DNA of 64,000 nucleotides from Rhodoplanes sp. (GTDB lineage: Bacteria; Pseudomonadota; Alphaproteobacteria; Rhizobiales; Xanthobacteraceae), in contig NZ_JACAAX010000029.1 of assembly GCF_013377085.1 (NCBI RefSeq), positions 1 through 64,000 on the forward strand, written 5' to 3'. Below are positions 1 through 64,000 of this stretch, one piece after another (within the stretch, counting starts at the first letter, position 1; every line of letters begins with the position of its first letter). The position numbers and the translations under genes were made by a program. Under the pieces are notes generated by a model. That model saw nothing but the letters and a program-made list of their open reading frames with translations. It did no database searches and was not told the DNA's origin.

Positions 1-18
1 CCGTGAATCACAAGCCTC

Positions 19-1287
19 TCACGCTGCCAACAATTTTATGGGTCCGGACCCTAGAACAACCGACCGTTCCGATTGTGGGGGCATATTGCCGTCCTGATCA
101 TATTTGATGTCCTTACCGGCGCGTTCAATGATCTTGTCGACGTAGGCGCCCCACCGATCGAGTGCGTCCTGGCGTTCGGAAAGAAACTTGTGTCGCTGAT
201 AGACGGCTGCGACACCCGTGATCGTGCCGGCTTGGTGGTTGAGGATCTTGTCAGCCACATGCGGTGCAATCCCGAGCCCCGCCATCCCCGTCACGCAGGT
301 TCGTCGCAAGTCGTGAAGCCGCCAGCCCGTCACTCCCGAGAGTTGGTCGAGTCGGATTTTGGCTCGACTGAAGTCACCGAAGGGCTTGGTTCCGAGCAGA
401 GAGAAGACGTACGGCCCTTTCCGGTCTGCCTGCTCGAGCACGGCCATCGATTGCCTGGACAGGTGCACGACATGGCTCTTGGCGTTCTTGGTCCGCGAGT
501 TCGGGAGCGTCCAAACGCGTGTTGCGAGATCCAGCTCGTCCCACTGCAAGCCGGCGATCTCTTCGCGCCGCTGCCCGGTCAGCGCCAAGAGTTCGACGAT
601 CCCCCCATATGGACCACCGATGTTTCGAGCGGAGAGAATGATCTTGGCGAGTTCATCGTCCCCCAGGACCCGGTCACGAGAGACCTCCTTCGACGGCAGC
701 GGCACGCCTTCGGCCGGTGATTGGTCCAGAACGGCCCGGTTCACACACCAGCGTAAGAACGTCTTGATCGATTTCAGGACCTTGTTGGCGGCGACGGGAG
801 CTCCGCGCTGTCCGATCGCCGAGACGAGCTCGACCACGTCCCGCTTGCCGATGTCATGAATGCTCCAGCCGGCCCAGACGGCACCCATCTCCCGACGCAG
901 GAGCCTCGAGATCTCGCCGGCAGAGCGATTCTGGGACAGCCGTTGAGCGATATAGGCCTCCAGCAGGTCCTCGACGCAGTCCGCCACGATCCGTCGCTTC
1001 GACTCTCGCTTTTCGGCCGCCGGATCCCGTCCCTCGAGCTTGGCGGCGAATACCCGCTGCGCCGCCACACGCGCCTGATGAAGGGTGACGCGTCCGTATG
1101 GCCCGATGGTGTACTTCCGCAACTTGGACCCGGCACCGCCGGTCCGGTACAGTCCGATGAACACCTTCCGGCCCTTCGGCGTCACCTTGACGCCGAACCC
1201 GGGAAGACCGGTGTCCCAATGGACGGTCTCGGTCGCAGGCGTCGGCAGCGCGTCGATGGCGCTCTTGGTCAGCTTGATGCGTGGCAT
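19..1287 (-). CDS. Tyrosine-type site-specific integrase
   Basis: This 422-residue protein is a phage/island-type tyrosine recombinase with an N-terminal arm-binding (DUF4102) domain, a SAM-like core-binding domain (about residues 100-185) and a C-terminal catalytic domain. Visible catalytic residues are Arg about 240 (TGQRREEI), Lys about 270 (TKNAKSH), the HDLRR box (His325/Arg328), His351 and the nucleophile Tyr363 (AVYQRH). All are present, so the enzyme looks intact. Its role is integration and excision of an element at an attachment site. It begins with ATG at 1287, and its 3' end is 18 bases from the left window edge, so any att site or tRNA target on that side is out of view. The genes to its right look like ordinary metabolism. 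Whether it marks an island end is inference. Confidence 0.95.
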   Translation of the reverse strand: MPRIKLTKSAIDALPTPATETVHWDTGLPGFGVKVTPKGRKVFIGLYRTGGAGSKLRKYTIGPYGRVTLHQARVAAQRVFAAKLEGRDPAAEKRESKRRIVADCVEDLLEAYIAQRLSQNRSAGEISRLLRREMGAVWAGWSIHDIGKRDVVELVSAIGQRGAPVAANKVLKSIKTFLRWCVNRAVLDQSPAEGVPLPSKEVSRDRVLGDDELAKIILSARNIGGPYGGIVELLALTGQRREEIAGLQWDELDLATRVWTLPNSRTKNAKSHVVHLSRQSMAVLEQADRKGPYVFSLLGTKPFGDFSRAKIRLDQLSGVTGWRLHDLRRTCVTGMAGLGIAPHVADKILNHQAGTITGVAAVYQRHKFLSERQDALDRWGAYVDKIIERAGKDIKYDQDGNMPPQSERSVVLGSGPIKLLAA

Positions 1288-1489
1288 GGGTGGGCCTGTC
1301 CGGCGGCGCTACCCAAGCGTCATATCGGTCGCGCCACGAATGAAACGACGGGAACAAGCATGACCCGTCGTCCACATCGAAACATGCAACATCAAGGTGT
1401 CATGAACAGCCGGGAACCTTCGTCCATCGCAGGGAACCGCCGTCCCGAGAACCGCCGGGGAGAGGCGAAGCGGAGCACGCCGCAACGCC

Positions 1490-2446
1490 TCACGCCGCCG
1501 CCATCGCCGCCGTCACGGCCGCCACGTCGGCTTCGAGGCCGAAGGCGCGGGCGGCGTTCGTCGACACCATCTTGCGGATCTGGGCGTCGTCGTAGCCGAG
1601 CTCGAGGCACAGTTTTATGCCGCGGCGAAAACCCTCGACCGGGTGGAACACGCCGACCTGGCCGAGATCCGAGCACATGATGGTGTTGTCGACGCCGGCG
1701 GCCTCGATCTGGGCGCGCAGATCCTCGTCGGTGCGGGTCTTGAACTTCGAGCCGTCGAGGAACATGCACAGCGAGTGCTCGACGAAGGCCCCCATGGCGA
1801 CGATGCCGCGCACGTCGTCGAGCGAGGCCTCGACGATGTCCTCCGGATGGGTGAAGACCAGGGTCTTTACGCCGCGCCGCTTGGCCTCCTCGAACACCAC
1901 CCAGGTCTCGCTGACATGCAGGTGGCCGCTCGCCAGCGCGAGGCCGGTGCGGGCGACGATGTCGAGGATCTCCTTGGCGTCGTCGCGGACCTTGCCGTTC
2001 TCGACCACCGGCACGCCGACGGCCGGCCGCACCTTCTGGGTCGAGGCCGGATGCACCCAGCTCGACGTCTTCTCCCAGCGCAGATGGTGCTCGGCCGCGA
2101 GCGTCGGCATGAACGCGATCTTGCCGCCCATCGCGGCGGTGTGCTCGACCGCCCACGGGTTGAGCCCGCCGATCACGTTGTTGAGCACGATCGCCGAATA
2201 GATCCTGGTGCGCAGCTCGGGGAAGTTCGCCGCGATCAGCGCCGCCGTCATGACGCCCGAGTAGTCGTGATCCTTGGTGATCACGGCGGCGAAGCCGGCC
2301 TGCGAGGCCTCCCGCACCAGCGCCAGATGATCGAGGCCGCGCGGTGCGATCGACGGACCCGAATGCACGTGCGGATCGATCGCGCCGACCAGCAGGCGGT
2401 CGATGCGGTGCTCCATGGACTCTTCGGCCGTGTTGTTTCTCGTCAT
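1490..2446 (-). CDS. DUF6282 family (amidohydrolase-like) protein
   Basis: A 318-residue cytosolic protein with a TIM-barrel metal-hydrolase look: an early DPHVHSGPS motif (about 24-32), a KDHDYSG segment, a GHLHVS motif (about 193) and a late CSDLGQ motif (about 258). These match the His-rich pattern of the DUF6282/amidohydrolase-like family, which probably binds metal and opens or hydrolyses a small molecule. The true substrate is unknown. It is the last gene of a minus-strand run iclR, DHOD-like, MFS, this gene. The start is the ATG at 2446, preceded on its strand by an AGGAG-type site. The first ten residues are poorly conserved-looking, so a later start at Met11 is possible. Confidence 0.85.
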   Translation of the reverse strand: MTRNNTAEESMEHRIDRLLVGAIDPHVHSGPSIAPRGLDHLALVREASQAGFAAVITKDHDYSGVMTAALIAANFPELRTRIYSAIVLNNVIGGLNPWAVEHTAAMGGKIAFMPTLAAEHHLRWEKTSSWVHPASTQKVRPAVGVPVVENGKVRDDAKEILDIVARTGLALASGHLHVSETWVVFEEAKRRGVKTLVFTHPEDIVEASLDDVRGIVAMGAFVEHSLCMFLDGSKFKTRTDEDLRAQIEAAGVDNTIMCSDLGQVGVFHPVEGFRRGIKLCLELGYDDAQIRKMVSTNAARAFGLEADVAAVTAAMAAA

Positions 2447-2635
2447 CCGGTGACGCTCCTGTTTCGCTCTGGTGACCGAATTCCCGCACGCGACCTGACA
2501 TGCGGTTCCGTCGGGCAGAAAGCAATGCCCGAAAAGTCGAAGATCGGGTCACGGGGTCCCATATCTCCCGCCTTGTTTCGCACCGCGAACCACGGCGAGG
2601 CCGGGATCCGCGGTGCGTCCGTCGTCAAGCACGGA

Positions 2636-3922
2636 TCATGCCTTCGCCTCGGCCTTGGACATGGACCGCGCGATCGCGGCGCCGAGGCCGAGGACCGCGA
2701 GGCAGACGGTCGGCACCAGCATGGCGGCCACCGCCGAGCCTCCCACCTTGGCCGCCCACGGCATCAGGTTCTGGGCAGCGAAACCGCCGAAATTGCCGAG
2801 CGTCGATATCGCCCCGATGCCGGCCGCCGCCCGGGCGCCGCTCAGGAAGCGCGACGGAAGCGACCAGAAGCACGGCAGGAGAAGCGAGATGCACGGCGTG
2901 CCGATCGTCAGTGCGAGGAACCGCATCCAGTTCTCCGGGACCACCGTGCTGGCGAAGAACGCGAGCACGCCGAGACCGGACAGCAGCGCCATGCCCATCA
3001 GCACGGCCTGATGCGCCCGCAGGCGCCCCGGCAGGATCATCAGGGCGATCACGGTGACGCCCCATGGCAGGGCGCTCAGGAGCCCGTTCTGCGTCCCGGT
3101 GGCACCGAAGCCCTTCACCACGGTGGGCAGCCAGTAGATGACGCCGTAGAGCGATGTCAGGATCAGCGTGTAGACGACCGACAGGAACAGCACGCGGGGA
3201 TCCCACAGCACCTGCCAGATGCTGCCGTGGTCGTGCTTGGCGGCCCCTTCCCGCTGCAGGGTCTGCGCGAGCCAGGTCTTCTCGTCCGGCGACAGGAACC
3301 GCGCCTTGGCCGGCGAATCCGGCAGCATGAGGAAGATGACGACGCCCATCACGACGGCCGGCAGGCCGGTGACGATGAAGACCCACTGCCACCCGGCAAG
3401 CCCGAGGGTGCCGTCGAGATCGAGCAGCGGCCCGGACAGGAGCGAGCCGAACATGTTGCCGAAGGCGCTGCCGAGCGTGACGATCCCCATCACGCGGACC
3501 CGCCAGGCCTGCGGAAACCACAGGGTGGTGAAGAAGATGATGCCCGGATAGGCCCCCGCCTCGGCGACGCCGAGCAGGAAGCGCAGCACCGTGAACATGG
3601 TCTCGGAGGTCGTCCACGCCATCACGACCGTGACGACGCCCCAGCTCAGCAGGATGCGCGAGATCCACTTGCGCGCCCCGAACCGGTTCACCGCGAGCGT
3701 GCTCGGGATCTCGAACACCAGATAGCCGATGAAGAAGAGCGATGCGGCGAGGCCATAGGCCTGCTCGGAGATGCCGAGGTCGCGCACCATCTGAAGCTTG
3801 GCGAAGCCGATATTGGCCCGGTCGATGACCGCGGTCAGGTAGGCCAGCATCAACAGCGGCATGACCCGCCAGAGGACGCGTGACATCGCGTCCTGCTGCT
3901 CGGTCGTTGCCAGCATACTCAT
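2636..3922 (-). CDS. MFS transporter, anion:cation symporter type
   Basis: A 428-residue inner-membrane carrier with about twelve hydrophobic segments. The motif after helix 1 (DRANIGFAKLQM) and the helix 2-3 loop resemble the ACS subfamily (tartrate, phthalate, glucarate and other organic-acid symporters). It probably imports an organic acid that feeds the neighbouring aldolase and hydrolase genes; this is inference from context. A GTG at 3925 immediately precedes the ATG at 3922. The ATG is chosen because the GGAG site then lies at normal spacing. A 189-base gap separates it from the DUF6282 gene downstream and about 170 bases from the DHOD-like gene upstream, so it may be co-transcribed with both. 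Confidence 0.92.
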   Translation of the reverse strand: MSMLATTEQQDAMSRVLWRVMPLLMLAYLTAVIDRANIGFAKLQMVRDLGISEQAYGLAASLFFIGYLVFEIPSTLAVNRFGARKWISRILLSWGVVTVVMAWTTSETMFTVLRFLLGVAEAGAYPGIIFFTTLWFPQAWRVRVMGIVTLGSAFGNMFGSLLSGPLLDLDGTLGLAGWQWVFIVTGLPAVVMGVVIFLMLPDSPAKARFLSPDEKTWLAQTLQREGAAKHDHGSIWQVLWDPRVLFLSVVYTLILTSLYGVIYWLPTVVKGFGATGTQNGLLSALPWGVTVIALMILPGRLRAHQAVLMGMALLSGLGVLAFFASTVVPENWMRFLALTIGTPCISLLLPCFWSLPSRFLSGARAAAGIGAISTLGNFGGFAAQNLMPWAAKVGGSAVAAMLVPTVCLAVLGLGAAIARSMSKAEAKA

Positions 3923-4094
3923 CACGAAGACTCCTTTTGTTCTGCTTCGATGCGCGTGTCGCGGCGCATCGTCGGGCTGCCGCGGACGCCGGCTCGCACC
4001 GGCGTCCGCGGCTCTCGCGGTCGGAACCAGCCGGGGGGACGCGGGTTTCGCGCCCGGCGGCTGTGGGGGTCGGATCGCCGGCGGGGAGCCGGCG

Positions 4095-5141
4095 TCAGGC
4101 CGGGATGTGGCGGCGCCAATTGTCCTGGCGCAGCGGCATCTCGGCGAAAGTCTTGCGACGGTCGGCGGCGCGGCCGATCAGGTCGCGCGCCGTCACGTCC
4201 TTGCGGGCCAGATAGGCGTCGAGCTCGGCGAGCGAGTCGGACAGCACCTCGAAGCCTCGCAGCATCACGGCCGACGACATCTCGACCGCGCAGGCGCCGG
4301 CCAGCATCATGCGGGCGACGTCGAGGCCCGACTGCGCGCCGTTGGTGCCGATCAGCGGCTTGTCGGCGCCGAGCTTTCCGCGCGACAGCGCCAGCCACTG
4401 GCAGGTCAGCGGCATGTTCCAGTGGCCGCCGACGCCGAGCGTGGTGCCGAGCATCGGCTCGAAGGTCTCGACGTCGGGGATCAGGCCGAGCGAGCGGCCG
4501 GCCATGACCACGGCCTCGCCGCCGGCCGCGAAGGCCGCCGCCGCGAGCTCGGGCACGCGTTCGCTCTGGCCCGTGATCTTGATCCACAGCGGGATCGTCA
4601 CGGCGGCCCGCACGGCCGACACGATGGTGGTGATGCGGGCCGGATCGAGCTCGGTCGACACCGCCCCCTTGGCGGCCTGGCTCGCATAGGGCGTGCCGAT
4701 GTTCAGCTCGAGCACGCGCACCCCGGCCTGCTCGACCTGGCGGGCCATCGCCACGGCGGTCTCCAGCTCGGCCAGGATCAGGCTCGCGACGGCGTACGAA
4801 TCGTAGGAGCGCGCCTCGCGGTCCAGCATCGCGGTCTGCTCCAGCCAGACCTCGAAGGATTGCGGCGTGAGACCCGACCGACAGGCGACGAAGGCGTGCG
4901 CCGGCGCCTCCTTGTCCCACGGAATCGGCCGCCAGTGGTCGTCCAGCACCATGTACTCGGCGCACTGGAGCTGATGTCGCGCCGCCTGCGATTCGTTGGT
5001 CGACTTGACCACCACGGCACCGACGCCGGCCCGCAACGCACGCCGCACGCCGTCCGCCTCGATCAGATGCTCGGCCGATCCCGCGATCAGCGGGTTTTTC
5101 AGCGGGACCCGCCCGACCGACGTCCTCGACGCTCCGTTCAT
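4095..5141 (-). CDS. Dihydroorotate dehydrogenase-like flavoprotein
   Basis: A 348-residue TIM-barrel protein of the DHODH/dihydropyrimidine-dehydrogenase type. It opens with a strand followed by KNPLIAGSAEH, has a central LELNIGTPY segment and a WIKITGQ strand (substrate/FMN region), and near the C-terminus PLIGTNGAQSG and CAVEMSSAV, which resemble the FMN-phosphate-binding loops. It is not expected to be the pyrimidine-biosynthesis enzyme: it sits between an IclR regulator and an MFS carrier, so a catabolic reductase or dehydrogenase role is more likely. The start at 5141 gives an N-terminus that matches the family. Reading can continue open upstream of this, but that part overlaps the IclR gene in another frame and is rejected. 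Confidence 0.82.
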   Translation of the reverse strand: MNGASRTSVGRVPLKNPLIAGSAEHLIEADGVRRALRAGVGAVVVKSTNESQAARHQLQCAEYMVLDDHWRPIPWDKEAPAHAFVACRSGLTPQSFEVWLEQTAMLDREARSYDSYAVASLILAELETAVAMARQVEQAGVRVLELNIGTPYASQAAKGAVSTELDPARITTIVSAVRAAVTIPLWIKITGQSERVPELAAAAFAAGGEAVVMAGRSLGLIPDVETFEPMLGTTLGVGGHWNMPLTCQWLALSRGKLGADKPLIGTNGAQSGLDVARMMLAGACAVEMSSAVMLRGFEVLSDSLAELDAYLARKDVTARDLIGRAADRRKTFAEMPLRQDNWRRHIPA

Positions 5142-5179
5142 ATCGCTTTTCTCCCGAACCAAATCATGTGTCTCGCGCG

Positions 5180-5995
5180 TCACGCCGTCTGGTGTCTCGC
5201 CGCACGGACCGCGCCGTCCGACGCGGGGCCGCCGTGACCGAGCTGGCGCGAGATCCGGCTGCTCGCGTCCTTCAGGGCGGCGATCACGGCCGGGGCCGGC
5301 CGGTCCGGCAGATGCTGAATCGAGCCGACGATCGCCAGCGCCGCGGCGCAGCCGTCCTGATCGTCGAACACCGGAGTCGCGATCGTGTTGATCCCCAGAA
5401 CGACCTCTTCGGGCGCCGACGCGAAGCCGCATGTCCGGATCCGGCTCAGCTCGTCGTCCAGCCGCTCCGGATCCACCACGGTTTTCGACGTGAACGGCTG
5501 CAGCGCGCGGGCGAGCATGCGCACCTGGACGGGACGCGGCGCGAAGGCGAGCAGGACCTTGCCCTGCGCCGACGCGTGAAACGACAGCTCGCTGCCGGCC
5601 CGCACGCCGATGGCGATCGGCGAGGCGCCCGCCAGGGTGGTCAGCACGAGGGCGCCGCGCGGCGTCATCGACGACAGGACGACCGTCTGCCCGAGGGCAT
5701 CGCGCAGGGCCCGCATCGGTCCGGCCGCCACCTGCACGATGTCGGCGTCCGGGGCGAGGGCGGCGAGCAGCCGGCACTTCGGGCCGATGGCATAGCGCGC
5801 CGTCGCCGGGTTCTGCGCCAGATAGCCGTGATCCGTGAAGGTCTGAAGGTGGCGATGGACGGACCCTTTGGTCACCTTCAGACGGTCGGCGATCTGGGTC
5901 ACGCCCCACTCCTGGTCGGAGAAGACGACGACCTCGAGGACGCCGAGCGCGAGCTCGAGCGAACGGACTCCCGTGCCGACACGCTCCCTCGCCAT
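5180..5995 (-). CDS. IclR family transcriptional regulator
   Basis: A 271-residue regulator. Residues about 10-70 form the winged helix-turn-helix (VTQIADRLKVTKGSVHRHL), and residues about 90-250 form the IclR effector-binding domain with the typical SAQGKVLLAF stretch. It probably controls the divergent catabolic cluster (the minus genes after it and the aldolase-cupin pair on the plus strand) in response to a pathway intermediate. Its stop lies 38 bases before the DHOD-like gene, consistent with one transcript. The 352-base divergent space upstream contains two small CGTAT/ATACG palindromes that are candidate operators. Confidence 0.93.
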   Translation of the reverse strand: MARERVGTGVRSLELALGVLEVVVFSDQEWGVTQIADRLKVTKGSVHRHLQTFTDHGYLAQNPATARYAIGPKCRLLAALAPDADIVQVAAGPMRALRDALGQTVVLSSMTPRGALVLTTLAGASPIAIGVRAGSELSFHASAQGKVLLAFAPRPVQVRMLARALQPFTSKTVVDPERLDDELSRIRTCGFASAPEEVVLGINTIATPVFDDQDGCAAALAIVGSIQHLPDRPAPAVIAALKDASSRISRQLGHGGPASDGAVRAARHQTA

Positions 5996-6052
5996 CTCTC
6001 CTGCTCCGCCAGATCGGCCGCGACGACGGGCATCCTGTTGTTCGCAACCGCG

Positions 6053-6063
6053 ATACGTCGTAT
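6053..6063. promoter_or_regulatory. Candidate IclR operator 1 (ATACG-T-CGTAT)
   Basis: A perfect palindrome with 5-base arms around one base, 58 bases upstream of the iclR start codon in the divergent region. IclR proteins commonly bind short palindromes in such spacers. Assignment is inference. Confidence 0.4.
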
Positions 6064-6193
6064 GCCATATGATAGCTCGGGCCGATTTCGAATCAACACG
6101 TGATCCAGTCCGGCCGGAGATACCTCTTGCGCGCTGAAGTCATGTTGACAGTCAGGTCGGCCCCGCGCTCTAATCGTACAGAAGACGCTGTTC

Positions 6194-6201
6194 CGTATAC
6201 G
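6194..6201. promoter_or_regulatory. Candidate IclR operator 2 (CGTATACG)
   Basis: An 8-base perfect palindrome built from the same CGTAT half-site as the one at 6053-6063, nearer to the aldolase gene. Together they could serve the two divergent promoters. Nothing else is recognisable in the 5996-6347 gap. Confidence 0.35.
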
Positions 6202-6347
6202 CAAACACCAAACAGCCAAGGCAGCGGCGGGCCGAGACGTGGCGAAGCCGGACCGGTGCGACGGGCGCTTGTGTCCCGATCGACCTCCGTCAGCGACGAC
6301 CGAACCGACCAGCCGCCAGCCCAGGCACCACGACACAGGATTCGCGA

Positions 6348-7124
6348 ATGACAGTCCGGCATGATCCGTCGACGTTCCGGCGCCGGCTCGCGACCGGCGA
6401 GAAGCTGGTCGGCACCTTCATCAAGACGCCGACCGGCCATGCGGTCGAAATCTTCGGCGCCCTCGCCTACGACTTCGTGGTGCTCGACGAGGAGCACGCG
6501 CCGTTCGATCGCGGCGCCATCGACCAGGCCGTGGTCGCGGCGCGCGCCGCCGGCATCGCGGCGCTGGTGCGGGTCGCCTCGGCGACGCCGTCGAACCTGA
6601 TGTCGGTGCTCGACTGCGGCGCCACCGGCGTGCTGGTGCCGCATGTCGCCAGCGTCGAGTCGGCCCGCGCGGTCGCGGCCGCCTGCCGCTATCGCGGCGG
6701 CAATCGCGGCTTCTCCAACTCGCCGCGCGCCGGCGACTATGGCGGGCTCGGCATGTGGGAGCATGTCGATCGTTGCGACGCCATCACCACCGTGGTGGCG
6801 CAGATCGAGGATCCGCAGGCGCTCGACCAGGTCGACGCCATCGCCCGGGTCGAAGGCATCGATGCGCTGTTCATCGGCCGCGGCGACCTCGCCGTCGCCA
6901 TGGGAGCGAAGGGCTCCGATGCGCCGGAGGTGCGTGATGCCGCTGCGCGCATCGCCGCCGCCGGCAAGGCCGCCGGCAAGCCCGTGATGGTGTTCACCGG
7001 CGGCGCCGCGGACGCCACGGCGATGCGCAAGCTCGGCGCCAGCGCCTTCGTGGTCTCGTCCGACCAGGGCCTGATGCGCCAGGCGGCCGCCAAGGCGCTC
7101 GCCGATCTCGGATCAATCGACTGA
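6348..7124 (+). CDS. HpcH/HpaI family aldolase
   Basis: A 258-residue class II aldolase of the 4-hydroxy-2-oxoheptanedioate / 2-dehydro-3-deoxyglucarate type, a metal-dependent enzyme that splits 2-oxo-3-deoxy acids to pyruvate and an aldehyde. Family features seen: VVLDEEHAPFD (about 43-53), the LVRVASATP strand, GATGVLVPHVAS, RGFSNSPRAGDYG, the metal-ligand region QIEDPQAL and FIGRGDLAVAMG near residue 185. It is full length. It starts at ATG 6348 after an AGGA site, is the first plus-strand gene opposite iclR, and is followed 50 bases later by a cupin gene. The exact substrate cannot be read from the sequence. Confidence 0.93.
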   Translation: MTVRHDPSTFRRRLATGEKLVGTFIKTPTGHAVEIFGALAYDFVVLDEEHAPFDRGAIDQAVVAARAAGIAALVRVASATPSNLMSVLDCGATGVLVPHVASVESARAVAAACRYRGGNRGFSNSPRAGDYGGLGMWEHVDRCDAITTVVAQIEDPQALDQVDAIARVEGIDALFIGRGDLAVAMGAKGSDAPEVRDAAARIAAAGKAAGKPVMVFTGGAADATAMRKLGASAFVVSSDQGLMRQAAAKALADLGSID

Positions 7125-7174
7125 CTGAACGACTGAACGACGTGCGGGCCGGCCGCACGCGAAGGAGGATCACC

Positions 7175-8038
7175 ATGAGCGGAGCAGCACGGGCAGCAAC
7201 CCATGCGCGCTTGTTCGAAAGCGAGCCGCAACTCACCGACGCAGACGGAACGAAGCACTGGATCACGCGGGCGGCGAACTTCGCCGTGGTGGTGACCGAG
7301 GCCGCGAAAGGCGCCGTGCTGGCGCGCGCCGACCAAGCCGACGAGTACATGCTGCTGCTGCCGGCCGGCAGCGAGGCGACCGTCGAGGCCGGCCCGGAGC
7401 GGATCACCGCGTCGGGTGACAGCCTCACCATCGTGCCGCCGGGCCAGAGCCGCATCACGGTGGCGAAGTCGGCCCGCATCGTGCGGGTGTTCTCCAACAC
7501 GGCCGCCGACATCGTCGCCGCCGCCGGCAATGCCGGAACTTACGCGGACGGCGCGCCCGAGGTGGCTGCGCTGGTGCCCTGGCCGGCCCCGGTCGGCGGC
7601 TTCAAGCTGCGCCACTACCGGCTCGCGGACCATCCGAGCAAGGACCCGAGCCCGCTGAAGATGCGGGTGTTCCAGTCGTCCAACCTGATGATCAACGTGT
7701 TCGAGCGCTGGCCGTCGCCGCGCGACGAGCGCAAGCTGAGCCCGCACTCGCACGACGACTTCGAGCAGGTGTCGCTCGGCCTCGAAGGCGCCTTCACGCA
7801 TCACCTGCGCTACCCGTGGACGCCCGAAAAGGCGGCCTGGCGCGAGGACGAGCACGCGCATTATGCGGCGAGCCCCTCCGTGCTGGTGATTCCGGCGCGC
7901 GTGGTCCACACCAGCCAAAACGTCGGCGCGGGGATCGCGTGGCTGATCGACGTGTTCGGCCCGCCGCGCGTCGACTTCGCCGCGAAGCCCGGCTTCGTCG
8001 TCAACGGCGCGGACTATCCCCTGCCGGCCGGCGCCTGA
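7175..8038 (+). CDS. Cupin-fold protein
   Basis: A 287-residue protein with a bicupin outline. The first half is a degenerate jelly roll (LLLPAGSEATV, SLTIVPPGQSRI), and the second half carries a metal-site-like SPHSHDDFEQVSLG motif (about 188-201) with a later VIPARVVHTSQN His. It is probably an isomerase, dioxygenase or sugar-acid-binding enzyme of the pathway run by the aldolase next door; the reaction is unknown. The ATG at 7175 is chosen because a strong GAAGGAGG site lies seven bases before it; an in-frame GTG at 7142 has no such site. Confidence 0.8.
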   Translation: MSGAARAATHARLFESEPQLTDADGTKHWITRAANFAVVVTEAAKGAVLARADQADEYMLLLPAGSEATVEAGPERITASGDSLTIVPPGQSRITVAKSARIVRVFSNTAADIVAAAGNAGTYADGAPEVAALVPWPAPVGGFKLRHYRLADHPSKDPSPLKMRVFQSSNLMINVFERWPSPRDERKLSPHSHDDFEQVSLGLEGAFTHHLRYPWTPEKAAWREDEHAHYAASPSVLVIPARVVHTSQNVGAGIAWLIDVFGPPRVDFAAKPGFVVNGADYPLPAGA

Positions 8039-8173
8039 GGTTCGACGCCGGCACGGTCTTGGACGCCGACGGCACGCCGAGAAAGCGATCTCGGCCGGTC
8101 GTCGGCGCCGGGCCGTGATATTGGCCTCCCCCACCAGTCGGCCTTGAATATCAGCCGTCACACACTCCGACTC

Positions 8174-8264
8174 GTCATACGCGGGCTCGACCCGCGTATC
8201 CATCGCTTGAAAAAGAGCTTCTTTCGAATATCGATGGATTGCCGGGTCAAGCCCGGCAATGACG
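8174..8264. repeat. Palindromic repeat family A, copy 1
   Basis: About 90 bases: one inverted pair (GCGGGCTCGACCCGCG) at the left end, a variable AT-richer centre, then ATGGATTGCCGGGTCAAGCC and the rest of a second palindrome at the right. Other copies lie at 9048-9375 (interrupted), 19129-19222 and 29726-29819. Sequences of this type are common intergenic elements in Bradyrhizobium-like genomes. Confidence 0.8.
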
Positions 8265-8331
8265 GTGGAGGTCGAGGACAACGAATTCTGGTATAAGGTT
8301 CAGCTCGGCGACTTGACCAAAGGAGCCCAGC

Positions 8332-9018
8332 GTGACCGCGTCGAAGCTGCGCATTCTGCTCGCCGACGACCATCCGGTCGTGCTGGCCGGCATCAAGGCG
8401 CTGCTGGTGGCGGAGCCCGGGCTGGAGATCGTCGGGGAGGCTCGCAACGGCCGCACCGCGCTCAAGATGGCCATCGAGCTGGCGCCCGACGTCGCCGTGC
8501 TCGACCTGTCGATGCCGGGCCTGAACGGAATCGACGTCGCCCGCGAAATCCACGAGGCCTGCCCCGGCTGCAAGGTCCTGGCGCTCACGGTCCACGAGGA
8601 CGGCGCCTATCTGCGCCAGTTGCTCGAGGTGGGCGGCGTCGGCTACGTGCTGAAGCGGTCGGCGGGCGAGGAGCTGCTCCGCGCCATCACCGTGATCGCA
8701 GCCGGGGGTGTGTATCTCGATCCGGCGATCCGCACCCGGGTCGGCGGCCAGAGCCCCGCAAAGCCGGTCGGTGGCCAGAGCCCGCCCAAGCAGGGCGGCG
8801 CCGGGGCTCCGCCCGATCCCGACCTCAGCGAGCGGGAGATCCGGGTGCTTCGGCTCACGGCGGCGGGCTACAGCAACAAGACGATCGCCGACAGGCTCCA
8901 GATCGCCGTGAAGACCGTCGAGACCTACAAGGCCCGGGCGATGGGCAAGCTCGGCTTCCACACCCGCGTCGAGGTGGTGCGCTATGCGCTCGGAAAGAAC
9001 TGGCTGATCGAGGAGTGA
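8332..9018 (+). CDS. NarL/FixJ-type response regulator
   Basis: A 228-residue two-component regulator. The receiver domain (about 1-125) has the acidic pair in LLADDHPV, the phospho-acceptor Asp in AVLDLSMPGLNG (about residue 57) and the Lys of YVLKRS. The C-terminal LuxR helix-turn-helix (about 160-222) contains LSEREIRVLRL and SNKTIADRL. The linker carries a short internal duplication (VGGQSP repeated, about residues 140-156). The start is GTG at 8332, directly after an AAAGGAG site. It stands alone between two repeat-rich gaps, so its kinase is not obvious; the phytochrome kinases 500 bases downstream are the nearest candidates. Confidence 0.95.
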   Translation: MTASKLRILLADDHPVVLAGIKALLVAEPGLEIVGEARNGRTALKMAIELAPDVAVLDLSMPGLNGIDVAREIHEACPGCKVLALTVHEDGAYLRQLLEVGGVGYVLKRSAGEELLRAITVIAAGGVYLDPAIRTRVGGQSPAKPVGGQSPPKQGGAGAPPDPDLSEREIRVLRLTAAGYSNKTIADRLQIAVKTVETYKARAMGKLGFHTRVEVVRYALGKNWLIEE

Positions 9019-9068
9019 TGCCGGTCTTCGTTGTCCTCGACCTTCATCGTCATTGCCGGGCTTGACCC

Positions 9069-9292
9069 CATAGGCGCCAACTTGACGAGTGAAGTGACGA
9101 TTCCCGGTCTTGGTCGTTCCGGGGCGCGGCCGGCAGGCCGCGAGCCCGGAACCCATAACCCCGGTCTGTGTGTATGGATTCCGGGCTCGCCGCGGAGCCT
9201 GTCATCGGGCCGGCCGAAGGCCGGACCCGTTGGCGGCGCCCCGGAATGACGGAGTGTCGGGGCCTCGGCACAGCACTAACCTAGCGCCTATG
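9069..9292. mobile_element. MITE-like element nested in a family A repeat
   Basis: The 12-base inverted termini are CCCCATAGGCGC (9066-9077) and GCGCCTATGGGG (9284-9295), a perfect match. The segment splits what would otherwise be a family A palindrome, and the 11-base GGGCTTGACCC occurs on both sides (9058-9068 and 9293-9303), as expected for a target-site duplication. Because the ends are G/C runs, the duplication could be 5-11 bases and the element 224-230 bases. No gene is inside; the middle is a family B palindrome (9111-9250). Confidence 0.65.
9111..9250. repeat. Palindromic repeat family B, copy 1
   Basis: Begins with TTCCGGGGCGCGG and ends with CGCCCCGGAATGAC. The centre has GGAACCCATA, a loop, then TATGGATTCC. 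Other copies lie at 47499-47603 and 61501-61624. This copy is inside the MITE-like element. Confidence 0.7.
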
Positions 9293-9295
9293 GGG

Positions 9296-9375
9296 CTTGA
9301 CCCGGCAATCCATCGAACTTCGAAAGAAGCTCTTCTTTTGAGCGATGGATACGCGGGTCGAGCCCGCGCATGACG
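9296..9375. repeat. Palindromic repeat family A, copy 2 (interrupted)
   Basis: Inverted relative to copy 1: ATTGCCGGG at 9052-9060 is the separated start, and the remainder from TTGACCCGGCAATCCAT to GTCGAGCCCGCGCATGACGA follows the inserted element. Confidence 0.7.
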
Positions 9376-9521
9376 AGTCGGAGCTTGCGAAAACTGGTGA
9401 GGGGCGCCTGCCCCGGCCCCGGCCGGCGGGTCCGCATCCCGTCCTGGACGCCGCTGCCGCGCCGGAATACTTCTAAGAAATAATAAAATCATTGCCGCGG
9501 CTCGGCGTTCGAGGGTTCCCC

Positions 9522-11834
9522 ATGCATGACGGAGCTGGCCAAGGCGAGCCCCCCATCCCTGTGGCCGTTGACCTGACCAGTTGCGACCGGGAGCCCATCC
9601 ACGTCCCCGGCGCGATCCAGCCGCACGGGCTGCTCTTCGCCTTCACGGAAGGCGACCTGCGGACCGTCAGCGTCAGCGCCAACCTGCCGGATCTGCTCGG
9701 CATCCGCCCCGACGATCTGGTCGGCCGGCCGATCGACGCCGCCTTCGATGCGGACAGCCACGCGCGCCTGCGCGCCGTGCTGCGGCAGACCGAAGGCACG
9801 GCCGGCACCCCGGTCGCCATGCAGTTCCGGGCCGGCGGCGACGCCGGGCTCGACGGGGTCGTGCACCGGAACGACGGGCTGGTCCTCCTCGAGCTCGAGC
9901 CGCGCGGTCCCGAAAGCGAAGGGGCGCACGCCTTCTTCCGCCGCACCAGCGGGGCGATCCGGCGCCTGCAGGCCGCCCGCACGCTCACCGACGCCTGCGC
10001 GGCCGCGGCCCGCGAGGTGCGCAACATCACCGGCTTCGACCGGGTGAAGATCTACCGGTTCGCCTCGGACTTCAGCGGCGAGGTGATCGCCGAGAGCCGT
10101 GACGAGGCGATCGAATCCTTCCTCGGGCTGCACTTCCCGCCGTCCGACATCCCGGCCCAGGCGCGCGCGCTCTACACGCTCAACCCGATCCGGATCATCC
10201 CGGACATCGACTACCGCCCGGCCCTGATGGTGCCGAACCGTCATCCCACCACCGGGCGGCCGATCGACCTGAGCTTCGCGGTGCTGCGCAGCGTGTCGCC
10301 GATCCATCTCGAATACATGCGCAACATGGGCATTCGCGGCACCATGTCGATCTCGATCCTGCGCGGCGATCGCCTGTGGGGCCTGATCGCCTGCCACAAC
10401 CGGTTGCCGCGCCATGTCGGCCACGATGCGCGCCAGGCCTGCGAGATGGTCGCCCAGGTGCTCGCCTGGCAGATCGGCGTGATGGAGGAGGATGCCGTCA
10501 CGCGCCACAGCCTGAAGGGCAAGGCTATCCAGCGCCGCCTGCTCGGCGACATGGAGCAGATGCGCGACCATCGGGCCGGCCTGATCGGCAACAGCGAGGC
10601 GTTGCTCGACCTGATGGGCGCCTCCGGCCTGTGCCTCTATGGGCGCGATGCGGTGACGACCATCGGCCGGACTCCGTCGATCGCGGCCATCGAGCGCCTG
10701 GTCGATTGGGCGATCCGGGCCGACGGCGCCGAGCTGTTCCAGACCGATCGCCTGCCGACGCTGCTTCCGGAGGCGACCGCCTATGCGGACGTCGCCTCCG
10801 GCGTGCTCGCCGTGCCGTTGTCGCGCTCGCCCCCGCGCCGCGTCATGCTGTGGTTTCGCCCGGAGGTGACGCAGACCGTTCGCTGGGGCGGCAACCCGGA
10901 AAAACCGGTCGAGCGGGAGCCGAACGGCGGCCGGCTGCAGCCGCGAAAATCCTTCGCCGCCTGGACCGAGGAGTCGCGCGGCCGCGCGGTGCCGTGGCAG
11001 CCGCACGAGATCGTCGCGGCGGTCGAGCTGCGCGAGCTCGTCATCGACGTCATCCTGCGCAAGGCCGAGGAGCTGGAGAGCGTCAACACCCAGCTCGCCC
11101 GCAGCAACGAGGAGCTCGAATCCTTCGCCTATGTGGCGTCGCACGATCTCAAGGAGCCGTTGCGCCACATCGAGGCCTTCGCCGGGCTGCTCGGGGAAAC
11201 CATCCGCCAGACCGGCGACGCGCGGCTCGACGCCATGGTGGGCGGCATCGAGAGCTCGTCGCGGCGCCTGCGCAACCTGATCAACGACCTCGCCGAGTTC
11301 TCGCGCCTCGGCCGCCACGCCCAGCCGCTCGCCCCGGCGTCCCTGGGCGAGATCGCCCAGGAGGTGATGGCCGACCTGCGGCAGCGCATCGAGGAGGCGC
11401 GGGCGACGGTGCGGTGCGAGGCCCTGCCCACCGTGCTGTGCGACCGCAACCAGATGCGCCAGGTGCTGCAGAACCTGCTGTCCAACGCGCTCAAGTACCG
11501 GCACCCCGAGCGACCCTGCGAGATCCGCATCTTCGCCCAGGTCGAAAACGGCAAGCCGCATCGCGAGGTGGGGACCGACGCGTTCGTGCGCGTCTTCGTC
11601 GCCGACAACGGCATCGGCTTCGATCCGAAATATGCCGAGCAGGTGTTCGAGCCGTTCCAGCGCCTGCACGGGCCGGACGAGTACGAGGGCAGCGGCATCG
11701 GCCTGGCGATCTGCCGCAAGATCATCCAGCGTCACGGCGGCAAGGTCGGGGTCGAGACGGCACCGAACGAAGGCGCGACCTTCTGGTTCTCGCTGCCGCT
11801 GCCCGCCGGCCAGGACGGCGCGGAGCAGGTGTGA
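9522..11834 (+). CDS. bphP: Bacteriophytochrome histidine kinase (first of tandem pair)
   Basis: A 770-residue cytosolic red/far-red photoreceptor kinase. Order: PAS (about 10-120), GAF (about 135-300), PHY (about 315-490), then HisKA and HATPase_c. The biliverdin-binding Cys is Cys21 in LTSCDREPIHVPG. The GAF has PSDIPAQAR and the conserved His in SPIHLEYM, and the PHY tongue has WGGNPEKP and QPRKSF (the PRxSF motif). The kinase has its H-box at ASHDLKEPLRH, N-box LSNALKYRH and glycine boxes NGIGFD and GIGLAICRK. All key parts are intact. The ATG at 9522 is preferred over TTG 9492 because a GAGG site precedes it. It leads an overlapping gene set with a second phytochrome, a receiver protein and a hybrid kinase. 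No heme oxygenase gene for biliverdin is seen in the window. Confidence 0.96.
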   Translation: MHDGAGQGEPPIPVAVDLTSCDREPIHVPGAIQPHGLLFAFTEGDLRTVSVSANLPDLLGIRPDDLVGRPIDAAFDADSHARLRAVLRQTEGTAGTPVAMQFRAGGDAGLDGVVHRNDGLVLLELEPRGPESEGAHAFFRRTSGAIRRLQAARTLTDACAAAAREVRNITGFDRVKIYRFASDFSGEVIAESRDEAIESFLGLHFPPSDIPAQARALYTLNPIRIIPDIDYRPALMVPNRHPTTGRPIDLSFAVLRSVSPIHLEYMRNMGIRGTMSISILRGDRLWGLIACHNRLPRHVGHDARQACEMVAQVLAWQIGVMEEDAVTRHSLKGKAIQRRLLGDMEQMRDHRAGLIGNSEALLDLMGASGLCLYGRDAVTTIGRTPSIAAIERLVDWAIRADGAELFQTDRLPTLLPEATAYADVASGVLAVPLSRSPPRRVMLWFRPEVTQTVRWGGNPEKPVEREPNGGRLQPRKSFAAWTEESRGRAVPWQPHEIVAAVELRELVIDVILRKAEELESVNTQLARSNEELESFAYVASHDLKEPLRHIEAFAGLLGETIRQTGDARLDAMVGGIESSSRRLRNLINDLAEFSRLGRHAQPLAPASLGEIAQEVMADLRQRIEEARATVRCEALPTVLCDRNQMRQVLQNLLSNALKYRHPERPCEIRIFAQVENGKPHREVGTDAFVRVFVADNGIGFDPKYAEQVFEPFQRLHGPDEYEGSGIGLAICRKIIQRHGGKVGVETAPNEGATFWFSLPLPAGQDGAEQV

Positions 11835-11836
11835 CC

Positions 11837-14164
11837 ATGGGCGACCAGATCGTGCCGGACGAGGGCAACGCCGCAGCCGTGGACCTGACGAGCTGCGACC
11901 GGGAGCCGATCCACGTTCCGGGCGGCATCCAGCCGCACGGGGTCCTGCTCGCATTCGTCGAGCCGGAGCTGCGCCCGGTGTCGGTCAGCGCCGACATCGA
12001 GGCGTTCACGGGCCTGCTTCCCCAGGCAGTGCTGAATGCTCCGCTCGCGACCTGCATGACCGAGGCGAGCGTCGCCCGGTTGAGCGCCGTGCTCGCCGGC
12101 GACGATCTCGCGGCGGCGAACCCGATCGCGATCGCGCTGCGCACGCCGGCGGGAGTGCGCGACGTCGACGGCATCGTCCATCGCCACGACGGTCTCACCA
12201 TCCTGGAGCTCGAGCCGCGCGACGAGGAGCAGCGCCCGTCCGGCTCGTTCTTCCGCAGCATCCGGACGGCGATCCGGCGGCTGCAGACGGCCGTCGATCT
12301 GAAGGCGGCCTGCGAGATCGCCGCGCACGAGGTACGCCGCATCACCGGCTTCGACCGGGTGAAGATCTATCGCTTCGCCGCCGACTGGAGCGGCCAGGTG
12401 ATCGCCGAGGAGCGCGGCGGCGGCATCCCGTCGCTCTACGACTTCCATTTTCCCGCCTCCGACATCCCGGCCCAGTCGCGCGCCCTCTACACGTCCAACC
12501 CGGTCCGGATCATCCCGGACATCGGCTATCGGCCGTCGCCGCTGGTGCCCGACCGCAACCCGGTCACGGGCGGGCCGATCGACCTGAGCTTCGCGGTGCT
12601 GCGCAGCGTCTCGCCCGTGCATATCGAGTACATGGTCAACATGGCCGTCCACGGCGCCATGTCGGTGTCGATCGTGCGCGACGGGCGGCTGTGGGGCCTG
12701 ATCTCCTGCCACAACACGTTGCCGCGCTTCGTCTCCTTCGAGGTTCGCCAGGCCTGCGAGCTGATCGCCCAGGTGCTGACCTGGCAGATCGCCGTGCTGG
12801 AGGAGGCCGAGATCGTCCGCCACAGCGTGCGGGTGCGTGCCGTCCAGCAGCGGCTGCTGCACGGTCTCGGCGGCAGGAAGGACCTGCATGCCGGGCTGAT
12901 CCGCGGCGGCGACGAGATGCTGGCGCTGATGAGCGCGGCGGGGTTCGCGCTATCCGGCTTCGACGGGGTCACCACCTATGGCCAGACGCTCTCGGAGCCC
13001 GAGATCACGGCGCTGGTCGCCTGGCTGGCGCGCATCGACTCCCGCGACGTGTTCGACACCGACTGCCTCGCCGCCGTTCATCCCGCCTCGGCGGGCAATC
13101 CCGAGACGGTCAGCGGCGTGCTGGCGGTTCCGCTCGGCCGTGCCTCGACCTATTTCATGCTGTGGTTCCGCCCGGAGGTGGCCCAGACGGTGACCTGGGG
13201 CGGCGATCCCCACAAGCCGGTGCGCATCGGCCCGCTCGGCGAGCGGCTGCAGACGCGCGCCTCCTTCGACGCCTGGCGCGAGGTGGTGCGCGGCCGCTCG
13301 CGCCTGTGGCAGCCGCACGAGATCGTCGCCGCCATCGAGATCCGCGATCTCGTCGTCGACGTCATCCTCAGCAAGGCCGAGGAGCTCGAAGGCGTCAACC
13401 GCCAGCTCGCCCGCAGCAACGACGAGCTCGAATCCTTCGCCTATGTGGCGTCGCACGACCTCAAGGAGCCGCTGCGCCACATCGAGGCGTTCGCCGGGCT
13501 GCTGAAGGAATCGCTGCCGGCGGACTCCGAGGGACGCCTCGGTGACATGGTCGGCGGCATCGAGACCTCGTCGCGGCGGCTGCGCGCCCTCATCAACGAC
13601 CTCGCCGAGTACTCGCGGGTCGGGCGGCAGGCGCGCCCGCTGGCGGCGGTGCCGCTGGACGAGGTTCTGGCCGACGTGCTCGCCGACCTCCGGCCGGTGT
13701 TGGAGGAGACCGGGGCGACCGTGTCGGCGACGGCTCTGCCCGAGGTGCTGTGCGATCGAAGCCAAATCCGGCAGGTGCTGCAGAACCTGATCTCGAACGC
13801 GCTCAAGTATCGCCATCCGGACCGCTCTCCGGCGATCACGGTCGACGGCGTCGTGGAGGCCGGCGCTGCGAGCGAGATCGATCGCGGCCCCGCGGCCGAG
13901 CCGGTTCGGCGCGTGCGGATCGTCATCGCCGACAACGGCATCGGCTTCGACGAGAAATACCGCGAGCAGATCTTCGAGCCGTTCCAGCGGCTGCACGGCC
14001 CCGACGAATACGAGGGGACCGGCATCGGCCTGGCGATCTGCCGCAAGATCGTGCAGCGCCACGGCGGATCGATCTCGGCCGCCAGCCGGGCCGACATCGG
14101 CTCCACATTCACGTTCACGCTGCCGATGCGCAGCCTCGACGACGACGGAGATCTGGGTCGATGA
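11837..14164 (+). CDS. bphP: Bacteriophytochrome histidine kinase (second of tandem pair)
   Basis: A 775-residue paralogue of the preceding phytochrome with the same PAS-GAF-PHY-HisKA-HATPase order and long stretches of near identity, so the pair arose by tandem duplication. The chromophore Cys is Cys20 (LTSCDREP), the GAF motif is ASDIPAQSR, the H-box is ASHDLKEPLRH and the G-box is GIGLAICRK. The tongue motif is changed: QTRASF replaces the usual PRxSF, and WGGDPHKP is kept. The kinase contains an extra loop (about 675-690) absent from the first copy. The ATG at 11837 lies two bases after the first gene's stop. A GTG at 11831, overlapping that stop by four bases, is an alternative start. 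Translational coupling is likely. Confidence 0.95.
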   Translation: MGDQIVPDEGNAAAVDLTSCDREPIHVPGGIQPHGVLLAFVEPELRPVSVSADIEAFTGLLPQAVLNAPLATCMTEASVARLSAVLAGDDLAAANPIAIALRTPAGVRDVDGIVHRHDGLTILELEPRDEEQRPSGSFFRSIRTAIRRLQTAVDLKAACEIAAHEVRRITGFDRVKIYRFAADWSGQVIAEERGGGIPSLYDFHFPASDIPAQSRALYTSNPVRIIPDIGYRPSPLVPDRNPVTGGPIDLSFAVLRSVSPVHIEYMVNMAVHGAMSVSIVRDGRLWGLISCHNTLPRFVSFEVRQACELIAQVLTWQIAVLEEAEIVRHSVRVRAVQQRLLHGLGGRKDLHAGLIRGGDEMLALMSAAGFALSGFDGVTTYGQTLSEPEITALVAWLARIDSRDVFDTDCLAAVHPASAGNPETVSGVLAVPLGRASTYFMLWFRPEVAQTVTWGGDPHKPVRIGPLGERLQTRASFDAWREVVRGRSRLWQPHEIVAAIEIRDLVVDVILSKAEELEGVNRQLARSNDELESFAYVASHDLKEPLRHIEAFAGLLKESLPADSEGRLGDMVGGIETSSRRLRALINDLAEYSRVGRQARPLAAVPLDEVLADVLADLRPVLEETGATVSATALPEVLCDRSQIRQVLQNLISNALKYRHPDRSPAITVDGVVEAGAASEIDRGPAAEPVRRVRIVIADNGIGFDEKYREQIFEPFQRLHGPDEYEGTGIGLAICRKIVQRHGGSISAASRADIGSTFTFTLPMRSLDDDGDLGR

Positions 14165-14622
14165 GCCGCGATGTCGCGCTGCCGACCATTCTGGTCGCCG
14201 AGGACCACAACCACGACAAGTTCATCCTGACCGAGGTCTTCTCGCGCGCCGGCATCCGGGCGGATCTCCGCTTCGTCAACGACGGCGAGCAGATGCTCGA
14301 CTATCTGTATCGGCGCGGTCCGTTCGCCGCGCCCGGCGCCGCGATCATGCCGACCCTGGTGCTGCTCGACCTCAACATGCCGCGGCTGGACGGCCGCAAG
14401 GTCATCCGCATCCTGCGCGCCGACGAGACCTTGCGGCATCTGCCCGTGATCGCGCTGTCCACGTCGGAAAGCCCGAAGCACATCACCGAGGCCTACGCGA
14501 TCGGCATCAACGCCTATCTGGTCAAGCCGGCCAACATTCCCGACTATGTCGCCAAGGTCTCGTCCCTGTGGGACTTCTGGATGAGGACCGCGTCGCTGCC
14601 GACCGTGGACGTGAAGCCGTGA
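14161..14622 (+). CDS. Single-domain response regulator (Rcp1-like)
   Basis: A 153-residue stand-alone receiver domain. Acidic residues are in ILVAEDHNHD, the phospho-acceptor Asp is in LVLLDLNMPRLDG (about residue 68), Thr/Ser in ALSTSES and Lys in YLVKPANI. The insertion before the phospho-acceptor (LYRRGPFAAPG) is typical of the Rcp1 group, the usual partner of phytochrome kinases. Its ATG overlaps the stop of the second phytochrome by four bases (ATGA), and it overlaps the next gene by four. It is the most likely direct phosphate acceptor of one or both phytochromes. It has no output domain, so it probably passes phosphate on or acts by protein contact. Confidence 0.93.
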   Translation: MSRDVALPTILVAEDHNHDKFILTEVFSRAGIRADLRFVNDGEQMLDYLYRRGPFAAPGAAIMPTLVLLDLNMPRLDGRKVIRILRADETLRHLPVIALSTSESPKHITEAYAIGINAYLVKPANIPDYVAKVSSLWDFWMRTASLPTVDVKP

Positions 14623-15743
14623 GCGAGACGCCGCGTGCCCTGCTCGTCGACGACGCCGAGATCGAGTATCTCACGTTCGAGCGAATGCTGCGCCGGGTGA
14701 CGGGGCCGACGCGGGCGCTCGACTGGGCACGGAGCTACGCCGAGGGGTTGGCGGCGATCGCGCGGGGCGGGCACGACATCTATTTCGTCGACATTCGGCT
14801 CGGGCCCGACAGCGGCCTCGGCCTGATCCGCGAGGCGCGCCGGCGCGGCGTGCTGAAGCCGATGATCGTGCTGACCGGCTACGGCAGCGACGAGGTGGAC
14901 CGCGCCGCGACCGAGGCCGGCGCCAACGACTATCTGGTCAAGGGCGAGTTCGACCACGTTCTGCTGGAGCGCACGATCCGCTACGCGGAGCGCAACGCCC
15001 GCGATCTCGCCGAGCTCGACCGCCGGCTGGCGGAGAGCGAGGCGGCGGCGCGCGAGCTGACGGAGCAGAGAGAACGCCGCGCGCTGGCGGAGGCCGAGCT
15101 CTCCGAGGTCCTGCGGCGCACCGTCGACGAGCAGGAGAGCGAGCGCCAGCGCGTCGCCCGCGAGCTCCACGACAGCTTCGGACAGTCCCTGACCTTGCTG
15201 CAGCTCGGGCTCGATTCGGTGACCCGCGGGCTGGCCGCCGGCACCGACATCCGGCAGGAGATCGCGTCGCTGAAGGATCTGACGGTCCGGATCAGCGAGG
15301 AGGTGAACCACCTCGCCTGGGAGCTTCGCCCGACGGCGCTCGACGATCTCGGCCTGCAGGAGGCCATTCGCCAGGTGCCGGCCGAGTGGCAGTCGCGCTG
15401 CGACCTCGCCTTCGAGCTGCACCTCGCCCTCGACCGGCGGCTGCCGCCCGGCGTGGACAGCGCGCTGTATCGCGTCCTGCAGGAGGCGATCACCAACATC
15501 GTCCGGCACGCCGCCGCCACCCGGGTCGGGATCATTCTCGACAGCACGCCCGACGGCGTCCGCATGATCGTCGAGGACGACGGATGCGGCTTTGCGGCCG
15601 ACGATGCCGGCCGCGCCGAACCGCCGGCGCGGCGGCTCGGCCTGCTCGGGATCCGCGAGCGGCTGTCGCTGGTCGGCGGCGCGCTGGAGATCGAATCGAG
15701 CCCCGGCCGGGGCACCACGCTGTTCGCCCGCGTGCCGCTCTGA
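14619..15743 (+). CDS. Receiver-histidine kinase hybrid (HisKA_3 type)
   Basis: A 374-residue protein with an N-terminal receiver (about 5-120; ALLVDDAE, phospho-acceptor in YFVDIRLGPDSG, Lys in DYLVKGEF), a coiled-coil linker (about 125-175), a NarX/DegS-like dimerisation domain with the H-box in VARELHDSFGQSLTLL (His about 190) and a HATPase domain (EAITNIVRHA, DDGCGF, RLGLLGIRERL). The receiver could be regulated by the phytochrome branch. The kinase part is of the kind that phosphorylates NarL/LuxR-type regulators, so the NarL protein at 8332 is a plausible target. The start is GTG 14619 in a GTGA overlap with the previous stop; an in-frame ATG further upstream would overlap by 55 bases and is less likely. 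Confidence 0.9.
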   Translation: MSETPRALLVDDAEIEYLTFERMLRRVTGPTRALDWARSYAEGLAAIARGGHDIYFVDIRLGPDSGLGLIREARRRGVLKPMIVLTGYGSDEVDRAATEAGANDYLVKGEFDHVLLERTIRYAERNARDLAELDRRLAESEAAARELTEQRERRALAEAELSEVLRRTVDEQESERQRVARELHDSFGQSLTLLQLGLDSVTRGLAAGTDIRQEIASLKDLTVRISEEVNHLAWELRPTALDDLGLQEAIRQVPAEWQSRCDLAFELHLALDRRLPPGVDSALYRVLQEAITNIVRHAAATRVGIILDSTPDGVRMIVEDDGCGFAADDAGRAEPPARRLGLLGIRERLSLVGGALEIESSPGRGTTLFARVPL

Positions 15744-15986
15744 TTCGGCGGAGAGCCGGGATCGCGGCGGATCGGCGGACGCGGGGCCGCGGCCTCGGTT
15801 GCGGCGGCAAAGGCCGCGCGGCGACCGTCGAACCTTAGTCGCCCGAGTCAGGTCGCATAGCCGCCGCGGTGTAGGGGGCAAGGTCCCTACATCGGCTCGG
15901 CCGAGGCGCCCATAGTTTCCTGGCACTATTATGCGCCGCCGCGACGCTGCTTCGACGGCTCGGTAATTTGACCGGGACTCATCACA

Positions 15987-16721
15987 ATGGGCGGACTCGC
16001 CAGGATCCGGTCGACTCCCGAAACGCTCGCCGTCGGGATTGCCCTGCTCGCACCGGACGGAACGATCCAGGACGAGAACGCGACCTGGAGGACGTTGGCG
16101 CGGCACGACGACGGCGGCTTCGACGCCGCAGCGACGCCCAACTTCTTCCAGGCCTGCACCTCGGACCAGGCGCGCCATCTCCACGACGTCGTCGAGGGAC
16201 GCAGCAGACTGTTCACCTGCCTTCAGGCCGGCTGCTCGGCCGATGGGCCGACCCTGCTGGTCGCACTGCCGCGCCGCCCGGAGCCGCCATCCCCGTTGAT
16301 CCTGCTGCAGGTCGCCATGGCGGGTCTGCTGCCGATCGATCCGACCCGCGACATGGCGCCGGAGGCGAGCTTCGCGGACGAGCCGACGTTCGGCATCGAT
16401 CTGATCGTGCGCACCATCGAGCAGACGATGCAGAACGTGATGGCGAGCGGCGCGGTGCGACCGCACTGGCTCGACAGTTCCTCGGCGGGCGCCACCGAGC
16501 GGGACGCGGTTGCCCAGATCCTCCAGATGCTGTCTCCCCGTCAGCGCGAGGTTCTCCGGCTCGTGGGGGTCGGGAAGACCAATGCCGAGATCGCCACCCT
16601 GCTCGGCATATCGATGAACACGGCCAAGCTGCACGTGTCGGCGATTCTGCGCCGGCTCGATCTGGACAACCGGATGCAGGCGATCGCGTTGGGCGCGCGG
16701 ATCGCCGATCGCGGCTTCTGA
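15987..16721 (+). CDS. LuxR-family transcriptional regulator
   Basis: A 244-residue protein with a C-terminal LuxR helix-turn-helix (about 178-240: LSPRQREVLRL, TNAEIATLLGIS, AKLHVSAILRRL). The N-terminal half has a PAS-like opening (GIALLAPDGTIQDEN) but lacks a receiver aspartate, so it is not a normal response regulator and may sense a ligand or partner. It starts 243 bases after the hybrid kinase gene, on the same strand, probably with its own promoter. It may be the transcription output of this signalling block, but that is inference from position only. Confidence 0.88.
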   Translation: MGGLARIRSTPETLAVGIALLAPDGTIQDENATWRTLARHDDGGFDAAATPNFFQACTSDQARHLHDVVEGRSRLFTCLQAGCSADGPTLLVALPRRPEPPSPLILLQVAMAGLLPIDPTRDMAPEASFADEPTFGIDLIVRTIEQTMQNVMASGAVRPHWLDSSSAGATERDAVAQILQMLSPRQREVLRLVGVGKTNAEIATLLGISMNTAKLHVSAILRRLDLDNRMQAIALGARIADRGF

Positions 16722-16786
16722 CCGCGACGAGACGATCGAGCCCACGACCCGAAATTGCTCGAGATCGGCGTCCGGCACGCCCCTGC

Positions 16787-16815
16787 CCCGGACAGGCCGA
16801 CGCAGCCTGTCCGGG
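16787..16815 (+). terminator. Hairpin after the phytochrome block
   Basis: CCCGGACAGGC and GCCTGTCCGGG form a perfect 11-base-pair stem around a 7-base loop, 66 bases after the LuxR gene. There is no T-run, so it is a stabiliser or Rho-assisted terminator at best. The rest of the 16722-17042 gap shows only an AT-richer stretch near 16940-17010 that may hold the next promoter. Confidence 0.45.
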
Positions 16816-17042
16816 ATGCACGGGCTATGCGGACGGCCGCCCTGCCCGGCCGCGGCGCCGGCATCGTCCGGCCTGATCCCCAAGTCCGAGCCGTTCTCCC
16901 GGTTGCGGTGGGCCCGGGCCGGCGTTGGGGCGCCGCAAGGTAATACAGCGCTGTATTCACGCGACAATCAGTTTTGCCATCATTCGGCCCAAGCTTTCAC
17001 AATATTATCCGGGCGCATTCGGCGGGGACTCAGGGGGCTCAA

Positions 17043-19040
17043 TTGTTTTCAGCACGCTGGCTGGCTGCTGCGACAGCAACGTTGGTCGTCCTCGTCGGCT
17101 CGGTGGCGGACTCACGGGCCGAGGGACCAATCGGCACCTGCGACGACGCGGCCGAGCTGGCGGTGCTGCCGTCGCCGGTGGCGCCGTGGAAGGGCGCGCC
17201 GCTGCGGGTCATTCTGGCCGCCGAGAAGCCGCTCGAGGGCGAGCTGTCGCTGATCGGGCCGGACGGCAAGGTCGCGGCCAGGTCGAGCGATCGCCGCGGC
17301 GGCCCGCCCTATTTCTGGACCGCCGAGGTCGCGGCGCCGGCCGCCGGGACATGGCGGGTGACGCTCGACCGCGCCGACGCGCCGGCCGCGTGCAGCACCA
17401 TCACGCGCGACGTCACCGTGCGGCCGGCCGAGCCGCCGCGGCTGCGCGCCACCGAGGGCAGCGTCTGGCCGGTGCGCGCCTCCTGGAGCCGCAACACCGA
17501 GAATCTCTACTCGGCCTGGGTCGAAAAGCTGTTCGATGCGCCGCTCGACGCGCCGCCGCCGTCGTGGAAGGCGCTGCACGACGTCCTGCGCGACCGGTCG
17601 CGCAATCTTCTGTTCAACCATCTCGGTCTCGCCGAGGACCAGTCGGGGCTGTTCATCAAGCCAGACTGCGCCGACCTTCCGTATTTCCTGCGCGCCTATT
17701 TCGCCTTCAAGATGGGCCTGCCGTTCGGCTACGCGAAGTGCACCCGCGGCGGCGGTGGCGAGGCGCCGAGATGCCCGGCGTGGTGGAACATCCAGAAGGA
17801 AGAGCCGCGCGCCGCACCGCCGCCCGAGGAGCTCGTCGCCTCGGCCGAGCCGGCCGTCGCCCCGTCGCCGGGCCTGTTCGGGATGCTGCGGCAGCAGCAG
17901 CCGGCCGCGACCCCGGTGAGCGTGCCGGCCGCCAAGCCCGCCGCAAAACCGTGGTCACCGCCGCCGCGTCCGTCCGGGCTCGTCCCCGGCTTCGGCCATT
18001 ACATCAAGTGGTCGGTCGGCGACGGCGTCCATTCCGGCTCCGGCCGCACCGCGGCGGCCGACGACAACACCGACTATTATCCGGTGCCGCTGACCCAGGA
18101 GACGCTGCGTCCGGGCACCGTCTATGCCGACCCCTATGGCCATCTCCTGGTGATCGCCAAGCGCGTGCCGCAGACCGGCGACACCGCCGGCGTCCTGCTC
18201 GCCGTCGACGCGCAGCCGGACGGCACCGTGGCGATCAAGCGCTTCTGGCGCGGCAACTTCCTGTTCGCGCAGGATCCCGGGCTCGGCAGTCCCGGCTTCA
18301 AGCGCTTCCGTCCGGTGGTCGCCGAGAACGGCTCGATGCGGCGGCTGAACAACCGCGAGATCGCCAAGAACCCGCAATACGGCGACTTCTCGCTCGATCA
18401 GTCGCGGCTCTCGATCGAAGCCTTCTACGACCGCATGGAAGACGTGATCTCGCCGTCGCAGCTCGATCCGCTGCGCGCCATGAAGGAAGTGATCCAGGCG
18501 CTCGACGAGCAGGTGCGGGCGCGCATCACCTCGGTCGAGAACGGGCGAAAGTTCCAGACCAGCGGGCGCGACGCCGACATGCCTGACGGCGCCGCGATCT
18601 TCGAGACCACGGGCGCCTGGGAAGACTTCGCCACGCCGTCGCGCGATCTGCGTCTGCTGATCGCCATCGACGTGGTGCGCGGCTTCCCGGATCGCGTCGC
18701 GCGGCGGCCCGAGCGCTACGCCATGCCGGCCGGCAAGAGCATCGCCGACGTGAAGGCGGAGCTCCAGAGCGTGCTGGCGGCCGAGCTGTCGACGCGAAAA
18801 TTCTCCTATCCGCGAACCGACGGCTCGCCCTGGACCCTCACGGTCAAGGACGTGGTCGACCGCGCCGGCGCGCTGGAGATGGCCTACAACGTCAACGATT
18901 GCGTCGAGCTGCGCTGGGGCGCGGCGGACAGGAGCGAAGAGGCGGCGACGTGCAAGAAGCGGGCGTCGGGGTCGCAGCGCGCCAAGATGACGGATTACCG
19001 CGCCTGGTTCGCCGAGCGCCGCCGGCCGCCGCGCGGCTGA
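17043..19040 (+). CDS. Exported protein with a possible papain-like fold
   Basis: A roughly 665-residue protein with a signal peptide (RWLAAATATLVVLVGS, cut near SRA-EG), so it is periplasmic or exported. Residues about 35-130 look like an immunoglobulin-type beta domain. Next comes a region with DCADLPYFLRAYFAF (Cys about 208) and, 160 residues later, VYADPYGHLLVI (His about 366). A Cys followed by a His after a beta-strand turn resembles NlpC/P60 or transglutaminase-like hydrolases, but this is inference and the family is not recognised. A Pro/Ala-rich loop lies between. The TTG at 17043 is chosen because an AGGGGG site precedes it and it begins just before the signal peptide; TTG 16974 is possible. 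A true NlpC/P60 protein follows it. Confidence 0.75.
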   Translation: MFSARWLAAATATLVVLVGSVADSRAEGPIGTCDDAAELAVLPSPVAPWKGAPLRVILAAEKPLEGELSLIGPDGKVAARSSDRRGGPPYFWTAEVAAPAAGTWRVTLDRADAPAACSTITRDVTVRPAEPPRLRATEGSVWPVRASWSRNTENLYSAWVEKLFDAPLDAPPPSWKALHDVLRDRSRNLLFNHLGLAEDQSGLFIKPDCADLPYFLRAYFAFKMGLPFGYAKCTRGGGGEAPRCPAWWNIQKEEPRAAPPPEELVASAEPAVAPSPGLFGMLRQQQPAATPVSVPAAKPAAKPWSPPPRPSGLVPGFGHYIKWSVGDGVHSGSGRTAAADDNTDYYPVPLTQETLRPGTVYADPYGHLLVIAKRVPQTGDTAGVLLAVDAQPDGTVAIKRFWRGNFLFAQDPGLGSPGFKRFRPVVAENGSMRRLNNREIAKNPQYGDFSLDQSRLSIEAFYDRMEDVISPSQLDPLRAMKEVIQALDEQVRARITSVENGRKFQTSGRDADMPDGAAIFETTGAWEDFATPSRDLRLLIAIDVVRGFPDRVARRPERYAMPAGKSIADVKAELQSVLAAELSTRKFSYPRTDGSPWTLTVKDVVDRAGALEMAYNVNDCVELRWGAADRSEEAATCKKRASGSQRAKMTDYRAWFAERRRPPRG

Positions 19041-19128
19041 CCGTGTTGCATGCCGAGGCGCCTCCGAGTCCGCGTGTCCCCGCGCAAGCGCTACGGCATG
19101 CGCACATTGCTCGCCGCCTCTACAAAGC

Positions 19129-19222
19129 GTCATGCGCGGGCTCGACCCGCGCATCCATCCGGATTCGCAAAAACAATTATTTCGCAGAGAGATGGGTCGC
19201 CGGGTCAAGCCCGGCGACGACG
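19129..19222. repeat. Palindromic repeat family A, copy 3
   Basis: Same arrangement as copy 1: the GCGGGCTCGACCCGC palindrome, an AT-rich centre, then GTCGCCGGGTCAAGCCCGGC. Homology to copy 4 extends about 40 bases to the left (TACGGCATGCGCACATTGC-type sequence). Confidence 0.8.
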
Positions 19223-19269
19223 CCGGGATGTTCGGCTTCCGGCTCGTGGGACGATTGGATTCTGATCAC

Positions 19270-20202
19270 ATGAAACGCCGCGACGTGATCACGCTGCTCT
19301 CCGCCGCCGTGCTCGCGCCGCTCACGGCGCGCGCGCAAGCGCCCGGCCTCGATCCGCGCATCACGCCGGCGCGAAAGGACATCGCGGCAAAGCATCTCGA
19401 AGGCCAGGTCGACGCACCGCGTTTCGTCGCGGGACGGATCTTCGAGATCGCCGCCGCGCAGGCGCCCTTGCGCAAGGCGCCGTCGCACGACGCGGAGCTT
19501 CAGACCGAAGCCCTGAAGGGCGAGCGTATCTCCATCTACGATACCGGCCCGGACGGCTGGGCATGGGGCCAGCTCGAAAGCGACGGCTATGTCGGCTACG
19601 TGCCGGCCGCCGCGCTCGGCGCGCCCGGACCGGCGCCGACCCACAAGGTGACGGCGCTTCGCACGCTGGTCTTCCCCGGTCCGTCCATCAAGCTGCCGCC
19701 GATCGAGACGCTGTCGTTCGGCAGCCGCCTGGTGATCGTGCGCGTCGACGGGCCGTTCGCCGTCACGGCGACGGGCGGCCATGTGCCGGCGCCGCATATC
19801 GCACCCGTCGCGGTGATGGAGAGCGACGTCGTCGCCGTCGCCGAGCGGTTTGTGGGAACGCCCTATCTGTGGGGCGGCAAGACCAGCCTCGGCCTCGACT
19901 GCTCGGGCCTCACCCAGGTCACGCTCGCCGCCTGTGGCATCGCCTGTCCGCGCGACACCGACATGCAGGAGCGCGCGCTCGGCAGCGCGGTCGCGCTGCC
20001 CGGCGCGCTCGACGGGTTGCAGCGCGGCGATCTGGTGTTCTGGAAGGGCCATGTCGCCATCGCGCGCGACGCGGCGACGCTGCTGCACGCCAACGCCCAT
20101 GCCATGGCGGTCGCCGTCGAGCCGACCGCGCCGGCGCTCGCCCGCATCCGCGCCGCCGGCAGCGAGGTCACCAGCGTGCGCCGCCTGCCGCCGCCCGCCT
20201 GA
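19270..20202 (+). CDS. NlpC/P60 family peptidoglycan hydrolase
   Basis: A 310-residue exported cysteine peptidase. The N-terminus (KRRDVITLLSAAVLA) is a signal peptide with an RR pair like a Tat signal. Two bacterial SH3-type domains follow (about 55-205), then the NlpC/P60 domain (about 210-305). The catalytic Cys is in LGLDCSGLTQV, His is in GHVAIARD, and the third polar residue is probably His in LLHANAHAM. Enzymes of this architecture cleave the gamma-D-Glu-diaminopimelate bond in cell-wall peptides. The start is ATG 19270; earlier in-frame starts fall in the repeat. It lies downstream of the other exported protein, with a repeat between them. Confidence 0.93.
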   Translation: MKRRDVITLLSAAVLAPLTARAQAPGLDPRITPARKDIAAKHLEGQVDAPRFVAGRIFEIAAAQAPLRKAPSHDAELQTEALKGERISIYDTGPDGWAWGQLESDGYVGYVPAAALGAPGPAPTHKVTALRTLVFPGPSIKLPPIETLSFGSRLVIVRVDGPFAVTATGGHVPAPHIAPVAVMESDVVAVAERFVGTPYLWGGKTSLGLDCSGLTQVTLAACGIACPRDTDMQERALGSAVALPGALDGLQRGDLVFWKGHVAIARDAATLLHANAHAMAVAVEPTAPALARIRAAGSEVTSVRRLPPPA

Positions 20203-20415
20203 CCGCGTGTCGCGACACGGCCGGCATGCGGCGTTTCGCGTCGAGGCATCCGTCTTCGCGGAAGCATATCGAGGGCGCTTTGGTCGGTTCGCGCACGATC
20301 TGCGCGCCGAGCCGCACCGCGATCACGTCGAACCCGAGCGGCAAGCTGCAAGCACGGTCCCCGATCCGCCTTGACCGGCAATCGGACAACCCACTGTCGC
20401 GTATGGGTTTGGTGG

Positions 20416-20491
<76 letters not shown>

Positions 20492-20638
20492 GCACGCCTT
20501 GGCGGCGCGCGTCTGTAGCAAACGTGGCCGGCCGTGTCCACCGCAGCGCACCGGTATTTCGGCATATGTGCCGCGCCGGGCGGCCTCTGATGCGGCAAAC
20601 CGCATCGTCCGGGCGTCGCCCCGATCCGAAAGCACGAC

Positions 20639-20664
20639 GGCCGCCGAGCCGAAGCTCGGCGGCC
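20639..20664 (-). terminator. Hairpin after the LTXXQ-protein gene
   Basis: GGCCGCCGAGC and GCTCGGCGGCC make an 11-base-pair perfect stem. On the minus strand the loop is TTCG, a very stable tetraloop. It follows the minus-strand gene ending at 20748, so it probably ends that transcript. The T-run is weak. Confidence 0.5.
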
Positions 20665-20747
20665 TGCAAGGCCGGGAAGTCGCTGGGGGGCAGGGGGGGA
20701 GGCGTCGGGGCGACCACCAGGCCTGTGCATCACGTGTCGGTCGAACT

Positions 20748-21707
20748 CTAGAGTCGCTCCTCTGCGTCCGAGGTGGGCGGGCTGCGCCGCCGGTCGTCGT
20801 TGCGCCGGCCATAGGGGCCGAACGTCCCGGGGCCGCGCCGGTCGTCGTCGCTGCGGCTGCCGTCGCGCTGCCAGGGCGGGCCGCCAGGACCGCGGTCGGG
20901 CCCCCAGGAGCCCTGGCCGCCGCCGAAACCGTCGGTGCGGTCGCCGTCGCGCCAGCCCCAGCGGCCCCAGCCGTCACGCCGGGGCTCGGGCTGCTCGACC
21001 CGTCCCTCCGGGACGCGCCCTGCGCCGTCACCAGACCCGAAGCGCGGGCCGCGCGGCGGTCCCCAACCCGGATGGTCGGGACCGTGATGCCAATCGTGCC
21101 AGCCGGGTCCGCCAGGAGGGCCGTCTCGACCGGGACCACCCGGAGGACCGTCACGGCCGGGGCCGTCTCCACCAGGACCGTATCGGCCCGGACCGTCCTG
21201 CCCCACCTCGGCGAAGCGCGGCGTCAGTGGGCGCACCAGCGTCCAGAACCGCCGCTTCTGGCTGTCGTCGAGGCTGCGGACGAGCGGCGAGGCCGCGTCG
21301 GCGAGATCCTTCAGCACACCGGCGCGGCGGCTCGCCGCATCGGCGAACCGCTGCAGCCGATCCATCGGATCGTCGCTGCGCTGCGCCTGGCCCTGGTCGG
21401 GCCCGGCGCGGAGCTCGTTGCGGCGTGCCTCGCGATCCGCGTCCCTGGTCGCCACGAAGGCCCGATAGGCGCGCTCGAAGGCCGGCCACGTCTTCTCCTG
21501 GTCGGACGAGAGGCCGAGCCCGGCCCGCAGCGCGGCGATCCGCGCCTCGAGGAAGGCCTGGCTGTCGGACAAGCGGCCCGGCGCGGTCTGGGCGGGCGAG
21601 GTCTGGGCGGGCGCGGCAGGCGCCGCGTCCGGGCGCTGCTGGGCCAGAACCAGACCCGATCCCGCCAGCGCGAGCACCGCGGTCCCGGCGAGAAGCGACT
21701 TCCACAT
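20748..21707 (-). CDS. Spy/CpxP-like LTXXQ-family periplasmic protein
   Basis: A 319-residue exported protein. Signal peptide about 1-22 (LLAGTAVLALAGSGLVLAQ). The helical core (about 45-170: LEARIAALRAGLGLSSDQEKT-type helix, then LADAASPLVRSLDDSQKR) resembles the LTXXQ/Spy fold of periplasmic chaperones that sense envelope stress. The second half (about 175-315) is very rich in Gly, Pro, Asp, Arg and Trp with short PGGPGRDG-type repeats and is probably disordered. It is divergent from flhA across a 295-base gap. A role in envelope stress or metal response is inference. Confidence 0.85.
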   Translation of the reverse strand: MWKSLLAGTAVLALAGSGLVLAQQRPDAAPAAPAQTSPAQTAPGRLSDSQAFLEARIAALRAGLGLSSDQEKTWPAFERAYRAFVATRDADREARRNELRAGPDQGQAQRSDDPMDRLQRFADAASRRAGVLKDLADAASPLVRSLDDSQKRRFWTLVRPLTPRFAEVGQDGPGRYGPGGDGPGRDGPPGGPGRDGPPGGPGWHDWHHGPDHPGWGPPRGPRFGSGDGAGRVPEGRVEQPEPRRDGWGRWGWRDGDRTDGFGGGQGSWGPDRGPGGPPWQRDGSRSDDDRRGPGTFGPYGRRNDDRRRSPPTSDAEERL

Positions 21708-21929
21708 GCGACCCTCCCATCGAATACAGTCGAAGCATAGTAATCAGCGGCCGATCGGAGCAAGTTAAACTTAGGTAAGAATTACAAGCCGGCAATGTTT
21801 GCCACCAAACCGTCACGAACACTCGCGCCTGGACAGTCGCGCGCGACGGGATTCACGCCCGAACCGCGCCCGCGGCGCGATCTCGCGCCGTCGGCGAAAA
21901 CCCCTGCAGCCCAGGCAGATAGGCCGGCG

Positions 21930-21944
21930 TTAACGGTCTCGTAA
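21930..21944 (+). promoter_or_regulatory. Near-consensus CtrA site upstream of flhA
   Basis: TTAA, seven bases, then GTAA, against the consensus TTAA-N7-TTAA. It lies 73 bases before the flhA start. CtrA controls early flagellar genes in alphaproteobacteria, and ctrA itself is 6.8 kb away. Confidence 0.4.
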
Positions 21945-21951
21945 CCATGCA

Positions 21952-21970
21952 CCCGGCAAATTTTGCCGGG
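21952..21970. promoter_or_regulatory. Perfect palindrome in the flhA leader
   Basis: CCCGGCAAA, one base, TTTGCCGGG: 9-base arms, ending 33 bases before the flhA ATG. It is reminiscent of the GC-rich ftr elements of Caulobacter flagellar promoters, but I cannot confirm the match. It could be an operator or a leader hairpin. Confidence 0.4.
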
Positions 21971-22002
21971 GGCGCCGCGAATGGCGCCGGGGGCGGTGTC
22001 GG

Positions 22003-24120
22003 ATGTCGGACGTAGCGGCGGCTCAAGGCGGGGGATCGGGCTTCAAGTTCCCGAGCCTGCGCGAGATCAGCGACACGCTGCGCAGCGGCGACATCGCGCT
22101 CGCCGTCGGCGTGATGACCATCCTGGTCGTCCTCATCCTGCCGCTGCCGCCCGTCCTGCTCGACTTCGCCCTCGCGGTCTCGATCATCACCTCGGTGCTG
22201 ATCCTGATGACGTCGCTGTTCATCCACCGGCCGCTGGAGTTCTCGGTCTTCCCGACCGTGCTGCTGATGTCGACGATGCTGCGGCTCGCCCTCAACCTCG
22301 CCTCCACCCGCCTGATCCTGTCGCACGGGCACGAGGGCACCAGCGCCGCCGGCCACGTCATCGAGGCCTTCGGCAACTTCGTGATGGGCGGCAACTTCGT
22401 CATCGGCATCATCGTGTTCGCGATCCTGGTGATCGTGAACTTCGTGGTGATCACCAAGGGCTCGGGCCGCATCGCCGAGGTCGCGGCGCGCTTCAACCTC
22501 GACGCCATGCCGGGCAAGCAGATGGCGATCGACGCCGACCTCTCGGCCGGCCTGATCGACGAGACGACGGCACGCACCCGCCGCAAGGACCTCGAGGACG
22601 AGAGCGCCTTCTACGGCGCCATGGACGGCGCCTCCAAGTTCGTCCGCGGCGACGCCATCGCGGGCCTGCTGGTGGTGTTCATCAACATCATCGGCGGCAT
22701 CATCATCGGCATCGCCCAGCAGGGCATCTCGTTCGCCGAGGCCGGCCGCACCTACACGCTGCTGACCGTCGGCGACGGCCTGGTCACCCAGATCCCGGCC
22801 CTGATCGTGTCGACCGCCGCCGGCCTGCTGGTCTCCAAGGCGGGCCTGTCGGAGGCCGCCGACAAGGTGCTGCTCCGCCAGCTCTCCGGCTATCCCAAGG
22901 CGCTCGGCATGTCGTCCGCCGTGATGATCGCGATGGGCCTGCTGCCCGGCATTCCGATGCTGCCCTTCCTGCTGCTCGGCGGCGGCGCCGGCGCAATGGC
23001 CTACTTCATCAACCGCAAGGCCCAGACCAAGGTCGATGTCGCGGCGGCGACCACCGCGGCGGCCGCCAAGGCGGCGCCGGCCGAGGAGCCGATCAGCTCC
23101 GCCCTCAAGATCGACGACCTCAAGATCGAGCTCGGCTACGCGCTGCTGCCGCTGGTCAACTCGCCGGACGGCAGCGACCGGCTCACCGAGCAGATCAAGG
23201 CGCTGCGCCGCTCGCTCGCCATGGACATGGGCTTCGTGATGCCGTCGGTGCGCATCCTCGACAATGTCCAGCTCGACGCCAACACCTACCTGATCAAGAT
23301 CAAGGAGGTGGAGGCCGGCAGCGGGCGGGTGTGGCCGGGCCAGTACATGGCCATGGACCCGATGGGCGGCCAGGTGAACCTCCCCGGCATGCACATGACC
23401 GAGCCGACCTTCGGCCTCCCCGCCACCTGGATCGACGCCGCCCTCAAGGAAGAGGCGGCCGTGAAGGGCTACACGGTGGTCGATGCCGCGACCGTGCTGG
23501 CGACCCATCTCACCGAGCAGCTCAAGGCCAACATCGCCGAGCTCCTGTCCTATGCCGAGGTGCAGAAGCTGTTGCGCGACCTGCCCAAGGAGCAGGGCGA
23601 GCTGGTCAAGGATATCGTCCCGTCCCAGATCACCGTCACGGGCATCCAGCGCGTGCTGCAACTCCTGCTCACCGAGCGCATCTCGATCCGCGACCTCGGC
23701 ACCATCCTGGAGGGCATCGCCGACGCCCTCTCGTTCAGCCGCAACCCCAACATCCTGGTCGAGCATGTGCGCGCCCGCCTCGCCCGCCAGATCTGCGCCA
23801 CCTATTCGAACCCGGCCGGCCACCTGCCGCTGATCGCCCTGACGGCCCGCTGGGAGCAGGCCTTCGCCGAGTCGATCGTCGGCCAGGGCGACGACCGCCA
23901 GCTCGCCATGCAGCCGTCGCGCCTCTCCGAGTTCATCACGCTGGTGCGGGAGCGCTTCGAGGAGGCGGCCCGGATGGGCGAGGCGCCCGTGCTGGTGACG
24001 TCGCCCGGCATCCGCCCCTTCGTGCGCTCGATCGTCGAGCGCTTCCGGGCCCAGACCCCGGTGCTGTCGCAGTCGGAGATCCACCCGCGCGCCCGGCTGC
24101 GCACGGTCGGCAGCATCTGA
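22003..24120 (+). CDS. flhA: Flagellar export apparatus protein FlhA
   Basis: A 705-residue inner-membrane core component of the flagellar type III export gate. About eight transmembrane helices fill residues 30-335, with the FHIPEP signature region around MLRLALNLASTRLIL. The cytosolic FliF-facing loop (TKGSGRIAEVAARFNLDAM) and the proton-channel loop follow, and residues about 360-700 are the cytosolic domain that docks chaperone-substrate pairs and forms a ring. Length is normal. ATG 22003 follows a purine-rich GGGGGCGG. Other flagellar genes in the window (fliI, fliJ) work with it but sit on the other strand 3-6 kb away, so it is transcribed separately from the region with a CtrA-like site. 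Confidence 0.97.
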   Translation: MSDVAAAQGGGSGFKFPSLREISDTLRSGDIALAVGVMTILVVLILPLPPVLLDFALAVSIITSVLILMTSLFIHRPLEFSVFPTVLLMSTMLRLALNLASTRLILSHGHEGTSAAGHVIEAFGNFVMGGNFVIGIIVFAILVIVNFVVITKGSGRIAEVAARFNLDAMPGKQMAIDADLSAGLIDETTARTRRKDLEDESAFYGAMDGASKFVRGDAIAGLLVVFINIIGGIIIGIAQQGISFAEAGRTYTLLTVGDGLVTQIPALIVSTAAGLLVSKAGLSEAADKVLLRQLSGYPKALGMSSAVMIAMGLLPGIPMLPFLLLGGGAGAMAYFINRKAQTKVDVAAATTAAAAKAAPAEEPISSALKIDDLKIELGYALLPLVNSPDGSDRLTEQIKALRRSLAMDMGFVMPSVRILDNVQLDANTYLIKIKEVEAGSGRVWPGQYMAMDPMGGQVNLPGMHMTEPTFGLPATWIDAALKEEAAVKGYTVVDAATVLATHLTEQLKANIAELLSYAEVQKLLRDLPKEQGELVKDIVPSQITVTGIQRVLQLLLTERISIRDLGTILEGIADALSFSRNPNILVEHVRARLARQICATYSNPAGHLPLIALTARWEQAFAESIVGQGDDRQLAMQPSRLSEFITLVRERFEEAARMGEAPVLVTSPGIRPFVRSIVERFRAQTPVLSQSEIHPRARLRTVGSI

Positions 24121-24411
24121 CGGCCAGGCTTCGTTTCGGTTGCATCGATCGATCACGCAACCGACGACATCGATAAAATCCGGTCTAATTTTGTAAATAG
24201 TTCTAAGAACAAGCGAATTATAGTCCGACCCACGCGCCGATCACGGACTCGTGAGACCTCGGAGAGGAAACCTTTCCGGTCCCTGCGGGTTGTTGGCGCG
24301 AGGGGATGGTGCGCTGCACCGGGGACGAGCGGTCGATCCAGCCAAAACGTCTGGCGATTGAACCTCGTCCCTGAGAGCTGCGACCAACGGACAATCGATG
24401 GGAGGGGTCTC

Positions 24412-24621
24412 ATGAACAACGCATCGCTCGCCACGGCCGACCGGATCACCCACTTGAAGGTGGTCGTGCTGGCGCTGATCGCCTCGATCGCCATCATGGT
24501 GATCGGCATCACGGCGCACGCGGTCGACGACGCCCGCGCCTACGGGGTCGCCGCGACGCCGCTGAAGGCCGGCAAGGCCGTGATGTTCTCCACCACGGAC
24601 ACCGCGACCATCGTGCGCTGA
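24412..24621 (+). CDS. Small single-helix membrane protein
   Basis: A 69-residue protein with one hydrophobic helix (about 13-33: VVVLALIASIAIMVIGI) and a short external tail ending near TIVR. The ATG at 24412 follows a very clear GGGAGGGG site, and a strong terminator follows the gene, so it is a genuine transcription unit. Similar short proteins (an ADRTTHLK-like start, one helix, a KAGK segment) are common in Bradyrhizobium-type genomes, often as several paralogues; their function is unknown. The 290-base gap before it contains an AT-rich stretch at about 24165-24225 that may be its promoter. Confidence 0.82.
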   Translation: MNNASLATADRITHLKVVVLALIASIAIMVIGITAHAVDDARAYGVAATPLKAGKAVMFSTTDTATIVR

Positions 24622-24683
24622 GCGACCGACGCCGGCCTGCGGGTCACGCGACGGGCTCCAAGACGGACATCAGAGAGATTTCG

Positions 24684-24716
24684 ACGGCCGGGTGTTTCGC
24701 CCGGCCGTTTTCGTTT
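24684..24716 (+). terminator. Rho-independent terminator
   Basis: ACGGCCGGG and CCCGGCCGT form a 9-base-pair stem with a 7-base loop, followed by TTTCGTTTG. It ends the small membrane-protein gene and lies between it and the convergent anti-sigma gene, so it may serve both. Confidence 0.85.
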
Positions 24717-24731
24717 GATTCAAGGACGTTC

Positions 24732-25895
24732 TCAGCGCCCGTTCGTCTGGGCCGGAGGCACCGCCTCGACCAGGCGGCCGGAGAACAGCACCGGGCCGGT
24801 CGGGCCGGCGGCCGGCGAGCCGGTCGGGCCCTCGAGCGAGACCGCATAGACGGCGGCGTCGACGATCTCCGGCTCGAAGGTGGCGATCGCCGGGACCGTG
24901 GTGAACTCGGCTCCGCCCAGCAGGCCGAGCGAGCGCGGCGCCGGCAGCCGGTCCGAGACCAGCCACAGCTCGTAGCGCTTGTCGCCCTCGTCCTCGGCCG
25001 CGACCCGCCGCACCATCACGCTCTTGTGGTCCGGATCGAGCGTCACCAGGAAGGCCGGCCGGGCGGAGTTTCCCTGCAGCACCGCGACGAAGCGGCCGGG
25101 CGATGCGCCCGGCACCTCGACGGTACGGACCACCTCGCGCGGCACCTCGACCACCTGGGCCGGCGGTCGCAGCGGCAGCGGCAGCAGGTCCGGGGCGAGC
25201 GTCGTGATCACGGTGAGGGCGGCCAGAGCCGCCGCGAAGGCCGCGAACCCGGCGGCGGCGCTGCGCCAGCGCTGCACGCTGCGGACCAGCCCCCGTACCG
25301 TCTCGGGATCGTGGCCCGTGAGGCCGCCGGCCACATCGCCGAAGCGCTCGTCGGGCGACGGGAGCCGCACCACGACAGCCCGGCTGTCGGCCGCCTCGGC
25401 CGGCGTCTCCGGCCCGGACAGGTCGGCCGCGGGACGACTCGTATCGTCACCCGGGCGCGACTCGTCGGCGGCGTGAGCCTCGGAGGGCTCGGGCGGAGCG
25501 ACCGGCGGTGGCGGCTCGACCGGCTCGACCGGCTTGGCCGGCTTGGCCGGCTCGACCGGTTCGGCCAGCGAGGCCGCCACGGCGGCCAGCAGATCGTCCA
25601 TGGCGGGCGACGGCGGCTCGGGCACGGCCGCGTCCGCTGCCGCTGCCGCTGGTCGGGCGGCGGCGATCGTCTCGGTGAGCCGCGCCCGCAGCGCCACCCA
25701 CAATTCGGGCGGCGGCGGCACCGGGTCCACCATGGCATGGAGCTCGCCGAGCCGGCGCTCCCACGCCGTGACCAGCGCCGCAAAGGTCGAATCGGCGGCG
25801 ACCAGGGCCGCCGCCGCCTCCCGCTCGTCGGCGTCGAGCGTGCCGAGAACATATTCGGCAGCGAGGCCCGCCCAGTCGTCGTCGTGCGCGGTCAT
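24732..25895 (-). CDS. RskA-type anti-sigma factor
   Basis: A 387-residue single-pass membrane protein that should hold the adjacent ECF sigma factor inactive. The cytosolic anti-sigma domain is residues about 1-75 (GLAAEYVLGTLDADER). A long Pro/Glu/Ala/Lys-rich linker follows (about 95-185), then a transmembrane helix (about 195-220: AAGFAAFAAALAALTVI) and a periplasmic RskA domain (about 230-385: RFVAVLQ, KRYELWLVSDRL, FEPEIVDAAVYAVSLEG). The His-x3-Cys-x2-Cys zinc motif of ZAS anti-sigmas is absent, as in the RskA group. Its ATG overlaps the sigma gene's stop by four bases. The linker is unusually long. Confidence 0.9.
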   Translation of the reverse strand: MTAHDDDWAGLAAEYVLGTLDADEREAAAALVAADSTFAALVTAWERRLGELHAMVDPVPPPPELWVALRARLTETIAAARPAAAAADAAVPEPPSPAMDDLLAAVAASLAEPVEPAKPAKPVEPVEPPPPVAPPEPSEAHAADESRPGDDTSRPAADLSGPETPAEAADSRAVVVRLPSPDERFGDVAGGLTGHDPETVRGLVRSVQRWRSAAAGFAAFAAALAALTVITTLAPDLLPLPLRPPAQVVEVPREVVRTVEVPGASPGRFVAVLQGNSARPAFLVTLDPDHKSVMVRRVAAEDEGDKRYELWLVSDRLPAPRSLGLLGGAEFTTVPAIATFEPEIVDAAVYAVSLEGPTGSPAAGPTGPVLFSGRLVEAVPPAQTNGR

Positions 25896-26437
25896 GTCCC
25901 CAGGCACTCCCGCAGGTCGGCGAGGGCGCGGCGAAGCTGGGTCTTGATGGTGTTCACCGGGCGGTCGAACTCGCGGGCCAGCTCGGCGCGGTCGACGCCG
26001 CTGAAATAGGCGAGCAGGATCATGCGCTGGCGATCGGGATCGAGCCGGCCCAGGCAGGCGAGCAGGCGCTTGAGCTCCTCGGTGACGATGCGCCGGGCGG
26101 GCGGGTCGGCGCTCTCGGCTGCGCCCTCCATCCCCTCGGGCTCCTCTTCGATCGGCTCGTCCGTCGTCTTGCGGACGACGTCGACGGCGCGGTTGCGGGC
26201 GATCGACACCATCCAGATGATCGGAGACGCCCTGGCCGGATCGAACTGCCCGGCGCTCGACCAGATCTTCAGATAGGCCTCTTGCAAGACCTCGCCGGCG
26301 AGATCCGAACGCCGCAAGATGCGCAGCACCACGCCGTAGAGTTTCGCCCGGGTGGCGGCATAAAGGCGTTCGAACGCCGCCTCGTCGCCCTTGGCGATCG
26401 AGGCCAGCAGCCAGACCAGCTCGGCCGACGTCAACAT
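25892..26437 (-). CDS. ECF-family RNA polymerase sigma factor
   Basis: A 181-residue group 4 sigma factor of the SigK type. Region 2 is residues about 15-85 (AFERLYAATRAKLYGV, EVLQEAYLKIW, WMVSIARNRAVDVVR) and region 4 about 120-175 (CLGRLDPDRQRMILLAYFSG, ELAREFDRPVNTIKTQLRRAL). It should direct RNA polymerase to stress promoters when the RskA protein is removed. ATG 26437 is used; it overlaps the anti-sigma gene by ATGA, a typical coupled pair. Its target promoters cannot be named from this window. Confidence 0.95.
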   Translation of the reverse strand: MLTSAELVWLLASIAKGDEAAFERLYAATRAKLYGVVLRILRRSDLAGEVLQEAYLKIWSSAGQFDPARASPIIWMVSIARNRAVDVVRKTTDEPIEEEPEGMEGAAESADPPARRIVTEELKRLLACLGRLDPDRQRMILLAYFSGVDRAELAREFDRPVNTIKTQLRRALADLRECLGT

Positions 26438-26555
26438 CCGGTCCCAGCCCCCCGTGCACCGGTTGGCCGGATTATGCGCGAAGGCGCGCGCCCCGCAAAG
26501 GTGCGAAAGCCCGGGCGGGGGCCCGGGCTCGGACGACGGCACACGGTGGAAGGGC

Positions 26556-26972
26556 TCAGGCGACCGCGTTGCGGGCCCGCAGGCCGGCGATCGAGTCGAG
26601 CTCCGCCTGCTCGCGGGCATTCTCGGCGTGACGCTCGCGAAGCTGGTCCCGCTCGTCGAGCAGCTCGACCTTCTTGAGCTCGTCGAAGGCCTCCTGGAGT
26701 ACCGCGCGGGCCTCCTCGAGCTGGCCCTGCAACTCGTCGGCGGAGCGCTTGAGGTTCTCGCGCCGCTGCATGGCGGCCTTGGCATAGGTCGGATAGGCGA
26801 AATGCGCCGGATCATGAACGCCGGCGCGCTCCTGCTCGACCTGGATCTCGCGATCGAGGTCGGTCGCCATCCGCATGAACTCGGCGATCATGGTCTCGAT
26901 CTGCGAGACCTTGCGGCGGCTCTCGTCGACCTGGAATTTCTTGAGCCGGATGAGCGTATCGCGCGACTTCAT
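26556..26972 (-). CDS. fliJ: Flagellar export protein FliJ
   Basis: A 138-residue, almost wholly alpha-helical coiled-coil protein with the FliJ/YscO pattern (start MKSRDTLIRLKKFQVDE; two long heptad helices about 5-60 and 70-125). FliJ sits in the centre of the FliI ATPase ring and links it to FlhA. It lies 90 bases after fliI on the same strand, the usual order, so the two are co-transcribed. The length is normal. Confidence 0.9.
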   Translation of the reverse strand: MKSRDTLIRLKKFQVDESRRKVSQIETMIAEFMRMATDLDREIQVEQERAGVHDPAHFAYPTYAKAAMQRRENLKRSADELQGQLEEARAVLQEAFDELKKVELLDERDQLRERHAENAREQAELDSIAGLRARNAVA

Positions 26973-27062
26973 CGACTGTTACTCCCCAGAAGCCCCCATC
27001 GCAGCCTCGAACGCCAGGGCCGAGAACCGCTCCGAACAGATCCACATTGTGGGAGCACAATC

Positions 27063-28385
27063 TTAGTTTTCTGTTTCCGCCGACATGAGGATTTGCTCGA
27101 GTCGACTATAGCCCTCGGCCAGAAGGGTCGATTCCGTCTTCTTTTGGGACAGGAAGGCCTCCAGCGGCTCGTGCAGCCGGATCGCCTCGTCGACCTCGGC
27201 GCTGGAGCCCGGCCGGTAGGCGCCGAGGCGGATCAGCTCCTCCATGTCGGCGTAGGTCGCCATCACCTTGCGGGCCTGCATGATGATAGGCAGATAGGTC
27301 GGATCGCAGGCCTTCGGCATGGTCCGAGAGATGGATTTTAGGACATTGATGGCCGGGTAGCGGCCACGTTCGGCGATGGCGCGTTCCATCACGATGTGGC
27401 CGTCGAGGATGCCGCGCACCGCATCGGCGACCGGCTCGTTGTGGTCGTCGCCGTCGACCAGCACGGTGAAGATGCCGGTGATGGCCCCTGCCCCGGCTCC
27501 CGGCCCGGCCCGCTCGAGCAGGCGCGGCAGCTCGGTGAACACCGTCGGCGTGTAGCCCTTGGAGGTCGGCGGCTCGCCGGCCGAGAGGCCGATCTCGCGC
27601 TGCGCCATGGCGAAGCGGGTGACCGAATCCATCAGCACCAGGACGCTCTTGCCCTCGTCACGGAAATGCTCGGCGATGGCGAGCGTCAGATAGGCGGCCT
27701 GGCGGCGCATCAGGGCCGGCTCGTCGGAGGTCGCGACCACCACGACCGAGCGGGCGAGGCCCTCCGGCCCGAGATCGTCCTGGAGGAACTCCTGCACCTC
27801 GCGGCCGCGCTCGCCGACCAGCCCGATCACCGAGACGTCGGCATCGACATTGCGGGCCAACATGGAGAGCAGCACCGACTTGCCGACGCCGGAGCCGGCG
27901 AAGATGCCCATGCGCTGGCCGCGGCAGCAGGTCAGGAATGTATTGAGTGCCCGCACGCCGAGATCGATCGGTCCGCCGACCCGGCGGCGCGCATGAGCGG
28001 ACGGCGGACTGTTGCGGAAACGACACGGTGTCGGGCCAATCGGCAGCGGACCGAGGCCATCCACCGGCTCGCCCAGGGCATTGACGACGCGGCCGAGCCA
28101 GCCGGGCGAGGGCCGCACCGTCGCCTGCGCCGACATCACCAAGGCACGGCAGCCACGCCGCACGCCTTCGAGCGCGGCGAACGGCATCAGCAGCGCATGA
28201 TCGCCGGAAAAGCCAACAACTTCACACGGAATCATGCGTCCAGAGGTCTCGACTCCGACCCGCGCCCCGACCGACATGGCATTCAGCGGCCCGGCGACCT
28301 CGACCATCAGGCCGCGGACGCCGACCACCCGGCCATAGACCTCGACCCCGTCGATCTCGGTGATCTGGTCGGCGAGCGTCCTCAT
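27063..28385 (-). CDS. fliI: Flagellum-specific ATPase FliI
   Basis: A 440-residue soluble ATPase of the flagellar export apparatus, related to the F1 beta subunit. The Walker A is [14 protein letters not shown] (about 165-178), the Walker B is [18 protein letters not shown] (about 243-260), and the ATPase signature [11 protein letters not shown] is near residue 345. The N-terminal beta-barrel and C-terminal helical domain are complete. It energises substrate unloading at the FlhA gate together with FliJ. It is divergent from ctrA across a 379-base regulatory region. Confidence 0.96.
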
Positions 28386-28427
28386 CCGAGCCTCCGCGCG
28401 GCCGCAGCGAGACCCGAGACTCCTTCC

Positions 28428-28684
28428 TTAACCCCGTGTTTACCCGGAGCGTTAATCATTGGATCACCGTCCTCGGGTCCTTCTGCGAGTTCGCCCCACT
28501 GTTGACGGAGGGGCGAGTCTCCAGAATCAGTTACGGCCAATTCCTAAAGTGAGATGTGAGCGCGAACGTGCCCAAAAAATCACCCCGCCACAACATTTTA
28601 GGACGATTCTGGCGAAAATGCCCAGCGCCGACTTGCGCAGGCGAATCAGACTTTGTTAATCATTGGCCGTTAACCTTTCGAATC
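28428..28684. promoter_or_regulatory. ctrA/fliI divergent control region
   Basis: Contains five GANTC methylation sites (28515, 28524, 28604, 28643, 28680), a TTAA-N7-TTTA CtrA-like site at 28428-28442, and the 12-base GTTAATCATTGG twice (28451-28462 and 28655-28666), each carrying a TTAA half site. In Caulobacter, ctrA is autoregulated and sensitive to CcrM methylation at a GANTC in its promoter, so the same logic is likely. No start sites can be fixed by eye. Confidence 0.6.
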
Positions 28685-28764
28685 AGTTGGGTCCCGGGGC
28701 GTCTGAGTTGGCCGCCAGCAGGGCGGGCCGCCCTCAATCCGACGCGGCATGGAAGGGGACTGGC

Positions 28765-29466
28765 ATGCGCGTTCTCCTGATCGAAGACGACAGCGCGACT
28801 GCGCAGTCCATCGAATTGATGCTGAAGTCGGAAAGCTTCAACGTCTACACGACGGACCTCGGCGAAGAGGGCGTCGACCTCGGCAAGCTCTACGACTACG
28901 ACATCATCCTGCTCGATCTCAACCTGCCGGACATGTCGGGTTTCGAGGTGTTGCGGGCGCTGCGGGTCTCCAAGGTCAAGACGCCGATCCTGATCCTCTC
29001 CGGCCTCGCCGGCATCGAGGACAAGGTCAAAGGTCTCGGCTTCGGCGCCGACGACTACATGACCAAGCCGTTCCACAAGGACGAGCTGGTGGCGCGGATC
29101 CACGCGATCGTGCGCCGCTCCAAGGGTCACGCCCAGTCGGTCATCCAGACCGGCGACCTCGTCGTCAATCTCGACACCAAGACGGTCGAGGTCGGCGGCC
29201 AGCGGGTGCACCTGACCGGCAAGGAGTACCAGATGCTGGAGCTCCTCAGCCTGCGCAAGGGCACGACGCTGACCAAGGAGATGTTCCTCAATCATCTCTA
29301 CGGCGGCATGGACGAGCCCGAGCTGAAGATCATCGACGTGTTCATCTGCAAGCTGCGCAAGAAGCTCGCCAACGCGTCGAGCGGGCGCAACTACATCGAG
29401 ACCGTATGGGGCCGCGGCTACGTGCTGCGCGAGCCCTCCGAAGACGAGACCCGCATCGCCATCTGA
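28765..29466 (+). CDS. ctrA: Cell-cycle response regulator CtrA
   Basis: A 233-residue OmpR-family master regulator. The receiver domain (about 1-118) has LIEDDSAT, the phospho-acceptor Asp51 in [16 protein letters not shown] and Lys in [12 protein letters not shown]. The winged-helix domain (about 125-225) has [17 protein letters not shown] and [13 protein letters not shown], essentially the classical CtrA recognition region. It is phosphorylated through CckA-ChpT and binds TTAA-N7-TTAA. ATG 28765 gives the conserved N-terminus ([10 protein letters not shown]); upstream in-frame codons are not used. chpT lies at 36077 and a CtrA box precedes cheA, so motility and cell cycle are probably linked here. 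Confidence 0.98.
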
Positions 29467-29575
29467 TCCCGACATGGCCGCGCCGGTCCGGCGCGGCGAC
29501 GACCGAGGAGTTTTGGAGTTTCGGAATTTTTGTGGAGCCGTGGGCTCTCTCCTCCCGGACTCGGACGCTTCCGAA

Positions 29576-29603
29576 CCCCGCCGCGAACGGCGGGGTTTTT
29601 GTT
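29576..29603 (+). terminator. Rho-independent terminator after ctrA
   Basis: CCCCGCCG, loop CGAA, CGGCGGGG, then TTTTTGTT. It lies 110 bases after the ctrA stop and is a textbook intrinsic terminator. Confidence 0.92.
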
Positions 29604-29725
29604 TGTGGGGAGCCGCGGGCCGGCGCCTCCGAACGATGCCCGATCCCGGCCATTCCGGTCTTTGCTGTCGCACTACGGGACGCACACATCGCTTGCCGTG
29701 CACGAGAGCTGCCAAGCCTGAGAGC

Positions 29726-29819
29726 GTCATGCGCGGGCTCGACCCGCGCATCCATCAGATTTCGCAAAAACGCTTTGTTCGCAGGATGATGGATCGCCGG
29801 GTCAAGCCCGGCGATGACG
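29726..29819. repeat. Palindromic repeat family A, copy 4
   Basis: The closest match is copy 3 (shared GTCATGCGCGGGCTCGACCC, then ATTCGCAAAAAC and GTCGCCGGGTCAAGCC-like right arm). It sits in the 518-base gap between ctrA and cheR, which otherwise holds two terminators and no gene. Confidence 0.8.
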
Positions 29820-29906
29820 ACGGTGGGGAAGGCGCCCTTTGCCGGACCATCAGATGTTCTCGACAAGACGAGTTCTGTGCATCCCGTAGCGCCTTCGCAG
29901 GGAGCC

Positions 29907-29939
29907 GAAAATGGAAATGCCCAGCGCAAGGCCGGGCAT
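29907..29939 (-). terminator. Terminator of the chemotaxis operon
   Basis: On the minus strand ATGCCCGGC, loop CTTGC, GCTGGGCAT, then TTCCATTTTC. The stem is 9 base pairs with one G-T pair. It lies 47 bases after the cheR stop. Confidence 0.7.
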
Positions 29940-29985
29940 CACCAAAACTCGATCTTGCGCAGCCCGGTTCAGGACGGGCGCCGCC

Positions 29986-30876
29986 CTACCGCTGCCCGCC
30001 GAAGTTCGCCGCGAGGCGCTGGGTGGCCGGCATGGCGAAGACGGCCGGCTTGGCGGCCGCGGAGGCGCCGTTCGGGGCGTAGACGCCGCGCTGGTCGGGC
30101 ACCGGCTTGAAGGCGTCGGTGAGACCGACCACGGTCTCGGCGGCGCCGAGCACCAGGAAGCCGTCCGGCTCGGTGACCTTGCGGATCCGCTCCAGCACCC
30201 CGATCTTGGTGGGCTGGTCGAAATAGATCAGCACGTTGCGGCAGAACACCAGGTCGAACGGGCCGAGGCTGGTGAAGTCGCCGAGCAGGTTGAGGGTGCG
30301 ATACTGGACCATGGACCGGATCTCGGGGGAGATCTGCCAGGTCTCGCCGGTCTGCGTGAAGTATTTCAGCAGCATCTGGATGGGCAGCCCGCGCTGCACC
30401 TCGAACTGGCTGTAGATGCCGGCCCGCGCCTTGTCGAGCACATCCATCGAGAGGTCGGTCGCCACCATCTCGATGCGCCAGCCGTCGAGCCGCGGGCCCA
30501 TGTCCTTGAGGCACATCGCGAGCGAGTAAGGCTCCTGGCCCGTGGAGGCGGCGGCGCACCAGATGCGCAGGCGGCGACGGCTCTCGCGAGCGGCGAGCAG
30601 CGACGGGATGATCGACTGCCGGAAATGATCGAACGGCACCTTGTCGCGCAGGAAGAAGGTCTCGTTGGTGGTCATCGCCTCGACCACCGCGACCAGCAGG
30701 TTTTCGGAGCCGGGCACCTTCAGCTTCTGCACCAGCTCGCCCAGCGAGCCGAGGCTGTTCTTGCGCGCGACCGGCAGCAGCCGGCTCTCGACCAGATACT
30801 CCTTGTCGGCGGAGAGCACGAGGCCGGACCGGTCCTTGAGGAGCCGGCGCAGAAAATCGTAATCGAACGGCGTCAC
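29986..30876 (-). CDS. cheR: Chemotaxis methyltransferase CheR
   Basis: A 296-residue S-adenosylmethionine-dependent enzyme that methylates glutamates of chemoreceptors. N-terminal helical CheR_N about 3-70; the catalytic Rossmann domain includes [10 protein letters not shown], the SAM motif [29 protein letters not shown] and [14 protein letters not shown]. It starts with GTG 30876 in a GTGA overlap with cheB, so translation of the two is coupled. It is the last gene of cheA-cheW-cheY-cheB-cheR. Confidence 0.96.
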
Positions 30877-32039
30877 GAGCGCTCTCCCGAGAAAATACGC
30901 GTTACTTTCTGGGCAATCTGCCCCAGCGGCAGGATCGCAGAGCACAATCCCGCCTGGGCGACCGCCCCCGGCATTCCCCACACCACGCTCGAGGCTTCGT
31001 CCTGAGCGATCACGCTGCCTCCGGCGGCGACCAGCTCGGCCGCACCCTTGGCTCCGTCCGAGCCCATTCCGGTGAGGATCACGCACAGCGCCGCCCCACC
31101 CCAAACCTGCGCGGCCGACGCGAGCAGCGGGTCGACCGCAGGCTTGCAGAAGTTCACCAGCGGCCCGTCGCGCAGCACGATCACCGGCGAATTGTCGCGG
31201 CGCGCCACCTGCATGTGGATGGCGCCGGGCGCCACATAGACCCGGCCGGCGACGATCGCCTCGCCGTCGACCGCCTCGCGCACCGTGCGGTTCGCGGCCC
31301 GCGACAGGTGCTCGGCCAAGATGGTCGTGAAGGTCGGCGGCATGTGCTGGGTGATCAGCACCGGAACCTGGTCGATGACACGGCCGAGGCTGCCGATGAC
31401 CTCGTTGAGCGCCTGCGGTCCACCGGTCGACGACCCGATCAGCAGGACGCGCGGCATCGTCGCCGAGAACGGCCGCAGCTTCCAGGTGGCCGGCTTGTCG
31501 GCGGCGAGCGCGGCAGCCGGCTGGGCGAGCGCAGCCCGACCTCCGGCGACCGACGGCGCGGCCGGGCGCGGGCCGCGCATCCGCCGGCGGCGCTGGCCGA
31601 GATGGCGCACCTTCTCGACGAGGTCGCGGCGGAAGTCCGCCGAGGTGGTGACGCCGCGATTGGTCTCCGGCTTCGGGATGTAGTCGGCGGCGCCGAGCGA
31701 CAGCGCCTTCAGGCTGATCTCGGCGTTTCTCAGCGTCAGGGTCGACGCCATGATGACGACGAGGTCGCGCTTCTTGGCGAGCAGCAGCGGCAAGGCCGAG
31801 ATGCCGTCCAGCACCGGCATCTCGATGTCCAGGATGGCGACGTCGGGATCGACCCGCTCGACCTGGTCCACCGCCTCGCGGCCGGTCCGCAGCGACGCCA
31901 CCATCTCGAAATCGGGCTGCTCCTCGATCCACCGGGCGATCAGGCCGCGGACCACCACCGAATCGTCCACCACCATGACCCGGATTCGGTCGCCGGCGGC
32001 GGTCGATGCTCTGGACGTGGGTGTGACGGCGAGTGCCAT
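30873..32039 (-). CDS. cheB: Chemotaxis methylesterase CheB
   Basis: A 388-residue protein-glutamate methylesterase/glutamine deamidase. The receiver is about 18-135 ([10 protein letters not shown]; Asp in [13 protein letters not shown]; Lys in DYIPKPET), followed by a basic/Ala-rich linker and the esterase (about 195-385) with catalytic Ser in [12 protein letters not shown], His in LITQHMPP and Asp in [12 protein letters not shown]. CheA phosphorylates it to reset receptor methylation, opposing CheR. The N-terminal 15 residues are extra, and the next plausible start is not obvious. Confidence 0.96.
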
Positions 32040-32108
32040 AACGCGAGATACTCGGTTACGCCGAAGAGACGACGGACGTGGCTTGCTGACGACGAGGAAG
32101 CGTCGGGC

Positions 32109-32474
32109 TCAGACCAGCCCGACTTCCTGGAATTTCGCCGCGACGATGTCTTTGTCGAACGGCTTCATGATGTATTCGTCGGCCCCCGCGTGCAGGGCCC
32201 GCGCGATCTGGGCGACTTCGTTCTCGGTCGTGCAGAAGACCACCTTCGGACGGTCGCCGCCGGGCATCCGGCGCAGCGTGCGCAGGAACTCGTAGCCGTC
32301 CATGCGGGGCATGTTCCAGTCGAGCAGAATGGCGTCCGGCAGCTCGCGCTGGCAGACATCGAGGGCCACCTGCCCGTCCTCGGCTTCGGTGATCTCGAAC
32401 GCCATGCCTTCGAGGATGCGCCGGGCCACCTTGCGGATGACGCTGGAGTCGTCGACAACCAAACAGGTCTTCAT
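32109..32474 (-). CDS. cheY: Chemotaxis response regulator CheY
   Basis: A 121-residue receiver-only protein: CLVVDDSSVIRKV, phospho-acceptor Asp about 53 in AILLDWNMPRMDGYEFL, Thr in VFCTTENE and Lys in YIMKPFDKD. Phosphorylated by CheA, it should bind the flagellar motor switch, or drain phosphate as in other alphaproteobacteria with several CheY proteins. It lies between cheW and cheB in the operon. Confidence 0.95.
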   Translation of the reverse strand: MKTCLVVDDSSVIRKVARRILEGMAFEITEAEDGQVALDVCQRELPDAILLDWNMPRMDGYEFLRTLRRMPGGDRPKVVFCTTENEVAQIARALHAGADEYIMKPFDKDIVAAKFQEVGLV

Positions 32475-32544
32475 CGCATGCCTCGTCCTCTCGGTGCCCC
32501 GGCCGCGATCGGTCGCCGACGCACCCGATGTCGAAATCGCCCGA

Positions 32545-33009
32545 TCAGGCCGCGATCGCTTCGCCCATGTCGAGCACGCGGTCGACGTCGAGCACCACCA
32601 GAAGCTGGCCCTCGAGCCGGTGAACGCCGGCCGACACGCGCGCGAGCCTCGTGTCGAGGTTCACCGGATTGGGCTCGCGCATGTTCTCGTCCAGCTTCAG
32701 CACCTCGCCGACCGAGTCGATCAGCAGGCCGTAGGACTCGCCCTTCGACTCGATGCCGATCGCCATCGGCTTCTTGCCGTCCTCGCGCTTGGGCAGGCCG
32801 AGCCGGCGCCGCATGTCGATCGCCGTGACGATCCGGCCACGCAGGTTCAGCACGCCGGCGATCTCCGGCTGCGACAGCGGCACCCGGGTCAGCTTCTCGA
32901 GCATGAACACGTCCTGGACCCGCGAGATCGGCAGGCCGAAGAGCTGCTCGCCCAGCATGACCGTGACGTATTCGGTGAGCATGTCGCTCGGATTGTTGTC
33001 GTTCGCCAT
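32545..33009 (-). CDS. cheW: Chemotaxis adaptor CheW
   Basis: A 154-residue CheW-domain protein (EYVTVMLGEQLFGLPIS, VPLSQPEIAGVLNLRGRIV, IDMRRRLGLP, LLIDSVGEVLKL) that couples receptors to CheA. ATG 33009 is chosen because GGAGG lies five bases before it. An in-frame ATG at 33021 overlapping the cheA stop would add four residues. The gene is 12-13 bases from cheA and clearly co-transcribed. Confidence 0.95.
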   Translation of the reverse strand: MANDNNPSDMLTEYVTVMLGEQLFGLPISRVQDVFMLEKLTRVPLSQPEIAGVLNLRGRIVTAIDMRRRLGLPKREDGKKPMAIGIESKGESYGLLIDSVGEVLKLDENMREPNPVNLDTRLARVSAGVHRLEGQLLVVLDVDRVLDMGEAIAA

Positions 33010-33020
33010 CCTCGCCTCCA

Positions 33021-35714
33021 TCACGCCGCCTCGGCGTGGGCAGTCTGTTCCTTCAGGGCCGCGATCAGGCCCGGACGGTCGAATTTGGCTACGAAGTCGT
33101 GGAAGCCGACCGCACGACCCCGCTCGATCGCTTCCGGCGAGGTGAGCGCCGAGAGGGCGATGATCGGAACATCCTTGGTCTCCGGATCGGCCTGCACGGC
33201 CTGCGCCAGCTCGAACCCGTTCATGCCCGGCATGTCGATGTCGGTGACCACCACGTCGATGTGCCGGCCCGACTTCAGAACCTCGAGCGCGTCCTCGCCA
33301 CCCTGCACCGTGGTGACCAGGTAGCCGGCGGCCTTGAGCACCGGGGTGAGCATGTTGCGGAAGAACGCCGAGTCGTCGACGAACAGCAGCGACCTGCTGG
33401 TCGTGCCGACGCCCATCGACTTGTCCTTGCGGCGCAGCCAGTCCTCGAATGCGATCGGCAGGAAATAGCCCATGTCGAGGATCTCGGTGGCGTGACCCTT
33501 GACCACCGCCGAGCCGAGCACGCCGGGCGTCTCGCTGGACACCTCGATGTTGAGATTGTCCTCGACGATGTCGATGATCTCGTCGACCACGAGGCCCATC
33601 GAGCGCCCGTCGTCCGAGAACACCAGCAGCGGCTGGGTTCCCTCGGTGCGGATCTGAACCTCGTTGTTGACGCGCACCAGCGGCATGAGCTGGCCGCGAT
33701 ACTGGACCAGGCGGCGGCCGTTGGAGAACTCGATCTTCTTGGCGTCGATCTCCTCGAGTCGGGTGACCAGCGACAGCGGCACTGCCTTCGGCTCCGGCGA
33801 GCCGGCGCGGAAGACGAGCAGCGAGGTGGTGTTGTCCGGCCCCGCATGGTGCTGCACGGCGCTGCCCTCCTCCGACTGCGTCGCCGCGGTCGCGATGGTG
33901 CCCAGCGCACGGGCGATCCCGTTCGGATCGATGATCATGATCACCGAGCCGTCGCCCAGGATCGTGTTGCCGGAGAACATCGCGATGTGCCGCAGCTTGG
34001 TCGACATCGGCTTCACCACGATTTCCTCGGTGTGGAAGACGCCGTCCACCACGATGCCGAAGGTCTGGTTGCCGACCTGCGTCACGACGATGAAGCCGTT
34101 CTCGGCGTCGTCGCCGGACTGGACCTCGGTCTCGTCCATCTTGAGCAGGGTCTTGAGCCGGATCAGCGGCAACAGCTTGTTGCGCAGGCGCAGGACGGGC
34201 GTGTCCTTGATGCGCTCGATCTTGTGCTCGGAGTTGGTCTGCGCCCGCACCAGCTCGATAACCGAGAGCTGCGGGATGGCGAAGCGGTCGCCGCCGGCCT
34301 CGACGATGAGGGTGGAGACGATCGCCAGCGTGAGCGGGATCTTGATGATGAAGCTCGATCCGGCGCAGGCCACCGACTTGACGTCGACGGTGCCGCCGAT
34401 CTGGTCGATGTTGGTGCGCACCACGTCCATGCCGACGCCGCGGCCCGACACGCTGGTGACCTTGGCGGCGGTCGAGAAGCCGGGAGCGAAGATGTACTTG
34501 TGGATCTGCTGCTCGCTCATCTTCTCGATCTGGGCTTCGGTGGCGAGCCCATTGGCCACTGCCTTCGCCTTGATCTTGTCGGTGTTGAGCCCGCGGCCGT
34601 CGTCGGAGATCTCGATGATGATGTGGCCGCCCTCGTGGTAGGCCGAGAGACGGATCGTGCCCTTCTCCGGCTTGCCGAGCGCGCGCCGTTCGGCCGACGT
34701 CTCCAGGCCGTGATCGGCGGAGTTGCGCACCATGTGGGTGAGCGGATCCTTGATCAGGTCGAGCACCTGGCGGTCGAGCTCGGTGTCGGCGCCGTGCATC
34801 TCGAGCTCGATCTGCTTGCCGAGCTCGGTCGCGAGGTCGCGCACGACGCGCGGCAGCTTCTGCCACGCATTGCCGATCGGCTGCATGCGCGTCTTCATGA
34901 CGCCTTCCTGCAGCTCGGCCGTGACGTTGGACAGCCGCTGCAGCGGAACCTTGAACTCGGAGTCCTCGTGCCGACGAACGATCTCGAGGAGCTGGTTGCG
35001 CGTGAGCACCAGCTCCGAGACCATCGTCATGAGGTGCTCGAGCGTCTCGACATTGACGCGGATCGACTGGTTCGCGACCTTGGAGTCGCTCTTCTCGTCG
35101 TCGCCCTTCGCGTCGTTCTGCGTCGCCGTCGCCGTCGCGGCGGCCGCCTTGGCGGCGGACGGTGTGTTGCTGGGCGGCGTGAACGTCGGCCCGGGCGTCT
35201 CGCGGAAGGCGCGCTCGAGGTCGTCCAGCGAAACCTCGCCGGGACGAAGCTTGCGCTCCAGCACCTGATAGGTGAGCTCGCCCGAGGTCTCGGCGGACGG
35301 CGCCGAAGGCTCGGCCTCGGCCTTCTTGGCCGGCGCCGGCGCGTTGATGGCGAGCCGTTCCAGCTCGTCGATCAGGTCGCGATCCTGGCCTGCCGGCTCT
35401 TCCTGATTTTGCTCCAGCTCGTCCAGGATCGCCTTGATCCGGTCGATGGTGGAGAGGATCAGGGTCACGGCCTCGCCCGTGACGGAGGTGCCGTCGCGGA
35501 ACTTGCCCATCAGGGTCTCGGCCGCATGTGCCAGGGCTTCGAGCCGCGGCAGGCCGAGGAACCCGCAGGTTCCCTTGATGGTATGGACAAGCCGGAAGAT
35601 GTTGTCGAGGATCTTGGCGTTATTCGGATCCTGCTCGAACCGAACGAGCTCGACGTCGACCACGTCGAGGCTTTCATTCGTCTCGGTCAAGAATTCCCGG
35701 AGCAAGTCGTCCAT
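33021..35714 (-). CDS. cheA: Hybrid chemotaxis kinase CheA with C-terminal receiver
   Basis: An 897-residue multi-domain kinase: HPt (about 1-105, phospho-His44 in LVHTIKGTCGFLG), an acidic/Ala-rich linker, dimerisation helices (about 215-275: LEHLMTMVSELVLTRNQLL), HATPase (about 310-460: DPLTHMVRNSADHGLE, SDDGRGLN, SGRGVGMDVVR), two successive CheW-like domains (about 465-600 and 620-745) and a receiver (about 770-890, Asp in VVVTDIDMPGMNGFEL). The second CheW domain and the fused receiver make it larger than the usual 650-750 residues; both occur in other alphaproteobacterial CheA proteins. A perfect CtrA box lies 235 bases upstream. Confidence 0.96.
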   Translation of the reverse strand: MDDLLREFLTETNESLDVVDVELVRFEQDPNNAKILDNIFRLVHTIKGTCGFLGLPRLEALAHAAETLMGKFRDGTSVTGEAVTLILSTIDRIKAILDELEQNQEEPAGQDRDLIDELERLAINAPAPAKKAEAEPSAPSAETSGELTYQVLERKLRPGEVSLDDLERAFRETPGPTFTPPSNTPSAAKAAAATATATQNDAKGDDEKSDSKVANQSIRVNVETLEHLMTMVSELVLTRNQLLEIVRRHEDSEFKVPLQRLSNVTAELQEGVMKTRMQPIGNAWQKLPRVVRDLATELGKQIELEMHGADTELDRQVLDLIKDPLTHMVRNSADHGLETSAERRALGKPEKGTIRLSAYHEGGHIIIEISDDGRGLNTDKIKAKAVANGLATEAQIEKMSEQQIHKYIFAPGFSTAAKVTSVSGRGVGMDVVRTNIDQIGGTVDVKSVACAGSSFIIKIPLTLAIVSTLIVEAGGDRFAIPQLSVIELVRAQTNSEHKIERIKDTPVLRLRNKLLPLIRLKTLLKMDETEVQSGDDAENGFIVVTQVGNQTFGIVVDGVFHTEEIVVKPMSTKLRHIAMFSGNTILGDGSVIMIIDPNGIARALGTIATAATQSEEGSAVQHHAGPDNTTSLLVFRAGSPEPKAVPLSLVTRLEEIDAKKIEFSNGRRLVQYRGQLMPLVRVNNEVQIRTEGTQPLLVFSDDGRSMGLVVDEIIDIVEDNLNIEVSSETPGVLGSAVVKGHATEILDMGYFLPIAFEDWLRRKDKSMGVGTTSRSLLFVDDSAFFRNMLTPVLKAAGYLVTTVQGGEDALEVLKSGRHIDVVVTDIDMPGMNGFELAQAVQADPETKDVPIIALSALTSPEAIERGRAVGFHDFVAKFDRPGLIAALKEQTAHAEAA

Positions 35715-35948
35715 CGGAAAAAACTCGCGTTACAGGCTCGTGCTTCCCTGGGAAGAATTCGGGAGCTGCCGCAGTCTGTTGGGAAAGCGTTTAAGTTTCG
35801 TTTCGGCGCATGCCGCAAGCGGTGCGACCGAGTGGCCCGGGGCGCCCGTATGCATGGCTCGGCCCCGCCTCGACGGGTCGGCAAGGCCCCTGTCGACAAT
35901 GATGAATTGTTGAAAATTAGAGCAAATATGTCGGCGCGCGGCAGCGCA

Positions 35949-35963
35949 TTAAGACAGCGTTAA
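35949..35963. promoter_or_regulatory. Perfect CtrA box (TTAA-N7-TTAA) upstream of cheA
   Basis: TTAA at 35949-35952, seven bases, TTAA at 35960-35963, in the 362-base gap between cheA and chpT. It matches the full CtrA consensus. An AT-rich stretch at about 35900-35935 nearer to cheA may be the promoter core. The rest of the gap shows only scattered AT-rich bases. Confidence 0.7.
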
Positions 35964-36076
35964 AGGCTGTGGCGCGGGCTCGGGTCGACAAAAAATAATT
36001 CCGGCCCGAGCAGCCATCGCGGCGCGTTCTAACCCGCGGAAACCGCTTTCTAACCTGTTCTTACGACGATCCTGAT

Positions 36077-36754
36077 TCAGCCGGCGTCGGCGACCACCTC
36101 GGTGCCGGCAGGCGCCGCCGCCGCCGCGATCACGATCGCCTCGCCCTCGGCCGCGAACGTCACGGCGAGGCCGCAGGCCCGCGCCAGCAGGCCGGCATAG
36201 TAGGGCTGCACCGCATGGGCATCGATCGCCGAATCGGCCGGCGTGCCGGCGACGAGCGGCGGAAGCTGCTGCGGCACGCGCGCATTGAGGCCGCGCGTCT
36301 CGATCCGGAACCCCATGGTGTCGCCCTCCCCGACCGGATCGATGGTGAGGGTACCGCCGCGCGGAATCGTCTGGCCGGCGAGTAGCAGCAGATTGAGCAC
36401 CAGCTTGACCCGGTTTTTCGGCAGCAGCAGTCGCGGCAGGCTCCAGACCAGCTTGACCTTCTCGTCCTCGAGCGCGCCGCGCGCCACCTTCTCGGCGTCG
36501 CCGAGATCGATCTGCGCGCCGGCCGATCCCGACGCCCCGAAGGCGAGCCGGCAGAACTGCAGGCGGGCGGAGACGCGAACCGCGCTCTTCTTGATCAGGT
36601 CGAGCGCGAAGGACTTGGTCTCCTCGTCCTGCGCGTCCTCCAGCACCTCGAGGCCGTTGACGATCGCGCCGGACGGGCTGATCAGGTCATGGCAGACCCG
36701 CGAGCACAGCAGGGCGGACAGGTCGAGCGCATCGAGCATCGCCGTGCTGGTCAT
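36077..36754 (-). CDS. chpT: Histidine phosphotransferase ChpT
   Basis: A 225-residue dimeric phosphotransferase with a degenerate kinase fold. The phospho-His lies in the first helix, in RVCHDLISPSGAIVNGLEVL (about residue 22). The C-terminal part (about 90-215) resembles a HATPase domain that no longer binds ATP. ChpT carries phosphate from CckA to CtrA and CpdR. ATG 36754 gives the family N-terminus (a short leader then LDLSALLCSRVCHD) and has a GGAG site; a longer reading from 36832 is rejected. It is upstream of the che operon on the same strand. Confidence 0.92.
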   Translation of the reverse strand: MTSTAMLDALDLSALLCSRVCHDLISPSGAIVNGLEVLEDAQDEETKSFALDLIKKSAVRVSARLQFCRLAFGASGSAGAQIDLGDAEKVARGALEDEKVKLVWSLPRLLLPKNRVKLVLNLLLLAGQTIPRGGTLTIDPVGEGDTMGFRIETRGLNARVPQQLPPLVAGTPADSAIDAHAVQPYYAGLLARACGLAVTFAAEGEAIVIAAAAAPAGTEVVADAG

Positions 36755-36865
36755 CAGTCGGGTCTCCGAGGTCCACCGAATCGGCGCCACGCCGCCGAGG
36801 GTGCGGTGTGATACACCGTCGCGAAGCACCAACGCAAACCGCTCCGACAGGGTTTTCCGCCTCCC

Positions 36866-37687
36866 ATGCCTTCGACCGACGACGCCCTCGCGGCCGCCCT
36901 CACGGACCTGGTCTCGCAGGCCGGCCGAGCCATTCTGGAGGTGACGAGGTCCGCCCTCGCGGTGCGGACCAAGGCCGACTGCAGCCCCGTCACGGCGGCC
37001 GACGGCGCCGCCCAGGACGTGATCCTGGCCGGCCTCGCCCGACTGCTGCCCGGCGTGCCGGTGGTGTCGGAGGAGAGCATCGACAATGCCGGCCGCGACC
37101 TCGGCGGCGCGACCTTCGTGCTGGTCGATCCGCTCGACGGCACCCGCGAGCTCGTCGCGGGAAGCGACGAGTACACGGTCAATGTCGCGATCGTGGACTT
37201 GGGCGTGCCGATCGTCGGGCTCGTTTTCCTGCCGGCGCGCGGCCTGCTCTATCGCGGCCGAGCGGGCCGCGGGGCGGAGCGGATGTCACTGCCGGCCGGC
37301 GCGGCGGCGGGGGCGGTCGAAGCGATCCGGACACGCGGGCAGCCGGCGGAGGGGCTCGTGGCGACGGTCAGTCGCTCCCATCTCGACGCGGCGAGCGAGC
37401 GATTTCTCGACACGCGCCGGGTCGCACGGCGCATCGCCTGCGGCTCGGCCGTGAAGTTCGGCTTGCTGGCGGAGGGCACGGCCGACGTCTATCCGCGGCT
37501 CGCCCCGACCCACGAATGGGACGTCGCGGCCGGACACGCGGTGCTGCGGGCGGCCGGCGGCGACGTGGTGCGGCCGGACGGCGGCCCGCTTCGCTATGGC
37601 GACGGCGGAACAGGCTTTCTGGTTCCCGGCTTTGTCGCCTGGGCGGATCCGGCTGCAGCCGGATCCGAGCCGGCCGCGGCCGGATGA
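36866..37687 (+). CDS. cysQ: 3'(2'),5'-bisphosphate nucleotidase CysQ
   Basis: A 273-residue inositol-monophosphatase-family enzyme, Mg-dependent, that hydrolyses 3'-phosphoadenosine 5'-phosphate to AMP in sulfate assimilation. Metal-binding motifs seen: VVSEES (about 68), VDPLDGTREL (about 88-97) and the late THEWDVAAGHAVL (about 214-226). The N-terminal SPVTAAD is also typical. The start is ATG 36866, divergent from chpT. The last 15 residues are Ala/Gly-rich. Confidence 0.9.
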   Translation: MPSTDDALAAALTDLVSQAGRAILEVTRSALAVRTKADCSPVTAADGAAQDVILAGLARLLPGVPVVSEESIDNAGRDLGGATFVLVDPLDGTRELVAGSDEYTVNVAIVDLGVPIVGLVFLPARGLLYRGRAGRGAERMSLPAGAAAGAVEAIRTRGQPAEGLVATVSRSHLDAASERFLDTRRVARRIACGSAVKFGLLAEGTADVYPRLAPTHEWDVAAGHAVLRAAGGDVVRPDGGPLRYGDGGTGFLVPGFVAWADPAAAGSEPAAAG

Positions 37688-37712
37688 GCGACGGTCTGCG
37701 GCGGAGCCGAGG

Positions 37713-38219
37713 TCAGGGCGTCAGCCCGGCCCGCACCTGCGGCCAGTGGCTCTGGGCGTCGGTCAGCACCGTCACGGGGTCGGCCAGGAACTGCTCCCGC
37801 GCCGCCTCGCCGTAGAACAGCAGCAGCCGTCCGCGCAGCACCAGGAACACCTCGGGGTGCCCCGGCCGCGAGACGCCGCGGGCGATGCCGACCGGATCAT
37901 AGCCACCGAACAGCGGGGCATAGACCGAAGGGTTGTCGGCGAAGGCATTGCGGTTGCCCTCGTTGCGGAACCGCCAGACCGTGCCGCCATAGGTGTATTC
38001 GTATTCGGGACGGCCCTCGACGGGCTTTTGGTCGACGAAATAGGACACCGGGTCGAAGCCGGAGATCGCCAGCCCCGAATAGCGGTCCGTGACCACCCGC
38101 TCGGTGGTCGCCGCGTGCAGACCGATCGCCGGAAAAGCTACGAGGCCCAGGGCCAAGGCGATTATCGCAAGGGGAAGAAACGCGCGTGTCGTTTGCCGGG
38201 TTCGCCGCCAAGGCGTCAT
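37713..38219 (-). CDS. YHS domain-containing exported protein
   Basis: A 168-residue protein with an N-terminal hydrophobic signal or anchor (about 13-35: FLPLAIIALALGLVAFPAI) and a YHS-type domain (about 45-115: LAISGFDPVSYFVD, EYTYGGTVWRFRNEGNRNAF). YHS domains are small metal- or ligand-associated folds; the role here is unknown. It ends 26 bases from the convergent cysQ stop. Confidence 0.85.
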   Translation of the reverse strand: MTPWRRTRQTTRAFLPLAIIALALGLVAFPAIGLHAATTERVVTDRYSGLAISGFDPVSYFVDQKPVEGRPEYEYTYGGTVWRFRNEGNRNAFADNPSVYAPLFGGYDPVGIARGVSRPGHPEVFLVLRGRLLLFYGEAAREQFLADPVTVLTDAQSHWPQVRAGLTP

Positions 38220-38319
38220 AGTGTTGCCAGATGCTGTCTCGATTCGGGTGAGACACTCCTAGCGCGATTTCGTAATCAGCCGGTTAGCGCGCTGCAACAA
38301 AACGTCGGGAAGGTCGGAA

Positions 38320-38904
38320 ATGGGCAGAGCCTCGCGTTGGATCGCCGCCGCGGTCGTCCTTTTGTCGTTGGCGGTCCCGGTCGGGGCCTTCGCCCAGAGC
38401 ACGCCGCAGCCGGCCGGCCCGAGCACCTATTCGCCGGGTGAGATCGTGGCGACCGGCCACCGCTTCTTCGGCGGCGTCTCGCGCAGCCTCGCCACTCTGG
38501 TCGAGCGGGCCGTGAGCCAATGGGGCCTGCCCAACGGCTATGTGCTGGGCGAGGAGGGCGGCGGCGCCTTCTTCGGCGGCCTGCGCTACGGCGAAGGCGT
38601 CCTCTATACGAAGAACGCCGGCGACCTGAAGGTCTACTGGCAGGGGCCCTCGTTCGGCTGGGATGTCGGCGGCGAAGGCGCCCGGAGCATGATGCTGATC
38701 TACAACCTGCCGGCGACCCAGGCGATCTATCAGCGTTTCGGCGGCATCGACGGCTCCGCCTATTTCATCGGCGGCCTCGGCATGACGGCCCTGACGGCGA
38801 ACAACATCGTGGTGGTGCCGATCCGGTCCGGAGTGGGGTTGCGGCTCGGCGCCAGCATCGGCTATCTCAAGTTCACGCCGCAATCGACCTGGAATCCGTT
38901 CTGA
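38320..38904 (+). CDS. eipA: DUF1134 / EipA-like periplasmic protein
   Basis: A 194-residue protein with a signal peptide (about 1-25, cut near AFA-QS) and the DUF1134 domain (GEIVATGHRFFGG, GLRYGEGVLYTKN, GPSFGWDVGGEGAR, GGLGMTALTANNIVVVPIR). In Brucella, EipA is a periplasmic beta-barrel-like protein needed for envelope integrity. Length and motifs match the family closely. It is divergent from the YHS gene. Confidence 0.92.
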   Translation: MGRASRWIAAAVVLLSLAVPVGAFAQSTPQPAGPSTYSPGEIVATGHRFFGGVSRSLATLVERAVSQWGLPNGYVLGEEGGGAFFGGLRYGEGVLYTKNAGDLKVYWQGPSFGWDVGGEGARSMMLIYNLPATQAIYQRFGGIDGSAYFIGGLGMTALTANNIVVVPIRSGVGLRLGASIGYLKFTPQSTWNPF

Positions 38905-39084
38905 CGGGGGTCCCCGCCGGCCGGCTCCCGGGACACGGCACACGGTTGCGTGATCGGGCGCGGTTTTCGGTGGCCTGCCGCCGGGGACCTGTGGTCGGGT
39001 TATTGAAATTGCTGTCGAAGCTGGAAGACCAAGACGCCCGTCGGCATGGTTTCCCGGCCGCGTGAGAAGCCGGAGGCGTTCGTC

Positions 39085-40320
39085 ATGATCGAACAGGCCA
39101 TGCTGTTCGGGATCGGGTTCCTGGTCGCGAGCCTGTTCAACCTTCTGTTCGTGCCGCTGGTGCACAACCGGGCCGTCCGCCTGACGATGCGGCGCCTGGA
39201 GGCGGCGACGCCGTTCTCCATGGCCGAAATTCAGGCCGAGAAGGACCAGCTCCGGGCCGAGTTCGCGATGTCGACGCGGCGGCTGGAGATGAGCGTCGAG
39301 CAGCTCAAGACCCGCGCCGCCGGCCAGCTCGCCGACCTCGGCCGCAAGTCGATGGCGATCGGCCGCCTCAAGCAGGAGCTGGACGAGAAGACCGCCACGC
39401 TCCTCGCCATCGAGACGCGCGAGACGGCGCTGCGCGAGCAGCTCGCCTCGACCGAGCAGGAGTTCTCGCGCAAGAGCGACAAGGCCCACACGGTCGAGAC
39501 GGTGCTGGTCGGCAAGGAGGCGGAGCTCGCCAAGCTGACGGCGGCGCTCGACGAGCGCACCTCGGTGTCGGACAGCCAGCGCATCGAGATCGCCACCCTG
39601 AAGACCCAGATCGAGTCGCTCAAGGCGAAGGCCGAGCAGGCCCAGACGGATCTCAAGGACACCAAGGCCAGGATGGACCGGGAGCGCGCCGCCGCCGCGA
39701 CGGCGGGCGACGAGCTCGCCCAGGAGCGCACCCGCACGGCCGAGCTCGGCACCCGCATCGGCGAGCTCGACCGCCAGATCGGCGATCAGAGCGGCGAGAG
39801 CGAGGGGCTCGTCAAGCGCATCCACGAGCTGGAGGAGCGGCTCACCGAGCAGGGCCGCATGCTGGTCGAGCGCGAGTACGACGCCCGCAAGGCCCGCGAG
39901 GAGGTTGGCGCCTCGGAGGGCCTGAAGGGCGAGAAGGAGCGGCTCGAGCAGGAACTTCAGGCGACCCGCGCCGAGAATACGAGGCTGGACAGCGAGCTGA
40001 CCGCGCTGCGCCAGGGCGCCGAGGCGTCGTGGGCGACCGAGCGGGTGGAAAACGCGCTACTGCGCGAGCGCATCAACGACGTCGCGGCCGAGGTGGTGCG
40101 GCTCACCTCGGCGCTGGAAGGCCCCGGCTCGCCGATCGAGGCGATGCTGGCCGACGATCGCCCCGATGCCACAGGCGACGCGCGCCGGCCGCAGCCGAAC
40201 GCCGGCGCGCCACGCGGCGACCTGGTCGAGCGCATCCGTGCCCTGCAGGCGCGCACCTCGCGGATCGCCCCGTCGCCCGACACGACCCCGGCCGCCGTCC
40301 CCGAGCCCGCCGTGCCGTGA
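39085..40320 (+). CDS. Membrane-anchored coiled-coil protein
   Basis: A 411-residue protein with one N-terminal hydrophobic helix (about 5-25: AMLFGIGFLVASLFNLLFVPL) followed by long heptad coiled coil (about 50-330), and a flexible Pro/Ala-rich tail. It is of a kind conserved in Hyphomicrobiales; the function is unknown, possibly organising the envelope or division. ATG 39085 is preferred because GGAGG lies eight bases before it; the ATG at 39046 has none. The next gene overlaps it by four bases. Confidence 0.85.
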   Translation: MIEQAMLFGIGFLVASLFNLLFVPLVHNRAVRLTMRRLEAATPFSMAEIQAEKDQLRAEFAMSTRRLEMSVEQLKTRAAGQLADLGRKSMAIGRLKQELDEKTATLLAIETRETALREQLASTEQEFSRKSDKAHTVETVLVGKEAELAKLTAALDERTSVSDSQRIEIATLKTQIESLKAKAEQAQTDLKDTKARMDRERAAAATAGDELAQERTRTAELGTRIGELDRQIGDQSGESEGLVKRIHELEERLTEQGRMLVEREYDARKAREEVGASEGLKGEKERLEQELQATRAENTRLDSELTALRQGAEASWATERVENALLRERINDVAAEVVRLTSALEGPGSPIEAMLADDRPDATGDARRPQPNAGAPRGDLVERIRALQARTSRIAPSPDTTPAAVPEPAVP

Positions 40321-41129
40321 GGACGGCGTTCGCCGCCGGCCTGGCGGCCGTGCTGGCGCTGCTGGCCCCGGCGATCCCTCTCCAGGCGCGGGACAAGACG
40401 GCCCGGCCTGCATCCGCCGAACCGACCCGCTTCACCGACCGGCAGATCCTGCGCGGCTTCCTGGCCGTCGCCATCGGGGCCGAGTATGCGAGCACGCCCG
40501 GCGATCGCATCCGCCGCTTCGAGGGACCCGTCCGGGTCTTCATCGACGCCGCCCCGGATCTCGGTGACTCCGCGGCGCGCACCGCCATGGTCGAGACCGT
40601 GGTGGCGACCATCGGGAGCCACGTCGCCCATCTCGACATCGCGGTCACGCCCGACCGCGGCGCCACCAATCTGACCGTGATGCTGGTGAAGGACCGCGAC
40701 CTCGGCCGCACCATCACGGCCGTGTTCGGCCGCGAGCGCGGCGGAAAGATCCTGCGCCGGCTGCAGCCGCAATGCGTCAGCGGGTTTTCACGCGACGCCG
40801 CCTACCGGATCGAGCAGGCCGTCGCCGTGCTGGCCGCCGACATCTCCGACTTCGATTTCCGCGACTGCGCCTATGAGGAGATTCTGCAGGCGCTCGGGCC
40901 GATCAACGACACGGCGGCGGTGCCGTGGACGATGTTCAACGATGCGGTGCGGACCGGCCGCTTCGGCCGCTACGACCAGTACATTCTCGGCCTGCTCTAT
41001 CACCCGCACCTGGCGCCCGGCATGACACGCGACGAGGCGCGTACCGCGGCCCGCGCCGCGCTACCCGAGGTGCGCGAGCGCGTCGACCGTGTCGCCGCCG
41101 ACGACAAAGGGTCGGCCGGCCGAGATTAA
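40317..41129 (+). CDS. DUF2927 family exported protein
   Basis: A 270-residue protein with a signal peptide (about 1-25: TAFAAGLAAVLALLAPAIPLQA) and a DUF2927 domain (about 40-250: GDRIRRFEGPVRVFID, VMLVKDRDLGRTI, DISDFDFRDCAYEEILQALGP). The late AVPWTMFND and GRYDQYILGLLYHPHLAPGM are family hallmarks. Function unknown; probably periplasmic. The GTG start at 40317 overlaps the coiled-coil gene's stop (GTGA), so the two are coupled. Confidence 0.87.
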   Translation: MRTAFAAGLAAVLALLAPAIPLQARDKTARPASAEPTRFTDRQILRGFLAVAIGAEYASTPGDRIRRFEGPVRVFIDAAPDLGDSAARTAMVETVVATIGSHVAHLDIAVTPDRGATNLTVMLVKDRDLGRTITAVFGRERGGKILRRLQPQCVSGFSRDAAYRIEQAVAVLAADISDFDFRDCAYEEILQALGPINDTAAVPWTMFNDAVRTGRFGRYDQYILGLLYHPHLAPGMTRDEARTAARAALPEVRERVDRVAADDKGSAGRD

Positions 41130-41185
41130 GATTAAACAACCCTTTTCGTTGCGACTTATGGTATCGCCATATAACGTCTGATCAT

Positions 41186-41263
41186 GGCCCGGTGGCGGAA
41201 TGGTTACGCGGGGAGTGCCGACCGCACTCCCACATCCTGGTTCGAGCCCAGGCTGGGCCTCCA
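41186..41263 (+). tRNA. tRNA-Cys-like gene with an abnormal anticodon arm
   Basis: 78 bases. The acceptor GGCCCGG/CTGGGCC (one G-T pair), the D arm GCGGAATGGTTACGC, the T arm CCTGG-TTCGAGC-CCAGG and the end T-CCA (U73, a Cys-tRNA identity element) match alphaproteobacterial tRNA-Cys. The anticodon arm (41211-41231) does not: GGGAGTGC/GCACTCCC form an 8-base-pair stem over a CGACC loop. With a 7-base loop the stem is 7 pairs, the anticodon would read GAC and the universal U33 is missing. It may be a pseudo-tRNA or a non-decoding RNA; a true GCA tRNA-Cys should exist elsewhere. Confidence 0.65.
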
Positions 41264-41288
41264 TTTTTCAATCTCCTGGCCATCGCTT

Positions 41289-41323
41289 TGGAGAACGCCG
41301 GCGTCCCGCAGCGCCGGTCTCCA
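41289..41323 (+). other. Stem-loop downstream of the tRNA-like gene
   Basis: TGGAGA-ACG-CCGGCG, an 8-base loop, CGCCGG-TCTCCA: 12 base pairs with a 3-base bulge, 25 bases after the tRNA-like CCA, which is itself followed by TTTTT. It may process or end that transcript. Confidence 0.45.
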
Positions 41324-41417
41324 GCCATGGCGCGCGACGTCACGGCGGCGCAAGGCCGCACCGCACAGGCCGGCGCCGTTCATCTGGAGCGAGAGAGCGA
41401 GAGGCGGAAAAAGAATG

Positions 41418-41500
41418 ACCGGCCCCCGAGGGCGCCGGTGCCCCGTCTCGACGCGACAGCCTGCCGGTACATCCGCGGTCAGACGTCGCGCGAGAGGGGG
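41418..41500 (+). ncRNA. Structured RNA-like element, copy 1
   Basis: A CCGGC/GCCGG hairpin followed by a long stem: CCCC-G-TCTCG-A-CGCGAC (41441-41457) pairs with GTCGCGCGAGAGGGG (41485-41499), 15 base pairs with two bulged bases. The 25-base loop region (41458-41482) is identical to that of copy 2. Strand is assumed. No coding sense is seen. Confidence 0.5.
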
Positions 41501-41526
41501 AGTTGGCGATTTCCCTCGCCGGCCAG

Positions 41527-41573
41527 GTCACGAGCCCAAGTCACGAGCCCAAGTCACGAGCCAAGTCACGAGA
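41527..41573. repeat. Short tandem repeat (13-base unit)
   Basis: GTCACGAGCCCAA twice, then a 12-base and a partial unit, between the two RNA-like copies. It probably arose by slippage. Confidence 0.85.
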
Positions 41574-41675
41574 CGACGGCCGGTCATCGAGCAGGCCGAT
41601 ATCGTCCTCGACGGATGCCGCACCATGCCGGCGCGGCGGAGTTCGATACGTGACCCTGCTTGTCGGAGGGAAAAA

Positions 41676-41757
41676 CCCGGCTCCCGAAGGCGCCGGTTCC
41701 CCGTCTCACGGCCAAAGCCTGCCGGTACATCCGCGGTCAGGCGGCGCGTGAGAGGGG
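41676..41757 (+). ncRNA. Structured RNA-like element, copy 2
   Basis: About 85% identical to copy 1 (12 differences in 82 bases). The stem CCCC-G-TCTCACG (41699-41710) pairs with CGTGAGAGGGG (41747-41757). Where copy 1 has a G-C pair (41450/41491), this copy has A-T (41708/41749), a compensatory change that supports a folded RNA. The family is not recognised. The rest of the 41264-42020 region shows no gene. Confidence 0.5.
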
Positions 41758-42020
41758 TGCGGCGTGAGCCGCGTGGACTGCATATGGGGCTTCTTGACGA
41801 AATGCCAAGCCCCCGATGCCGTCCCTGAGGCATTCGGGCGCACAACCCGGCTGCAGAGGAACCATAGCGAGGCTTTGTGACTGTTTGCCGACAGAGCCGC
41901 GGCCGGATGACGGCACCGGGCGAATCTGATCGGTCGGCTCCGATTGCACCCGGCCGGCCAGCCGGCCCCTCGGGGCTATCCCTATTCCGGCCGTCGCCGG
42001 CGCCGTGCTATGGTGCCGAC

Positions 42021-42401
42021 ATGGTCCGCTCGGTCCGCCAAATTATCGCCGTGCTGGTGGCGCTCGCCTGGATGATCGGCAACGTGTTGCCGGTCGTGCC
42101 GGCCGACGCATCCGCCGCGACGGCGCTGGCGTCCACGGCGCCGCAGGATCACGGGAGCGTCCCGGGCGCAGCCGACGCGATGCCGTGTCACCACGACGGC
42201 ACGGTGCCGGACACCGGAAGCCCCGACAAGACCAAGCCCTGCCCGGTCGTGGCGCTGTGTGCGAAGTGCTTCCAGGCGCTGCCGACCGTCGCGGCGCCGA
42301 TCGCCCGCTTCGCCTTCGTCACGGCGTCGGTCGCGGGCACCTCCGACCAGCAGGTCGAGAGCATCGCCCCCCCGCCTCTCCTGAAACCACCGCGCGTCTG
42401 A
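42021..42401 (+). CDS. Small exported Cys/His-rich protein of the efflux locus
   Basis: A 126-residue protein with a signal peptide (about 1-34: IAVLVALAWMIGNVLPVVPADA) and potential metal ligands AMPCHHDG (about 53-60), KPCPVVALCAKCF (about 73-85). It resembles short DUF2946-type or similar proteins found beside copper/silver efflux genes and may bind metal in the periplasm; this is inference. ATG 42021; longer upstream reading runs into non-coding DNA. It is followed 131 bases later by the FixH-like gene of the efflux operon. Confidence 0.7.
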   Translation: MVRSVRQIIAVLVALAWMIGNVLPVVPADASAATALASTAPQDHGSVPGAADAMPCHHDGTVPDTGSPDKTKPCPVVALCAKCFQALPTVAAPIARFAFVTASVAGTSDQQVESIAPPPLLKPPRV

Positions 42402-42532
42402 TCTCCGCCGCGTGACGTCGCCGCGCTGTCTTCGCGCGGCGCGTCGTCATGCGTCCGCGCCTGCGTCCCCGGCCCTGCGGCCGGAAGCCCCTGTGCGGGC
42501 GGACGCCGCTCAGCCTCTTTCAGGAGATCATC

Positions 42533-42955
42533 ATGCCGTTCAAGACCATTGCCCTGTTCCGCCCTCTCGCCCTCACCGCCGTGGCCACCTTGGCCACCGT
42601 GGCCGCTGCCCTCCTCGCCGGGCCGGCCCGCGCCGACGTCAAGGACTACGAGCTCCAGCTCGTGCAAAGCGAGGTGAAGAGCGGCGACGCCGTCGTCGCC
42701 GTCCGCATCGTCGACAAGAAGACCGGCAAGCCGGTCGGCGACGCCGTCGTCTTCTCCAAGCGCCTCGACATGGCGCCCGACAACATGGCGTCGATGGTGG
42801 CGCCGCTGGAGCCGGCGCCGTCCGGCGAGCCCGGCGTCTACGGCTTCAAGACCAACATCTCACATCCGGGCCGCTGGCAGCTCTCGGTGGCGGCCAAGCT
42901 GCAGGGCGAGACCGGCACGCTGCAGGCGAGATTCATCATCAAGGCGACACCGTGA
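42533..42955 (+). CDS. FixH/YtkA-like periplasmic protein
   Basis: A 140-residue protein with a signal peptide (about 1-34, cut near ARA-DV) and an immunoglobulin-like FixH/YtkA domain (about 35-140: YELQLVQSEVKSGDAVVAVRI, GVYGFKTNISHPGRWQLSV). Such proteins accompany Cu/Ag RND efflux systems and may handle copper, with Met-rich DMAPDNMASM as a possible ligand site. The ATG follows an AGGAG site, and the stop overlaps the start of the adaptor gene. Confidence 0.85.
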   Translation: MPFKTIALFRPLALTAVATLATVAAALLAGPARADVKDYELQLVQSEVKSGDAVVAVRIVDKKTGKPVGDAVVFSKRLDMAPDNMASMVAPLEPAPSGEPGVYGFKTNISHPGRWQLSVAAKLQGETGTLQARFIIKATP

Positions 42956-44367
42956 GCACCAAGGCCGTCGCCGCCGCCCTCCTCGCCGCGACCATCGCGG
43001 CGGGGATCGGCTTCGTGGCCGGGCGCACCGGCCTCGGCGGCGAGCACGGGACACCGGCCGTGGTGGCGCAGCAGGGCGAGCCTTCGGGCTCGATCGTCTA
43101 CTACCGGCATCCCGACGGGCTGCCGCAATGGTCGGCGACGCCCAGGCACACCGACGACCACAGGAGCTTCGTCGCCGTGCGGGCGAGCGAGGACGTGTCG
43201 TTCGAGGACCGGCCCCCGACCTCCGCGGCGGGGCGCGGGAGCACGGGCACGGGTGCCCGAAAGCTCCTCTATTACCGCAATCCCATGGGCCTGCCGGACA
43301 CCTCGCCCGTCCCGAAGAAGGACTCCATGGGGATGGACTACGTCCCGGTCTACGAGGGCGACGACACCGACGACGGCAGCGTCAAAATCTCGGTCGCCAA
43401 GGTGCAAAGGTCGGGCGTGCAGTCGGCGCCGGCGGAGCAACGTGTGCTCGGCCACGCCGTCCAGGCCCCGGCGACCGTGCAGGTGGACGAGCGCCGCCAG
43501 GCCGTGGTGTCGCTGCGCTTCGATGCGTGGATCGACGAGGTCGCCAATGTCACGACCGGCGACGTGGTGAAGAAGGGCCAGCCGCTGATGCGCATCTACG
43601 GCCCGACGCTGTCGGCCGACGCCGCCCAGTACGCCTCGGTGATCGGCAGCCGCGACGGCGCCATCGGCGCGTCCTCCATCAAGGGCGCGCGCCAGCGCCT
43701 GGAAAACCTCGCCGTGCCGGAGGCCGCCATCGCCGAGATCGAGCGCACCCGCCAGGTGCCGCTGCGGATCGAGTGGCCGGCGCCGCGCGACGGCATCGTG
43801 CTCCAGCGCACCGCCGTCGAGGGCATGAAGGCGGCGGCCGGCGACGTGCTGTTCCGCCTCGCCGACCTCTCCGTCGTCTGGGTGCTGGCCGACGTGTCGG
43901 AGAACGACCTGCCGCTGGTGACGCCCGGCCAGGCCGTGACGGTGCGGCCGCGCGGCTATCCGAACCGCGCCTTCACCGGCAAGGTCGCGATGATCTACCC
44001 GCAGATCAACAAGGAGACCCGCACGGCCCGGGTGCGCATCGAGCTCGCCAACGAGGACGCGATCCTCAAGCCGGACATGTATGCCGAGGTCGAGATCGCC
44101 ACCGGCACCGACACGCCCGTGCTGGCCGTGCCGGACGATGCCGTGATCGACTCGGGGACGCGGCGCCTCGTCATCATCGACCGGGGCGAAGGCCGCTTCG
44201 AGCCCCGCACCGTGGTGCTGGGCCGGCGCGGCGACGGCTATGTCGAGATCCGCGAGGGCCTCGACGACAGCGACTGGGTGGTGGTGCGCGCCACCTTCCT
44301 GATCGACGCCGAGAGCAACCTCAAGGCCGCCCTGCGCGGGCTCACCGAGGCGGACGCACGGCCATGA
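42952..44367 (+). CDS. cusB: RND efflux periplasmic adaptor (CusB-like)
   Basis: A 471-residue membrane-fusion protein that links the inner-membrane pump to an outer-membrane channel. N-terminal anchor about 5-25; a heavy-metal-binding domain about 97-128 (LLYYRNPMGLPDTSPVPKKD, with MGMDYVPVY), preceded by a second degenerate copy about 42-70 (IVYYRHPDGLPQWS). Then the barrel-lipoyl-hairpin core (GDVVKKGQPLMRIYGPTL, VLADVSENDLPLVTPGQ). The start is GTG 42952 in a GTGA overlap. Metal is probably Cu(I)/Ag(I) by family. Confidence 0.92.
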   Translation: MSTKAVAAALLAATIAAGIGFVAGRTGLGGEHGTPAVVAQQGEPSGSIVYYRHPDGLPQWSATPRHTDDHRSFVAVRASEDVSFEDRPPTSAAGRGSTGTGARKLLYYRNPMGLPDTSPVPKKDSMGMDYVPVYEGDDTDDGSVKISVAKVQRSGVQSAPAEQRVLGHAVQAPATVQVDERRQAVVSLRFDAWIDEVANVTTGDVVKKGQPLMRIYGPTLSADAAQYASVIGSRDGAIGASSIKGARQRLENLAVPEAAIAEIERTRQVPLRIEWPAPRDGIVLQRTAVEGMKAAAGDVLFRLADLSVVWVLADVSENDLPLVTPGQAVTVRPRGYPNRAFTGKVAMIYPQINKETRTARVRIELANEDAILKPDMYAEVEIATGTDTPVLAVPDDAVIDSGTRRLVIIDRGEGRFEPRTVVLGRRGDGYVEIREGLDDSDWVVVRATFLIDAESNLKAALRGLTEADARP

Positions 44368-47300
44368 TCGCAAAGCTGATCGCCTGGTCGGCCCGCAACC
44401 TGCTGCTGATCTTCGTCGGCACGCTGTTCGCCGTGCTGGCCGGCCTCTACGCCATCAAGACCCTGCCGCTCGACGCGATCCCGGACCTCTCCGACACCCA
44501 GGTGATCGTCTACGCCGAGTATGCGGGCCAGGCCCCGCAGGTGGTCGAGGACCAGGTCACCTATCCGCTCACCACGGCCATGCTGACGGTGCCGAAATCC
44601 AAGGTGGTGCGCGGCTTCTCGTTCTTCGGCGCCTCGTTCGTGTACGTCGTGTTCGAGGACGGCACCGACGTCTACTGGGCGCGCTCGCGCGTGCTCGAAT
44701 ACCTCAACGCCGCCTCGCGCCGCCTGCCGACCGGCGTCACCCCGACGCTCGGGCCGGACGCCACCGGCGTCGGCTGGGTCTACCAGTACGCCCTGCTGGC
44801 CAAGGATCTGACCCTCGCCGAGCAACGCTCGGTGCAGGACTGGCACGTGCGCTACGCCGCCGCCAAGGCGACCGGCGTCGCCGAGGTGGCGAGCATCGGC
44901 GGCGTCGTCAAGCAGTACAATGTCGTGGTCGACCCCAGGCGGCTGCGGGGCCTCGGCATCTCGCTCGCCGACGTGCGCGAGGCGATCCGGGCCAGCAACA
45001 CCGATGTCGGCGGCCGCAGCGTCGAGCTCTCCGAGTTCGAGTTCATGGTGCGGGGCCGCGGCTACATCACCGGCACGGGCGATATCGAGAAGATCGTGCT
45101 GAAGGCGGAGGGCGGCACGCCCGTGCTGCTGCGCGACGTCGCCCGCGTCGAGATCGGCCCCGACGAGCGGCGCGGCATCGCCGAGCTCGACGGCGAGGGC
45201 GAGGTGGCGAGCGGCATCGTGCTGCAGCGGTTCGGCGCCAACGCGCTCGACGTCATCGACAGCGTCAAGGCGACCCTGAAGGGAATCGCCGCGAGTCTGC
45301 CCAAGGGGCTGGAGATCGTGCCGGTCTACGACCGCTCCGAGCTGATCGGCCGCGCCATCGCGACGCTGCGGACCACCCTCATGGAGGAGAGCGTCATCGT
45401 CGCCCTCGTCTGCATCGTCTTCCTGCTGCATGTGCGGAGCGCGCTGGTCGCCATCCTGATGCTGCCGGTCGGCGTGCTGATGGCCTTCGCAGCCATGAAG
45501 ATGCTCGGGCTCGGCTCCAACATCATGAGCCTGGGCGGCATCGCCATCGCGATCGGCGCCATGGTGGACGCCGCCATCGTGATGATCGAGAACGCCCACA
45601 AGCATCTGGAGCGCGCCCCGCCGGGCAAACCGCGCCTGGAGATCCTGATCGAGGCGGCCAGCGAGGTCGGCCCCGCGCTGTTCTTCAGCCTCTTGGTCAT
45701 CACCGTGTCGTTCCTGCCGATCTTCACGCTCGAAGCGCAGGAGGGGCGGATGTTCGGCCCGCTCGCCTTCACCAAGACGTTTTCCATGGCGGCGGCGGCG
45801 CTGTTGTCGGTGACGCTGGTGCCGGCCCTGATGGTGATCTTTGTGCGCGGACGCATCGTTCCGGAGGAGCGCAACCCGATCAATCGCGCCCTGATAAAGC
45901 TCTATCGCCCGATCATCGACGGCGTGCTGCGGGCAAAAGTGCTCACCATCCTGCTGGCGCTCGCCGTGCTGGCCGCCTCGTGGTGGCCGGCCACCCGGAT
46001 CGGCAGCGAGTTCATGCCGACGCTCGACGAGGGCACGCTGTTCTACATGCCGACCACCCTGCCGGGCCTGTCGGTGACCAAGGCGGCCGAGCTCTTGCAA
46101 ACCCAGGACAAGATCATCAAGACGTTCCCGGAGGTCGCCTCGGTCTACGGCAAGGCGGGCCGCGCCGGAACGGCGACCGACCCCGCGCCGATGGAGATGT
46201 TCGAGACCATCATCAATCTGAAGCCCAAGACCGAGTGGCGCGCCGGCGTCACCACCGACAGCCTGATCGCCGAGCTCGACCGCGCCCTGCAGTTCCCCGG
46301 CGTCAGCAACGCCTGGACGATGCCGATCAAGGCGCGCATCGACATGCTCTCGACCGGCATCCGCACGCCGGTCGGCATCAAGGTGATGGGGCGCGACCTC
46401 ACCGAGATCGAGCAGGTCGCGCGAAAGGTCGAGGCCGTGGTGAAGCGCGTGCCCGGCACCGCCAGCGCCTATGCGGAGCGCGTCATCGGCGGCTACTATC
46501 TCGACGTGGTGCCGGACCGTGCCGCGCTCGCCCGCTACGGCCTCACCATCGGCCGTGTGCAGGACGTGATCACGACGGCGCTCGGCGGCGAGACCGTGAC
46601 GACGACGGTGGAGGGGCGCGAGCGCTACGGCGTCACGGTCCGCTATCCGCGCGAGCTGCGCAGCGACCCGCAGGTGATCGCCCGCGAGGTGCTGGTGCCG
46701 CTGCCGGCCGGCGGCGCCGTGCCGCTCGGCGAGGTGGCCAGGATCGAGCGGACCCGCGGTGCCACCGCGATCCGCACCGAGAACGGCCAGCTCGCCGTCT
46801 ACATCTTCGTCGACATCCGCGACCGCGACCTCGGCGGCTACGTGGCCGACGCCAAGAAGGCCGTCGCCGGCGAGGTGACGTTTCCGCCCGGCACCTACGC
46901 CGTATGGAGCGGCCAGTTCGAGTATCTGGAGCGGGCCGAGGCGCGCCTGAAGGTGGTGGTGCCCGTCACGCTCCTGGTGATCTTCCTCCTGCTCTATCTC
47001 AACTTCCGCCGGCTCACCGAGACGCTGATCGTCATGCTGTCGCTGCCCTTCGCGCTGGTCGGCGGCCTGTGGCTGATGTGGTGGCTCGGCTTCAACATGT
47101 CGGTCGCGGTGGCGGTCGGCTTCATCGCGCTCGCCGGCGTCGCCGCCGAGACCGGGGTGATCATGCTGATCTATCTCGACCACGCCTTGGCCGAGGTGAA
47201 AGCCAAGGTGACGGCGGAGGGACGCCCGCTCACCGTGGCGGATCTCGACCGCTCCATCGTGCTCGGCGCCGTCGAGCGGGTGCGGCCCAAGATGATGACC

Positions 47301-47543
47301 GTGATCGCCATCATGGCCGGCCTGCTTCCGATCCTGTGGAACCACGGCACCGGCTCGGAGGTGATGCAGCGCATCGCCGTGCCGATGATCGGCGGCATGG
47401 TGTCCTCGACGGTGCTGACGCTCGTCGTCATCCCGGCCGTCTACGCGCTGGTGAAGGGCTTTGCCATCCGCCGCGCCGAGAAGGAACACTCCGCCTCCGT
47501 CATTCCGGAAGCCGACCGAAGGTCGGCTGTCCGGAATCCATAA
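44364..47543 (+). CDS. cusA: Heavy-metal RND efflux pump (CusA/CzcA family)
   Basis: A 1059-residue inner-membrane proton-driven pump. Twelve transmembrane helices in two sets, with large periplasmic loops after TM1 and TM7. Family motifs: LPLDAIPDLSDTQV (about 33-46), GVGWVYQYALL, the TM4 region GAMVDAAIVMIENAHKH and the late VGFIALAGVAAETGVIML. It exports Cu/Ag or Co/Zn/Cd; context with the adaptor's HMBD favours Cu/Ag. It starts in an ATGA overlap with cusB. The last 15 residues and the stop fall inside a family B repeat, so the natural C-terminus has been replaced. No outer-membrane CusC is in the window. Confidence 0.94.
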   Translation: MIAKLIAWSARNLLLIFVGTLFAVLAGLYAIKTLPLDAIPDLSDTQVIVYAEYAGQAPQVVEDQVTYPLTTAMLTVPKSKVVRGFSFFGASFVYVVFEDGTDVYWARSRVLEYLNAASRRLPTGVTPTLGPDATGVGWVYQYALLAKDLTLAEQRSVQDWHVRYAAAKATGVAEVASIGGVVKQYNVVVDPRRLRGLGISLADVREAIRASNTDVGGRSVELSEFEFMVRGRGYITGTGDIEKIVLKAEGGTPVLLRDVARVEIGPDERRGIAELDGEGEVASGIVLQRFGANALDVIDSVKATLKGIAASLPKGLEIVPVYDRSELIGRAIATLRTTLMEESVIVALVCIVFLLHVRSALVAILMLPVGVLMAFAAMKMLGLGSNIMSLGGIAIAIGAMVDAAIVMIENAHKHLERAPPGKPRLEILIEAASEVGPALFFSLLVITVSFLPIFTLEAQEGRMFGPLAFTKTFSMAAAALLSVTLVPALMVIFVRGRIVPEERNPINRALIKLYRPIIDGVLRAKVLTILLALAVLAASWWPATRIGSEFMPTLDEGTLFYMPTTLPGLSVTKAAELLQTQDKIIKTFPEVASVYGKAGRAGTATDPAPMEMFETIINLKPKTEWRAGVTTDSLIAELDRALQFPGVSNAWTMPIKARIDMLSTGIRTPVGIKVMGRDLTEIEQVARKVEAVVKRVPGTASAYAERVIGGYYLDVVPDRAALARYGLTIGRVQDVITTALGGETVTTTVEGRERYGVTVRYPRELRSDPQVIAREVLVPLPAGGAVPLGEVARIERTRGATAIRTENGQLAVYIFVDIRDRDLGGYVADAKKAVAGEVTFPPGTYAVWSGQFEYLERAEARLKVVVPVTLLVIFLLLYLNFRRLTETLIVMLSLPFALVGGLWLMWWLGFNMSVAVAVGFIALAGVAAETGVIMLIYLDHALAEVKAKVTAEGRPLTVADLDRSIVLGAVERVRPKMMTVIAIMAGLLPILWNHGTGSEVMQRIAVPMIGGMVSSTVLTLVVIPAVYALVKGFAIRRAEKEHSASVIPEADRRSAVRNP

Positions 47544-47603
47544 CCCCGGTCTGTGTGTATGGATTCCGGGCTCGCGGGCCTTCGGCCCGCGCCCCGGAAT
47601 GAC
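47499..47603. repeat. Palindromic repeat family B, copy 2
   Basis: GTCATTCCGGAAG at the left, TCCGGAATCCATA, loop, TATGGATTCCGG in the centre and CGCCCCGGAATGAC at the right. It overlaps the end of cusA, which takes its TAA from the central ATCCATAACC. Confidence 0.85.
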
Positions 47604-47624
47604 CGGGCGAGGACCGATGTGCCG

Positions 47625-47888
47625 TCAGTGCATCGCGCCGGTGAGCCGTTCGATGGTGGCGTCGAGCAGTGCCAGGGCGGCGGCGTTCGGCCCGCCGTGC
47701 GAGCCGATCGAGGTACCTGCACCGGCGTCGCCGGCGGTCTGCATCAGGGCGAAACAGGCGCAGTCGCGGGTCGGCCCGCCCGCCTCGGCCTTCAGCGCGT
47801 GCAACGCCTCGAAGATACCGTCGTGGACGCCGTCCTGGACGAGGTCGCGGGCCTTGCACAACGCCTGCAGCATCGTCAGCTTCGCCAT
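47625..47888 (-). CDS. Small hypothetical protein
   Basis: An 87-residue soluble protein, helical-looking, with two cysteines (RDCACFALM, about 42-50) and a GTSIGSHGGPNAAALALL stretch. The family is not recognised. The ATG at 47888 has a good GGAGG eight bases upstream and the codon use is like its neighbours, so it is likely real. It follows the SDR gene on the same strand (164-base gap). Confidence 0.65.
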   Translation of the reverse strand: MAKLTMLQALCKARDLVQDGVHDGIFEALHALKAEAGGPTRDCACFALMQTAGDAGAGTSIGSHGGPNAAALALLDATIERLTGAMH

Positions 47889-48052
47889 CCACGATCCTCC
47901 GGGCGATCACGACCTTCGGATCTGATAGACGACTCTTTACGCCACCACAGTCCGGAGGACTACGTTTCGCACCAGGATACGTATCCCTGTGCCTGTTTTC
48001 CTGCCGGCGCTCCCTCTCCCACCGGCGAAGAGACGGGCCGTGGTGGGCGAAA

Positions 48053-48829
48053 CTAAAGCCGCGTGATGGTGAGGCCGCCGTCGACGTTCACCACCGTGCC
48101 GGTCGAGAAGGCGACGGCAGGATCGGCCAGCGCCTTGACGGCGGCGGCGATGTCCTCCGGCTTGCCCCAGCGCTTCATCGGCACCAGGCCCTGCTCGATC
48201 AGCGCGTCGTATTTGGACACCACGCCGGCCGTCATGTCGGTCTTGATGATCCCGGGCCGCACCTCGAACACGGCGATGCCGTCGCCGGCGAGCCGTGCCG
48301 CCAGCCCCTCGACCACCATGGCGAGACCGGCCTTGGAGATGCAGTATTCCAGCCGGTTGTTGGAGACCATCTCGGCCGAGCAGGACGACACGACGATGAT
48401 GGCGCGCGAGGTGTCGCTCGGCGTCGCCAGCATGCGGTTCGCCACCGCCTGGGCGAGGAAGAAGGCGCCGCGCAGATTGATGTTCATCACATAGTCGAAG
48501 TTCTCGACCGTGGTCGCCAGCACGTCGAGGCGCTGGGGCGGCGCGACGCCGGCATTCGACACGAACACGTCGATCGGTCCGAGTGCGGCTTCCACCGCGT
48601 CGAGCACGCGGGCGTGGTCGCCGACGTCCTGCACGTTGCCGGCCACGTAGGTCGCGGCAACGCCGTGCGCCTCGAGCGTCTTCACCGCGGCCTTGGCGAC
48701 GTCGTCGTCGCGCGTGCCCGTGATGGCGACGTCGAAGCCGTCGGCCGCGAGACCCTCGGCGACCGCGAGCCCGATGCCGCGCCGCCCGCCGGTGACGAGG
48801 GCGACACGGCGCCCGGATTTCTGGTTCAT
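48053..48829 (-). CDS. SDR oxidoreductase, probably of uronide catabolism
   Basis: A 258-residue classical short-chain dehydrogenase: the NAD(P) motif TGGRRGIG (about 13-20), NAG (about 92-94), the catalytic Ser in IVVSSCS and Tyr-x3-Lys in EYCISKAG (about 160-164). Annotation pipelines call such proteins 3-ketoacyl-ACP reductase, but the neighbours GH88, kdgK and eda suggest a KduD-like or DEH-reductase step that forms 2-keto-3-deoxygluconate. ATG 48829 has a GGAGAAG site; a GTG ten codons earlier is less likely. Confidence 0.88.
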   Translation of the reverse strand: MNQKSGRRVALVTGGRRGIGLAVAEGLAADGFDVAITGTRDDDVAKAAVKTLEAHGVAATYVAGNVQDVGDHARVLDAVEAALGPIDVFVSNAGVAPPQRLDVLATTVENFDYVMNINLRGAFFLAQAVANRMLATPSDTSRAIIVVSSCSAEMVSNNRLEYCISKAGLAMVVEGLAARLAGDGIAVFEVRPGIIKTDMTAGVVSKYDALIEQGLVPMKRWGKPEDIAAAVKALADPAVAFSTGTVVNVDGGLTITRL

Positions 48830-48919
48830 GATTCTTCTCCCCGATGCCTTTCGGTCCACATGGCCGGCATCGTGGGACGACCGTGAGGCCGCGCCCGGTG
48901 ACGCCGCGAGCTGTTGATA

Positions 48920-49062
48920 CCCTCTCCCTGAGGGAGAGGGTCGGGCGTCCGCGAAGCGGACGACCGGGGTGAGGGTTCACGACGCCAATTGGTCGGCTCG
49001 GCACCCCCTCACCCGGATCTCGCGCGTTCGCGCGAGATCCGACCTCTCCCCGGCGGGGAGAG
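48920..49062. repeat. Palindromic repeat family C, copy 1
   Basis: A chain of hairpins: CCCTCTCCCTGAGGGAGAGGG, GTCCGCGAAGCGGAC, GGATCTCGCGCGTTCGCGCG with its partner, and CCTCTCCCCGGCGGGGAGAG. It is inserted between the SDR and GH88 genes, 12 bases from the GH88 stop. Confidence 0.8.
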
Positions 49063-49073
49063 GTGAAGCAAGA

Positions 49074-50444
49074 TCACCCGAAGAACGTCAGATAAGGCCC
49101 GTTCTCGGCGAGGCGCTGCACATAGAGGGCGAGCTCGCGCATGTGATAGTCGCCCCACATGGTCGCCTCGCCGCACGGGGTCGTGCGGCCGGGCGGCACA
49201 TAGTCCCAGCCGTTCGGGCGGTGATACTGGCTGTGCAGCACCAGGCCCTGGTGGTTCGGATCGACCGCGAGATAGCGGTCCGACAGGAGCGTGCGCAGCA
49301 CCGTGAGGCCGGCCTGGCGATAGCGCGCCGCGTCGTCGCGGCCGGTCGCCTCGCGCCAGTAGCCGAAACGCAGCAGGCCCTGTGCCGCGATCGCGGCGGC
49401 CGACGAGTCGACCGGCTCGATGTCGTTCTCGGGCTCGGATTCGCGCTCGTAGACGTCGCCGAGATCCCGCATGCCGGGGGCGCCCGTGTCCCAATAGGGG
49501 ATGCCGTCGCTGGCCGTGTGGGCGATGTAGAAGTCGCAGGTCGCCGCCGCCGCCTTCTCCATCATGGCGACCACGTCGGCCTTGCCGCCGAACGCCTCGA
49601 CCTCCTCCTCCTCGATCGTCTCCATGAACTCGAGAAGCTCGGCATAGCCCGTGATGGCCCAGGCGAGGCCGCGCGTCCAGGTGGAGAAGCCCGAGTAGCC
49701 CTGCTGGGTGCCGACGCAGCGGAACGCGCTCGACGCCGTGTTGAAGATCGCCTCGTGCGCCGTGCGGCCGCGCACGTCGTAGATGTCGCGGCCCTCGCCG
49801 TAGAACACGCCGTATTTCGCCGTGGTGCGGGCATGCGCGACGAGGCGGCCGAGCAGCGGGATCACCTGATCGCCCTCGCCCTTCATCACGTGGCCGAGCT
49901 GGTGCGCGAGCGCCAGCACGCGCAGCGTCCGCATGGTGTCGATGAACAGCGAGTGCGGCCCGTTGAACGACTGGATGTAGCCGTAACCGTCGCCGAGCTC
50001 GGTCCAGCGGTGCGCCTGCACGGCGCCGGAGCATTTCAGCGCCAGATCGAAATATTCGAGCTGCCACGGGTCGTGCGGGATGCGGCCTTCTGAGACCAGG
50101 CGGCGCAGATTGCCGTAGGTGCTGATCTGGTTGAAGCCGTGGTCGTGCACGCCGAAATGGGTGACGTGGACCGGCATGTCGGCGCAGGTGCGGTCGAGTC
50201 CGAGCGCCAGGAAGCTCTCCTCGCCGGTGGCGTCGAACTGCAGAATGGCGCTGCCGAACTCGAAGCCTTGCGTCCAGTCGGTCCAGCCGCGCGGCTTGTA
50301 CTCGCCCGCCACCGTGTGCACGGGCGCGCCGGCGGCGCGATCCATGCTGCGGTCGATGGACAAGATCTTGTCGCCCGAGAGACCCCACATGCGGCGGATC
50401 GCCGGCAGAAGGTCGTTCGGCATGAGAGCAGTGTCGATCTTCAT
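49074..50444 (-). CDS. GH88-family unsaturated glucuronyl hydrolase
   Basis: A 456-residue alpha6/alpha6-barrel hydrolase that removes a 4,5-unsaturated uronic acid from oligosaccharides made by polysaccharide lyases. Family features include KPRGWTDWTQGFEFGSA (about 51-67), HVTHFGVHDHGFNQISTYG, SGFSTWTRGLAWAITGYAE and IPYWDTGAPG with EPVDSSAAAIAAQGLLR. No signal peptide is seen, so it is cytosolic. ATG 50444 has a GGGGGCG site; ATG 50486 would add 14 residues. It is followed by a repeat and the SDR gene. Confidence 0.88.
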   Translation of the reverse strand: MKIDTALMPNDLLPAIRRMWGLSGDKILSIDRSMDRAAGAPVHTVAGEYKPRGWTDWTQGFEFGSAILQFDATGEESFLALGLDRTCADMPVHVTHFGVHDHGFNQISTYGNLRRLVSEGRIPHDPWQLEYFDLALKCSGAVQAHRWTELGDGYGYIQSFNGPHSLFIDTMRTLRVLALAHQLGHVMKGEGDQVIPLLGRLVAHARTTAKYGVFYGEGRDIYDVRGRTAHEAIFNTASSAFRCVGTQQGYSGFSTWTRGLAWAITGYAELLEFMETIEEEEVEAFGGKADVVAMMEKAAAATCDFYIAHTASDGIPYWDTGAPGMRDLGDVYERESEPENDIEPVDSSAAAIAAQGLLRFGYWREATGRDDAARYRQAGLTVLRTLLSDRYLAVDPNHQGLVLHSQYHRPNGWDYVPPGRTTPCGEATMWGDYHMRELALYVQRLAENGPYLTFFG

Positions 50445-50505
50445 CTGCGTTCGCCCCCTGGTGCAGTGCTCTGTTCGCCGGCGCATCGACTTGGCGCAGG
50501 CGCTG

Positions 50506-50624
50506 TTCCCCCCACCCCTGACCCCTCCCCGCCGCTTCGCGGGGGGAGGGGAATCGAAGCGCCTGCTGCTCCCCTCCCCCCGCGCGCACAGCGCGTGGCG
50601 GGGAGGGGTCGGGGGTGGGGGGAA
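50506..50624. repeat. Palindromic repeat family C, copy 2
   Basis: Terminal 28-base inverted arms (50506-50533 and 50597-50624) match at 27 of 28 bases (core CCCCTCCCCGCC / GGCGGGGAGGGG), with smaller hairpins inside. It lies between kdgK and the GH88 gene, so it probably forms a strong hairpin in the mRNA. Confidence 0.85.
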
Positions 50625-50662
50625 AGCCCAGCGGCGCGGACGTTCGTTTTAACGCAGTGGCG

Positions 50663-51766
50663 TTACCGTATCACGCGGGCGCCCTTGCCCTTCATGATCG
50701 CCTCGACTTCCTTGACGTTGACCATCGAGGTATCGCCCGGGGTGGTCATGGCGAGCGCGCCGTGGGCGGCGCCGTACTCGACCGCTGCCTGCGGGCCCTT
50801 GCCCTCGAGGAAGCCGTAAGCGAGGCCGGAGGCGAAGCCGTCGCCGCCGCCGACGCGGTCGTAGATCTCGAGGTTCTCGCGCATCGGCGCCTCGTAGAAC
50901 GCCCCGCCGGCCCAGATGATGGCACCCCAGTCGTTGAAGGTCGCAGTCCTGGCGTTGCGCAGCGTCGTCGCCGCCACCTTGAAGTTGGGGAACTGCTTCA
51001 CGGCCGCCTCGATCATCTTCTTGAAGTTGGCCGGGTCGATCTTGGAGATGTGCTCGTCGAGGCCTTCCACCTCGAAGCCGAGGCAGGCGGTGAAATCCTC
51101 CTCGTTGCCGAGCATGACGTCGACGTATTGGGCGATCTTGCGATTGATCTTCTGCGCGCCGTCCTTGCCGCCCTGGCTCTTCCACAGCGACGCGCGGTAG
51201 TTGAGGTCGTAGGAGACGATCGTGCCGTATTTGCGGGCGATCTCGACGGCCTCGATGACAGCCTCGGACGTGTTCGGCGCCAGCGCGGCAAAAATGCCGC
51301 CGGTGTGGAACCAGCGCACGCCCTCCTCGCCGAACAGCTTCTCCCAGTCGATCTCGCCGGGACGGATCTGCGACGCGGCCGAGTGGCCGCGGTCGGAGCA
51401 GCCGAGCGCGGCGCGCACCCCAAATCCCTTCTCGGTGAAGTTGAGGCCGACCCGGGTGTTGCGGCCGATGCCGTCGAAGTCGCGCCAGACGATATGCGAG
51501 GTGTCGACCCCGCCCTGCATGATGAAGTCCTCGACCAGCCAGCCGAGATCGTTCTGCGGCAGCGCCGTGACGACGGTCGAGCGCTTGCCCCAGCACTTGC
51601 GCATGGCGCGGGCGACGTTGTACTCGCCGCCGCCCTCCCACACCTGGAAGCTGCGGGCATTGCGGACGCGGCCGAAGCCGGGATCGAAGCGCAGCATCAC
51701 CTCGCCGAACGAGGCGCAGTCCCAGCGGGTCTCGGTCGCGGGCCGGATCTTCAGGATGTCGCTCAT
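50663..51766 (-). CDS. kdgK: PfkB-family 2-keto-3-deoxygluconate kinase
   Basis: A 367-residue sugar kinase. Substrate loop GEVMLRFDPG and GGGEYNVARAMRKC; ATP/anion-hole motif DRVGGGDGFASGLAYGFLEG (about 305-324) with the catalytic Asp. It phosphorylates 2-keto-3-deoxygluconate to KDPG, which the adjacent eda product splits. Slightly longer than the usual 310-340 residues. It starts 19 bases after eda, clearly co-transcribed. Confidence 0.9.
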   Translation of the reverse strand: MSDILKIRPATETRWDCASFGEVMLRFDPGFGRVRNARSFQVWEGGGEYNVARAMRKCWGKRSTVVTALPQNDLGWLVEDFIMQGGVDTSHIVWRDFDGIGRNTRVGLNFTEKGFGVRAALGCSDRGHSAASQIRPGEIDWEKLFGEEGVRWFHTGGIFAALAPNTSEAVIEAVEIARKYGTIVSYDLNYRASLWKSQGGKDGAQKINRKIAQYVDVMLGNEEDFTACLGFEVEGLDEHISKIDPANFKKMIEAAVKQFPNFKVAATTLRNARTATFNDWGAIIWAGGAFYEAPMRENLEIYDRVGGGDGFASGLAYGFLEGKGPQAAVEYGAAHGALAMTTPGDTSMVNVKEVEAIMKGKGARVIR

Positions 51767-51784
51767 GTCATCTTTCCCGGTTGT

Positions 51785-52456
51785 TCACTTGCCCCGGATC
51801 GACCGGATCAGCGCGATGGTGTCGCGCACCTTCGTCTCGATACCCTTGTAGTCCTTGGCGTCGAGCAGCGCCTTGGTGATCAGGTTGGAACCGATGCCGA
51901 CGCAGACGACGCCGGCCTGGAACCATTTGCGCAGCGAGTCCTCGGAAGCGTCGACGCCGCCGGTCGGCATGATGCGGGTCCATGGGCACGGCGCCATCAC
52001 CGACTTCACGAACTCAGGGCCGCCGACCAGTCCGCCCGGAAAGATCTTGACGATCTCGCAGCCTAGCTCTTCGGCAAAGCCGATCTCCGACATGGTGCCG
52101 CAGCCCGGGCTGTAGGGGATCTTTCGCCGGTTGCAGACCTTGGCGACGTCGGGATTGAGCAGCGGGCCGACCACGAACTTGGCGCCGTTGGCGATGTAGA
52201 TGCCGGCGGTCGGCGCATCGACGACCGAGCCGACGCCCATGATCACGCTTTTATCGACTTTGGCGAAGTGGCGCGCGACGTCGAGAAACACCTGCGAGGC
52301 GAAGTCCCCGCGGTTGGTGAACTCGATGCACTTGGCGCCGCCGTTCGCGCAGGCCTGGATGACGTTCCTGCAGACCTCGACATCGGGATGATAGAACACG
52401 GGGATCACCCCCTGATCCATCATGGCCGCGAGAACCGTCATACGATCGTGTGCCAT
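51785..52456 (-). CDS. eda: KDPG/KHG aldolase
   Basis: A 223-residue class I aldolase: strand VIPVFYHPDVEV, KCIEFTNRGD, GVGSVVDAPTAG, FVVGPLLNPDVAKVC, the PYSPGCGTMSE loop and the Schiff-base Lys in CEIVKIFPGG (about 145). It converts 2-keto-3-deoxy-6-phosphogluconate to pyruvate and glyceraldehyde-3-phosphate, ending the uronide route. ATG 52456 has AGGAGG nine bases before it. It is first in the operon eda-kdgK-GH88-SDR. Confidence 0.92.
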   Translation of the reverse strand: MAHDRMTVLAAMMDQGVIPVFYHPDVEVCRNVIQACANGGAKCIEFTNRGDFASQVFLDVARHFAKVDKSVIMGVGSVVDAPTAGIYIANGAKFVVGPLLNPDVAKVCNRRKIPYSPGCGTMSEIGFAEELGCEIVKIFPGGLVGGPEFVKSVMAPCPWTRIMPTGGVDASEDSLRKWFQAGVVCVGIGSNLITKALLDAKDYKGIETKVRDTIALIRSIRGK

Positions 52457-52678
52457 GTCTTGAGCCTCCTCGAGTGGTGACGACGGATGGGCCGGACGCC
52501 CCACAAGACCCGCCGTCGAGGACCGGTACGCGATGGGACCTCGCGCTGGCGACCGCCGGCGCCCTGCCGCCGCGCACGATGATGCCGAGTTCCTCGGGAA
52601 CCACTTGCAGCACTGTGGATCGTGCGCGGACGAACGGACCGGCGGGCGAGGCCGGCGGGCATCGATCCGTCGACCAAG

Positions 52679-52694
52679 TAACTGTATAGTTACA
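52679..52694. promoter_or_regulatory. Inverted repeat upstream of eda
   Basis: GTAACT-GTAT-AGTTAC: perfect 6-base arms, 223 bases before eda, in an AT-rich patch. It may be an operator for a GntR/IclR/LacI-type regulator of the uronide genes, which is not in the window. Confidence 0.4.
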
Positions 52695-52918
52695 AAACCA
52701 CCGCAGCGGGCGACTCGTCAAGCTTCAAGCTGTTCCCGAAACGCAGGCCAAGGACGCGCGCCGGGATGGCTGGTGAATTGCCGACCGGGCACCGGCTGGG
52801 CGCCGGAGCTCCACCCGGCCTTCACCCATCGGCGCGCGGCCATCGCCCCGCCGGCTCGCATCACACCGCCAGACGTCGGCTCGCGATAGACCGTTCGCTT
52901 CGGGAGATGGCCGTCATG

Positions 52919-52952
52919 CGTCGGCCTCGGGGCTCTCACCCCGAGGCCGACG
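52919..52952. terminator. Strong hairpin in the eda upstream gap
   Basis: CGTCGGCCTCGGGG and CCCCGAGGCCGACG form a perfect 14-base-pair stem with a 6-base loop. There is no T-run on either side. It may insulate the two transcription units. The 52457-53184 gap (728 bases) otherwise holds the inverted repeat at 52679, an AT-rich promoter zone at 53080-53160 and no gene I can support. Confidence 0.4.
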
Positions 52953-53128
52953 GGAGAGCCGGTCGAGGTCTCGAAACAGTATAATCAGCAGAAGAGAATT
53001 TCCGCCAGGCAACGCCACCGAAAGTCCTGGTCTGGCACGAATGCCCGGAAAACTTGCTGTCATGAAGGCTATTCCGAGGCGTGTTAAGGTTAATTTTTGC
53101 TCTATCTTTATTAAAGTTTAATTCAAAT

Positions 53129-53157
53129 TGACGATAGGCTCCTCTTAACGAATATTA
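53129..53157 (+). promoter_or_regulatory. Candidate sigma-70-type promoter
   Basis: TTGACG (53129-53134), 17 bases, AATATT (53152-53157), at the end of a very AT-rich stretch with five TTAA tetramers. It reads into the unknown gene at 53185. Confidence 0.5.
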
Positions 53158-53184
53158 ACGGTCGTCAAGAAACCGGAGAGGGAC

Positions 53185-54108
53185 ATGTCGCGTAGTCTGG
53201 TTTTGGCTGCCGCCGAGACGTCGGCGACAGGCGCTTACGATCGCGCCCGAACAGCCCCCCCCACGCCCGGACCGTTCGAGCGCCCCACGCAAAATCGCGC
53301 GCCGACGAGCGAGCCAATGCGACACAGCCGAACGCCACCCCACCCGCGGCCGACCGCCGAGAAGGTGCTGCGCGCGTTCAACACCTGGGCGTTCAAGCGC
53401 GAGCAGCCCGAGCACCCGCATCTGCTCCTGCAGGTCGTGACCACCGCGGTCGCGCGGTCCGAGCCGCTGCGCTTCGTGCTGTACTGGGGCAAGGGTCCGC
53501 GCTGCCGGATCGGGCCCGAGGATCTCGAGTGCCTCGACTATCTCGGCAGCATGATCGCCCGGGTGCGCGAGGCGCATGCCGCCGGCGCCGCCGTGACGCT
53601 GATCCTCACCGACACCCATGCGCGCCACAACGGCCATCCGGAGGAGAGCATCGCGTCCTACTTCGCCGCGATCGCCGACGAGGCGGCGCGGCGCGGCCTG
53701 CAGACCTGCCGGCTCTCCGCCCTGGTCGACGCTGCGGGCGAGGCGGCGGTGGCGACGGCCGACACCCAGCCGGTGCCGGACGAGATTCTGCACAATCTCG
53801 CGGCCAGCGCCGGCAAATGGTATCGTGGCAACGGGTCCGCGGAGGACGGCGCGCGCGCCTATTATCGGATGAACATGGTGGAGAAGCGCGCCGTCGAGAT
53901 CGCGTTTCCGGGCGCCGTCTTCGTGACCTTCAACGGCAGCAAGCTACGGTGCTTGTTTCCGGCCAGCATGCCGGTCTTCTACATGTACTCGCTGCGGCGT
54001 GGCGTGAGCGTGAAGCCGTGGTTCCTGCCCTCGGACGCCGAGGCCTGCGGACCCGACGCCTGCCGCTGCCGCACGACGGACGACGCGTCGGAAGCCCTGC
54101 CGGACTGA
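53185..54108 (+). CDS. Protein of unknown function
   Basis: A 307-residue protein, not recognised. Residues 1-55 are low-complexity (Pro/Ala/Thr/Arg). The folded part has LRFVLYWGKGPRCRIGPED (about 93-112), VTLILTDTHARHNGHPEE (about 135-152), and KWYRGNGSAEDGARAYYRMN then VFVTFNGSKLRCLFP near 245. The layout faintly recalls isonitrile-synthase-like (PvcA/DIT1) proteins, but I cannot confirm this. ATG 53185 has GGAGAGGG before it; Met46 is another possible start. An EamA carrier follows on the same strand after 125 bases, which could mean a made-and-exported small molecule; that is speculation. Confidence 0.75.
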   Translation: MSRSLVLAAAETSATGAYDRARTAPPTPGPFERPTQNRAPTSEPMRHSRTPPHPRPTAEKVLRAFNTWAFKREQPEHPHLLLQVVTTAVARSEPLRFVLYWGKGPRCRIGPEDLECLDYLGSMIARVREAHAAGAAVTLILTDTHARHNGHPEESIASYFAAIADEAARRGLQTCRLSALVDAAGEAAVATADTQPVPDEILHNLAASAGKWYRGNGSAEDGARAYYRMNMVEKRAVEIAFPGAVFVTFNGSKLRCLFPASMPVFYMYSLRRGVSVKPWFLPSDAEACGPDACRCRTTDDASEALPD

Positions 54109-54233
54109 CGGGACCGAACGCCGCGAGGATCGGTGCGCCGGACATCGGCCGCCGACCGCCACCGGGACCAGGCCCAGCCGGCACGTGGCGGCGCCAGCCC
54201 CGCTCGTCGCCGCTCGACAGGGAGGGACGTCGT

Positions 54234-55376
54234 ATGACCGGCACCGCGCCCGCGCACCCCGCGCCGTCGCAAACCGCCGCCCCGTCGCCGGCCGCACCGC
54301 CGACGTCCGAGCGCGTCGACAACATCCCGCTCGGCATCCTGTTCATGATCGGTGCCACCGTGATGTTCGCGGTGTCGAGCGCCTTCGCCAAATGGCAGGT
54401 GGCGCTCTACCCGGTCGGCGAGGTGATGGCGTTCCGCTCGATCTCGTCGCTCCTGGTGTGCTCGCTGTTCGTGCTGCCGGTGACCGGCTTCTCGGTGTTC
54501 GCCACCAAGAAGGCGCATCAGCATGTCGCCCGCGGCCTCTCCCAGGCCGTGTCGCAGACCCTGACCGTGCTGGCCGTCAGCCTGATGCCGATCGCCGGCG
54601 CGATCGCGATCGGCTTCTCGGCGCCGCTGTGGGCGGCGCTGATCTCGGTGATCTGGCTCGGTGAGCGGGCCGGCAAGGCACGCTGGGCGGCGCTGCTCGC
54701 CGGCTTCGCCGGCGTACTGATCGTCACCGAGCCGGGCGCGGACTCGCTCAAGCTCGGCGCGCTGTTCGCGCTCGGCAATGCGGTGATGTACGGCAGCGTC
54801 ACGGTCGCGGTGCGCGGCATGACCAAGACGGAATCGGCCAACACCCTGCTGATGTGGCAGATGCTGACGATGTCGTTCTTCCACTCCTTCCTGCTGCTGT
54901 TCGGCTTCCGCATGCCGACCGGCATCGACGCGCTGATGCTGGTCGGCACCGGCCTGTGCAACGCCGTGCAGCAGTATTGCTGGACCAAGGCGCTGCACCT
55001 CGCGCCGACCACCGCGGTGTCGCCCTTCTATTACATGACGCTGGTGTGGGCGATCGTGATCGGCTTCTTCGTGTGGGGCGACCAGCCGACGCTCGCCCTG
55101 ATCGCCGGCTCGGCCATCGTGATCGCGTCCGGCCTGTTCCTGCTCTGGCACGAGGCGAAGGTGCGCCGGGCCGCCCAGGCCGGCTCCGGCCCCACGGCGA
55201 GCGGCGCGGCTGGTCCTGCGTCCATACCGGGCGAGCCGGCGTCGACGACCCCGGCGACGACGCAAGCGGCGACGACCCAGGTCGTGAAGAGTCAGGCGGC
55301 GACGATGCGGCGCTTCGGCCAGCCGGCGATCAGCCCGGCGATCTCGTCGATCGGCACGGCGCGGCTGAACAGATAG
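54234..55376 (+). CDS. EamA/DMT-family transporter
   Basis: A 380-residue inner-membrane protein with ten transmembrane helices in two EamA repeats (about 30-160 and 170-305): LGILFMIGATVMFAVSSAF, WLGERAGKARWAALLAGFAG, FYYMTLVWAIVIGFFVWGD. Such proteins move metabolites such as amino acids or nucleosides; the substrate is unknown. The last 75 residues are a Pro/Ala/Thr-rich tail, and the final 28 codons are antisense to the end of the convergent GGDEF-EAL gene, so this end is poorly constrained. ATG 54234 follows GGAGGG. Confidence 0.9.
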   Translation: MTGTAPAHPAPSQTAAPSPAAPPTSERVDNIPLGILFMIGATVMFAVSSAFAKWQVALYPVGEVMAFRSISSLLVCSLFVLPVTGFSVFATKKAHQHVARGLSQAVSQTLTVLAVSLMPIAGAIAIGFSAPLWAALISVIWLGERAGKARWAALLAGFAGVLIVTEPGADSLKLGALFALGNAVMYGSVTVAVRGMTKTESANTLLMWQMLTMSFFHSFLLLFGFRMPTGIDALMLVGTGLCNAVQQYCWTKALHLAPTTAVSPFYYMTLVWAIVIGFFVWGDQPTLALIAGSAIVIASGLFLLWHEAKVRRAAQAGSGPTASGAAGPASIPGEPASTTPATTQAATTQVVKSQAATMRRFGQPAISPAISSIGTARLNR

Positions 55377-57946
55377 CCCTGCGCCTCGTCGCAGCCGAGC
55401 GCCGCGAGGAGCTCCTGCTGGCGCGGCGTCTCGACGCCTTCGGCCGTCGTCGTCATGCCGAGTGCGCGCGCCATGTGGACCACCGCCTGGACGATGGCGA
55501 CGTGCTCGGCCCCTTCGTCGAGGTCGAGCACGAAGGCGCGGTCGATCTTGATCTTGTCGAACGGGAAGCTGCGCAGATAGCTCAGCGACGAGTAGCCGGT
55601 GCCGAAATCGTCCATGGCGATGCGCACGCCGGCCTGCTTGAGCCGGCGCAGGATGCGCAGCGTCTTCTCGCTGTCCTCGAGGAACACGCGCTCGGTGATC
55701 TCGAGCTCCAGCCGCTTCGGCTCCAGGCCGGTCGCGGCCAGCGTGCGCTCGATCGTGTCGACGAGATTCGGCGCCGAGAGCTGGACGGGAGACAGGTTGA
55801 CGGCGATCTTGATGTATTTCGGCCAGGCGACGGCGCGCCGGCAGGCCTCGGCCAGCGCCCATTCGCCGAGCGGCAGGATGAGGCCCGAGTCCTCGGCGAC
55901 CGGGATGAACACGTTGGGCGGGATCATCCCCTTCACCGGGTGGCGCCAGCGGGTCAGCGCCTCGAAGCCCGTGATGGATTTGGTCCGCAGGTCGACGATC
56001 GGCTGGTAGTGCAGCTCGAGCACGTCGCGGGCGATCGCCTCGCGCAGGTCCATCTCGATGTCGCGGCGGTCGTTGATCTCCTTGTTCATCGACGGATGGA
56101 AGAACTTGTGGGTGCCGCGGCACTCGGCCTTCACGGCATAGAGGGCGAGGTCGGCCGCCATCAGCAGATCGTCGGCGTCGCGGCCGTCCTGCGGCCCGAC
56201 CGCGATGCCGATGCTGACGCTGGAGCAGATGTGGTGGCCGTCGATCTCGCAGGGGCGCGCGATGGTTTCGACCAGGCGGTCGGCCAGCGCCTCGAGCGCA
56301 TCGCGCGATTCGACCGGCGACACCACGATCGCGAACTCGTCGCCGCCGAGCCTGGCCAGAACGTCGGTGTCGCGGATGGCGGCGCGCAGGCGCTGCGCCG
56401 ACTCCTGCAGCAGGCGGTCGCCGATGCGGTGGCCGAGCGTGTCGTTGATCACCTTGAAGCGGTCGATGTCGAGGAACAGCACGGCGTAGTCGCGCCCCGC
56501 CCTGCTCTCGTCCGCCACCCCGCGGCGGCCGACCAGCTCCAGCGCGGAGTGGAACACCCGCCGATTCGGCAACCCGGTGAGCGGATCCTCGGCGGCGAGC
56601 CGGGCGACGCGCGCCTCGGCCTGCCAGCGCTTGGTGATGTCCGTGAAGGTGTGCACGAAGCTGCCGTCCGGCAGATAGGCGGTTCGCACCTCCAGCACGG
56701 TGCCGTCCGGCAGGGTGCGCTCGCACACGGTGACGCGGCGCGGCACGCCGGCCGGCCCGACGGGCTCGGCCGACGGACGCAAGCTCGGCATCACGGTGTC
56801 GCGCAGCTTGCCGTGGCGGGTGATCCGCTCGGCGAGATGATCGAGATGCGGCGGGTGCTCGGCGATCTCCGGCGGCAGGTCGAGCAGCTCCAGACAGCGC
56901 CCGTTGATCACCGGGATCTCGAGATCCTTGGTGACCAGCATGATGCCCTGGCTCATATGCTCGAGCGTGAGCCCGAGCTGCTCGCTCTTCTGCACGGCCC
57001 TCGCCTCGGACCTCAGAATGCGGTTGACCGCCGCCAGGATCAGGATGGTGAGGACCAGGCCGACCGTCGCGTGCAGCTCGAGCGTGGTCAGCGAGTTCTT
57101 GAAGATGCCCGACTTGTCGACGCTGACGCCGACCCAGAGCGGCTGTCCTCGCACCTTGCGGATGGTGACGAGCCTGTCCTCCCCGGTCTGGGCGTCGTCG
57201 GTCTCGAAGGTCGCGTTGGTGCCGGCCATCACGTAGCCGTACGCCTTGGTGCCGCGCAGGTCGGTGCCGAGCCCGAGGCCGCCGGCCCGGCCGCCGCTGG
57301 AGCGGACCACGCCGTCGGCGCCGATCAGCGAGATCGAGGCCGACGGCCCGATGTCGATCTTGTCGTAGAACTGGGTGAGATGGGCGGGATCCAGCGAGGC
57401 GACGACGACGCCCGCGAAGGTGCCGTCGGTATTGAGGAAGCGGCGGGTGAACTGGACCGACCACTTGCCGCTGACCCGGCCGACCACCGGCTTGCTGATG
57501 AACAGGACGTCGTCGGGGCTGTCGAGATGGATGCGGTAGTGCTCACGGTCGCTCAGGTCGACCGCCGGCGCCGGCTGCGGCCCGGCGTTGGAGCCGCGCA
57601 TGATGCCGTTGGCGTCGATGATCGCCACCTGGACGATGATCTCGCTGAGCACGTCCGTGGTGGCGACGATGGTGTGGAAGTCGGTCGAATCCTTGCGGGT
57701 CTCGATGCTCCGCCGCAGGTAGAGAAGCGCCTTGTCGATCTCGCCGATCGAGCGCAGCACGTTCTCCTCGAACACCATCGCGAAGTTCTGGTTGGTGCGC
57801 TCGGCCTCGCGCTGGTCGGCCTGCACGCCCTCCAGGTACTTGGCCGCCACCCCCACCCACAGCATCGCGATGATGACGAGACCGAAAATCGCCGAGCTCC
57901 GCCGCTCGGCGATCAGTTTCGGCAGCTCGAGGATCGGCAGCGTCAT
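55292..57946 (-). CDS. Membrane GGDEF-EAL c-di-GMP protein with an external sensor
   Basis: An 884-residue protein with TM1 about 20-40, a periplasmic dCache-type sensor about 45-285, TM2 about 290-312, a PAS-like domain about 325-440, GGDEF about 450-615 (intact RLGGDEFAIVV; LFLDIDRFKVINDTLGH) and EAL about 625-875 (ITGFEALTRW, MDDFGTGYSSLSYLR, KIDRAFV). Both catalytic domains look complete, so it could make or break c-di-GMP. It should link an external ligand to motility or biofilm control. Downstream it overlaps the EamA gene end by 85 bases. Confidence 0.95.
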   Translation of the reverse strand: MTLPILELPKLIAERRSSAIFGLVIIAMLWVGVAAKYLEGVQADQREAERTNQNFAMVFEENVLRSIGEIDKALLYLRRSIETRKDSTDFHTIVATTDVLSEIIVQVAIIDANGIMRGSNAGPQPAPAVDLSDREHYRIHLDSPDDVLFISKPVVGRVSGKWSVQFTRRFLNTDGTFAGVVVASLDPAHLTQFYDKIDIGPSASISLIGADGVVRSSGGRAGGLGLGTDLRGTKAYGYVMAGTNATFETDDAQTGEDRLVTIRKVRGQPLWVGVSVDKSGIFKNSLTTLELHATVGLVLTILILAAVNRILRSEARAVQKSEQLGLTLEHMSQGIMLVTKDLEIPVINGRCLELLDLPPEIAEHPPHLDHLAERITRHGKLRDTVMPSLRPSAEPVGPAGVPRRVTVCERTLPDGTVLEVRTAYLPDGSFVHTFTDITKRWQAEARVARLAAEDPLTGLPNRRVFHSALELVGRRGVADESRAGRDYAVLFLDIDRFKVINDTLGHRIGDRLLQESAQRLRAAIRDTDVLARLGGDEFAIVVSPVESRDALEALADRLVETIARPCEIDGHHICSSVSIGIAVGPQDGRDADDLLMAADLALYAVKAECRGTHKFFHPSMNKEINDRRDIEMDLREAIARDVLELHYQPIVDLRTKSITGFEALTRWRHPVKGMIPPNVFIPVAEDSGLILPLGEWALAEACRRAVAWPKYIKIAVNLSPVQLSAPNLVDTIERTLAATGLEPKRLELEITERVFLEDSEKTLRILRRLKQAGVRIAMDDFGTGYSSLSYLRSFPFDKIKIDRAFVLDLDEGAEHVAIVQAVVHMARALGMTTTAEGVETPRQQELLAALGCDEAQGYLFSRAVPIDEIAGLIAGWPKRRIVAA

Positions 57947-58478
57947 CGGGTGGTTTTGGGTCTATTAACGGGACGGCCCCATCTTTTTCCAGTGCCGTTG
58001 CTACGGCCTTAACAGTATAGCGGAGCGTCGATTCTTAGATAATTCCAACTTAAGCCGGGCCTCCTGACAGGACCGGCAAGATCGCTCTATCGCGTTGAAT
58101 CAATGAGACTATTCAAAAAGATCGAACACCGGACGAGGCCGACCGGCAACAGCACTGTGCCGCGCTGGCCCAGGCGCGAAGCGGCGGTCTCGGCGGTCGC
58201 CGCACGGCTGCCGATCGCCTGCCTCGGCCCGCCGAGGATCGGATGCCGCTGCGCGAGCGCGGCCTCGACCGCGTGGTGACGACAGGTGCGATCGGCACCG
58301 ATCCGGACGAGCCGACCATCCGCCGCATGGCCGGCGGGGTGGCGTTCGGTGGCGCGCCCGGAGCCACCAACGCGGGAACAAATGCCCCGAAACTGGCCCG
58401 AGGATTGCATTTAGGTGGGCCAACACCACCGCGTGCCTGCACGCCTGGCCTCTCCCTCAGTCAAGGACATTCATCGCC
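57947..58478. other. Intergenic region without a clear gene
   Basis: 532 bases between the divergent GGDEF-EAL gene and the ABC transporter. An AT-rich zone at 57970-58060 has CTTAA and TTAAC tetramers and probably holds the GGDEF-EAL promoter. A few short open frames occur at 58090-58480, but none shows a family motif or a ribosome site. Confidence 0.6.
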
Positions 58479-59270
58479 ATGTTGTCCAAGCGCAATTTCC
58501 TCCTCGCCCTCAGCCTTTGCCTCGCTTCGATCGCGCTCGGAGGCGCTCGAGCGCAGACCGCGCTCGACGACATCCTGAAGGCCAAGACCATCAAGCTCGG
58601 CATTCCGACCGACTATCCGCCCTATGGCTTCGTCGGTCCGGACCTGAAGCCGATCGGCCTCGACATCGATGTCGCGACCCTGATCGCGGCCAAGCTGGGC
58701 GCGAAAGCCGAGCTCGTCCCGGTGGTGAGCGCCAACCGCATTCCCTACCTGCAGACCAAGAAGGTGGACCTGATCGTCGCCACCCTCGGCCGCAACGAAG
58801 AGCGGATGAAGATCATCGACTTCAGCCACGCCTATGCGCCCTTCTACCAGGGCGTGTTCGCGCTCAAGAGCACGGCGATCAAGAGCTTCGACGATCTCGC
58901 CGGCAAGACCGTCGCGGTGGCCCGCGGCGCCATGGAGGACGAGATGCTGGCCCAGATGGCGCCGCCCACCGTCATCGTGAAGCGGTTCGAGGACCAGGCC
59001 GCCACCACGGCCGCTTTCGCGGCCGGTCAGACCCAGGTGATCGCCACCAGCGTCGCCAATATCGGCGTGCTGAGCCAGAAGAACCCCGGTCTCGGCGTGG
59101 AGTACAAGCTCCTGCTGCGCGACAGCCCGCTCTTCGTCGGCATCGGCAAGGGCGAGGATGCGCTGCGCGCCAAGGTCAACGAGATCATCCTCGCGGCCAA
59201 GGCGGACGGCACGCTGGAGAAGCTGTCGCAGAAGTGGCTGAAGCGCGAGACCGGGGACCTGCCGCTGTGA
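58479..59270 (+). CDS. Polar amino-acid ABC transporter substrate-binding protein
   Basis: A 263-residue periplasmic solute-binding protein of family 3. Signal peptide about 1-25 (NFLLALSLCLASIALGG, cut near ARA-QT). The fold shows KLGIPTDYPPYGFVGPD, PIGLDIDVATLIAAKLG, VDLIVATLGRNEERMKIIDFS and GKTVAVARGAMEDEM. It delivers an amino acid or related compound to the two permeases and ATPase that follow, all on one strand. Confidence 0.95.
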   Translation: MLSKRNFLLALSLCLASIALGGARAQTALDDILKAKTIKLGIPTDYPPYGFVGPDLKPIGLDIDVATLIAAKLGAKAELVPVVSANRIPYLQTKKVDLIVATLGRNEERMKIIDFSHAYAPFYQGVFALKSTAIKSFDDLAGKTVAVARGAMEDEMLAQMAPPTVIVKRFEDQAATTAAFAAGQTQVIATSVANIGVLSQKNPGLGVEYKLLLRDSPLFVGIGKGEDALRAKVNEIILAAKADGTLEKLSQKWLKRETGDLPL

Positions 59271-59340
59271 GCCGGGCCGACCGCGGGCTGCCGCGCGACG
59301 CACCGTCACGCACTTCCGTCTCGGACACCGGATCCGCGTC

Positions 59341-60015
59341 ATGCGCATCGCACTCGATTTCTGGCCCGTCCTGGTCCAATGGCCGCTGCTGCTCGAAGGA
59401 GCCGCCTGGACCCTGGGGCTGACCGCAATCGCCACCCTGCTCGGGTCGGGGATCGGCATCGCCTGCGCCTGGGCGCGCGCCAAGGGGCCGCGGCCGCTGC
59501 GCTGGGCGGCGGGCGTCTATGTGGAGCTGATCCGCAACACCCCCTTCATCGTGCAGCTCTTCTTCATCTTCTTCGGCCTGCCGGCGGCCGGCATCAAGCT
59601 CACCCCGCTCACCGCCTCGATCCTGGCCATGACGATCAATCTCGGCGCCTACGCGACCGAGATCATCCGGGCCGGCATCGTGGCGACGCCGCGCGGCCAG
59701 ATCGAGGCGGGCGAAAGCCTCGCTCTGTCGCGGGTCCAGATCTTCTTCCACGTCGTGCTGCCGCCGGCGCTGAAGCGGGTCTGGCCGGCGCTGGTGAGCC
59801 AGATCATCATCGTGATGCTCGGCTCGGCCGTGTGCGGGCAGATCTCGATGGAGGAGCTGAGCCACGCGGCCAACCTCATCCAGAGCCGGAACTTTCGCGC
59901 GTTCGAGGCCTATATCCTGGCGACGCTGGTGTATCTGGGCCTCGCCGTGCTGGTGCGCCGCCTGCTCAATTGGGTGGGGCCACGCTTCGTCTTCGGTGGT
60001 CGAGGGGGCGCGTGA
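59341..60015 (+). CDS. Polar amino-acid ABC transporter permease 1
   Basis: A 224-residue inner-membrane protein of the HisM/GlnP type, about five helices, with the EAA coupling loop near residues 120-145 (QIEAGESLALSRVQIFFHVVLPPALKRV). The motif YVELIRNTPFIVQLFFIFFG near residue 60 is typical of the family. It pairs with the next permease; their genes overlap by one base. Confidence 0.94.
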   Translation: MRIALDFWPVLVQWPLLLEGAAWTLGLTAIATLLGSGIGIACAWARAKGPRPLRWAAGVYVELIRNTPFIVQLFFIFFGLPAAGIKLTPLTASILAMTINLGAYATEIIRAGIVATPRGQIEAGESLALSRVQIFFHVVLPPALKRVWPALVSQIIIVMLGSAVCGQISMEELSHAANLIQSRNFRAFEAYILATLVYLGLAVLVRRLLNWVGPRFVFGGRGGA

Positions 60016-60668
60016 TGGTCGACTTCACCCTCTGGGACATCCTGCGCAACCTGCTTCTCGCCGCGCGCTGGACCATCGTCCTGTCGCTCATCGCCTTTAT
60101 CGGCGGCGGCGTGATGGGCCTCGTCCTGCTGGTCCTCCGCCTCGGCCGGAACCGCTTCGCCGACATGGTGATCGGCGGCTACGTGCAGCTCTTCCAGGGC
60201 ACGCCGCTATTGATGCAGCTCTTCCTGCTCTATTTCGGCATCGCGCTGTTCGGCGTCGATACCTCGCCCTGGGTGGCGGCCTGCATGGCGCTGACCCTCT
60301 ACACGTCCGCCTATCTGACGGAAATCTGGCGTGGCTGCGTCGAGGCCGTCCCGCGCGGGCAGTGGGAGGCGTCGGCGAGCCTCGCGCTGAGCTTCGGCCA
60401 GCAGCTCTCCCACATCATCCTGCCGCAGGCGCTGAAGATCGCCGTGCCGCCGACCGTGGGCTTCCTGGTCCAGGTCATCAAGGGCACGGCGCTCGCCTCG
60501 GTCATCGGCTTCGTCGAGCTCACCAAGGCGGGCGGCATGATCGCCAACGCCACCTACGAGCCTCTGCTCGTCTACGGCTTCGTGGCGCTGATCTATTTCG
60601 CGATCTGCTTCCCGATCAGCCTCGTTGCCGGATCCCTGGAAAGGAAGCTCCATGTCGGCCAGCGCTGA
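60015..60668 (+). CDS. Polar amino-acid ABC transporter permease 2
   Basis: A 217-residue partner permease. Motifs [20 protein letters not shown] (about 57-76) and the EAA loop [19 protein letters not shown]. It starts at ATG 60015 in a TGATG overlap with permease 1 and overlaps the ATPase gene by 17 bases, so all three are coupled. Confidence 0.94.
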
Positions 60669-61482
60669 CCCCTCCGGAACGGACCCGTCCGGCGCGGACC
60701 CGTCCGCCGCGAACCCGGTGCTCGTCTCGCCCCACACCGAGGTCGGCGCTCCCATCGTGCGAATCACCGCCCTGCGCAAGTCGTTCGGCACCAACGAGGT
60801 GCTGAAGGGCATCGACCTCGACGTCATGCGCGGCGAGGTGGTGGCCGTCATCGGCAAGAGCGGCTCGGGCAAGAGCACCCTGCTGCGCTGCATCAACGGG
60901 CTCGAGGTGTTTCAGGAGGGCTCGCTCAGCGTCGACGGCAAGCCGCTGCTGCACGACAGCGCCCTCGCCATGCGCGAGCTGCGCCAGCGCGTCGGCATGA
61001 TCTTCCAGAGCTTCAACCTGTTCCCGCATTTGTCCGTCGGCCGCAACGTGATGCTGGCGCCGCGCCTGGTGAAAAAGCGCAGGGCGGACGAGAACGAGGC
61101 GCGCGCACGCCAGCTCCTGGCCCGCGTCGGGCTGGCGGAAAAGTTCGACGCCATGCCGGACCAGCTCTCCGGCGGCCAGCAGCAGCGCGTCGCCATCGCG
61201 CGGGCGCTCGCCATGGACCCGGCCGTGATGCTGTGCGACGAAATCACCAGCGCGCTCGATCCGGAACTGGTGGGCGAGGTGCTGCGGGTGGTGGAATCGC
61301 TGGCCGAGGACGGCATGACGCTGCTGATGGTGACCCACGAGATGGGCTTCGCCCGAAAGGTCGCCGACCGCATCATCTTCATGGATCGGGGCCGGGTGCA
61401 CGAGTCCGGCCCCCCGGACAAGATCTTCGGCCACCCCGAGACACCGGAGCTCAAGCAGTTCCTGTCGTCGCTGCACGATTGA
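60652..61482 (+). CDS. Polar amino-acid ABC transporter ATPase
   Basis: A 276-residue nucleotide-binding subunit. Walker [11 protein letters not shown] (about 71-80), Q-loop [14 protein letters not shown] signature [18 protein letters not shown], Walker [16 protein letters not shown] and H-loop [15 protein letters not shown]. An extra N-terminal tail (about 1-35) carries the repeated [17 protein letters not shown]. The start at ATG 60652 has an AAGGAAG site; TTG 60625 is rejected. Confidence 0.95.
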
Positions 61483-61500
61483 GGAGAACGTTCAGCACTT

Positions 61501-61624
61501 GGTCATTCCGGGGCGCGGGCCGCAGGCCCGCGAGCCCGGAATCCATACGCCCGGTGCCGATTGTTATCGAAAGACAGGGACTATGGATCCCGGGCTCGGC
61601 CCCCCGGGCCGCCCCGGGACGACG
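61501..61624. repeat. Palindromic repeat family B, copy 3
   Basis: GGTCATTCCGGGGCGCGGGC at the left, GGAATCCATACGCC in the middle, then TATGGATCCCGGGCTCG and GCCCCGGGACGACGG at the right. It lies between the convergent ATPase and CoA-transferase genes and may act as a shared terminator hairpin. Confidence 0.8.
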
Positions 61625-61642
61625 GGCTGAAGCGCCCTGTGC

Positions 61643-63160
61643 TCACGCGCTCTTCGCGTGCGCCGCCTTCCAATCGGGGAGGAAGCGGAACGCCTCGTGG
61701 AGCAGATGCGGCGTGTGCTGGCCCGGCGACAGTTCCAGCGCCCGATTGAAGTACTCGATGAGGGCCGGCTTGTAGTCGGGATGCGCGCAGTTCTCGATCA
61801 CGACCTTGGCGCGCTGCTTGGGCGACAGGCCGCGCAGATCCGCGAGGCCTTGCTCGGTGACGATCACGTGGACGTCGTGCTCGGTGTGATCGACGTGGGT
61901 GACCATCGGGACGATGCAGGAGATCGCGCCCTTCTTGGCGGTCGACGGGGTCATGAAGATCGACAGGAAGGCGTTGCGGGCGAAGTCGCCCGAACCGCCG
62001 ATGCCGTTCATGATCGCGGTGCCGCCGATATGCGTCGAGTTCACGTTGCCGTAGATGTCCGCCTCGATCAGGCCGTTCATGGCGATGATGCCGAGGCGAC
62101 GGATCACCTCCGGATGATTGCTGATCTCCTGCGGGCGCAGGATCACGTTCTTCTTCAGCTCGGCGACGTTACGGTTGAACTCGACCGCCGCCTCCGGGCT
62201 GAGCGACACGGCGGTCGCCGAGGCGAACCGCATCTTGCCGGCCTTGATGAGGTCGAGCATGCCGTCCTGCAGCACCTCGGTGTAGGCCGTCAGATCCTCG
62301 AACGGACCGTCGGCCAGGCCGCTGAGCACCGCGTTGGCGACGTTGCCGACGCCCGACTGCAGCGGCAGCATGCTGCGCGGCAGACGGCCCCGCTTCACCT
62401 CGTGGTCGAGGAACTCCAGGATGTGGCCGGCGATCCTCTTGGAGTTCTCGTCGGGCGGCGAGAACGGGGTATTGCGGTCCGGGCTGTCGGTCTCGATCAC
62501 CGCGACGACCTTGCTGAGGTCGACGTTGTAGTAGCGGTCGCCGATGCGGTCGCCCGGGTTGTTGATCGGAACCGGACGACGATCCGGCGGGCGGCGGGTG
62601 CCGTAGTAGATGTCGTGCATGCCGTCGATGCCGAGATTCACCCACGAGTTCACCTCGAGGATGATCTTGTCGGCCTGGTCGAGCCAGGTCTTGTTGTTGC
62701 CGATCGAGTTCGCCGGAAGGAGCCGGCCGTCCTCGAGCGCGGCGGCGACCTCGACCACGGCCACGTCGAGCTTGCCGAGGAAGCCGAACCAGGCGTACTG
62801 GGCGACGTGCGAGAGATGGATGTCGGTGTACTCCATCTCGCCGGAGTTGATCTGCTTGCGGCAGTTCGGGTCCGATTGATAGGGCAGCCGCATCGCGAAG
62901 CCGTTGACCTTGGCGAGCGCGCCGTCGAGCTCGGGCGCCGTCGAGGCGCCGGTCCACACGCCGACCCGGAACGGCTCGCCGCGCGCATGCGCCGCCTCGA
63001 TGCGCTGCGCCAGCGCGAGCGGCACCTCCTTCGGGTAGCCGGCGCCCGTGAACCCGCTCATCCCCACATTGGCGCCGGGCGGGATGAGGGCTGCGGCCTC
63101 TGCGGCCGTCATGATCTTGGAGCGGAGGGCGGGATTGAGAATGCGGGATGCGTTGGGCAT
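61643..63160 (-). CDS. Acetyl-CoA hydrolase / succinyl-CoA:acetate CoA-transferase
   Basis: A 505-residue class I CoA-transferase. Features: an N-terminal CoA-site segment (GANVGMSGFTGAGYPKEVPL), SIGNNKTWLDQADKIILEVN and the glycine loop GIGGSGDFARNAFLS (about 405-419), which is like AarC-type enzymes. It moves CoA between succinate and acetate, or hydrolyses acetyl-CoA. Length is normal. ATG 63160 gives the usual N-terminus; a longer open frame to 63358 has no family match. Confidence 0.93.
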   Translation of the reverse strand: MPNASRILNPALRSKIMTAAEAAALIPPGANVGMSGFTGAGYPKEVPLALAQRIEAAHARGEPFRVGVWTGASTAPELDGALAKVNGFAMRLPYQSDPNCRKQINSGEMEYTDIHLSHVAQYAWFGFLGKLDVAVVEVAAALEDGRLLPANSIGNNKTWLDQADKIILEVNSWVNLGIDGMHDIYYGTRRPPDRRPVPINNPGDRIGDRYYNVDLSKVVAVIETDSPDRNTPFSPPDENSKRIAGHILEFLDHEVKRGRLPRSMLPLQSGVGNVANAVLSGLADGPFEDLTAYTEVLQDGMLDLIKAGKMRFASATAVSLSPEAAVEFNRNVAELKKNVILRPQEISNHPEVIRRLGIIAMNGLIEADIYGNVNSTHIGGTAIMNGIGGSGDFARNAFLSIFMTPSTAKKGAISCIVPMVTHVDHTEHDVHVIVTEQGLADLRGLSPKQRAKVVIENCAHPDYKPALIEYFNRALELSPGQHTPHLLHEAFRFLPDWKAAHAKSA

Positions 63161-63571
63161 GGCGTCCGTTCGGTGCAGATGGTTCGGGGGGAGCACGACC
63201 TGACGTGCACCTATAGGCCCTCGCAGGAGCGAACTATCCGACGAACAACTTACAGAGGGTCCCCGAATGCCTCCCATGCGCCCCGCACGGCACGAGCGTC
63301 GGTAGAGCCGCGGCGCCGCTTCACGTGCCACGAGTCGCGGCGCCTGCCGGAGCGGCACGCTGCCTGAAATGGCGCCACCCGGCCGTCAGGCCGGCGCGGC
63401 GCTCACGGCATTAACCGTTAATCAAAGCGGATCGCTTACCGTGGCGTGTGGTCCGCCTGCCGACGGTGTCACCGACGCCGGCCGCGCGGGCGGACGCGAC
63501 CGGGCCTTCGTCGCGGCGCATCCCTGCGTCTGCCATCGCGGGCCGCCCTCCGTTTTGAGGCGCGCAGCGCA
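63161..63571. other. Intergenic region, divergent
   Basis: 410 bases between the CoA-transferase and the DUF2336 gene. It holds TTAA-CCG-TTAA at 63411-63421 (too close for a CtrA box) and a GCCGGC-rich palindrome near 63381-63396. No gene is supported. Confidence 0.5.
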
Positions 63572-64000
63572 ATGCCAGAACCGTTTCGTCTGATGGACGA
63601 GCTCGACGAGACGCTGGCGAGCGGCTCCACCCCCAGTCGCACGCGTCTCCTGCGGCGGGTCACCGACCTCTATCTCGACGGCGCCATCCACTATTCCGAC
63701 GAGCAGATCTCCCTGTTCGACGATGTCCTCGGCCGGCTCCTGTCCGACATCGAGGAGAGCGCCAAGCGCGAGCTCGCCCGCCGGCTCGCGGCGGCGCCCA
63801 TGCCGCCCCCGAAAGTCGCCCGCACGCTGGCGCTCGACGAGACGCCGGCCGTGGCGGCGCCGCTGCTGATCCACAACGCCAACCTCGACGACGCCGACCT
63901 GCTGGCCTGTGCGCGCAAGGGCAGCCAGGTGCATCTCCTGGCGATCACCAAGCGCCCGGTGGTGAACGAGCCGGTCACCGACGTGCTGGTGGTGCGCGGC
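63572..64000 (+). CDS. DUF2336 family protein, truncated by the window end
   Basis: 143 codons are open to the last base with no stop. The start MPEPFRLMDELDETL is followed by helical repeats (VTDLYLDGAIHYSDEQI, LFDDVLGRLLSDIEESAKR, ELARRLAAAP) and LDDADLLACARKGSQVHL, typical of DUF2336 proteins, which are about 360-380 residues and of unclear role in alphaproteobacteria. ATG 63572 is used; ATG 63593 is also possible. The rest lies outside this window. Confidence 0.85.
   Translation, partial: MPEPFRLMDELDETLASGSTPSRTRLLRRVTDLYLDGAIHYSDEQISLFDDVLGRLLSDIEESAKRELARRLAAAPMPPPKVARTLALDETPAVAAPLLIHNANLDDADLLACARKGSQVHLLAITKRPVVNEPVTDVLVVRG

Follow-up and report, generated by a model that had tools for sequence, protein, structure and literature searches.

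The question raised by the region around 41.4 to 41.8 kb of the window (the whole 64,000-nt stretch of Rhodoplanes sp. DNA that was analysed, to which all positions refer) is what kind of element is present there twice. The original prediction was of two copies, about 85% identical and 258 bases apart, of a structured RNA-like element. The copies are direct repeats without gaps, with a start-to-start distance of 258 bases, and 70 of their 81 positions are identical (86%, 11 differences); when the 2 kb around them were shuffled 20 times, the best pair of 81-mers shared only 41 to 46 positions.

41677 to 41757, minus strand: copy 2, made up of a main hairpin and a terminator hairpin (repeat alignment, Rfam match, fold)
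41419 to 41499, minus strand: copy 1, made up of a main hairpin and a terminator-like hairpin (repeat alignment, Rfam match, fold)

The claim that no coding frame explains the repeat stands, as in each of the six frames the copies disagree at 6 or 7 of 26-27 residues. A small ORF beginning at the AUG of the loop was also set aside: residues differ in every frame, and changes at the tip pair, described below, preserve pairing yet turn the third codon from Trp to Arg. The reported swap of a G-C pair in copy 1 (41450/41491) for A-T in copy 2 (41708/41749) is correct, and the positions are paired in both folds; on the minus strand, 41491/41450 is G-C and 41749/41708 is A-U, and this is the sole double change between the copies. 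With one double change, and with only 21 of the 31 pairs predicted for copy 1 also present in copy 2, the two copies by themselves say little about structure, and the evidence comes from their relatives. Four tandem 13-bp units (CCAAGTCACGAGC) at 41523-41574 closely precede copy 1 in the minus-strand direction; by eye, the unit was not apparent upstream of the other genus copies listed.

When positions 41200-42000 were searched against Rfam at a relaxed threshold, both copies matched RF02346 (ar35, which comprises SmrB35/SmelB053) on the minus strand, each over model positions 1-144 of 144. The original pointer to the alpha-r families of Rfam was therefore a good one, though the scores of 36.4 bits (E 3.8e-5) and 24.9 bits (E 0.016) are under the curated gathering score of 45, at which a tRNA was the only match in the window. 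A search of the whole genome returned copy 2 alone (E 7.3e-5). Since a match with an E-value no worse than 0.001 also turned up in one of 14 control genomes, that of Deinobacterium chartae, the Rfam score cannot serve as proof by itself. Three of the four loci from relatives within the genus scored 29.9-32.9 bits and the fourth gave no match; seven of ten comparison loci exceeded the cut-off (48.7-130.1 bits), namely all five free-standing loci from Rhizobiaceae and two of the five others. A weak Rfam match lacking GGATGTA (L028 in the relative G009) was dropped as a family site.

The Rfam matches also settle the strand. Minus-strand folding gave -62.2 kcal/mol (z -5.4) for 104 nt of copy 2 and -57.3 kcal/mol (z -5.3) for 97 nt of copy 1, whereas for 81 nt folded on the plus strand copy 2 had a z-score of -4.4 and copy 1 one of -2.9; because the folded stretches differ in length, the z-scores cannot decide the strand on their own. 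Judged by sequence comparison, the RNA of both copies lies on the minus strand, and the copies are divergent relatives of ar35/SmelB053 that fall formally outside RF02346 at the Rfam cut-off. The order originally read, a short hairpin followed by a long one, is true of the plus strand; read along the RNA, the order is the reverse, with the short hairpin, a terminator, behind the long one. We consider it very probable that a real sRNA related to ar35, with predicted transcription, is encoded here. Its parts are the following.

41671 to 41774, minus strand: predicted sRNA of copy 2, about 104 nt, its ends placed from the promoter-like and terminator sequences
41803 to 41809, minus strand: -35-like sequence CTTGGCA; TTGG is kept in the first copy in 5/5 genus genomes
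41781 to 41789, minus strand: -10-like sequence CCCCATATG; CCCCATAT stands at the same spacing in 5/5 genus genomes
41759 to 41772, minus strand: small 5' hairpin GCGGC-TCAC-GCCGC; the 5-bp stem is kept in 5/5 genus genomes and the loop varies
41720 to 41739, minus strand: conserved 20-nt tip of copy 2 with a bulged A and the 9-nt loop CGGAUGUAC (motif alignment, covariation)
41671 to 41700, minus strand: terminator hairpin and T tract (five T) of copy 2 (terminator scan, genus alignment, fold)
41408 to 41504, minus strand: 97-nt stretch used for folding copy 1, with an arbitrary 5' end
41462 to 41481, minus strand: conserved 20-nt tip of copy 1 (motif alignment, covariation)
41408 to 41442, minus strand: terminator-like hairpin and T-rich tail of copy 1 (fold; not called by a simple scan)

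Copy 2 thus looks like a complete sRNA gene, with an RpoH-like promoter, a 5' hairpin, the main hairpin and a terminator. Its promoter-like sequence scores 12 of 14 against CTTGAA/CCCCATAT, the E. coli consensus for the heat-shock sigma factor (sigma32-type, RpoH), and it is predicted as RpoH-like only; a sigma70 scan of 41300-42100 returned nothing. The terminator scan found one terminator, that of copy 2, where shuffles led us to expect 0.4. Before copy 1, neither RpoH-like scoring nor the genus alignment revealed a promoter-like sequence, and the small first stem-loop, present in copy 2, is not evident there. Upstream of the promoter-like site is a block, ACAGTCACAAAGCCTCGCTATGGT (41861-41884, minus strand), that is partly conserved in the genus alignment.

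The original prediction also singled out a 25-base loop region identical in the two copies. Positions 41458-41482 are indeed identical, but they are not all loop: they contain the 20-mer with its 9-nt loop. We number this tip U1 G2 A3 C4 C5 R6, C7 G8 G9 A10 U11 G12 U13 A14 C15 (the loop), Y16 G17 G18 C19 A20; positions 1-20, 2-19, 4-18, 5-17 and 6-16 pair, and A3 is bulged. With two mismatches allowed, 150 genomes of the order yielded 66 sites, spread over 40 genomes, as against four sites for the reversed control. Pair 1-20 was T-A in 45 of these sites, C-G in 17, T-G in 3 and C-A in 1, and pair 6-16 was A-T in 47, G-C in 10, G-T in 4 and otherwise composed in 5; each loop base was kept in 61-65 of the 66 sites, and the bulged A3 in 65. 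The C1-G20 form (CGACC...GGCG) is common (17/66 sites, e.g., L332, L337 and L341), and searches that start from TGACC miss it.

Covariation was measured on alignment A3 (108 sequences), in which the invariance of the tip arises partly by construction, since the sequences were picked by motif; the outer stem was not a selection criterion. Over the 10-pair helix, 82.9% of the cells were paired, compared with 69.5% in shuffled and 24.5-50.7% in slid alignments, and the covariation score was 0.370, compared with 0.153 and at most 0.180, respectively. The number of pairs changed on both sides (8 versus 6.8 in shuffles; 6 of 500 shuffles were as high) and the number of further pair types (30 versus 28.2; 63 of 500) are less striking than the covariation score. 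The structure alignments exclude sites without a T run (23 of 121 free, 8 of 141 linked to a cold-shock gene). Alignment A1 holds 44 sequences, which are 43 of 52 non-redundant free sites picked by eye plus copy 1 of the window, and A2 holds the first 60 of 63. Model R1 derives from A1 and includes both window copies, so its matches in the window are not independent; a weak R1 match at 24591-24717 is without the motif, appears by eye to be a gene-end terminator, and was set aside. The covarying homologues that the original prediction had called for are thus present, and the selection on structure and loop sequence that it had supposed is seen in these relatives as covariation and a kept loop.

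Within the genus, the exact motif occurs in five of six genomes (2, 2, 3, 1 and 2 sites), the sixth genome being 58% complete; the sRNA gene is kept in all five genomes that are at least 90% complete, in one to three copies each. The left side of the window, with a DUF2927 region and a tRNA-like gene, was matched in all four relatives, and the block at 47.6-54 kb in three of the four, with other genes inserted between; in G009, the 7.9 kb on that side held no match to the block. The pair in G079 at first seemed to have moved between other genes, and a wider comparison showed the same neighbourhood with genes inserted.

The tRNA-like gene (41186-41263, plus strand) resembles tRNA-Cys and lies near the sRNA in 5/5 genus genomes compared. 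Its anticodon arm is non-canonical, by eye about 8 bp with the loop CGAC[C/T] in four of the five genomes, and in the five ARAGORN assigns it to Val, Arg, Val, Cys and Gly; a canonical tRNA-Cys exists at another place in each of these genomes. We regard the gene as possibly encoding a tRNA-like RNA without a decoding role.

Could the repeat instead be a palindromic mobile element (REP-like) or a site acting as DNA, with no function as RNA? Such an origin would agree with the two tandem copies, with relatives on proviruses and with the mobile elements noted near the SmelB053 family in PMC3927594. A palindromic repeat family had been named at the outset as what might overturn the RNA reading, but the exact motif occurs just twice in the 6.48-Mb genome, unlike such a family. 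Moreover, the neighbourhood is the same across the genus, pairs are preserved through changes on both sides, and many related sites, described next, lie directly past the stop codons of cold-shock (csp) genes and carry a terminator. We therefore regard the mobile or DNA-level explanation as highly improbable.

Across the order, the exact pattern TGACCNCGGATGTAC has matches in 69 of 397 genomes, and the reversed pattern has one match in one genome. Among 263 distinct sites in the collected loci, a csp gene lies upstream of 144, whereas the other 119 lack one within 500 nt, some of the latter probably being coding coincidences (by eye, e.g., L168 and L172) that were left in; 132 of the 144 csp-linked sites sit 13-35 nt past the csp stop codon. 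If a csp gene has to lie within 130 nt, the split between csp-linked and free sites is 38 versus 57 in IMG/VR, 34 versus 13 in whole genomes and, among the matches listed, at least 70 versus at least 51 in named genome contigs, counts per source that do not equal population frequencies. The tip is common to free and csp-linked copies, and the letters of the outer stem of the main hairpin differ. A reading frame ending in SA(G/E)NLQAA that had been taken for a prophage structural gene proved to encode a cold-shock protein.

One could envision that the hairpin and terminator form nothing other than a 3'-end module, which stabilises or ends transcripts, and that the free copies arose as by-products of duplication and do little themselves. 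A T run does follow most csp-linked copies (133 of 141), copy 1 has no promoter-like sequence, and the copy number varies from 1 to 3 within the genus, all of which such a module would accommodate. Yet an invariant 9-nt loop and a bulge would be superfluous for a plain terminator, and in 5/5 genomes the first copy retains its promoter-like block and its 5' hairpin. We consider a module of this kind distinctly unlikely to be the whole answer.

Neither copy in the window has a csp gene within 500 nt upstream. In the window's genome, which has nine CSD matches, eight of them above the cut-off, GGATGTA is absent within 130 nt in the seven csp 3' ends listed, one of which holds a decayed csp-linked tip (G000:C23:66861-66878, L384). 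An exact search had suggested that csp-linked copies are missing from the genus, a conclusion overturned by the C-G form of the tip: three relatives (G489, G053 and G079) carry intact csp-linked tips 62-65 nt past the stop codon. G009 and G490 each have one further tip site without a csp gene upstream. As the window's own genome holds no intact csp-linked tip, csp mRNAs can hardly be the sole partners of the RNA there.

If the tip matters as RNA, then the question is what recognizes it. One scenario is that of a trans-acting antisense sRNA, whose invariant loop would pair with mRNA targets as the loops of many free-standing sRNAs do; the free-standing gene with an exposed conserved loop and a terminator has the form expected of one, and the S. 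meliloti relatives are classed as trans-encoded sRNAs in PMC2873474 and PMC2780559. A seed, however, would need neither the closing pairs nor the bulged A that are kept alongside the loop, and the same loop is kept in csp mRNA 3' ends. Pairing of the tip with csp 5' regions, which we considered as a candidate mechanism, was rejected for want of enrichment: in the 300 nt upstream of 156 csp genes, the mean longest exact match was 5.95, against 5.88 for shuffled sequences. An antisense role is possible but, in our judgement, unlikely. The joint retention of bulged A, closing pairs and loop, together with the lack of complementarity to csp 5' regions, leads us to favour recognition by a protein.

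For the promoters of free copies, sequences were scored against the E. coli consensus CTTGAA/CCCCATAT (maximum 14). A score of at least 11 was reached by 13 of 39 non-redundant free copies (12 of them outside the window), compared with 0.3 in shuffles and one on the opposite strand, and a score of at least 10 by 15 of 39, compared with 2.2 in dinucleotide shuffles and three on the opposite strand. Eight of the 13 promoter-like sequences end 15-40 nt before the tip and five are more than 50 nt away; 26 of the 39 copies score under 11. None of the 12 csp-linked copies left after removal of redundancy reached 11, but with csp coding sequence upstream of the tip this set is a poor control for promoters, and the shuffles and the opposite strand are better ones. 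With redundancy kept, a looser pattern was matched by 18 of 100 free sites and by one of 142 csp-linked sites. RpoH-like promoters are thus enriched upstream of free-standing copies. PMC7143759 lists RpoD and RpoH1/2 motifs for SmelB053, so the idea of a heat-shock promoter has already been published for that member.

Free ar35-type hairpins on predicted proviruses (e.g., L072, L112, L131 and L142) adjoin primase and candidate defence genes, and sit as if marking a spot for accessory genes. For 49 free IMG/VR sites with a T run, the closest ORF of 100 aa or more, no farther than 2.5 kb away, was selected on either side, which gave 90 proteins. Ten of these match phage primase/polymerase, four phage antiterminator, five DUF3644, five SLFN_AlbA_2, three RhuM and two putAbiC; candidate defence models, among the best 25 of 110, include PDC-S19 (five), PDC-S05 (three) and PDC-S23 (three). 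Several of the sites are near-identical, and since the provirus ends in IMG/VR are predictions, some sites may be host flank. The hairpin of L131 follows a tail tube gene. Phage records searched with the csp-linked copy from L040 gave nothing credible (best E 0.2). In a literature search that covered few subscription journals, we found no account of phage-borne copies or of heat-shock promoters across free copies.

How do the window copies compare with known systems? According to PMC3927594 (2011), SmelB053 has relatives with the loop GGAUGUA, 29 of 33 related 3'-UTRs are attached to cold-shock genes, and the free RNAs were suggested to intercept degradation complexes, so that the csp link and the decoy idea date from 2011. 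Three other reports describe SmrB35 as a 139-nt transcript stimulated about 4-fold by luteolin (PMC2780559), its microarray detection under several stresses with a second copy 3 kb away in S. meliloti (PMC2573895), and SmelB053 among deep-sequenced sRNAs (PMC2873474). Both window copies share with ar35/SmrB35/SmelB053 (RFMSmelB053 in PMC3927594) the loop GGAUGUA in the second stem-loop, and a third stem-loop of the Rho-independent terminator type (scan and fold for copy 2, fold only for copy 1). The first stem-loop, variable or sometimes missing in that family, is present in copy 2 and not evident in copy 1. As with ar35/SmelB053, the gene is free-standing and has several copies per genome, here 258 bp apart rather than the 3 kb of S. 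meliloti (PMC2573895). Unlike ar35, the window copies are under the Rfam cut-off, and their innermost tip pair is G-C instead of A-U. PMC3927594 names Rhizobiaceae and one Ochrobactrum, and reports no free SmelB053-type sRNA from the lineage of the window. The csp 3'-UTR hairpins of Rhizobiales described in that same paper have the same 20-nt tip, usually followed by a terminator, but the window copies are without a csp gene upstream and copy 2 has its own promoter-like sequence. The analogy drawn there with the 3' stem-loops of E. coli cspA mRNA, a structured cold-shock 3' end tied to control of decay, holds by description, sequence relation aside. CsrB, also named there, shares the proposed logic of a free RNA presenting a protein-binding hairpin, with the difference that the window copies have one tip per RNA and that the bound factor is putative.

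Our preferred explanation is that copy 2 would be a free-standing minus-strand sRNA gene, with copy 1 as a second copy downstream, and that copy 2 would be transcribed from its heat-shock-sigma (RpoH)-like promoter to the intrinsic terminator. The central hairpin would present the bulged-A tip with the CGGAUGUAC loop that is found after the stop codon of many csp genes. Under stress, the RNA would soak up a putative factor, either an RNA-binding protein or a part of the decay machinery, that recognizes this tip on csp 3' ends, and sequestration of the factor would change the fate of csp mRNAs. Free copies resemble csp tails in the tip and in little else of the main hairpin, as would be expected of a decoy. 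For the explanation as a whole, including stress induction, a factor bound to the 3' ends of csp mRNAs and the decoy action, we put the chances as evenly balanced.

The ar35/SmelB053 family has been known since 2007-2011, its function unproven. New here are the retention of the gene across the genus, the enrichment of RpoH-like promoters over a good part of the free copies, and the copies borne by proviruses. It is conceivable, though rather doubtful in its full extent, that in Hyphomicrobiales an RNA driven by the heat-shock sigma factor mimics csp 3' tails and titrates a sequence-specific factor for the CGGAUGUAC-loop hairpin, that responses to heat and cold are coupled in this way, and that temperate phages carry the mimic beside accessory and defence genes. 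A sharp recognition element is now defined, a 20-nt bulged-A hairpin common to free sRNAs and csp mRNA tails, which opens the old decoy proposal to direct tests and suggests that an RNA-binding factor for it may exist.
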